Part shown: positions 1 to 34,352 of the stretch, piece by piece
Layout: every line of letters starts with the position of its first letter
Position numbering within the stretch: the stretch's first letter is position 1
Assembly: GCA_937861115.1 (NCBI GenBank)
Contig: CALMBD010000340.1
Span: forward strand, 1 to 34,352
From: an uncultured Bacteroidota bacterium
Lineage (GTDB): Bacteria > Bacteroidota > Bacteroidia > Chitinophagales > Saprospiraceae
DNA length: 34,352 nucleotides
Reading direction: 5' to 3'
Position numbers and translations under genes: made by a program
Notes under the pieces: model-generated
What the model was told of the DNA's origin: nothing
The model's input: the letters and a program-made list of their open reading frames with translations, nothing else
Database searches by the model: none

Positions 1-989
1 CGCGCAAAAAGTTCATGCGCGCAGGGTTGGTTTGATTCGAAACAGGTCAGGTTTGCGAAGGTTGTATCAGCGATATTTTTGAGAGCGGTGTCCGTAAGGA
101 ACGCCTGATGCGCCGTAATAAGCACATTGGGGAAGGTCAGCAGGCGCGCAATGGTGTCGTCCTGCAAAATGTCGTTGGAATGGTCCTCAAAAAAGAGCGC
201 CTGCTCTTCTTCGTACACATCCAGCCCGAGCGAACCGATCTGGCCGGACTTGAGCGCCTGCACCACTTCTTTGGTATTGACCAGCCCACCCCTGCTCGTG
301 TTGATGAGCATGACTCCCCTTTTCATTTTGGCTATATTTTCCGCATTGATCATGTAGCGGGTTTGCGGATTAAGGGGCACGTGCAGGCTGATGATGTCCG
401 AATTTCGGAACAGGGTATCGAGGTCCGTATAGGTCAGGTCGAAGCGCGCCAGGTCGGGGTTTTCCGTCAGATCGTATGCCAGCAGGCGGCAGCCGAAACC
501 GTGCAGGATCTTTGCCAGCACCGCCCCGATTTTGCCGGTACCGACAATACCCGCCGTTTTGCCGTTCATATCGAACCCTACCAGCCCGTCGAGCAGGAAA
601 TTGAGGTCTTCCACACGCCGGTTGGCCCGTATCAGTTTGCGGTTGAGGGCAAGCATCAGCGCCACGGCGTGTTCCGCCACGGCATAGGGTGAATATTCGG
701 GCACATTGGCCACCCGTAACTTCAATTTTTGGGCCGCCTCCAAATCCACATGATTGAACCCTGCCGAGCGCAACGCCAGGTACCGGACGCCGTTTTGGGC
801 CAGTATCTCCAGCACTTCCGCTTTCGCGTCGTCGTTGACGAACAGGCAGGCGACTTCGCAATCCCTGGCCAAAAGCGCCGTCTGCGCATCCAGGCATGCC
901 GGCAGCCAGCGCAGTTCATGCCGGTTTGCGTTGGCTGCTTCCAGGTGTTTTCGTTCAAAACCGGATGCGCTGAAAATGGCGATTTTCAT
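1..989 (-). CDS. ldhA: D-lactate dehydrogenase (2-hydroxyacid dehydrogenase), 3' end cut by window edge
   Basis: The minus-strand reading frame starts at ATG 987-989 and runs open to the left edge, giving about 329 residues, which is nearly the full family length; only the last few residues are missing. It is an NAD-dependent fermentative D-lactate dehydrogenase converting pyruvate and NADH to D-lactate in the cytoplasm. Visible marks are the Rossmann motif GTGKIG near residue 149, the catalytic Arg in TSRGG (about residue 233), the Glu region DVYEEE, and the catalytic His in the block HQAFLT (about residue 294). The blocks DVYEEEQALFFEDHSNDI and HQAFLT closely match Escherichia coli LdhA and separate it from phosphoglycerate dehydrogenase. 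No frameshift is seen. It is probably monocistronic, since the gene upstream (1210-6039) ends with its own terminator. The family assignment is firm; the lactate specificity is inferred from these motifs. Confidence 0.93.
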   Translation of the reverse strand, partial: MKIAIFSASGFERKHLEAANANRHELRWLPACLDAQTALLARDCEVACLFVNDDAKAEVLEILAQNGVRYLALRSAGFNHVDLEAAQKLKLRVANVPEYSPYAVAEHAVALMLALNRKLIRANRRVEDLNFLLDGLVGFDMNGKTAGIVGTGKIGAVLAKILHGFGCRLLAYDLTENPDLARFDLTYTDLDTLFRNSDIISLHVPLNPQTRYMINAENIAKMKRGVMLINTSRGGLVNTKEVVQALKSGQIGSLGLDVYEEEQALFFEDHSNDILQDDTIARLLTFPNVLITAHQAFLTDTALKNIADTTFANLTCFESNQPCAHELFA

Positions 990-1126
990 GATCGATCGAC
1001 CCTGCCGGTTTTTCGACGCTGCGGTTGCGGCCGGGAAGGGCGAAAATAGGCAAGAACAAGACGACCACCGGTTTTGGCTGTGAAAAAATTACGGTCTGCC
1101 CCTTTTTGAAAACACCTGCCCGGTTT

Positions 1127-1161
1127 ATAAAAAACGGAAAGACGCCTTTATTACAAAGGCG
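1127..1161 (-). terminator. Probable intrinsic terminator of the adhesin gene
   Basis: The arms CGCCTTT (1143-1149) and AAAGGCG (1155-1161) form a 7-bp stem with a 5-nt loop. On the minus strand it is followed by a T-rich tract (TCTTTCCGTTTTTTAT). It lies about 50 bp beyond the stop codon of the minus-strand gene at 1210. The stem is short and the T tract is interrupted, so strength is uncertain. Confidence 0.5.
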
Positions 1162-1209
1162 CCTCCCAAAACTAAACTAGCCGTGTATGTATTCTTGTTG
1201 GCGCCGGGG

Positions 1210-4200
1210 TTAGCGGCGCGTTTTGATGAGTCTTTTGACTGCCGCTTTTTCTCCATCTGCGATCCGGACGAGGATCAGGCCGTCGGGCATACCCGACAGA
1301 TCGATCTTCACCGGGGTATCGCCTGCGACCGCAGCGGTCTGTTCCAGCAGCAGGTTGCCCGCGCTGTCGAAAAGGCTGAGGCGGATATCACCGGAATGGG
1401 GCGCGGTGGTTTTCATATAAACCTCGGCACTGGCCGGGTTGGGGTACAGCACCCACAATGCGCTGTTGTCGGGCTCCGTCGCTGCGACGAGGCTGTTGAC
1501 CGTCACGGCTGCTTCGGCGACCGTACAGCCGATGGCGTCGGTGACGACAACCGAGTACTGGCCGGCGAAAAGGTTACCGAGGTCTTCAGCCGTGGAAAAC
1601 GGTTGTCCGTTGCGTTTCCAGAGGTAGGAATACGGCGCTGTGCCACCCGTTACGGTGATATCGATGCTGCCCGAGCCTGTGTTTCCGACGTCATTCGTTA
1701 CCTGGCTGATGCTGAGGAACAGGGAGGGCGGCTGCGATATATTCGCCGTTTTCACCTGCTGGCAGCCGTCGCCGTCGGTTATCGTGGCGATATAGGAACC
1801 GGCGCAAAGGTTCAGGAGATTCGGGCCGGTATTCCCGGTATTCCATTGAATGCTGTATGGCGCCTGGCCATTGGTCAGGGTAAGCATGGCCTGGCCGTTG
1901 CACTGACCGGCGCAGATGACGTTGTTGGTCGCAACGGTTATGGATGCCGGCGGATGTACCGTTATCGTGAAGTTGCACAACCCGACGTTGCCGCCGCTAT
2001 CGGTGTAGCGATAGGTCTGCGTGGTGGCGCCGATGGGGAAAACAGAACCCGAAGGCAATCCGGCAATCAACTGTACCTGCTGCAGGTTGACCGGGCAATT
2101 GTCGAATACCTGGGGCTGGGCAAAACTGACCGCAGGGTTGCAGAAACCGACATTTACGCTGCCCGGGCAGGTCAGGGAAGGCGCCAGCACATCCTGTACA
2201 TTGATCTGTACACTTTGGGTCTGGCTGCAGCCCTGCGCGTCGGTCAGCGTAGCGGTGTAATTGCCGTTGCACAGATCGCTGATGGTATTTCCGCTTTGTC
2301 CGGTATTCCAGGTGATACTGATCTGCTGGCTGTTTCCGGAAACGGTAACCTGTGCACTGCCGTCGCAGGTGCCGGAGCAGGAGACCGGGCTTGCCGAAAT
2401 GCTCGACGTAAACGGCGGAATGTTATTGGCCGTGACCTGCACGCTCTTGGTCTGGCTACAGCCCGACAGATCGGTAACGGTAACGCTGTAGGTACCCGGG
2501 CAAAGTCCGGTGGCGATGGTGCCGCTCTGTCCGTTGCTCCAGTGGAATTCTGCAGCCGGGTTGCCGCCGGTTACCGTTACACTGGCGCTGCCGTTGCACG
2601 ATGAAGGACAGGATGCCGGCTCCGACGACAAGGTGAAGGCCGTCGCGGTATTTACCGAAATAATAAAACTACAGGTAGAGGTATTACCACCCGGATCGGT
2701 GTAGGAATACACTTGCTGTGTGGGTCCTGCAGGGAAAACGGAACCCGAAGGCAGTCCGGTTATGAGTTTGGGCAACCCGGCCTGGGTGCAGTTGTCGAGC
2801 ACCTGGGGCAGGTTGTAGGTCACAGTCGGGGAACAGGCGGGTACGGCCTGGTCGAGCGGACAGATCAGCGTGGGGGCGATATTGTCGGTCACCGTCACCG
2901 TAGCCGTGCCGGTAGCGACATTGCCGTTGCCGTCGGTGGCGGTCAGGGTGACGGTGCGGACGCCGATTTGTTCGCAGTCGAAACTGGCGGGCGAAACGGT
3001 CCAGTTGACAATACCGCAGCCATCGGTGCTGCCGTTGTCGAACATTGCCGGCGTTACGGTGGCTACCCCGTTCGCATTCAGCGCAACCGAGGCATTTTTC
3101 AGCACCAGCACTGGCGGCGCATTATCGGTAGCCGTGATTTGGGCGACCTGGGTCTTGCTGCACCCTTTGGTGTCCGTGACGGTGCAGGTATAGTTCCCCA
3201 CGCCGAGGTTGGCAGGATTGGCTGTCTGGTTGCCGTTTGACCAGGCATACTGGTATGGCGAGGTGCCGCCGGTCACATTCAGGGTCACCGAGCCGTTTTG
3301 CGACGACGCACACAACACATTGTTCTGCCCGGAGATGCTCAGCGCAAGCGGCTGCGGCGCAACCAGGGGCGTGGTCAGTACAAGGGTACAACCGGCGCCA
3401 TCGGTGGCGGTGACGGTATAGGTAGCCGGTGCAAGACCCGTGATGGTTTTTGTCTGCGCGCCGTTCGACCATACATAGGTGACCGGATTCGGTGCGTTGG
3501 TTATGTTCGCCGTCAGCGCGCCGTTGTTCAGGCCCGAGCAGGTGATGCCCGTTACCGCGACGGTACCGGCGATGGAACAGGTCACCGGACTGACGGTGGT
3601 TGTCTTGTCGATGGAGCAGCCATTGTGATCGGTGATGGTGGCGGTATAGGTTCCTGGCGCAAGTCCGCCGATTGAAAGCGTCGTTTTGCCGTTGTTCCAC
3701 AACACGGAATAGGGCGTTGTGCCGCCGGTAGGGCTCACGCTGGCTGCGCCGTTGTTGACCCCCATAATGGTTTGCGGTGATGAAACGATGGTCGATTGCA
3801 ACAACTGCGGTTGTGTAATAACAGCCGTTGCCGTAGCAGAACAGTTTTCCAGGTCGGTTACCGTTACGGTGTATGTACCTGCAAGCAGGTTGTTTGCCGT
3901 GGCCGCCTGGGCGCCGCTCGACCAGTTGTAGGTATAACTTCCGTTGCCGCCGCCGCCGTTGACCTTGGCGGTGCCGTTACTTCCACCGAAGCAGGAGACA
4001 CCCGTGGCAAGGCTTATGGTTGCTGTTACCGGAGGGGATTGTGTGATCTCCATTTCATCGGAGGCCGAGCATCCGGTTTGGGTATTGGTTACGGTAAGGA
4101 CATAAGTGCCGGGAGCATTCGCCCGGGCATAGAGGCTGTTGGCGCCCAATATGATATTGCCGTTGACGGTAGTCCAGAGGTAGGTGAAATTGCTGCCAGA

Positions 4201-6039
4201 GGTGGTACCGATAGGGTTCATGATGATTGTCGTGATATTGCAATTGAGCACACGATCTTCACCGGCGTATACAAAGGGCGGCGTATTGTTTTCGTAAACA
4301 TAGGCGCTGGTCGAGTTGGTGCAGCCGTTTACAGGGCTGGTGACGGTCACGACATACGAACCGCCGACGCTCACGGTCGGATTGTAAATATTGGCAGAGA
4401 AGCCTCCGGGACCCGACCAGGCAAAAGAAGAGCCCTGAACAGAGGAGGTAGCCGTTACCTTGGGAAGCGGGTTATTGCAGGTAATGGTGGCGCCGACGGC
4501 CGAAACCACCGGTGCGGTTATATTTTGCGTGACATTTGCGGATGCCAGGTTGCTGCAGCCGTTGGCAGGATTGGTGATGGTAACGAAATAGGTGCCGGAT
4601 TGCGATACCGTCGGGTTGGGCTGGTTGGAGCTGAAGTTGCCGGGACCCGACCAGCTGTACTGCCCTGTCGAAATGTTCGCGGTAGTGGTCAGCATCACGG
4701 TCGGGTTCGAGCAGGTTTTTAGTCCGCCGGTAGCGCTGATGGTCGGCTGTACTGTATTGGAAGTAACCGCAACCGACGCCGTGGCCGTGCAGCCGTTCAC
4801 CGGGTTGGTCGTCGTCAGGATATACTGACCGGGTACGGACACAACAGGGCTTTGCAGGTTGGACAGGTATCCCGAGGGGCCACTCCAGGAAAAAATGATG
4901 CCGGCAGGAGCGCCGTTGCCCGTCAGTTGGCGGGTGGGAAAGGAGCAGGTAATGGCGCCGCCCACACTGGCCGAGGCGGTAGGCGGGGTTGTGTTGGCGG
5001 TAATGCTCGTCACGGCTTTGGCCGTGCAGCCGTTAACAGGGTTTGTTACGATGAGTTGATACGCGCCTGCGTTACTCGTCGGTGCATTCTGCAGCGCGGA
5101 AGCAAAGCCGTTTGGTCCGGTCCAGGCAAACGTGATATTGGCCGGGGCGCCCGTTCCTTTCAGCAGAACAGAGGGCATGGCGCAGGTGATGGGGCCGCCA
5201 TTTGTGGCGCCTACCTGCGGTTTAAGGGTATCGATAAATACCGGCGCCGTAATAATGGTCGCGCAGGTATTCACCGTATCGGTTACCGTGAAAATATAAA
5301 CGCCGGGGGTATTCACATTGGGCTGCAGCAGTACGGAGGCAAATCCACCGGGGCCTTGCCAATGGAATACGCTGTTCGCCCCGCCGTACGAGGCACTCAG
5401 GTTAAGCGCACCTTGCAGGCAATTGAGCGTACCGCCTGATGCCGTTGCGGCAGGCGCCTGGTGCTGACTGCTCACTGTTGTTATATCGGAGGCAGTGCAA
5501 CCGTTCTGGGTATTTGTTACAACAAGGGTATAGGTGCCGCTATGGTCTACATCGGGCGTCAGGGTATTGCCGCCTGCCAGGATGTGGCCGCCGTTGGAAA
5601 CCTGCCAGAGGTAAGTAAAGCCCGGGCCGGCCGATCCCGACCCGCTCAGGGAAGTGACTGAATTGGAGCAAAATACATCGACATTATCGCCGGCATCGGC
5701 ATTCGGTGCTGTAAAGTTTTCAGTGATGGAAATATTCAGCACGGCGGTGCTGCCTTCCGCATCCGTCGCCGTGACGGAGTAGTTACCGGGCCCCAGGTTG
5801 TCGGCCACCGCAGTCTGCAGCCCGTTGCTCCACAAATAGGTGTAGGCAGAAACGCCGCCCGACGCTGACACCGCAACATACCCGGTGGCCCGGAGGCAAT
5901 TGATCTGGTGTATGGAGTCGAGGTTCAGGGTAATGGACAGGGGATTAACGGACGAAGGGCTGTGGCCCTTTGCCGAGGCGATTGTTATGCCATACGTACA
6001 CGACATAAAACCGAGACAGAGTAAAAGGATAATACGCAT
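1210..6039 (-). CDS. Giant SprB-repeat/HYR surface protein with T9SS sorting domain
   Basis: This is a predicted secreted cell-surface protein of about 1609 residues, likely an adhesin or gliding-type filament component; its ligand is unknown. A signal peptide (MRIILLLCLGF...) is followed by one SprB-like repeat, a PKD-like domain, five repeats of about 80 residues built around W-x-GP-x-GF with a conserved NGC near the end, another PKD-like domain, then SprB repeats (pattern GG..PY.Y.WSNG....L..G.Y...VTD..GC) interleaved with two HYR domains (each with a DNC and a YTD..GN motif). I count nine SprB-type repeats. The last 80 or so residues (YPNPASAEVYMKT... to ...IKTRR) are a type A T9SS sorting domain, cleaved on export. 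ATG at 6039 is preferred to a TTG at 6048 because it begins directly with the signal peptide. Cysteines recur at fixed repeat positions, suggesting disulfides. No gene partner is adjacent, and no SprB-operon genes are present. Confidence 0.88.
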   Translation of the reverse strand: MRIILLLCLGFMSCTYGITIASAKGHSPSSVNPLSITLNLDSIHQINCLRATGYVAVSASGGVSAYTYLWSNGLQTAVADNLGPGNYSVTATDAEGSTAVLNISITENFTAPNADAGDNVDVFCSNSVTSLSGSGSAGPGFTYLWQVSNGGHILAGGNTLTPDVDHSGTYTLVVTNTQNGCTASDITTVSSQHQAPAATASGGTLNCLQGALNLSASYGGANSVFHWQGPGGFASVLLQPNVNTPGVYIFTVTDTVNTCATIITAPVFIDTLKPQVGATNGGPITCAMPSVLLKGTGAPANITFAWTGPNGFASALQNAPTSNAGAYQLIVTNPVNGCTAKAVTSITANTTPPTASASVGGAITCSFPTRQLTGNGAPAGIIFSWSGPSGYLSNLQSPVVSVPGQYILTTTNPVNGCTATASVAVTSNTVQPTISATGGLKTCSNPTVMLTTTANISTGQYSWSGPGNFSSNQPNPTVSQSGTYFVTITNPANGCSNLASANVTQNITAPVVSAVGATITCNNPLPKVTATSSVQGSSFAWSGPGGFSANIYNPTVSVGGSYVVTVTSPVNGCTNSTSAYVYENNTPPFVYAGEDRVLNCNITTIIMNPIGTTSGSNFTYLWTTVNGNIILGANSLYARANAPGTYVLTVTNTQTGCSASDEMEITQSPPVTATISLATGVSCFGGSNGTAKVNGGGGNGSYTYNWSSGAQAATANNLLAGTYTVTVTDLENCSATATAVITQPQLLQSTIVSSPQTIMGVNNGAASVSPTGGTTPYSVLWNNGKTTLSIGGLAPGTYTATITDHNGCSIDKTTTVSPVTCSIAGTVAVTGITCSGLNNGALTANITNAPNPVTYVWSNGAQTKTITGLAPATYTVTATDGAGCTLVLTTPLVAPQPLALSISGQNNVLCASSQNGSVTLNVTGGTSPYQYAWSNGNQTANPANLGVGNYTCTVTDTKGCSKTQVAQITATDNAPPVLVLKNASVALNANGVATVTPAMFDNGSTDGCGIVNWTVSPASFDCEQIGVRTVTLTATDGNGNVATGTATVTVTDNIAPTLICPLDQAVPACSPTVTYNLPQVLDNCTQAGLPKLITGLPSGSVFPAGPTQQVYSYTDPGGNTSTCSFIISVNTATAFTLSSEPASCPSSCNGSASVTVTGGNPAAEFHWSNGQSGTIATGLCPGTYSVTVTDLSGCSQTKSVQVTANNIPPFTSSISASPVSCSGTCDGSAQVTVSGNSQQISITWNTGQSGNTISDLCNGNYTATLTDAQGCSQTQSVQINVQDVLAPSLTCPGSVNVGFCNPAVSFAQPQVFDNCPVNLQQVQLIAGLPSGSVFPIGATTQTYRYTDSGGNVGLCNFTITVHPPASITVATNNVICAGQCNGQAMLTLTNGQAPYSIQWNTGNTGPNLLNLCAGSYIATITDGDGCQQVKTANISQPPSLFLSISQVTNDVGNTGSGSIDITVTGGTAPYSYLWKRNGQPFSTAEDLGNLFAGQYSVVVTDAIGCTVAEAAVTVNSLVAATEPDNSALWVLYPNPASAEVYMKTTAPHSGDIRLSLFDSAGNLLLEQTAAVAGDTPVKIDLSGMPDGLILVRIADGEKAAVKRLIKTRR

Positions 6040-6129
6040 CGGGTTCAAGAGATGATCTGTGAAATGAGTTGATTAGTACTGCTACATACGAAAACCCGTG
6101 CCGCAAATCGCTGCAATCTAAAATCCAGG

Positions 6130-6171
6130 TTAAAACGGCATTAAAAGTTGTTAAAAACAACCGGGTTAAAA
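6130..6171 (-). promoter_or_regulatory. Cluster of TTTAAC/TTTAAT direct repeats upstream of the adhesin gene
   Basis: Read on the plus strand, TTAAAA hexamers start at 6130, 6141, 6151 and 6166, so three of them are spaced 11 and 10 bp. The array is about 90 bp upstream of the adhesin start. Direct repeats spaced one helical turn apart are how OmpR/PhoB-type regulators bind. A clear TAnnTTTG -7 element was not found next to it (GCGATTTG at 6104-6111 is the nearest weak candidate). Function is inferred from comparison with the two sister clusters at 6362 and 9739. Confidence 0.45.
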
Positions 6172-6197
6172 GAAAGGCGCTCTCCGTTGAGAGCGCC
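6168..6197 (-). terminator. Strong intrinsic terminator
   Basis: A perfect 9-bp inverted repeat, GGCGCTCTC (6176-6184) and GAGAGCGCC (6189-6197), has a 4-nt loop and is followed on the minus strand by TTTCTTTT. It can end transcripts from the sensor-kinase operon (stop at 6413) and from the candidate short transcript starting near 6326. The opposite strand has no comparable T tract. Confidence 0.85.
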
Positions 6198-6326
6198 CTT
6201 CGTTCCTAATCCAAAAAACCTTCCATTCAACTCAAATCATCAATCAACTTAATTTTCCTTTTTGCACCGGGACCATTGCGCCCATATCTGCCGGTTGAGC
6301 CGCAAGAGTCCCTGGTCCGTGAAAGG
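6168..6326 (-). ncRNA. Candidate small RNA (or leader) between the kinase and adhesin genes
   Basis: A promoter-like unit (boxes at 6362-6389, -7-like CACATTTG at 6332-6339) and the strong terminator at 6176-6197 would define a minus-strand transcript of about 150 nt. The stretch contains short hairpins (for example GTCC/GGAC, and ACCGG/CCGGT flanking 6267-6286). It also contains a 13-codon reading frame (6244-6285, MGAMVPVQKGKLS) that could be a tiny peptide or chance. No known RNA family was recognised. It could instead be simply the 3' untranslated tail of the two-component operon. Confidence 0.4.
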
Positions 6327-6331
6327 ACAGG

Positions 6332-6389
6332 CAAATGTGCTGTTATGACCGTTACAAGCCATTAAAGCGACATTAAAAGAAAATTAAAA
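6332..6389 (-). promoter_or_regulatory. Promoter-like unit with three 11-bp-phased TTTAAT boxes
   Basis: On the plus strand TTAAAG/TTAAAA hexamers start at 6362, 6373 and 6384, exactly 11 bp apart (on the minus strand TTTAAT-type boxes with 5-bp spacers). A degenerate fourth box, TTACAA, is at 6352. Twenty-seven bases downstream in the minus direction lies CACATTTG (6332-6339), one mismatch from the Bacteroidota -7 element TAnnTTTG. This layout matches the unit at 9708-9766. Binding by the neighbouring response regulator is inferred, not shown. Confidence 0.45.
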
Positions 6390-6412
6390 ATCGGGGAATT
6401 GCCAGAACAGGC

Positions 6413-7780
6413 TCAATGCGGAAGGCTTACCCTGAAACAGCTGCCTTTCCCCGGCTCGGACTGGAGGGTGATGTTGCCATCATGGAGTTGAATGATTCGT
6501 CGGCTAAGGGATAAACCGATGCCGTAACCCTTCACAAATGGTTGCGCATTTTGCGCGCGGTGAAACGGTATGAATATTTTTTCCTGTTCCGTTTCCGGAA
6601 TGCCGATACCGCTGTCTATGAAGGAGATATCGATACTCCGGGCGTTGGCTGAAAACCTGATGCGGACCGTGTGATCTTCCGAAAACTTGCAGGCATTATC
6701 CATGAGGTTGAGAAAGGCGGTCTTCAGCAGGTGTTCGTTGCCGGTGATAATGAGCATCGAATCGTCGTCGGGGAGCATGTCGTATTCAAACAGGAAATGG
6801 TACCCGGGCTGGGCATTTCCGAGTTCGTTCTGTGCAGCGAACAGGGTTTCGTCGATTCGAACGGGATTGAACCTGAACCGCTGCTTTTCCACGCCCGATT
6901 GCGCCAGTGTCAGCAGTCCGTTGGTTAGCTCCACCAGCGTACGGGTATCGTCGAGCAGCGATTGCATGACCCGCTGGTATTCTTCCGGTGTCCTGACTTT
7001 TCCCAGGGTGAGTTGAAGCTGACTGGTGATGGCCGCCAGCGGGTTGCGCAGTTCGTGGGATGCATTGCTGACAAACTGCTGTTGTATTTCAAAAGCGGAC
7101 TCCAGCCTTTGCAGCATGCCGTTGAAGTTCATGGCCAGTTGGGCAATTTCGTCGCGCCGGTTGCCTTCATCGATGCGGAGGCCCAGGTTGCCGGCACTGA
7201 TACTCGACACCTCGGCGTTCATCAGCGCCAGCGGACGCACCACCTGGCCGGCAAAAATGATCCCGGTAATAATGATGATCAGGATACCGATGAACAGACC
7301 TATCCACAACACATTGCGCAGGTTTTTGAGTTTGGAACGGCCATACCGGTCAAATGCCGACGAAATAACGACGTATTCCTCGTTGCCATTTTGAAAGACG
7401 ATGCCCACATTTTCCACCTCCTGCCGGGTATATTCTATCTTTTTCTTTCTCCTGATCTCGTTGATCAGCCATGTGGAATAGTTGACCGGCAGGTCGTCCA
7501 GACTGCTGTACACCAGGTTGTTCTTTTCGTCAAATACCAATACTTTTTCCTGAAAGAGCGCGTGGATGGAGTTCTGGTCGATGATGCGCAACAACTTGTT
7601 GTCTACCTCCTTCACTGTCACCAGCAGACGCGCGGTTGTGATGGCCCTGCTTTCCAGACGCGCATAAAAATCCTCTCTGCGGTAGTCTGCCGACAAAATA
7701 TACACCGCCAGCGAAAAAACGATCAGGATGGTGGCGACAATGGCCGTAAAGCGAAGGGTAAGTGTGGTACGGATGTTCAT
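6413..7780 (-). CDS. Two-component sensor histidine kinase (membrane bound)
   Basis: This is an inner-membrane sensor that autophosphorylates on His and passes phosphate to the response regulator encoded just upstream. The 455 residues show TM1 at about 8-30, a periplasmic sensor region of roughly 125 residues without a recognisable fold, TM2 at about 157-178, a HAMP domain (about 178-232), the HisKA H-box SHELRNPL with His242, the N-box with Asn362 (NLMDNACKFS), the G1 box DSGIGI at 389-394, the F-box FIPFHRA, and the G2 box GYGIGLSL at 418-425. All catalytic motifs are intact. Its ATG overlaps the regulator's stop codon by one base (TGATG), indicating translational coupling. The signal is unknown. 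The layout resembles CusS/RprX-type kinases but lacks the PAS domain usual in PhoR, so no name is assigned. Confidence 0.94.
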   Translation of the reverse strand: MNIRTTLTLRFTAIVATILIVFSLAVYILSADYRREDFYARLESRAITTARLLVTVKEVDNKLLRIIDQNSIHALFQEKVLVFDEKNNLVYSSLDDLPVNYSTWLINEIRRKKKIEYTRQEVENVGIVFQNGNEEYVVISSAFDRYGRSKLKNLRNVLWIGLFIGILIIIITGIIFAGQVVRPLALMNAEVSSISAGNLGLRIDEGNRRDEIAQLAMNFNGMLQRLESAFEIQQQFVSNASHELRNPLAAITSQLQLTLGKVRTPEEYQRVMQSLLDDTRTLVELTNGLLTLAQSGVEKQRFRFNPVRIDETLFAAQNELGNAQPGYHFLFEYDMLPDDDSMLIITGNEHLLKTAFLNLMDNACKFSEDHTVRIRFSANARSIDISFIDSGIGIPETEQEKIFIPFHRAQNAQPFVKGYGIGLSLSRRIIQLHDGNITLQSEPGKGSCFRVSLPH

Positions 7781-8481
7781 CAGCCTGCCTGGACTTTCAG
7801 GTAATAACCCATTCCCTGTTTGGTATGAATCAGTTTGGGCTCGAAATTGCGGTCTATTTTCTTGCGCAGGAAATTGATATATACCTCCACCACGTTGGTC
7901 CCGGTGTCAAAATTGACATCCCAGACGTACTCCACGATTTCATGGCGCGATGCGACCCTGCCGTTGCGGCGCACCAGGTATTCGAGCAGGGCAAACTCCC
8001 GTGCCGTAAGGGAAATGGATATGCCGTTGCGGGTGACGGTTTTGAAGCCGGTATTCAACTCGAGGTCGGCCACACGCAGCACTTCTCCGGATTCCTCATC
8101 GGCGGGTAAACCGGGGTTGCGTTTCAGCAGTATCCGCATCCGGGCCAGCAATTCCCGGAAATCAAACGGCTTGACAATGTAGTCGTCGGCGCCCGCGTCG
8201 AACCCGGTGAGTTTTTGCTCTACGCTACCCAGCGCGGTTACGAGGATAATGGGAATTTGCGGCTGTGCCGTCCGGATAGCCTTGCACACGTCGTACCCGC
8301 TGATAAACGGCAGGTTCAGATCGAGCAGCACCATGTCATACCTGGTACTCTGTGCCAAATGCCGGCCGACCGCACCGTCGGGAGCCAGTTCGACGGCAAA
8401 GTCGTTTTCCTCCAGCCACTTTTTCACAGAGGCGGCTACTTTGGGTTCGTCTTCGATGAGCAGCACGCTGGTTTTGTTCAT
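7780..8481 (-). CDS. OmpR-family response regulator
   Basis: This is a DNA-binding response regulator of about 233 residues. The receiver domain (residues 1-120) has the acidic pair Glu10/Asp11, phospho-acceptor Asp54 (LLDLNLP), Thr82 and Lys104 (VKPFDFRELLAR). The C-terminal winged helix (about 130-230) has the recognition region VVEVYINFLRKKID and the wing tail of the OmpR/PhoB family. The ATG at 8481 (MNKTSVLL) is chosen; an ATG at 8493 is possible. A TTG at 8514 is unlikely because a perfect -7 element at 8522-8529 places the transcript start at about 8516. It forms an operon with the kinase that follows. Candidate targets are the nearby 11-bp-phased TTTAAT repeats, an inference from family behaviour. 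Confidence 0.93.
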   Translation of the reverse strand: MNKTSVLLIEDEPKVAASVKKWLEENDFAVELAPDGAVGRHLAQSTRYDMVLLDLNLPFISGYDVCKAIRTAQPQIPIILVTALGSVEQKLTGFDAGADDYIVKPFDFRELLARMRILLKRNPGLPADEESGEVLRVADLELNTGFKTVTRNGISISLTAREFALLEYLVRRNGRVASRHEIVEYVWDVNFDTGTNVVEVYINFLRKKIDRNFEPKLIHTKQGMGYYLKVQAG

Positions 8482-8521
8482 ATCAAGGTGCATGGTACAG
8501 GTGGTGGTAAGCAATGGTGAA

Positions 8522-8529
8522 CAAAGATA
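8522..8529 (-). promoter_or_regulatory. Promoter -7 element of the two-component operon
   Basis: On the minus strand this reads TATCTTTG, a perfect match to the Bacteroidota -7 consensus TAnnTTTG, with a T-rich stretch about 20 bp upstream in place of a clear -33 TTTG. The predicted start is near 8516, giving a 5' leader of about 25-35 nt to the chosen ATG. Confidence 0.6.
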
Positions 8530-8545
8530 AAGCCGGAATTGCGAT

Positions 8546-8597
8546 GTAAAAGAAAAAAGGGCCGCCTCCGGATCAACTGGCTGTCCGAAAAGCGGCC
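8546..8597 (-). terminator. Probable intrinsic terminator of the coiled-coil gene
   Basis: The arms GGCCGC (8560-8565) and GCGGCC (8592-8597), with an inner CGGA/TCCG pairing, are followed on the minus strand by CCTTTTTTCTTTT. It lies about 70 bp beyond the stop at 8668 and just before the promoter of the response regulator, so it would insulate the two units. The hairpin has an internal loop, so strength is uncertain. A second inverted repeat at about 8629-8657 lacks a T tract. Confidence 0.5.
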
Positions 8598-8667
8598 GAA
8601 CAAAGTATCACGACTTCGGGTGCCTAAGAGCGAGCCCGTGAATTTATGCCGGGCTAGCTCCCAGTAG

Positions 8668-9591
8668 TTAATTCAGGCGGAAACTGGCAGCGCCCAGCAA
8701 TCCGCTTTCGCAATAAATGGCAACCACGTAGTTGCCCGATTTCAGGCGATCTTCCAGTTTGTACGTGAAAGACAGCCTTTGGGTGTCGCCAATGGCGACC
8801 TGTTTGACCTGCTGGGCCACTACGGCAACGGGACCGGTAGGGGCTTGAATAGATGTCTTGATCGGATTGTCGGAGCTAATGGGATGGCCTTTGTCGTCGG
8901 TAATGGCCAGGTAAAGTTTCTGTGCGCCGCGGTATTGTTCGGGTACATCCGCGAGGTCGAAACTCACCAGCATATTGCGCACTTTTTTGGCCCTTGCCGT
9001 AAGTTTTTCATTGCGGCGTTCCAGTTCCACGCGGAAAGAGGTGGCCTTGAAACGGGCGCTCTGGGTCTTGCGGATCTGCTCTTCCAGTTCCTTGGCAAGG
9101 TTCTGCATCTTGCCGCTCAGACTGGCGTTTTCACCGCGCAGGTGTTCGTTTTCGCCGCTCAGGCGCTGGTTTTCGCTCCTTAACTGGTCGTTTTCACTGC
9201 GCAGCGTGCTGATCACCGTTTCGTATTCGATCCTGATCCGTTGCAATTCGGCCACCTGGCTCCGCAGGGATTCCAGGGTGCGGCGGTTTTGCGACTTGAT
9301 CTTTTTGATGGCGGCATCCTTCTCCGCGATCAGGGCAGCACTGCTGGATTCCCGCCCTTTCAGGTCTTCGTTCTCCGTGCGCAGCAGGTTGTACGAACCG
9401 GTCAGACTGTCGAGGTGGTGTTCGAGCGTTGCCTTCTCCTGCTCGAGCAGCCGGATGTCGGCGGTAATCTTTTCATTCTCGGTTTCCAGGCCGCGGGAGG
9501 TGCTCCAGAACGCATATCCCAACCCTGCGCTCAGCAAAAGCAATACCGTGGCAATAATGCCGTAGACCTTCCAACTTTTGTCGTTTCTCAT
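8668..9591 (-). CDS. Membrane-anchored coiled-coil protein of unknown function
   Basis: The product is 307 residues. An uncleaved N-terminal membrane helix (about residues 9-30) is followed by a long coiled coil (about 35-205) with strong heptads such as LRSENDQLRSENQRLSGENE, then a compact C-terminal domain of about 100 residues predicted to be beta-rich (from AKKVRNMLVSFDLADVPE to the end, ...GAASFRLN). The lone N-terminal anchor suggests the bulk lies in the periplasm. It is not SMC or ParA: no ATPase motifs are present, although similar Bacteroidota proteins are sometimes labelled that way. It is preceded by a 190-bp leader with a promoter-like unit of 11-bp-phased repeats, so it may belong to the regulon of the neighbouring two-component system. 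Role unknown. Confidence 0.85.
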   Translation of the reverse strand: MRNDKSWKVYGIIATVLLLLSAGLGYAFWSTSRGLETENEKITADIRLLEQEKATLEHHLDSLTGSYNLLRTENEDLKGRESSSAALIAEKDAAIKKIKSQNRRTLESLRSQVAELQRIRIEYETVISTLRSENDQLRSENQRLSGENEHLRGENASLSGKMQNLAKELEEQIRKTQSARFKATSFRVELERRNEKLTARAKKVRNMLVSFDLADVPEQYRGAQKLYLAITDDKGHPISSDNPIKTSIQAPTGPVAVVAQQVKQVAIGDTQRLSFTYKLEDRLKSGNYVVAIYCESGLLGAASFRLN

Positions 9592-9707
9592 AGTGTTTAA
9601 AAAAAATAAGGTGATTGAAAATAAAATGAACGGGAACTGTGTGCGCCGGCGCCGGAAGGGGGAGTGGAATACATTCCGGCTGTACGACCCAGGGGAGGAA
9701 GATGGCG

Positions 9708-9766
9708 CAAAGTTGCAGGGGGTACGTCCGCCGCTGCATTAAACACGCATTAAAAGTTCATTAAAA
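9708..9766 (-). promoter_or_regulatory. Promoter-like unit with three 11-bp-phased boxes upstream of the coiled-coil gene
   Basis: On the plus strand TTAAAC, TTAAAA and TTAAAA start at 9739, 9750 and 9761, exactly 11 bp apart. On the minus strand CAACTTTG (9708-9715), one mismatch from TAnnTTTG, follows 24-28 bp downstream. That puts the boxes at roughly -38 to -65, the usual position for an OmpR-type activator. The predicted start near 9701 gives a 110-nt leader containing a GGAAT/ATTCC inverted repeat (9666-9677). Confidence 0.5.
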
Positions 9767-9782
9767 AGGTAAAAACGGCCAT

Positions 9783-11840
9783 TTACCAGTTTCGGCGCAG
9801 CGATATGCCGCTCAGCCACGAGCGCCCGGCGCCCGGCTCGAAATACCTGCCTCCGGCCGCATTAGCCCTGACACTGTTGTACCAGCCGGCGTCAGCCGCA
9901 TTGTCGCTGCCGACAAATACCTCAAGGGTCGATGCGCCGAAACGGTGGCGCCACCCGGCCCGGCCCTTCAGCAGCGCCCAGCCCTTTACGCTTGCGGTAT
10001 TGTTGTCGTCGGCAAAAAAATCGCCGGAAAAACGGACGCCGGAAAACACAAACAACCCGCTGCGGTGGTACCAGCGCAGTTCCGCGTGCCCGAGGTGCCG
10101 GGGCAACAGGGGTAACTGTTTACCCGCAAAATCGCCCGACGGGGTATTGAACCGTTCAAAGTAAAAATCAGACCAGGCGTAGGTCAGCAGAATGGCCAGC
10201 CCTCGCGCAGGAAACCAGTTAAGGCCTGCTTCCGCGCCCTGCCGCACCACCCGTCCGGCGTTGCGGTAATAGGTGCGGCCCGGCTGCCCGGCAATCTCGA
10301 ATGGCGTCAGTTCGTCGCGCGTAACGGCGTGAAACAGCGCCAGTTCCCAGTCGAAACGGCCCCGCTTGTGCCTGCCGCGCAGGCCCGCCTCGACCGAAAA
10401 CGTGCGCTGCGGGACCAGATCAGCCGAAAAACCACCTGTCCCGGCGGGGTTATTCGACAACTCGGAGAGTGTAGGCGTTTCAAAATTGGTTGTCCCGTTC
10501 GCAAAAAAACGCAGTTGCGGATTGAGGCGCAGCAAAAAACCCGCCCAGGGGCTCGCCTGCCGGAACAACTCCCTGCCGGACTGATCGCCGTCGGCCTCAA
10601 AGCGGTCGGCCACACGCAGCAGCACTGCGTCGAGACGCAGTCCGCCGGAAAGCGTCAGCCGATTCAGCGGCGACCAGCGCCCCAATATATAAGCGCCTGT
10701 ACCGGCAAAAGTCTCCGTCTGATCGAGGTTGCGGTCGCCGCGTTGTCCGTCAATATTCTGGTAGCGCCGCCGGTGGTCGGCCTGGCGGTCGTAGTCGACA
10801 CCTGCCGTCAGGCGCAGCGGCGCGGTGCGGGCCGACCATTCGTACTGCGCGCCGCCGCCGGCAAAAAAGCGCTGGAAGGTCACCTGTCCGCCGTTCAGGA
10901 AGGGCAGGCGGTTTTCAAAATCACGCCCCGAAGCGTACGCCCGCAGCCGCAGGATATGCCTGCCGCCCCATTTTTTTTCGTGCAACAGCGCAGCCCGGCC
11001 CTGGCGCAGCGACTCTCCTGCATTGAATTTCAGGTTGGCGGCGTTGGCAGATTGCGGGTTGGCATCGGCCTGGGCGGCGTCGAGCGCGCCGGGGTCGTCG
11101 GCCCGGGGGCTGTCGCTGTAATTGAGCAGCAGCGTCCAGGCAGCCGAGGAGTCGGGCAGCCAGGCTATTTTGGTGTGGGCCATTGTGTTGCGCATGGCGG
11201 CGTGGTCGCGGAAGCCGTCGATAGCCTGGCGGGTCAGGCCTGCGACGAACCCGACCTTTTCCCAGCGCCGGCCTGCTTTGATGTGTACCTGGCTGAGCCC
11301 GAACGAGCCTGCCGCCAAACGCCCCTCTGCAAAACCGCCCGCTTCGACCGGCACGGGTTCCGTACCCAGGCTGACCACTCCGCCCGAGGCATTGCCCCAG
11401 AGGCCGCCGGAGGCGCCGCGCAACACCTCAAGGCGGCTGATCATTGCCGGATCGAGGTTGTCGACCTGGCCTTGCCCGTCGGGCGCCGACTCGGGTATGC
11501 CGTCGAGCAGCAATTTGATGCCCCGGATACCGAAACCCGCGCGGGCGCCGAAACCGCGTATGGAGATGCGCAGGTCCTGCGAAAAATTGGCGTCGCCCAG
11601 GGTAACCACGCCGGGTATCGCAACGAGGCTTTCGGCAAGCGTCAGTTGGGCCTGTGCCGTGCGGAGGCGCTCCTTGCCCAGCGAGGATACCGACAGAACG
11701 CTTTCATGTTCCGGCACCGCCAGCCGCGTCGTGCTGACCACCGCCGTGCGAAGGGTATCGTATAACAGTGTGTCGGGCGTTTGAGCCCATGCCGAAAAAG
11801 TCGCAAGGAACAGGGTGACGGAGAGGACAGGAAACTTCAA
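9783..11840 (-). CDS. TonB-dependent outer-membrane receptor
   Basis: This is an outer-membrane gated barrel of about 685 residues for uptake of a metal chelate, cofactor or similar ligand, driven by TonB/ExbBD. The N-terminal plug (about residues 40-160) shows LAESLVAIPGV, the RISIRGFG motif, LLLDGIPE, and RLEVLRGASGGLWGNASGG. The rest is a barrel of alternating beta strands ending in an aromatic residue (SLRRNW), as is usual for outer-membrane proteins. It lacks the N-terminal carboxypeptidase-regulatory domain of SusC-type transporters, so a siderophore or cofactor receptor is more likely. The open frame extends to a TTG at 11864, but I prefer TTG 11840 (MKFPVLSV..., a standard signal peptide ending SAWA-Q) because a -7-like element at 11867-11874 puts the transcript start near 11860. 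The substrate is unknown, and no partner genes are adjacent. Confidence 0.9.
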   Translation of the reverse strand: MKFPVLSVTLFLATFSAWAQTPDTLLYDTLRTAVVSTTRLAVPEHESVLSVSSLGKERLRTAQAQLTLAESLVAIPGVVTLGDANFSQDLRISIRGFGARAGFGIRGIKLLLDGIPESAPDGQGQVDNLDPAMISRLEVLRGASGGLWGNASGGVVSLGTEPVPVEAGGFAEGRLAAGSFGLSQVHIKAGRRWEKVGFVAGLTRQAIDGFRDHAAMRNTMAHTKIAWLPDSSAAWTLLLNYSDSPRADDPGALDAAQADANPQSANAANLKFNAGESLRQGRAALLHEKKWGGRHILRLRAYASGRDFENRLPFLNGGQVTFQRFFAGGGAQYEWSARTAPLRLTAGVDYDRQADHRRRYQNIDGQRGDRNLDQTETFAGTGAYILGRWSPLNRLTLSGGLRLDAVLLRVADRFEADGDQSGRELFRQASPWAGFLLRLNPQLRFFANGTTNFETPTLSELSNNPAGTGGFSADLVPQRTFSVEAGLRGRHKRGRFDWELALFHAVTRDELTPFEIAGQPGRTYYRNAGRVVRQGAEAGLNWFPARGLAILLTYAWSDFYFERFNTPSGDFAGKQLPLLPRHLGHAELRWYHRSGLFVFSGVRFSGDFFADDNNTASVKGWALLKGRAGWRHRFGASTLEVFVGSDNAADAGWYNSVRANAAGGRYFEPGAGRSWLSGISLRRNW

Positions 11841-11865
11841 CAAGTTATCGCGGGTTTGGACCAAA

Positions 11866-11879
11866 GCAAACGTGTTTGC
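11866..11879 (-). promoter_or_regulatory. Inverted repeat overlapping the TonB-receptor promoter
   Basis: GCAAAC (11866-11871) and GTTTGC (11874-11879) form a perfect 6-2-6 inverted repeat. On the minus strand it contains CACGTTTG, one mismatch from the -7 consensus, with a TTG 18 bp upstream. A dimeric repressor bound here would block the promoter. It does not look like a Fur box. Confidence 0.35.
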
Positions 11880-12032
11880 ACAAAAGCGTCAACAAGATAC
11901 GGCACTTTTTCAGCGCGTTGTTACAGCGTCCCGAACTGGGGGCACTTCCCATGAAAAAGGCTAGCCGGTATTCATTTTTCCGGCTATGCTTATACCTGAA
12001 CCGGCAGAAAACCATGACATGGTATAAATAAT

Positions 12033-12173
12033 ATGGGCAGAATCTTCTACCTCAACCTGAAAGAATACGTCAAATACCTATATCGAAAATATTTGGAAGA
12101 TGTCTCAACAATAGCGCCGGTGTTAAAAGAGTTGGCTGCGGGACGAATGCACGGCAATTTTTTGCATCCATAG
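12033..12173 (+). CDS. Small hypothetical protein (46 residues)
   Basis: The open frame runs from ATG 12033 to TAG 12171-12173 in the 430-bp space between two divergent genes. The product starts MGRIFYLNLKEYVKYLYRK, is rich in Tyr, Lys and Leu, and looks like one amphipathic helix followed by a short basic tail; it has no signal peptide or membrane segment. The ATG follows an AT-rich stretch (GGTATAAATAAT) typical of Bacteroidota leaders, and an in-frame stop lies just upstream. Nothing known was recognised. It could be a real small protein, a remnant of a longer gene, or a chance frame; the composition makes chance less likely. Confidence 0.4.
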   Translation: MGRIFYLNLKEYVKYLYRKYLEDVSTIAPVLKELAAGRMHGNFLHP

Positions 12174-12273
12174 CGGCGCTGTAACAAAGAAATCAATACA
12201 TTATTCAGCCTTCAGGCACCTTTTCAGCCCGGCTGGTATTTTTTAGTTGTCATTTAAATCACCTTATTTTGTT

Positions 12274-14010
12274 ATGAAAAATCTATTATTGGTGCTGTCC
12301 GTTGCAGCGATCTCCTATCTGGCTTGCCTGGCGCCGAAACAAAAATCACCGGATGCCGCAGCCTCGAATGCCCTGAGTATTTGTGCCCCCAAATCGGGTG
12401 CGGAGGGCCTGAACACCGAGCCGGGACGGAGCGGAGCCATCGTGCCCTTGTTCAAAGGACTGACGGACCATTTTACATACCCCGTCAGCACCAAAAACAA
12501 ACTGGCGCAAAAGTATTTCGATCAGGGGCTGATGCTGGCCTATGGATTCAACCACGCCGAAGCAGCCCGGTCGTTCCGTGAAGTGATCCGGCTCGATCCC
12601 CAATGCGCCATGGGCTACTGGGGCATTGCGTATGTGCTCGGGCCCAACTATAATGCCACCATGGACACTACTGCGCTGCCGCAGGCGCTGGATGCCATCC
12701 AGCAGGCCCGACTGCTCCTGCACAAGACAACGGCCAAGGAACAGGCCCTGATTGATGCGCTGTCGAAACGATATCCCAAATCGCGCCACGACAACTTCCA
12801 GGCCGGCTACGAGGCCTATGCCGGCGCCCTGCAAATGTACCAGCACCGGTACCCCGACGATCCTGACTTTGCCGCGATGACCGCTGAAGCACTCATGGAT
12901 ATGCATCCCTGGGATTTATGGGAAAAAGACGGCAGCCCCAAAAGCTGGACACCTCCAATCCTCAGCCTTATCGAGCGCACGCTTTCCAGGCATCCTGAAC
13001 ATGTCCAGTCCATTCACCTGTACATCCATGCTACGGAGGCAAGCGACAAGCCCGAAAGGGCGCTGCCGTACCTGTCCGTGCTGGCCAGAAAGGTGCCCGG
13101 CTCCGGCCACCTGGTCCACATGCCTTCGCATACCCAGATCAATACCGGTCACTACCACGAAGGTGTAGTAGCCAACGAACAAGCCATCCGGATCGACAGC
13201 CTTTATGTGGAGGCATGCCATGCAGATGGCCTGTATCCGTTGGCCTACTACCCCCACAACCGGCATTTCCTGGCCGCTTGCGCAGCACTGGAGGGCCAGG
13301 GCAAAAAGTCGGTCGCCGCCAGCAGGGTCATGAAAGACTACGTAGCCGGCATCCCTTTCCTGAAGGAACCGAACATGGGCTTTTTGCAACATTATTACTC
13401 GATTCCCTGGTTTATCATGGTCAAATTTGCCATGTGGGACGAGATTCTGCGCGAACCGCGCCCGGATGCAGACCTGAAGTATCCAACGGCAATACTCGAA
13501 TACGCCCGGGGTATGGCCCTTAGTCACAAGGGCGATATCGCAGGCGCCAAAACATCGCTGGCAGTGGTTAAAACCCTCGAGACTGACAGCGCTGTCGCGG
13601 TACTGACCATGGCAGATATCAATAAAATACCGGACATCATACGCATTGCACGTTGTATGCTGGAAGCTGAAATTGCGCGTGCGGAGGGTCGACGGTCAGA
13701 ATCAATAAGGCTGCTGACGGAGGCCGTGGCATTTGAAGACCAGCTCAACTTCAACGAGCCGCCGGACTGGTTTTTCTCGATCCGCCACTACCTGGGACAA
13801 GCGTTGATTGAAGCAGGCCGTTATGCCGAAGCCGAAGCCGTGTATCGCCGCGATTTGCTGGAACACAAATCAAACGGCTGGGCCTTGAAAGGGCTTCAGG
13901 TAAGCCTGGAAAAACAGGGCAAAACTGCAGAGGCCGACGCCGCGGAACGCCAGTACCAAAAGGTATGGCAATACGCCGATCGGGCGCTGGAGTCGTCGGT
14001 ATTGCAGTAA
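12274..14010 (+). CDS. TPR-repeat protein, probable lipoprotein or secreted
   Basis: The product is 578 residues from ATG 12274 (a TTG at 12247 is a poorer start, since it would place extra residues before the signal sequence). The N terminus MKNLLLVLSVAAISYLAC is a signal peptide with Cys18, possibly lipidated though the lipobox is not canonical. TPR-like helical repeats are visible at about residues 60-115 (YFDQGLMLAYGFNHAEAARS), 260-320 and 505-570. Conserved histidine-rich patches HMPSHTQINTGHYHEG and YYPHNRHFL mark a widespread TPR family whose function is not established. Its 3' end is 13 bp from the convergent btaB stop. It could act as a scaffold in the envelope; no catalytic motif is seen. 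Confidence 0.85.
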   Translation: MKNLLLVLSVAAISYLACLAPKQKSPDAAASNALSICAPKSGAEGLNTEPGRSGAIVPLFKGLTDHFTYPVSTKNKLAQKYFDQGLMLAYGFNHAEAARSFREVIRLDPQCAMGYWGIAYVLGPNYNATMDTTALPQALDAIQQARLLLHKTTAKEQALIDALSKRYPKSRHDNFQAGYEAYAGALQMYQHRYPDDPDFAAMTAEALMDMHPWDLWEKDGSPKSWTPPILSLIERTLSRHPEHVQSIHLYIHATEASDKPERALPYLSVLARKVPGSGHLVHMPSHTQINTGHYHEGVVANEQAIRIDSLYVEACHADGLYPLAYYPHNRHFLAACAALEGQGKKSVAASRVMKDYVAGIPFLKEPNMGFLQHYYSIPWFIMVKFAMWDEILREPRPDADLKYPTAILEYARGMALSHKGDIAGAKTSLAVVKTLETDSAVAVLTMADINKIPDIIRIARCMLEAEIARAEGRRSESIRLLTEAVAFEDQLNFNEPPDWFFSIRHYLGQALIEAGRYAEAEAVYRRDLLEHKSNGWALKGLQVSLEKQGKTAEADAAERQYQKVWQYADRALESSVLQ

Positions 14011-14023
14011 CAGACTAAAAACG

Positions 14024-14653
14024 TCAAGTTTTCACCCCTACAAACATAAAATACCGCCACAATCCCAACCAGGCCGGACAGATATCCAGCCGGAGGGTGC
14101 GGAAGGTCGACTGCAAAAATGGCAGGAGATGGCCTTCAAGCGCGACGTGGTTTTGCCCCATCCACCACCGAAAGGTCTTGCTCGGGGTGTCGTGAAAATC
14201 GACCACGCCGATATGCCCCCCGGCAGGCAGGTCGTTCCAGGCTGTTTGAATGGCATTTTCCCAGCCTGGGTTGAACATGGTAAGGGCGTAGGAAAACAGG
14301 ATGTGGTCCGGGGCCTTCCGGGTCACATCCTTTTCATAAGCCGCGTTGTGCAACTGCACCCGTGCGGCAAACGGCGCCGTGGTTTCGGCAGCCTTGTGGA
14401 GCATATCGCCGGAGACATCCACCCCGGTCAGTTGAAGCGCAGGGTATCGCCGGGCCAGCAAACGCAGGTTATGACCCGTTCCGCAGCCCACCTCAAGGAG
14501 TGACTGGGGTATATCGGTCCGCACCGGCAGGTTGTACAGCAGGGTTTTTCGGCCGAATAAAAACGACCAGCGCGTAGCGTCGTATATGCCTGCATGGAAG
14601 CGGTAATACGCGCGCATTTTTTCCGGCTGCCTCTCCATCATATTTCGGGTCAT
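14024..14653 (-). CDS. btaB: BtaB-like SAM-dependent N-methyltransferase (betaine lipid synthesis)
   Basis: This is a class I methyltransferase of 209 residues, predicted to trimethylate diacylglyceryl-homoserine to the betaine lipid DGTS using S-adenosylmethionine. The SAM site is seen at 54-60 (EVGCGTG) with the acidic residue of strand 2 at Asp79 (TGVDVS). The N-terminal block IYDATRWSFLFGR resembles BtaB of alphaproteobacteria (IYD.TR...LGR). Its ATG overlaps the btaA stop in a 4-nt ATGA, indicating translational coupling and a shared pathway. The assignment rests on both the motif and the btaA partner; alone it could be called only a generic methyltransferase. Confidence 0.82.
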   Translation of the reverse strand: MTRNMMERQPEKMRAYYRFHAGIYDATRWSFLFGRKTLLYNLPVRTDIPQSLLEVGCGTGHNLRLLARRYPALQLTGVDVSGDMLHKAAETTAPFAARVQLHNAAYEKDVTRKAPDHILFSYALTMFNPGWENAIQTAWNDLPAGGHIGVVDFHDTPSKTFRWWMGQNHVALEGHLLPFLQSTFRTLRLDICPAWLGLWRYFMFVGVKT

Positions 14654-15807
14654 ATCTCTCCCAGCCAGGTGCCGGCGTAGGTACCGACGCGGTCACTGGC
14701 ATACGAGCGTGCGGCTGCCACAGGGTCGAACCGGACGCGTTCGCGCACAAAATCGGGCAGAAAATCGGGTTCAAATGCCGCAGTGCGGAACAATACCCGG
14801 GCGCCGGGGGCAGCGTTGGCGAGGATCAGGCGCCACTCTTCATCGAGCGCGGAGCGCCGCTGCGCTGCCAGCCAGTCCTGGTGGTCGAGCAGTACGAAAT
14901 GGGTATAGCGACCGGGATGTTGCCTCAGAAAATCGCTCAGCGATCCGGAATAGGTGCTGAGCCGTTCGCTGCGCTGGCGAAGGGTTTCGAAATGCTCTTC
15001 GCGGAGGTAGTTGGGACAGCAGGAGGCCGTGTAGTGTCCGAAGAAGTACAACTTCCAGAAATAATTGTCCTGCAGCGGCAGTTCGGTAAACACATGGCGC
15101 AGGCATTGGCGGATGTAACCGGCCAGGCCACCCGGAAAAAGTTTGGCAGCGAGGTACTGCTGGCTCTTGGGCACGCCCAGCATGCTTTGGACCAGGTGTT
15201 GCCGTATCAGCCATTGTACGAACCGGTTGAGGAACAGCGGTTCCAGTTGATCGTACCAGTGGGCCTGCTCGGCCAGGTTTTGCGATTCAAACAGGTGCTG
15301 GGTGAGGCGCGCCGCTTCCGGCCTGCTCAGTATCCACTGGCGGATGATCCAGGCCACCGTGCCGCTGCTCCCATGCCAGTAAAACGATTTGCGCAGGCCT
15401 TTCCCCCTGAAATAGTGCAGGTTACGCTCCCAAAAGAGCGCCGAGTAGTATTCAGGCATCCTGTCCCGCAACCTTTCGTAATACACCGCAGCGGCATCCG
15501 GCGAAACCCCGTCGCCGAAGAATTCGAACAGGGTCGGGTGGTCGGTACCCTGCAGCAGCGCGACCTTCAGGTGCAACAGCGCGTTTTGCCGGGGATTCAG
15601 GTCGACACAATGTATCTGCGCCGGGTTGTCGAGCAGATAGTCGAGTGCGTTGCAGCCGGCGCTGGTGAGCATAACTATATTGCTCTTATCGTTGATATCG
15701 AGTAAGTTGCGGTCGCAGCGCGGATCTTCCCAGCATGCGTTGTAGACAAGACTGTTGCCATTGATCTGGCGAAAAACCCGTTCATTGATATTATGTGATA
15801 TGCCCAT
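14650..15807 (-). CDS. btaA: BtaA-like S-adenosylmethionine:diacylglycerol 3-amino-3-carboxypropyltransferase (DUF3419)
   Basis: The product is 385 residues from ATG 15807. It is predicted to move the 3-amino-3-carboxypropyl group of S-adenosylmethionine to diacylglycerol, the first step of betaine lipid synthesis at the inner membrane. Family marks are YNACWEDPRCDR (about 22-33), the SAM-binding LTSAGCNALDYLL (47-59), the acidic CVDLNPRQN (67-75), FWERNLHYF, and the C-terminal LLDHQDWL. A TTG at 15846 lies inside the -7 promoter element, so it is not the start. It forms a two-gene operon with btaB. A phosphorus-free lipid of this kind often replaces phospholipids under phosphate limitation in other bacteria; regulation here is unknown. 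Confidence 0.87.
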   Translation of the reverse strand: MGISHNINERVFRQINGNSLVYNACWEDPRCDRNLLDINDKSNIVMLTSAGCNALDYLLDNPAQIHCVDLNPRQNALLHLKVALLQGTDHPTLFEFFGDGVSPDAAAVYYERLRDRMPEYYSALFWERNLHYFRGKGLRKSFYWHGSSGTVAWIIRQWILSRPEAARLTQHLFESQNLAEQAHWYDQLEPLFLNRFVQWLIRQHLVQSMLGVPKSQQYLAAKLFPGGLAGYIRQCLRHVFTELPLQDNYFWKLYFFGHYTASCCPNYLREEHFETLRQRSERLSTYSGSLSDFLRQHPGRYTHFVLLDHQDWLAAQRRSALDEEWRLILANAAPGARVLFRTAAFEPDFLPDFVRERVRFDPVAAARSYASDRVGTYAGTWLGEI

Positions 15808-15843
15808 ACGGAATAAAGCAACGAGGCTTGATTGTTCTTTTGG

Positions 15844-15851
15844 CAAAAGTA
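15844..15851 (-). promoter_or_regulatory. Promoter -7 element of the btaAB operon
   Basis: On the minus strand this reads TACTTTTG, a perfect TAnnTTTG match. The predicted start near 15837 gives a 30-nt leader to ATG 15807. No clear -33 TTTG is seen. No 11-bp-phased TTTAAT array of the type found at 6362 or 9739 is present. Confidence 0.55.
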
Positions 15852-15988
15852 GAGGGGTTGGCGCGAAATAAGGCCTAAGTCAGGGTTATAAAATGGTTAA
15901 TTAGTGGCGAAAAACCGGAGAGCCGCCAAATGCAACCGACTTATGACTTTATTTTTACTTTCGCATTTATATTGTTCAACAAAACTAA

Positions 15989-17170
15989 ATGAAAATCATG
16001 TCTGAAAAGTTAATCTCCCGCTTTGACGCACCGGGCCCCAAACGCATGCTCGCCCTCGACGGCGGCGGTATTCGCGGCGCCATTGCACTTGGATTTGTCA
16101 AACGCATCGAAAGTATCCTCCGGGAGCGCCACAACAACCCCAACCTGCTGCTCTGCGATTATTTTGACCTCATCGGCGGCACCAGTACCGGCGCTATCAT
16201 TGCCACCCTGCTCGCCACCGGACGCTCTGCCAGCGAGATCACCGAGAGTTATCTGTCGCTTGGCGGCAAGATTTTCGGCGACCGCTACAGCATTTTTCAG
16301 GTCGGCAACAAGTTCAAGGCCAAATACGAAGATAAACCGCTGCAGGATGAACTGAAAAATCTCTTCGGCGATATTCCCCTGGGCAGCGACGAAATACGGA
16401 CCGGTCTGTGTATCAACGCCAAACGAGCCGACACCTACAGCACCTGGTCGTTCCTGAACCACCCCCGCGCCGCATTCTACAAACCCTATCAGGAGGGCGA
16501 GTTGGGCAACAAGGATTACCTGTTGCGCGAAGTGGTGCGTGCGAGCACCGCAGCGCCCACCTATTTCTTACCCCAGCGCATCAACCTCGGCAACCGAACG
16601 GCAACCTTCATTGACGGCGGCGTAAGCGCTGCCAACAACCCCGCCTTGCAGATGTTTCTCATCGCCACGCTGGAGGGCTTTCCTTTCCACTGGAAAAAGG
16701 GCGCGGACAACCTGATGATCGTCTCGATCGGGACCGGAACCTTCACCAAACGGGTAGACGCAGAAAAAGTGGCGAGCAACAACATGCTGGAATGGGCCGC
16801 TACCGTACCCGAAATGTTGATGGACGACGCTACTTACCTCAACCAACTCATGCTGCAATACCTCAGCAAGAGCCCGACGGCTATTTCGATCGATATGGAA
16901 ATCGGCAACCTCGAGCATGACCTGCTCACTCCCGAGCCGGCATTGCATTACCTGCGTTACCAGGCTTATCTCGAGCAGCCGCAGCCAAAGGACGGGAGCA
17001 CAACCCGGCCGTACCTGCCGTTTGACGAAAAGAAACTGATCAAAATGCGGGAAATGGACAATGCCGATGTGGTGGACGACCTGGTTCTGGTTGGCGATAT
17101 CTATGCTCAGCATTCCATTAAAGAAGAGCATTTCCCGGCGGCATTCGATCTGCCGCCTGTACAGGCCTAA
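15989..17170 (+). CDS. Patatin-like phospholipase
   Basis: This is a cytoplasmic acyl hydrolase of 393 residues with the patatin Ser-Asp dyad. The oxyanion-hole motif DGGGIRG is at 24-30, the nucleophile is Ser66 in GGTSTG (63-68), and the catalytic Asp209 is in IDGGV. No signal peptide is present. It is divergent from btaAB across a 180-bp region, which may be functional: removing acyl chains from phospholipids could supply intermediates while betaine lipids replace them, but this is inference. Its stop overlaps the tadA stop by four bases on the opposite strand. Patatin effectors of CBASS anti-phage systems share the fold, but no nucleotidyltransferase is nearby, so a housekeeping lipase is the better call. 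Confidence 0.9.
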   Translation: MKIMSEKLISRFDAPGPKRMLALDGGGIRGAIALGFVKRIESILRERHNNPNLLLCDYFDLIGGTSTGAIIATLLATGRSASEITESYLSLGGKIFGDRYSIFQVGNKFKAKYEDKPLQDELKNLFGDIPLGSDEIRTGLCINAKRADTYSTWSFLNHPRAAFYKPYQEGELGNKDYLLREVVRASTAAPTYFLPQRINLGNRTATFIDGGVSAANNPALQMFLIATLEGFPFHWKKGADNLMIVSIGTGTFTKRVDAEKVASNNMLEWAATVPEMLMDDATYLNQLMLQYLSKSPTAISIDMEIGNLEHDLLTPEPALHYLRYQAYLEQPQPKDGSTTRPYLPFDEKKLIKMREMDNADVVDDLVLVGDIYAQHSIKEEHFPAAFDLPPVQA

Positions 17171-17613
17171 CGTTTTTCCCGAAAAAACGCCTTCATCAGG
17201 GCAGCGCATTCCGCCTCCATGATACCCATCTCCAGCCGGGTCTTCGGGTGGAGCAGCGATTTGCCGCCATAAAGCATGAACCCGCGTTTTTCGTCGGTAG
17301 CGCCATATACGACCCGCCCGATCTGCGACCAGGCCAGCGCGCCGGCACACATGACACAGGGCTCCAGCGTGACAAAAAGGGTGCAATCGGGCAGGTATTT
17401 GCTGCCGAGGTGCCCCGAAGCCGCCGTGAGCGCCAGTATTTCCGCATGTGCCGTCACATCGGTCAACTGTTCCGTCTGGTTGTGCGAACGGGCAATAATA
17501 CGGTTGTCGCAGGTGATGACGGCGCCCACAGGCACTTCGCCTGCCTCAAAGGCCTTTTGCGCTTCGGCAAGCGCCTGTTGCATGAAATAGGTATCGGAAT
17601 GGACGGACAACAT
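17167..17613 (-). CDS. tadA: tRNA-specific adenosine deaminase (A34 to I34)
   Basis: This is a zinc deaminase of 148 residues that converts the wobble adenosine of tRNA-Arg(ACG) to inosine. The zinc and proton-relay motif HAE is at His56-Glu58, and PCVMC supplies Cys86 and Cys89. The region after it (AGALAWSQIGRVVYGATDEKRG) is characteristic of TadA rather than of guanine or cytosine deaminase. Length and start (ATG 17613) fit the family. It is convergent with the patatin gene (stop codons overlap by four bases) and divergent from the first CotH gene. Confidence 0.9.
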   Translation of the reverse strand: MLSVHSDTYFMQQALAEAQKAFEAGEVPVGAVITCDNRIIARSHNQTEQLTDVTAHAEILALTAASGHLGSKYLPDCTLFVTLEPCVMCAGALAWSQIGRVVYGATDEKRGFMLYGGKSLLHPKTRLEMGIMEAECAALMKAFFREKR

Positions 17614-17696
17614 GGCGACAAATAAACTGTTTTGTCGGCTATCCGAACAATTTTTATCAAAAGACTCTCTATTTTAGCGGAAACTAGACTAGCACA

Positions 17697-19952
17697 ATGA
17701 AAATTCAGGTTATTATCTTCCTGTCTCTCGGGATAGAATTATCCGCTATTTCCGCACAGGGACTTTACGACACCAATACCATCCAGGATATCAAGATCAA
17801 TTTTTACCAGGACAACTGGGATGATCTGCTGGATTCACTCAAAGGTCTGCCCGATGAACCTTATCTGTTGGCGCAATCGGTGGAAATCAACGGAGAGGTA
17901 TTCGACAGTGTCGGCGTAAAATACAAGGGATACAGTTCCTTCGATACGTCCAACCTGAAAAATCCCCTGCACATCGATCTCAATCATTTTCGGAAAGGGC
18001 AAAACTACCACGGCGTAAAGAGCATCAAATTGGCCAATGGCTTTTCCGATCCCTCGTTTGTACGGCAGGTGTTGTCGTATGAAATATTGCGCAAATATAT
18101 GGCCGCGCCCCAGGCAAATTACGCTAAAGTATGGGTCAACGGCGACTACCGCGGCCTGTACACCAATGTGGAAAGCATCAACAAGGGCTTTGTGCGCAAA
18201 CACTTCCAGACGGACGGCGACAATCCCTTTTTTAAATGCACCCCCAAAGATGTCGTCGGCTCAACCGGGCATTGCGACCTGAAATACGAAAGCACCGACA
18301 GTGTGGATTATTACCAGCGGTATGAAATCCGTTCCGACTATGGCTGGGCCGAGCTGTTGGCGCTCATGGATACCCTGACCAACTTTCCCTCCAAAGCCCG
18401 CAACGTAGTGGATGTCGACCGCGCCCTGTGGATGCTGGCATTTAATGATGTGCTGGTCAATCTCGACTCGTACACCGGATTGTTTTCACAAAACTACTAT
18501 CTCTACCAGGACAAGCATGACCGCTGGCTTCCGATCGTATGGGACCTGAATATGAGTTTCGGCGCCTTCCCTTTGCTGGATGGCAGCACGCTGCTGACAG
18601 TGCCGCAAATGAAACAACTCGACCCGCTGGTACACGAGAATAACGACTTCCGCCCGCTCATTAAAAGCCTGCTCCAGGATTCCCTTTACCGGCGCATGTA
18701 CCTGGCGCACCTGCGTACGCTGCTGGAGGAGAACTTTTCCACACAAAGCTATCAAACCCGGGCGTTGGAACTACAGGCAATGATAGACTCAGCCGTTCAG
18801 GCCGACAATTACAAATTCTATTCCCACGACGACTTTTTAAAAAATGTCACCCATACCGTGGTGGCGCCGGGTGGTTTCGGCACGGTACCCGGCCTGACAG
18901 ACCTGATGAGTGGAAGGTACAACTATCTGATAAACAACACAAACCTGTCGACGCCACCACCGGTCATTTCCAACGTGTCTGAATCGCTGGACGGCGAGAT
19001 TTATGTGCATGCAAACGTGGCGGGCGCAACTTTCGTCATGTTGGCCTACCGGTACGACTCGTCCGGCATTTTTCAAAACCTGACCATGTTCGACGACGGC
19101 CAGCACGATGACGGGGCAGCCGGCGACGGTGTTTATGGCCAGTCCTTCCCCTACAACGGTCTGGTTGCCCAATACTACATATATGCCGAAAATGCAGGGT
19201 CGGGCGCTTTTTCACCGCAACGCGCAGAATATGAATTCTACAAGGCCAATCTGGCACCACCAAATCCTGGCGTGGGCGATGTGGTGATTAACGAGTTTCT
19301 GGTCAAAAATACGAGCAGCGAGACCGACGAAGCGGGACAGATGGAAGACTGGCTCGAACTCTACAACAACAACGACGCGGATTTTAGCCTTACCGGGATG
19401 TACCTCACCGATGATCCGGCAAAACCGGACAAATGGTTGTTCCCACTCGGCACATCCGTACCTGCCAAGGGATTCCTGATCGTCTGGCTCGATGAAGACC
19501 AGTCGCAGGGCCCCCTCCACGCCAGCTTTAAACTCAAAGCAGACGGCGAGTTTCTGATGGTCTCCAACGGAGCGGGCGGTGTCGTCGACAGCCTTTCCTT
19601 TGGGTTGCAAAAAGCGGACACTTCTTATGGGCGCTTTCCAAATGGCTCCGGCCCGTTTTTTTTCATGCCGCGCACCTTCAATACCTTCAATCAGTTGACC
19701 GTATCTACGGTGGAAACAAATCGGCATGCTGACCTCCGCATTTTCCCCAACCCGGTGGGTGGAAGGCTGACAATCCAGTCCGATGGCCCGCTCGGTCTGA
19801 TCCGGGTATTCGACACCCTGGGGCAGGAAGTATGGCGACTGGATGCGGGAGATGCCCGGGTGAGTGATCTAAATGCTACAAACCTGGGTGCGGGCATTTA
19901 CTGTCTGAAAATCGGGGATAACAGCCCGAGACTAATCTGCGTGCAGCATTGA
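17697..19952 (+). CDS. Secreted CotH-kinase-family protein with lamin-tail and T9SS sorting domains (paralog 1)
   Basis: The product is 751 residues. The signal peptide (about 1-20, ending ISA-Q) precedes a CotH domain (about 28-420) with VKYKGYSS, VWVNGDYRGLY, NYYLYQDK and the metal-binding WDLNMSFG (about 278-285). CotH-type domains are atypical secreted protein kinases related to Fam20, phosphorylating partner proteins outside the cytoplasm. A beta domain with DDGQHDDGAAGDGVYG (about 430-520, choice-of-anchor X type), a lamin-tail domain (about 530-665, VVINEFL...MEDWLELYN) and a type A T9SS sorting domain (about 685-751) follow. It is therefore expected to be exported to the surface and anchored or released. 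The upstream region contains only a weak -7 candidate, TATTTTAG at 17670-17677. It is a close paralog of the next gene. The substrate is unknown. Confidence 0.88.
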   Translation: MKIQVIIFLSLGIELSAISAQGLYDTNTIQDIKINFYQDNWDDLLDSLKGLPDEPYLLAQSVEINGEVFDSVGVKYKGYSSFDTSNLKNPLHIDLNHFRKGQNYHGVKSIKLANGFSDPSFVRQVLSYEILRKYMAAPQANYAKVWVNGDYRGLYTNVESINKGFVRKHFQTDGDNPFFKCTPKDVVGSTGHCDLKYESTDSVDYYQRYEIRSDYGWAELLALMDTLTNFPSKARNVVDVDRALWMLAFNDVLVNLDSYTGLFSQNYYLYQDKHDRWLPIVWDLNMSFGAFPLLDGSTLLTVPQMKQLDPLVHENNDFRPLIKSLLQDSLYRRMYLAHLRTLLEENFSTQSYQTRALELQAMIDSAVQADNYKFYSHDDFLKNVTHTVVAPGGFGTVPGLTDLMSGRYNYLINNTNLSTPPPVISNVSESLDGEIYVHANVAGATFVMLAYRYDSSGIFQNLTMFDDGQHDDGAAGDGVYGQSFPYNGLVAQYYIYAENAGSGAFSPQRAEYEFYKANLAPPNPGVGDVVINEFLVKNTSSETDEAGQMEDWLELYNNNDADFSLTGMYLTDDPAKPDKWLFPLGTSVPAKGFLIVWLDEDQSQGPLHASFKLKADGEFLMVSNGAGGVVDSLSFGLQKADTSYGRFPNGSGPFFFMPRTFNTFNQLTVSTVETNRHADLRIFPNPVGGRLTIQSDGPLGLIRVFDTLGQEVWRLDAGDARVSDLNATNLGAGIYCLKIGDNSPRLICVQH

Positions 19953-20091
19953 GGATACCCGAAAATATGATCCTTTTCTGTCTTCTATCGCAAAAATTAG
20001 CCAAAGGCGAATAAATCCTTCGGAATACGGCTATCCTGCGTTAGGTTCGCAGCGTTAATTTGAGGTATTGTGGATATTAATTTTCGGTTAA

Positions 20092-22362
20092 ATGAACACA
20101 CGCACCGTAGCCTTCCTCGTTTTTGGACTGCCGGGTATTATCACCTGCGCCCAGGCACAGAACCTGTATGATATCAATACAGTCCAGGAGATCAGGATCA
20201 ATTTTTATCAGACCAACTGGGATTACACACTCGATTCGCTCAAAGACGTTGACGAAGAGGCCTACCTGCTTGTACCTTCCATCGAGATCAACGGCGTGGT
20301 GTTCGACAGCGTAGGCGTCAAATACAAGGGCAACAGTTCGTACGACGAGGACTTTTTGAAAAACCCGCTGAATATTGAACTGGACTATATCCGGAAGAAC
20401 CAGAACTATCAGGGCATCAATGATATCAAGCTGTCAAACGGTTACTCCGACCCGACAATGGTGCGCGAGGTGCTGGGCTACGACATATTGCGCCAGTACA
20501 TGGCTGCGCCGCTGGCCAACCATGCAAAGGTATGGATGAACGGCGAGTACTGGGGCGTGTACGTCAACGTGGAAAGCATCAACAAACGCTTCGTGCGCAA
20601 CCACTTTCATACCGACGGCAACAACCCCTTTTTCAAGTGCAACCCCGCCGATTTTCCCGGCCCTGGCTCGGGCGGCAATTTTCCGGACCTGGTCTACACC
20701 AGCGCCGACAGCGCTTTCTATTACGACAAATACGAGCTCCGCTCCAATTCAGGCTGGCATGAACTGCTGGCATTGATGGACACCCTCGCCAACCATCCGG
20801 GCAGCATCCACGAGATCCTCGACGTGGACCGCGCACTCTGGATGCTGGCCTTCAACAACGTAACGGTCAACCTGGATTCCTATACCGGCGCTTATGCACA
20901 AAACTATTACCTCTACTGGGACAAAAACGATCGCTGGCTTCCGGTGATGTGGGACCTGAACATGGGTTTCGGCGCATTCCCGCTGATCGACGGCGGCCCC
21001 ATCCCGACCATTGCGCAACTCAAGGTACTCAGCCCGTTGCTGCAGTCCGACAACTTCTACCGTCCGCTGATCAAGCAACTGCTCGCCAACCCGCAGTACA
21101 AGCGGATGTACCTGGCCCACATGCGCACGATGCTGCAGGAAAACTTTTCCGGACAGGTGTTCAAGGACCGCGCACTGGCCCTCCAGGCCAATATCGACGC
21201 GGCCATACAGACCGATACCAAGAAGTTTTACTCCTACGCCAATTTCCAGAACAATATCAATGCAACGGTGTCGGCGCCGGGCGGCTTTGGCGATGTGCCG
21301 GGCCTGACGGACCTGATGAACACCCGCTATAACTTCCTGATCAACGAAAGCAACTTTACTCCTGCGCCACCGGTCATCTCCAACGTGGCAGCACAGACTA
21401 CCAGTGTCGTCTGGGTAACCGCGCAGGTACAGAATGCCGCAACCGTGTTGCTGGGCTGGCGATACGACTCCTCCGATGTTTTTGTCAGAACGCCCATGTT
21501 CGACGACGGAATGCACCAGGACGGCGCTGCCGGCGACGGACAGTTTGGCGCGTCGTTCCCGGTCGGCGATATCAAGGGGCAATACTATATATATGCCGAA
21601 AACAGCGGCGCAGGCGCGTTCTCTCCGCAGCGAGCCGAGTATGAGTTCTACCAAACCCCTACGCTGCCGCCCCTGCCCAATGCGGGCGATCTGGTGCTCA
21701 ACGAATTCCTGGCCAACAACAAAACGAGCGAAAAAGACGAGGCAGGGCAATACGAAGACTGGCTCGAACTGTACAACAACAGCAACCAGCCCATCAGCCT
21801 GCTCGGACTCTACCTGAGCGACACCCCCCTCAAACCGAACAAATGGTCCTTTCCTTCGAACAGCACCATCCCGGCCAAGGGCTTTCTGATCGTTTGGCTC
21901 GATGAAGACCAGTCGCAGGGCCCCTTTCACGCCAATTTCAGACTTAACACGAACGGCGAGTTCCTGATGTTGTCGAATGGTGCAGGCGGCGTGGTCGACA
22001 GCCTTTCCTACGGGCCGCAGAAAGCAGACACCACATTTGGCCGGTACCCCAACGGCACGGGCAGTTTCACCTTTATGCCCCGTACCTTTAATGCCCCCAA
22101 CTCCCTGACTACGGGCACTGCCGAACCCGGGAAAGGGGGCCAGGTCCTTGTGTACCCGAATCCCGCCGACCAGTTCCTGAACGTGCGTGCAGATCAACCG
22201 CTCGGCGCCATCGAAGTGTCGGATGGGATGGGACGAAAGGTATTGCTATTGGACGCCGGACTGCAAACATCTGCTTCGTTCCATCTGGGGCATCTGCCGT
22301 CGGGGATGTACAGCCTCCGAACTGCACAGGGCGCAACGGTGCTGTTCAACATTCAGCGCTAA
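20092..22362 (+). CDS. Secreted CotH-kinase-family protein with lamin-tail and T9SS sorting domains (paralog 2)
   Basis: The product is 756 residues, with the same domain order as the preceding gene: signal peptide (about 1-23, ending AQA-Q), CotH domain with VKYKGNSS, VWMNGEYWGVY, NYYLYWDK and WDLNMGFG, the GDG loop domain, a lamin-tail domain (VLNEFL...YEDWLELYN), and a T9SS type A sorting domain (VLVYPNPADQFLNVRA... to the end). The two genes are tandem duplicates. They share a 30-bp identical stretch (19485-19514 and 21895-21924) encoding part of WLDEDQSQGP. It lies 139 bp after paralog 1, with a weak -7-like TTAATTTG at 20055-20062, and 29 bp before the third CotH gene. Like paralog 1, it is expected to act outside the cell. 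Confidence 0.88.
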   Translation: MNTRTVAFLVFGLPGIITCAQAQNLYDINTVQEIRINFYQTNWDYTLDSLKDVDEEAYLLVPSIEINGVVFDSVGVKYKGNSSYDEDFLKNPLNIELDYIRKNQNYQGINDIKLSNGYSDPTMVREVLGYDILRQYMAAPLANHAKVWMNGEYWGVYVNVESINKRFVRNHFHTDGNNPFFKCNPADFPGPGSGGNFPDLVYTSADSAFYYDKYELRSNSGWHELLALMDTLANHPGSIHEILDVDRALWMLAFNNVTVNLDSYTGAYAQNYYLYWDKNDRWLPVMWDLNMGFGAFPLIDGGPIPTIAQLKVLSPLLQSDNFYRPLIKQLLANPQYKRMYLAHMRTMLQENFSGQVFKDRALALQANIDAAIQTDTKKFYSYANFQNNINATVSAPGGFGDVPGLTDLMNTRYNFLINESNFTPAPPVISNVAAQTTSVVWVTAQVQNAATVLLGWRYDSSDVFVRTPMFDDGMHQDGAAGDGQFGASFPVGDIKGQYYIYAENSGAGAFSPQRAEYEFYQTPTLPPLPNAGDLVLNEFLANNKTSEKDEAGQYEDWLELYNNSNQPISLLGLYLSDTPLKPNKWSFPSNSTIPAKGFLIVWLDEDQSQGPFHANFRLNTNGEFLMLSNGAGGVVDSLSYGPQKADTTFGRYPNGTGSFTFMPRTFNAPNSLTTGTAEPGKGGQVLVYPNPADQFLNVRADQPLGAIEVSDGMGRKVLLLDAGLQTSASFHLGHLPSGMYSLRTAQGATVLFNIQR

Positions 22363-22391
22363 ATGCTTAGCCAACCTAATACAACACATAT

Positions 22392-24917
22392 ATGAAAGTG
22401 AAATTTCTACCCGCCCTGCCGGCTATTTTTGCGGCGCTTTCCCTTCAGGCACAAGTACTTGTAAATGAATACTCCTGCGCCAACCTCACCCAGTACCAGG
22501 ATGCTTACGGCAAATACGAGGACTGGATTGAATTGCACAACACTTCGGATATGCCGGTTAATATCGGCGGGTACCACCTGAGCGACAATGAGAACAAACC
22601 CACCAAGTGGAAATTCCCGCCCGGCGTAACCATTCCCGCCAAGGGATTTCTAAAGGTTTTCGCCTCCGGACGAGATGAAGTGCTGAACAGCAGCAGTTAT
22701 CACACCAATTTCAAGCTTTCGCAGACCAAAAACAATCCGGAACACATTGTCTTCGCCGATGCTGCCGGTACCATCATCAACGATATGGAGGTGGTACGCA
22801 CCAAACTGCACCAGTCGGTCGGGCGCGAAACGGACGGCGGCGCCGAGTGGCGTATTTTAACCCAGCCGACCTTCGGCACCTCAAACAACAATGCGACCAA
22901 ATACCTGGGATTCGCCGCCCGGCCTTCCGTAAACCAGCAGGCCGGCTTCTACACCGGATCGGTGACCGTGGCGTTGTCGACCACCGAACCGGACGCACTG
23001 ATCCGTTACACGATTGACGGCACCGAGCCCGGCAACCAGTCGCCGATATATGACCAGCCCCTGACTTTTTCGCAGACCACCGTGCTCAAAGCCGCTACCT
23101 TCAGCAATAACCCCCAGATATTGCCCAGTTTCGTGCAGTACAACACCTATTTTGTCGATGTGTCCCACTCCCTGGTGGTCATTTCCGTGGCAGGTAAAGA
23201 CCTGCTCCAACTGGCCAACGGCAACCAGTCGCTCCGTCCGCACGGTTCGATCGAGTATTTTGGCACCGACGGCGACCGCAAGGCCCGCGCCTACGGTGAA
23301 CTCAACAGCCACGGCCAGGACTCCTGGGCCAACGACCAGCGCAGTGTCGACTGGGTAACGCGCGACGAGATGGGATACAACAACGCCATCGAGGAAAAAA
23401 TATTCAGCCGTTCCGACCGCAAAGAGTACCAGCGCATCATCCTGCGCGCCGCCGGCGACGACAATTACCCCGCCGCCAACCACCCGCAAAACAAGGGCAG
23501 CGCCCATATCCGCGACGCCTATATCCACAACCTCGCCGACCGCGGCGGGCTGCACGTCGATGTGCGACGCGGAGAAAAGGCCATCGTTTACATGAACGGA
23601 CAATACTGGGGGGTGTACGACCTGCGCGAAATACCCGACGACCACGATTACACGGATTATTATTACGGTCAGGGGAAATACGACATCCAGTACATCCTGA
23701 CCTGGGGCAATACCTGGGCGGAGTACGGCGGCCAGCAGGCCCTCGACGACTGGAACAACCTCTATAGTTTTATCACCTCCAACGATATGGCCGACCCGTC
23801 GAACCTCCATTTTGTGGCAGACTATTACGACTATGAAAGCCTGATCGATTACGTCATTGTAAACTCCTTTACCGTTTGCTCCGACTGGCTCAACTGGAAT
23901 ACCGGCTGGTGGCGCGGCCTGAACCCGGAAGGCGGGCACCAGAAATGGGGCTATATCCTCTGGGACAACGACGCTACGTTCGGGCATTACATCAACTACA
24001 CGGGAATCCCCGATACCAGTCCGTACGCCCTGCCCTGCAACCCGGAAACGCTTTCCGGCTGGTCCGACCCCAAGGGGCATATCACGGTGCTGAACAAACT
24101 CCGCGAGAACCCCTCCGTCGAGCAGTACTACCTCACCCGTCAGGCCGACCTGATGAACACCGTTTTCGGCTGCGAAAACATGCTCAATTACCTCGATACT
24201 ATTGTCAACACCATCGACCCGGAAATGCAGCAGCATGCCGATCGCTGGTTTGGCGATTACGCAGAGTGGCAGCAAAACGTGAACAAACTCCGCAACTTTA
24301 TCAGCATCCGCTGCGAGGAAGTGACCGGCGGCATGATCGACTGCTACAACCTCACCGGCCCGTACCAGACGGTTCTGCTTGTCGATCCGCCCGGCGCAGG
24401 CGTCATGCAGGCCAATACCCTGAGTTATACCGCCTTTCCGGTGCAAACCAACTATTTTGGCAATGTGGACCTGAAACTGTCGGCTACGGCTACGCAGAAT
24501 TACCTGTTCGACCACTGGTCGGCAGGCGCGCATACCTTCGCCGACTCGTCGCTGCAAGTTGCAAGCCTGAACCTGACAGCGCCGGACACCATTGTGGCGC
24601 ATTTCAAACTAACGACGGCGGTACATGATCCTGTAAAGCCGGGTAATGAACCGACTGTACTGGCCTACCCTTCGCTGTTTGACGGGGATATTACCCTTGA
24701 TTATTTCCTGCCGGAGAAAGCCCCGGTCACCGTTTCGCTGCATTCCATGTTAGGCGATCTGAACACCGGGTTGCTGCAAACAGTACATCCGCAGCAGGAA
24801 GGTCAACACCGTGTAAAGTTGCAGGTTGCCGATCTCAACCTGCCGGCGGGCATGTACCTGTTACACTTCTCCGCAGGTGGATTTTCCAAAACCCTGAAAC
24901 TGGTGAGAAGCGAATAA
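22392..24917 (+). CDS. Secreted CotH-kinase-family protein with N-terminal lamin-tail and chitobiase-like domains, T9SS
   Basis: The product is 841 residues, and its domain order differs from the two preceding genes. A signal peptide (about 1-20) is followed directly by a lamin-tail domain (about 20-165, VLVNEYSCAN...YEDWIELHN), a chitobiase/hexosaminidase C-terminal-type domain (about 180-250, IRYTIDGTEPG), the CotH domain (about 255-640, with VYMNGQYWGVYDLREIP, DNYPAAN, and metal motif WDNDATFG), a small beta domain with DHWSAGAH (about 665-745), and a T9SS-type C terminus (LAYPSLFDGDITLDY... to ...KLVRSE). It is not a copy of the first two. It lies 29 bp after paralog 2 and so is probably cotranscribed. 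It is predicted to act at the cell surface; the substrate is unknown. Confidence 0.86.
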   Translation: MKVKFLPALPAIFAALSLQAQVLVNEYSCANLTQYQDAYGKYEDWIELHNTSDMPVNIGGYHLSDNENKPTKWKFPPGVTIPAKGFLKVFASGRDEVLNSSSYHTNFKLSQTKNNPEHIVFADAAGTIINDMEVVRTKLHQSVGRETDGGAEWRILTQPTFGTSNNNATKYLGFAARPSVNQQAGFYTGSVTVALSTTEPDALIRYTIDGTEPGNQSPIYDQPLTFSQTTVLKAATFSNNPQILPSFVQYNTYFVDVSHSLVVISVAGKDLLQLANGNQSLRPHGSIEYFGTDGDRKARAYGELNSHGQDSWANDQRSVDWVTRDEMGYNNAIEEKIFSRSDRKEYQRIILRAAGDDNYPAANHPQNKGSAHIRDAYIHNLADRGGLHVDVRRGEKAIVYMNGQYWGVYDLREIPDDHDYTDYYYGQGKYDIQYILTWGNTWAEYGGQQALDDWNNLYSFITSNDMADPSNLHFVADYYDYESLIDYVIVNSFTVCSDWLNWNTGWWRGLNPEGGHQKWGYILWDNDATFGHYINYTGIPDTSPYALPCNPETLSGWSDPKGHITVLNKLRENPSVEQYYLTRQADLMNTVFGCENMLNYLDTIVNTIDPEMQQHADRWFGDYAEWQQNVNKLRNFISIRCEEVTGGMIDCYNLTGPYQTVLLVDPPGAGVMQANTLSYTAFPVQTNYFGNVDLKLSATATQNYLFDHWSAGAHTFADSSLQVASLNLTAPDTIVAHFKLTTAVHDPVKPGNEPTVLAYPSLFDGDITLDYFLPEKAPVTVSLHSMLGDLNTGLLQTVHPQQEGQHRVKLQVADLNLPAGMYLLHFSAGGFSKTLKLVRSE

Positions 24918-25055
24918 CTGGTCAAAAATCAGGCTATAATCACCATCTTTTTGCAGAAAAACGCCTCGATTTTCATCGTTGGCCGCATTATTGTTAAACT
25001 ACCGTTGACCCATCACAAAACCCTTTCCTAACCTTTAACTATTATCCGACGATAA

Positions 25056-26108
25056 GTGAAACAGCTATATGGCGGGCTGATAATCCTCGTAATTCTACTG
25101 GCAGCGTATTTTGCTCCGATTAATATTCCTTTTGCTGCAGAAAGCATCGGGAGGGTATTTCCTGTGCGGGAGTGGAAGCTGGTACAGGATCAGACAGGCC
25201 GCATCAGCGCTGTCCTGCGCGATTATCGTTTTGGCGCCACAAGCCAGATTGACGCCTACCAGTTTGAGCAGGGTGACTTCTCCGGTCTCAGTTTCGACCT
25301 TCCCGAGGGTCGGTTTATCCAGGTCGGCGATACGGTGGTACGCATGTATTCCGTGCGTCAAAACGAAGAGATACAAAACCTTGAAGCGCAAATATCCCTG
25401 TACAAGGCCCAGTTCCAGGCCGACATTACGGGCGACAAGCCACCGATTGTCAAGGAGGCTGAAAACCGGCTGCACTTTGCCGAGCAGGACCTGACGCTCA
25501 GGGAAAAAACCTACCGCATAAAAAAGCCGTTGTGGGAGCAGCAACTCATCGCGCTGACAGAATTTCAGGAAGTAGAAAACGCCCTCGAACTGGCCAAAAT
25601 ACAGATGGAAATCGCCCGAAAATACCTTGAAAATGTAAGCACCGGCCTGAAGGATGAAAGTGTCGGCATTACACAGGCCCAACAACGCGGATTGAAGAAC
25701 AGGCTGGACATTCTGCGGAAAAAAGGCCTTTCGTTCGTGTTGCGCGCACCTTTCTCGGGATGGATAGCGCCTTCCCCCCTCCCTGAGGAGCTGCTGGTGC
25801 TCCAGCAATGCGACGAGTACATCGTGCAGATACCCGTCAAGGTGGAATACCTGTCTTATCTCGATACCGCTACACATATTCTGGTTACGGACATGCTCAC
25901 CCAGAAAACCTATCAGGCACAACTGTTGCAGACCGGCACGAAAGTCGAAGTACTCGACAACCGGCAGGTGACGCTGCTGATGGCCTCCATCAAGCCCGAT
26001 AGCAGCAGCGTTCGGTTCAGCACCGGCATTGCTGCGCGTTGCCGGCTCGATTTCGGCACCATCGATCAACACGAATACCTGCGCCGCCTGTTAAACATCA
26101 AATGGTAA
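25056..26108 (+). CDS. HlyD-like membrane fusion (periplasmic adaptor) protein
   Basis: The product is 350 residues from GTG 25056; the frame has no better ATG. An N-terminal membrane helix (about 5-20) is followed by half of a lipoyl-like domain (RFIQVGDTVVRM, 86-97), a coiled-coil hairpin (about 100-215), the second lipoyl half (LRAPFSGWIAPS, 229-240) and a beta-barrel C terminus. Adaptors of this family bridge inner-membrane transporters to outer-membrane partners, but no ABC, RND or MFS transporter gene is adjacent. It begins 138 bp after the third CotH gene and ends 3 bp before the polyphosphate polymerase, so it probably belongs to that operon. What it connects is unknown: export of phosphate polymer or CotH substrates is a possibility. 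Confidence 0.78.
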   Translation: MKQLYGGLIILVILLAAYFAPINIPFAAESIGRVFPVREWKLVQDQTGRISAVLRDYRFGATSQIDAYQFEQGDFSGLSFDLPEGRFIQVGDTVVRMYSVRQNEEIQNLEAQISLYKAQFQADITGDKPPIVKEAENRLHFAEQDLTLREKTYRIKKPLWEQQLIALTEFQEVENALELAKIQMEIARKYLENVSTGLKDESVGITQAQQRGLKNRLDILRKKGLSFVLRAPFSGWIAPSPLPEELLVLQQCDEYIVQIPVKVEYLSYLDTATHILVTDMLTQKTYQAQLLQTGTKVEVLDNRQVTLLMASIKPDSSSVRFSTGIAARCRLDFGTIDQHEYLRRLLNIKW

Positions 26109-26111
26109 ACC

Positions 26112-26882
26112 ATGCGCTACGAATTCAAATATCTCGTACCGATTGAGCAATACTCCGCCCTGCGCAGTGCGGTACTGCCCTTTCTGCGCGCAGATCCGTT
26201 CGCAGCGAGGCAGCCGGACGGGAAATACACCGTGCGGAGCATCTACTTCGATACTGCCGGCTTCGATATGTACCACACCAAGGTCGACGGCATTGCCCAC
26301 CGTATGAAAGTGCGCTTGCGGGGCTATAATCGGGGTGGCCCGGACAGCCTTGTGTTCATGGAGATCAAGCGGAAATACGAAAGCCCGATTCAGAAAAGCC
26401 GGTCCAGCGCGTCCTATGGTGTTGTGTTGGACCTGTTTAAAGGCAAAGCCATTGACCAACTGGAGGGCGCAATTACAGAACCCGACAACGCCCGCCGATT
26501 CTTTTACCAGGTTTTGAGCCGGAATTTGAGGCCTGTGGTCAATATTATCTATGAGCGGGAACCATTTATGGGTGCTAATTTGAACCCGGAGAACGATTTT
26601 CGCCTGACCTTCGACCTGCACCTGCGCAGCGTTGCCTATCCCGGTGTCGACGAATTGTTCGAGGACAAGGATGTCCGGTTCGCCTTTCCGGGCTATTTTA
26701 TCCTGGAAATCAAGTTCAACCAATACTGCCCGGCCTGGATAAAACCCTTGCTGGAAGATTTTCAACTCCGTAAAGAACCCGCATCCAAGTATGTTGGCGC
26801 TATAGACTCCAACGCCTTCATCCGGCCAGGGCGCCACAACGACGCGTTCGCCAAAAGCGCCTACCTTGACTTAAGAGACTGA
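26112..26882 (+). CDS. VTC-domain polyphosphate polymerase
   Basis: The product is 256 residues covering the whole VTC tunnel domain. VTC-type enzymes make polyphosphate from a nucleoside triphosphate inside a basic beta-tunnel. Key visible positions are Arg2/Glu4/Lys6 (RYEFKY), RSIYFD (42-47), Lys66/Arg68/Arg70 (KVRLRGY), Glu84/Lys86 (EIKRK), Arg164/Asp168 (FRLTFD), Glu199/Lys201 (ILEIKF), and SKY (225-227). All expected basic and acidic tunnel positions are present, suggesting an active enzyme. It has no membrane segment of its own; the following DUF4956 protein may anchor it. It begins 3 bp after the adaptor and ends 11 bp before the DUF4956 gene. An alternative is a triphosphatase-like (CYTH) activity, which the length and motif set make less likely. 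Confidence 0.87.
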   Translation: MRYEFKYLVPIEQYSALRSAVLPFLRADPFAARQPDGKYTVRSIYFDTAGFDMYHTKVDGIAHRMKVRLRGYNRGGPDSLVFMEIKRKYESPIQKSRSSASYGVVLDLFKGKAIDQLEGAITEPDNARRFFYQVLSRNLRPVVNIIYEREPFMGANLNPENDFRLTFDLHLRSVAYPGVDELFEDKDVRFAFPGYFILEIKFNQYCPAWIKPLLEDFQLRKEPASKYVGAIDSNAFIRPGRHNDAFAKSAYLDLRD

Positions 26883-26893
26883 AAGCCTAACCG

Positions 26894-27577
26894 ATGTTCG
26901 ACGACTATCAAAATCTGTCCGTTTTCCCCACGTCTTCAGCCGACGTGATGGCCAACCTGTTGGTAGCCCTGGTGTGCGGGCTTATCCTTTCCATTATTTA
27001 CCGGGTGACCTACCGCGGACCCTCGTATTCCGTGACGTTCGTCAACTCGCTCGTCCTGCTCAGCATCATCGCTTCTATCGTGATCATGGTAATCGGCAAC
27101 AACATTGCCCGCGCTTTCGGACTGGTGGGCGCCATGTCCATCATCCGTTTCCGTACAGCCATTCGCGACACCATGGACCTGGTGTTCATTTTTCTGGCAC
27201 TGGCGCTGGGCATGGCCTGCGGTGTGGGGCTTAACGCTATTGCTGTGACAGGCACCCTTTTGTCGGGGCTGGTGGTGGTGGTTCTTACCTTTACCCACTT
27301 CGGCGCGCCGCGCAGGCGTCATTTCCTGCTGCAAATTATCTACCACGCGACGCAGGAGTCCGATGTGACACAGCCGCTCGCCAGGTTTTGCCGGAGCCTG
27401 AAACTGGTGAGCATGAAAAACGTCGGCCTCGACGACCTGACCGAGAGCAATTACCACATCACGCTGCGCGACACGCGCAAAACCGAAGAGATGGTGCGCG
27501 AACTGCGGCAGTCGCCCGGGGTGCAACAGGTCAATGTTTTCTTTGATGAAGACGATTACAACCCGCCAACTATGTAG
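26894..27577 (+). CDS. DUF4956 membrane protein
   Basis: The product is 227 residues. Four hydrophobic segments are seen at about 18-38, 46-68, 94-113 and 116-134; the conserved loop between the second and third reads LVGAMSIIRFRTAIRD. The last 90 residues form a soluble domain resembling the ferredoxin-like tail of MgtC-type proteins (HFLLQIIYHAT ... VREL ... VNVFFDEDDYN). DUF4956 proteins commonly occur next to VTC polyphosphate polymerases in bacteria; their role is not established. The gene follows the polymerase by 11 bp and precedes the lipoprotein by 2 bp, so they are surely cotranscribed. It probably anchors or channels the polymer or its phosphate; that is inference. Confidence 0.83.
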   Translation: MFDDYQNLSVFPTSSADVMANLLVALVCGLILSIIYRVTYRGPSYSVTFVNSLVLLSIIASIVIMVIGNNIARAFGLVGAMSIIRFRTAIRDTMDLVFIFLALALGMACGVGLNAIAVTGTLLSGLVVVVLTFTHFGAPRRRHFLLQIIYHATQESDVTQPLARFCRSLKLVSMKNVGLDDLTESNYHITLRDTRKTEEMVRELRQSPGVQQVNVFFDEDDYNPPTM

Positions 27578-27579
27578 CC

Positions 27580-29882
<2,303 letters not shown>

Positions 29883-29891
29883 ATCCCGGAC

Positions 29892-30830
29892 CTATTTACC
29901 CGTTTTTCGGTCAATCGGCACCCGCCTGATACTTTTATCCCGAACCTTGTCGGCCGGCAGGTGGGCGAGTATTTCGCTTTTCAGGGCCTCTACCAGCCGC
30001 TGTTTCACCAGGTACCGGTGCGTGACGAGACTCACCTCGCGCACCGGCTCGGGGGCAACGAAGCGTTTTACCTTTTTCAACTGCGATGCGGTGAGGTAGC
30101 CCGTTGCCAGTTCGGGCAGGATAGTGATGCCGTTTTGGGCGTCGGCCAACTGCTTGAGCGTTTCGAGGCTGCCGGCCTCGTATTCGACAGTGCGGTGGCG
30201 TTGTTGTCGCAATTCGCAGATGTTCATGATTTGCGAGCGGAAACAATGCCCTTCTTCCAGCAACCACAGTCGGTTGAGGTCGATATCTTCCGGAAGCAGG
30301 TATTCCTTGTGGTAATCCTGACCGGAATACACCACAAATGCTTCGTAGAACAGCGGATCTTCCCGGAGTGTGGCGTCGTTCAGGGGGGTCACGAGTATCG
30401 CCGCGTCCAAAAGTCCCTTGTGCATATCTTCGATCAAAACCGAAGTGGTGCGTTCACTGATCCGGAGCCTTATCTCGGGGTAGTTTTCCATAAAAGACTG
30501 GAGGAACAAGGGAAGTAAATAGGGCGAAAGGGTTGGTATAATGCCGATCCGCAGGTCGCCCTTGAGGCTCGATTCCTGTTCCAGTCCGATTTCCTTGAAG
30601 CGTTCTGCTTCCCTCAGGATTGCCCGGGCCTGGGCAATGAGCGCGACGCCAGCAAGTGTAGGCACAACAGGCTGGCGGCTCCGGTCAAATATCTTTACGC
30701 CGACCTCTTCCTCCAGTTTGCCGATCATCATGCTGAGGGTTGGCTGGGTGACAAAACACTGCTCCGCCGCCTTGGCAAAGTGCCGGTGCGCGTCGAGGGC
30801 AACGATGTATTCCAGTTGTTGCAGGTTCAT
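29892..30830 (-). CDS. oxyR: LysR-type peroxide sensor OxyR
   Basis: The product is 312 residues: an N-terminal winged helix-turn-helix (about 1-60, AAEQCFVTQPTLSMMIGKLE) and a LysR substrate-binding domain with the redox pair Cys196 and Cys205 in GHCFRSQIMNIC. The nine-residue spacing equals that of Cys199 and Cys208 in E. coli OxyR, which form a disulfide under peroxide and switch the protein to activate antioxidant genes. Conserved LLEEGHC supports OxyR over other LysR proteins. The regulator is divergent from a strong promoter/terminator unit of unknown product (30877-31057), a classic arrangement for a regulator and its target. No catalase or alkyl hydroperoxide reductase gene is adjacent. 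Confidence 0.9.
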   Translation of the reverse strand: MNLQQLEYIVALDAHRHFAKAAEQCFVTQPTLSMMIGKLEEEVGVKIFDRSRQPVVPTLAGVALIAQARAILREAERFKEIGLEQESSLKGDLRIGIIPTLSPYLLPLFLQSFMENYPEIRLRISERTTSVLIEDMHKGLLDAAILVTPLNDATLREDPLFYEAFVVYSGQDYHKEYLLPEDIDLNRLWLLEEGHCFRSQIMNICELRQQRHRTVEYEAGSLETLKQLADAQNGITILPELATGYLTASQLKKVKRFVAPEPVREVSLVTHRYLVKQRLVEALKSEILAHLPADKVRDKSIRRVPIDRKTGK

Positions 30831-30834
30831 GGCG

Positions 30835-30866
30835 CAAATATATAGACAGTTTTTATGTCAACATAG
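30835..30866 (-). promoter_or_regulatory. oxyR promoter -7 and partial OxyR-like operator
   Basis: On the minus strand TATATTTG (30835-30842) is a perfect -7 element lying only 4 bp before the oxyR ATG, so the mRNA may be nearly leaderless. Overlapping it, ATAG tetramers start at 30842 and 30863 (21 bp apart), with TTAT at 30853-30856; this partly fits the enterobacterial OxyR pattern of ATAG/CTAT elements, with other positions not matching. The Bacteroidota OxyR motif may differ. Autoregulation is suggested but not shown. Confidence 0.3.
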
Positions 30867-30876
30867 AAAATATCAG

Positions 30877-30908
30877 TTTGATTTATTGAACGGGCGCGAT
30901 TATCTTTG
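30877..30908 (+). promoter_or_regulatory. Promoter: TTTG-N20-TATCTTTG
   Basis: A -33 element TTTG (30877-30880) is followed after exactly 20 bp by TATCTTTG (30901-30908), a perfect -7 element. This is the best promoter match I saw in the window. The start is predicted at about 30915. The divergent oxyR ATG is 46 bp upstream of the -33 element. Confidence 0.7.
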
Positions 30909-30914
30909 ACAAAT

Positions 30915-31057
30915 ATTTGCTGTTCGCATTACCTGAACCCAGTTCATAATACGGTCGGTACAGGAGCATTTTTCTCCCCCACCCGATCGTTTTCCATATA
31001 TCTGTCAACAATTGGTCCTGCCGGTTCCTTGTCAAAAAGGAGCCGGCTTTTTGTTTT
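30915..31057 (+). ncRNA. Candidate small RNA divergent from oxyR
   Basis: Between the strong promoter and the strong terminator lies about 140 bp with no substantial reading frame. Several pairings are visible: GTTC/GAAC near the 5' end; CGGTCGG with CCGATCG (one G-U) enclosing an inner GGAG/CTCC; and CCAGTT with AATTGG, which would make a rod with an internal bubble. No known RNA family was recognised. It could be a peroxide-responsive regulator placed like OxyS of enterobacteria, a 6S-like RNA because of the rod shape, or a leader/attenuator of the gene starting at 31138. Distinguishing these needs expression and covariation data. Confidence 0.6.
31020..31057 (+). terminator. Strong intrinsic terminator of the candidate small RNA
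   Basis: An 11-bp stem, GCCGGTTCCTT (31020-31030) with AAGGAGCCGGC (31037-31047), one G-U pair and a 6-nt loop, is followed by TTTTTGTTTT. It stands 80 bp before the next gene's ATG, so it ends the upstream transcript rather than that gene. Confidence 0.88.
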
Positions 31058-31137
31058 GCGGGAATCGCCCGGGAAAATTCAAAGCAGAAAAACCGGAGTT
31101 TCCATTACTTTCAGCCGTCGATAAATGTACTTCGGAC

Positions 31138-31905
31138 ATGAACGAACCCGCATTCCGCCAACACCTGCCCTCTGGCGTCTCCTTCGAGATGGTCTGTGTG
31201 GAAGGTGGTTTGTTCATGATGGGTGAAACGAGCGAAGATGCATACGCCTGGGAAAGGCCGCAGCATCCGGTTCAACTCACTACTTTTCATATCGGCCGGT
31301 ATCCCGTCACCCAGGCACTCTGGAAGACCGTCATCGGTCAGCACGACAATCCCTCGGAATTTCCCGGCGACCAGCGACCGGTTGAAAATGTGTCATGGGA
31401 AGATATTACCAGACACTTTTTGCCCGAACTCAACCGCCTGACGGCTCCCTCCCGACCCGAAAACACGATATACCGGCTGCCTACAGAGGCGGAATGGGAA
31501 TATGCAGCCCGGGGCGGCAAGGCAGATGACGCCCGGATGTTCGCCGGCAGTGAAACCCTCGACCCGGTGGGCTGGTATGAAGCAAACAGCAACGGAGAAA
31601 CCAAAACCGTAGGCCTGAAAGCGCCCAACACATTGGGGCTATACGACCTGAGCGGCAACATCTACGAACGCTGTCAGGATTGCTTCGACGAGTCGTACTA
31701 TCAAACCTGTCTGGAGGAAGGGGTTGTCGTCGATCCCGGCGGACCCGATCATTTTATCAAATATGCGCTCCGTGCCGCGCGTGGCGGCAGTTTTTACCAG
31801 GACGACCGGCGTTGCCGGGTCAGGTACCGCGGCAGCGCGCCCAACCGGCCGCTGACGGGCTTTGGGTTTCGCCTGGTGTTGGGAATCTTGCCCCGGCTGT
31901 CGTAG
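31138..31905 (+). CDS. SUMF1/formylglycine-generating-enzyme-like domain protein
   Basis: The product is 255 residues from ATG 31138; an extended frame from a TTG at 31012 begins upstream of the terminator hairpin and is not believed. The SUMF1-type fold is shown by VEGGLFMMGE, PVTQALW, RPVENVSWED, YRLPTEAEWEYAARGG, GLYDLSGNIYERCQD, and the C-terminal RAARGGSFYQDD..CRVRYRG and GFGFRLV. Members oxidise a cysteine to formylglycine in sulfatases or act in other oxidations, and many have unknown substrates. No signal peptide is seen, and no sulfatase gene is adjacent. The two cysteines used by copper-type enzymes could not be confirmed here, so catalytic activity is uncertain. Confidence 0.85.
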   Translation: MNEPAFRQHLPSGVSFEMVCVEGGLFMMGETSEDAYAWERPQHPVQLTTFHIGRYPVTQALWKTVIGQHDNPSEFPGDQRPVENVSWEDITRHFLPELNRLTAPSRPENTIYRLPTEAEWEYAARGGKADDARMFAGSETLDPVGWYEANSNGETKTVGLKAPNTLGLYDLSGNIYERCQDCFDESYYQTCLEEGVVVDPGGPDHFIKYALRAARGGSFYQDDRRCRVRYRGSAPNRPLTGFGFRLVLGILPRLS

Positions 31906-32000
31906 TTTGGGTTGGGCATCGGAAGGTCTATTCAAGTTATCCTGCTGTACTACACGCACTTTCTTAACCAAAGTCAATGGATGTCGGTTAGGCGGGCAGG

Positions 32001-32008
32001 TAATTTTG
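32001..32008 (+). promoter_or_regulatory. Promoter -7 element of the DUF4386 gene
   Basis: TAATTTTG matches TAnnTTTG perfectly. The -33 region is weak. It lies 82 bp before the ATG at 32090, predicting a leader of about 75 nt. Confidence 0.45.
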
Positions 32009-32089
32009 TACCATCGATACAGGAGAAGGCAACAGCATTCCTTCCGTATCCAGACAAACAAATTACCAAACCATCAAAATAACATTACG

Positions 32090-32830
32090 ATGAACTCGCT
32101 CAAACATCTTTCAAAAATTGCAGGCGCCGGTTATCTGATTATATTCATAACCGGCATTTTTGCCAACTTTTTCGTCCTCCAGCAACTCACCGTACCCGGA
32201 GATGCCGCGGCAACGGCCGGTAACATTTCAGGCAACGGTTTTTTGTTCCGAACCGGCATACTTGGTTTTATCATCATGGTCGTTTTCGACGTAATACTGG
32301 CATGGGCGCTTTATATTTTGCTCAGTCCGGTAAACAGACACCTTTCCTTGCTGGCAGCCTGGCTGAGGCTGGTAAATGCGACCATTTTCGGGGTCGCCCT
32401 GTTTCAACTATTCGGAATTCTAAAGATTTCCAGTGGTACCGACTACCTCCAGGCATCAGCGGCAAGCCAACTGAATACACAGATAATGTTACACCTGGAC
32501 GCATTCAACCATACATGGCTGATCGGTCTGGTATTTTTCGGCATTCACCTTTCCATTCTGGGTTACCTGATATTCAAATCGGGATATATGCCCCGGATAT
32601 TGGGCCTCTTGCTGATCGTTGCATCGGCAGGCTATCTAACGGATAGTTTCGCCAACTTCCTTATGCCCAACTACACCGATTACAAGGATATATTCTCAAT
32701 GGCAGTCATCCTGCCCGGGGTAATCGGAGAGTTGATGCTCACCTTGTGGCTTCTGTTGAAAGGGGTGAAAATACAACCCCGGCAGGAGGAGTCATTTCTT
32801 CAGCGTGACCCTCTTCTTGATCCTGCTTAG
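32090..32830 (+). CDS. DUF4386 family integral membrane protein
   Basis: The product is 246 residues from ATG 32090. Six or so hydrophobic segments are visible, at about 11-32, 53-75, 88-108, 140-160, 167-187 and 200-224. The pattern (AGAGYLIIFITGIFANFFV, then LVNATIFGVALFQL, then GYLTDSFANFLMP) is that of the DUF4386 family, common in Bacteroidota and of unknown function. Its last 39 bases overlap the 3' end of the convergent Crp/Fnr gene. It may be controlled by that neighbour, but no direct sign is seen. Confidence 0.8.
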   Translation: MNSLKHLSKIAGAGYLIIFITGIFANFFVLQQLTVPGDAAATAGNISGNGFLFRTGILGFIIMVVFDVILAWALYILLSPVNRHLSLLAAWLRLVNATIFGVALFQLFGILKISSGTDYLQASAASQLNTQIMLHLDAFNHTWLIGLVFFGIHLSILGYLIFKSGYMPRILGLLLIVASAGYLTDSFANFLMPNYTDYKDIFSMAVILPGVIGELMLTLWLLLKGVKIQPRQEESFLQRDPLLDPA

Positions 32831-33370
32831 GGATTCGGGTTTCACGCCAAGGTAACTTGCCAGTTGGTGTTGGGGCACCCGTTGTAGCAGTTCCGGTCGG
32901 GTTTCCAGCAGATTCAGGTAGCGTTCTTCCGGAGAGGTGGTGATATACGAGGCGAGCATTTCCTGTTGTTTGCCAAAATCGTCCTCCATTGAAACGCGGC
33001 AAAGCGATTCAAATTTGGGAACCCGCCGGTACAGCTCCTTTTCTTTTTCGAAGTGCAGTACCGCCAGCGTTGTGTCTTCAATACAGGACAGGTAATGATT
33101 GGCGGGGGTCCTGTTCACGTAGCTGGCCATAGAGGCGATGGACTGCTCTTCCGTATAGAAACAGGTAGTTCGTTCTTCGCCATCGACCAGATAATACAAT
33201 CGAACACATCCCTTCAGATTGAAATAACACTCGGAAGCAACCTGCCCTTCCCGGAGCAGGACCGTTCCTTTTTTGTATGTCCGGATGGGGATACACTCGA
33301 TGATCGCTTTGGTCTCATCTTCATTCAGGGAGATGAATCGCGCAACGAGTTTTGAAATATCGTTTTCCAT
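32792..33370 (-). CDS. Crp/Fnr-family transcriptional regulator
   Basis: The product is 192 residues from ATG 33370; the open frame runs on to 33505, but the extra 45 residues are not family-like. A cyclic-nucleotide-binding-type beta roll (about 15-120, RTYKKGTVLLREGQVASECYFNLKGCVRLYY) is followed by a helix and a C-terminal helix-turn-helix (about 163-190, VPQHQLASYLGVKPESLSRIKK). Such proteins are frequent in Bacteroidota; effector and targets are unknown. The stop lies inside the convergent DUF4386 gene. Confidence 0.87.
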   Translation of the reverse strand: MENDISKLVARFISLNEDETKAIIECIPIRTYKKGTVLLREGQVASECYFNLKGCVRLYYLVDGEERTTCFYTEEQSIASMASYVNRTPANHYLSCIEDTTLAVLHFEKEKELYRRVPKFESLCRVSMEDDFGKQQEMLASYITTSPEERYLNLLETRPELLQRVPQHQLASYLGVKPESLSRIKKRVTLKK

Positions 33371-33530
33371 GATGATTACTTTGCAGGCGCAATAAAACTG
33401 GCAATCGCCTGGCTGTTTTTGTACACAAACGGCTTCTGCGTGCAATGGCGCATCTTTTTTCAACGCACCCGGCATTTCAGAAAGTATACCGACGGCTGAT
33501 TTCATTGTTTTCTCCCGATAGTAGAGATAG

Positions 33531-33570
33531 AAATAAAAAGACGCGTCATTCCCGCTGGAACGACGCGTCT
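33531..33570 (-). terminator. Strong intrinsic terminator of the right-edge T9SS gene
   Basis: The arms AGACGCGTC (33539-33547) and GACGCGTCT (33562-33570), with an inner TTCC/GGAA pairing, form a long hairpin followed on the minus strand by TTTTTATTT. It lies about 57 bp past the stop codon of the gene ending at 33627. Confidence 0.88.
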
Positions 33571-33626
33571 CCGAATAAACAGCCGGGTCATGAATAATGA
33601 ATCCGGCGTTATGGCTCCCGCAGGTC

Positions 33627-34352
33627 TTACCTTACAATGACCAGTTTCTGAAAGTAACTCCTGGAGTCCTTTTCAATTCTCAGGTAATACAGGCCGTCAT
33701 TGAACTCCTGCAGATCCAGTTTTGAATTTTGCTGTGCAATGGCAAGCGTCTTTACGAGTTTGCCGCTTGCATCGAACATGGACAGGTTAACCGGGTCGTT
33801 TGAAAACGCTGAAAATGCTATCGTACAAAAATCCGCAGCCGGGTTCGGGAAAATATGAATACCCCCCTCAGACGCTTCCAGATTTTTAACATCCACCAGG
33901 CCGCCGAATTTAATATCATCCCAGTAATAGGTCTTTTCGCCCGCCATGGCCCCCGTGGTGCCGAAGTTGAAGAAGATGGATACTTTGTTATAAGTGTTCG
34001 CCACGTTGATGGCGGCCGTGCCCGGGGCCTGGTTGCTGAAGTTGAACTCCAGGGTTTCCCAGGCGCCTGCCATCGTGGTGTTCGCTTCTGTTTCCACGCT
34101 GATGGTGGGGTTGGAAGCGTCCTCCACTTTCAGGCGAATAGGTGTATTGGCATCGGGCGACCATACCCGAACGGTCATCCTGGTGTTGGCTACGGTGAAC
34201 GGTATCGGGTTGGCCAGGCCGCTGCCGCCATTGGTCGTACCGGCCCAAAGTTCTGCCCCGCCCGTTTTGATGACCTTGCCAACAAGGTTGTTCGGGTCGG
34301 TGGGGTCCTCGACGATGGAGGAAACATTACCGCCGAAGTCAACGAGATCGTA
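33627..34352 (-). CDS. C-terminal part of a T9SS-exported protein with a beta-sandwich module; 5' end beyond window
   Basis: The frame is open to the right edge, giving 241 residues of the C terminus; an internal ATG at 34178 is not the start. The first part (FGGNVSSIVEDPT, then NPIPFTVANTRMTVRVWSPD, then TYYWDDIKFGG) is a jelly-roll, carbohydrate-binding-like module such as those attached to secreted glycoside hydrolases of Bacteroidota. The final 80 residues (IHIFPNPAADFCTIAF to ...FQKLVIVR) are a type A T9SS sorting domain. The catalytic part is outside the window, so the activity is unknown. Confidence 0.82.
   Translation of the reverse strand, partial: YDLVDFGGNVSSIVEDPTDPNNLVGKVIKTGGAELWAGTTNGGSGLANPIPFTVANTRMTVRVWSPDANTPIRLKVEDASNPTISVETEANTTMAGAWETLEFNFSNQAPGTAAINVANTYNKVSIFFNFGTTGAMAGEKTYYWDDIKFGGLVDVKNLEASEGGIHIFPNPAADFCTIAFSAFSNDPVNLSMFDASGKLVKTLAIAQQNSKLDLQEFNDGLYYLRIEKDSRSYFQKLVIVR

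Follow-up and report, generated by a model that had tools for sequence, protein, structure and literature searches.

A putative OxyR-controlled small RNA gene divergent from oxyR in an uncultured Saprospiraceae bacterium

Our analysis of a 34,352-nucleotide stretch of DNA from an uncultured member of the Saprospiraceae (hereafter the window) suggests that the interval divergent from its oxyR gene encodes a peroxide-induced, trans-acting small RNA, which would work in the manner of OxyS, relatedness to OxyS not being implied. We hold this reading at a little better than even confidence. The operator, the promoter, the terminator and the absence of an open reading frame (ORF) are supported by the sequence and by comparison with relatives. 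We infer that an RNA would be produced, and by analogy that this RNA would base pair in trans with mRNAs during the peroxide response.

Results

OxyR and its operator

The oxyR gene of the window lies on the minus strand (29892..30830) and encodes a LysR-type peroxide sensor of 312 aa with the Pfam domains LysR_substrate and HTH_1. Its redox cysteines, C196 and C205, fall within the segment EGHCFRSQIMNIC, and their spacing is that of the C199/C208 pair given in PMC2225504. The best PDB matches of the protein were OxyR structures. By these features, the gene encodes a genuine OxyR in which the two redox cysteines are present.

A 45 bp operator model placed an OxyR operator of the form ATAG-N7-TTAT-N6-ATAG...ATCAGTTTGATTTAT at 30842..30886, with a score of 48.8 bits. 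The seed of this model was a consensus drafted after the upstream regions, the window included, had been viewed; it was then refined on peroxide loci alone (51 loci, 50 of which gave sites), with the window excluded. The opposite-strand reading of 30842-30886 scored 13.7 bits, the best window site clear of the operator scored -5.8 bits, and the best site in 20 Markov windows, searched on one strand, scored -1.3 bits. With up to 3 mismatches to the operator core allowed, the genome yielded one perfect match and one other site, which had 3 mismatches. The form of the operator agrees with the OxyR repeats of E. coli, which are written ATAG-n7-CTAT in PMC5002191. Since the operator overlaps the -33 box of the divergent promoter, the predicted control of this promoter by peroxide is well supported.

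On the minus strand, four bases separate the likely -7 box of oxyR itself (TATATTTG, 30835-30842) from the ATG, and transcription of oxyR may therefore start at this ATG or close to it. The operator begins at the -7 box and extends over the DNA upstream. The genome's own katG, apart from this oxyR, is located on contig C345 of G000 (6249-8120; L033, L038), starts about 100 bases from a contig end, and has a weaker OxyR-like site of 26.4 bits.

Promoter, interval and terminator

The initial annotation had described a promoter, an interval of about 140 nt and a terminator facing away from oxyR, and our check of the sequence found all three in place. The promoter consists of a -33 element, TTTG (30877..30880, plus strand), and a -7 element, TATCTTTG (30901..30908, plus strand), with N20 between the TTTG and the box. 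This arrangement, TTTG-N20-TATCTTTG, fits the housekeeping promoter of Bacteroidota. PMC7366714 gives the Bacteroides promoter consensus as TTTG near -33 and TAnnTTTG at -7, and reports the -33 motif as not found in Flavobacterium johnsoniae. In PMC9723704, the -7 box is placed at -12 to -5 relative to the start, and from this position of the box the start of transcription in the window is predicted at about 30913. The strict promoter pattern matched once in the window, against a mean of 0.27 in 100 first-order Markov windows. The pattern alone is weak evidence, and it is its adjacency to the operator that convinces.

The predicted small RNA (30913..31057, plus strand) takes its bounds from the promoter and the terminator, is about 140 nt long and contains no ATG. 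It is closed by a one-way intrinsic terminator (31020..31057, plus strand), which has an 11-bp hairpin stem at 31020-31047 followed by a U-rich tail, TTTTTGTTTT, to 31057. Over 2.5 kb we counted 6 terminator-like sites, of which this hairpin has the most pairs; the number of sites itself is unremarkable because shuffles give a mean of 2.8 (sd 2.0). The T-run lies only on the side facing away from oxyR and the 5' side has no A-run, so the hairpin should terminate only transcripts leaving oxyR.

The neighbouring gene past the terminator (31138..31905, plus strand) encodes a protein of 255 aa with an FGE-sulfatase (SUMF1-like) domain (Pfam PF03781). Its family is large: counting the protein itself, the genome has 11 matches to it at E 1e-20 or better. 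Farther along, the minus strand of 33627-34352 encodes the C-terminal part of a protein with a sorting-domain-like ending, which resembles a type IX secretion cargo.

Survey of oxyR upstream regions in relatives

OxyR matches of any strength were found in 42 of 60 genomes and on one further contig, in 25 of 42 genomes of the genus, and in 226 of 396 genomes of the order. The survey uses only the matches listed, among which 137 upstream regions, the window included, were usable; L036 was left out as it runs off its contig. The start codon was unmatched for L025, L072, L073, L082 and L083. For L084-L143 the sequence examined spanned about 720-760 bases, and for some other loci it was shorter; genes lying farther away would be missed. 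Regions were classed by seven reference proteins taken from the surveyed loci, which fall in the expected Pfam families, and the class "none" stands for no match to these seven. We presume that the peroxidase-family references are KatG and that the ferritin-like reference is Dps.

Among the matches listed, a divergent peroxide gene was present in 51 of the 137 regions (KatG 38, catalase 10 and Dps 3), MsrB was present in 1, and 85 had no reference protein. An operator of at least 20 bits was found in 87 of these 137 regions among the matches listed, 50 with and 37 without a peroxide gene. Of the relatives whose upstream region is readable, the closest (G061, OxyR 76% identical) has catalase at the promoter, and four more relatives (OxyR 65-68% identical) have KatG there. 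The operator and promoter of the window are of the type that drives katG, catalase or dps in relatives, and in the window lineage a catalase-type switch appears to have been put to a non-coding output.

At L029, where an excellent operator scored 50.6 bits, the segment about 93-195 bases upstream of oxyR may encode, divergently, a membrane-like peptide of about 33 residues, as judged by eye.

The same layout at other loci

A one-way terminator past the promoter and before any 25-aa ORF, together with a -7 box matching at least 5/6, was found in the window and at L007, L008, L010 and L073. The loci L007, L008 and L010 come from G001, G018 and G027, respectively, which are of the same genus as the window. 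Their operators scored 37-51 bits, their -7 boxes matched 6/6, they have no 25-aa ORF, and their one-way terminators have energies of -18.7 to -25.7 kcal/mol. L073, from the same family, has an operator of 31.4 bits and a -7 box of 5/6, and its layout looks similar.

By our rule, 13 loci were flagged with a one-way terminator among the 37 operator loci without a peroxide gene. The candidates L021, L022, L029, L046, L084 and L143 were doubtful, with a hairpin in a likely gene, a weak hairpin or a poor -7 box. L055 and L090 were ambiguous because their A-run-led stems could terminate both ways. Hairpins with a 5' A-run (L046, L048, L054, L056, L084, L085, L103, L114 and L130) were set aside as evidence of divergent transcription, since such hairpins can act for the gene on the opposite side. 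Under the same rule, a one-way terminator ahead of the peroxide gene was found at 0 of 51 loci among the matches listed; this control is a lenient one, because the median distance of 147 bases from oxyR to the peroxide gene leaves little room for a terminator. The pre-gene hairpins of L035, L017 and L077 were set aside by the rule, for promoter overlap or as two-way.

In a tree of 57 OxyR proteins, L007, L008 and L010 form one group, and the window is placed among catalase/KatG loci. These four loci need two state changes on the tree, so a single origin is not required. Two gains would fit the OxyR tree, and one gain followed by later losses is also possible.

Other structures were seen near oxyR in this survey. 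L084 and L085, each from a different genome of the order, have in common a non-coding 3' segment that is conserved and a hairpin, both at the OxyR promoter, about 70-200 bases upstream of oxyR; the hairpin bears a 5' A-run and may act in either direction. About 74-160 bases upstream at L010 there is a long imperfect palindrome (body z -5.11). Judged by eye, it is similar to sequence close to oxyR in L019, and it is perhaps a dispersed repeat.

Conservation of the predicted RNAs

Between L007 and L008, the operator and the promoter are nearly identical and the middle hairpin differs. An identical run of 59 bases takes in the terminator hairpin and the 31 bases that precede the terminator; DNA identity is 73% for the neighbouring gene and 83% for oxyR. 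In the predicted folds of both, a lower stem closes the middle (CTCTGAAC with GTTCGGAG; TCTGGAC with GTCCGGA). One A-U pair of this stem is replaced by G-C with the pairing kept, which is a reading of two predicted folds and not a statistical result. In the same two folds, the two strands of the upper stem both differ, and this stem is formed anew. The L007 and L008 bodies were not significantly more stable than shuffles (z -1.25 and -1.75, respectively). The pair shows RNA-like conservation, and it is the sole evidence of selection for such RNAs.

A blastn search with the window RNA in 60 genomes gave 1 match, which was its own genome, and no homologue in the 59 relatives. Five further genomes of the same genus contained no homologue of the RNA either, the only match below E 0.001 being the operator in G061. 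When the RNA body was compared with those of other loci, the shuffles that scored as high numbered, out of 300, 131 for L007, 78 for L008, 70 for L084, 60 for L073, 276 for L055 and 32 for L010; the similarity to the RNAs of L007 and L008 was not significant. Against the catalase leader of L035, 12 of 300 shuffles scored as high, which we treated as marginal. The L007 RNA, searched against 398 genomes of the family, gave 12 matches at E 0.01: its own locus and, for the rest, short stretches. None of the matches was in G018, the genome of the near twin L008, which is probably outside the 398-genome sample. The interpretation put forward in the initial annotation is partly supported: the operator model and what relatives have at such promoters speak for the link to OxyR and for the reading as a small RNA.

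Fold and Rfam searches

The fold of the whole window RNA had a z of -3.47, with 2 of 200 shuffles as low. The RNA body without the terminator showed no significant structure (z -1.48, a value reached by 19 of 300 shuffles), so the value for the whole RNA probably comes largely from the terminator. The whole window had no match to 4227 Rfam families at the gathering threshold, and 30830-31200 had none at E up to 5.

Discussion

Proposed mechanism

We propose that peroxide would lead to the oxidation of OxyR, whose 45-bp operator at 30842-30886 overlaps the -33 box of the RNA and reaches the likely oxyR promoter. Oxidised OxyR would activate the divergent promoter, and transcription would begin near 30913 and end at the terminator, at 31047-31057, yielding a non-coding RNA of about 140 nt. 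By analogy with OxyS, this RNA would pair in trans with mRNAs. In pairing predictions, the three available leaders (katG, oxyR and the next gene) came out at the level of shuffles (z -0.25 to 0.06), and as this is no better than chance, we propose no target.

Alternative explanations

The interval may be what remains of an orphaned promoter, from which catalase or katG was lost or moved and whose leftover transcript, a functionless RNA, is capped by the terminator; the OxyR operator would then be retained because it also regulates oxyR. The presence of katG elsewhere in the window genome, the catalase or KatG that relatives hold at the same position, and an RNA body that is neither conserved nor unusually structured are all consistent with this. 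Moreover, 24 of the 37 operator loci (at least 20 bits, no peroxide gene), among the matches listed, were unflagged for a one-way terminator, which means that it is common for an orphan operator to lack an evident small RNA. However, a relic would tend to lose its -33 and -7 boxes, and both are intact here; the 3' part and the terminator of L007 and L008 are kept more strictly than the surrounding genes; and a separate OxyR lineage shares the layout. We regard a functionless leftover as the main rival of the small RNA, less likely than it and at well below even confidence. Much less probable, in our judgement, is that the interval is the leader of the FGE-sulfatase gene at 31138, an attenuator with conditional read-through of the terminator, as the initial annotation had also allowed. 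This gene lies 80 bp past the terminator on the strand of the RNA, and its reading frame continues upstream without a stop, across the terminator, as far as a TTG at 31012. Yet its closest relatives (in G061, G034, G063 and G031) are on contigs other than the oxyR contig, and other genes occur past the terminator in relatives of the layout: the next gene points the opposite way at L007 and L008, and at L010 the next long ORF is MsrB, about 280 bases past the terminator. The general folds computed here showed no anti-terminator. The attenuator thus found little support, and the FGE-sulfatase gene is probably outside the system.

Another suggestion of the initial annotation was a 6S-like RNA, which would bind RNA polymerase. 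The pairings on which it was based do exist, and the rod that they form, at -40.3 kcal/mol, is only 0.7 kcal/mol above the minimum of -41.0 kcal/mol. A 6S RNA has a long closing stem with a central bubble, but the closing helix, even when enforced, is merely 6 bp here and has a lopsided internal loop. The Rfam searches, even at E up to 5, gave zero matches, and a strong OxyR operator is unexpected for a housekeeping RNA. In its favour, the two Rfam models found no other 6S gene in the genome; for Bacteroidota both are weak negatives, as the 6S-Flavo model gave hits in 0 of 14 control genomes and the 6S model in 6 of 14, and none of the matches listed for the latter was from Bacteroidota. Overall, a 6S-like RNA is not supported, and we consider it very improbable. 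A short peptide gene we regard as next to negligible: TTG starts are possible, but only one is located well before the terminator, at 30917, and it gives 10 residues. There is no ATG and no GTG in 30914-31057. Likewise, L007 has no ATG from promoter to terminator, and L008 has one, with a short frame only.

Origin and significance

For the small RNA that we favour, we tentatively suggest a wider history, in which the OxyR-controlled, oxyR-divergent promoter of Bacteroidota, which often serves katG, catalase or dps, repeatedly became a small-RNA gene and OxyS-like RNAs arose independently more than once; we hold this at well below even confidence. The cases would be the window, the lineage of L007, L008 and L010, and possibly L073 as a third, L055 and L090 being less clear. 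If this is true, an unrelated RNA at the same place, under the same regulator and in another phylum would make a convergent regulatory circuit. The route suggested is the taking over of a catalase promoter that adjoins its regulator, and the Bacteroidota would gain a peroxide-response RNA for study.

Comparison with known systems

Among the open-access papers listed, none presented an OxyR-linked small RNA of Bacteroidota, which is a weak negative given that subscription papers are mostly outside this set. The word OxyR does not occur in the main texts of PMC9723704 and PMC7366714 or in PMC10994844, and for Bacteroides thetaiotaomicron PMC10994844 reports peroxide exposure without significant expression change. 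Rfp of Flavobacterium psychrophilum and the small RNAs of B. thetaiotaomicron are likewise short, non-coding and from Bacteroidota, with TAnnTTTG promoters (PMC9723704 and PMC7366714). With 6S RNA and 6S-Flavo, the window RNA shares a broadly similar length and a near-isoenergetic rod; unlike them, it has no model match, a short closing helix and an OxyR operator.

OxyS is the textbook stress-induced small RNA; it pairs in trans with target mRNAs, aided by Hfq, and has an Rfam model. In E. coli, oxidised OxyR activates oxyS (PMC5002191). Unlike OxyS, the window RNA matches no Rfam model and has a Bacteroidota -33/-7 promoter, of a type that relatives use for catalase-type genes. Like E. coli OxyS, the predicted RNA of the window would be transcribed away from oxyR, and an OxyR operator lies in between.
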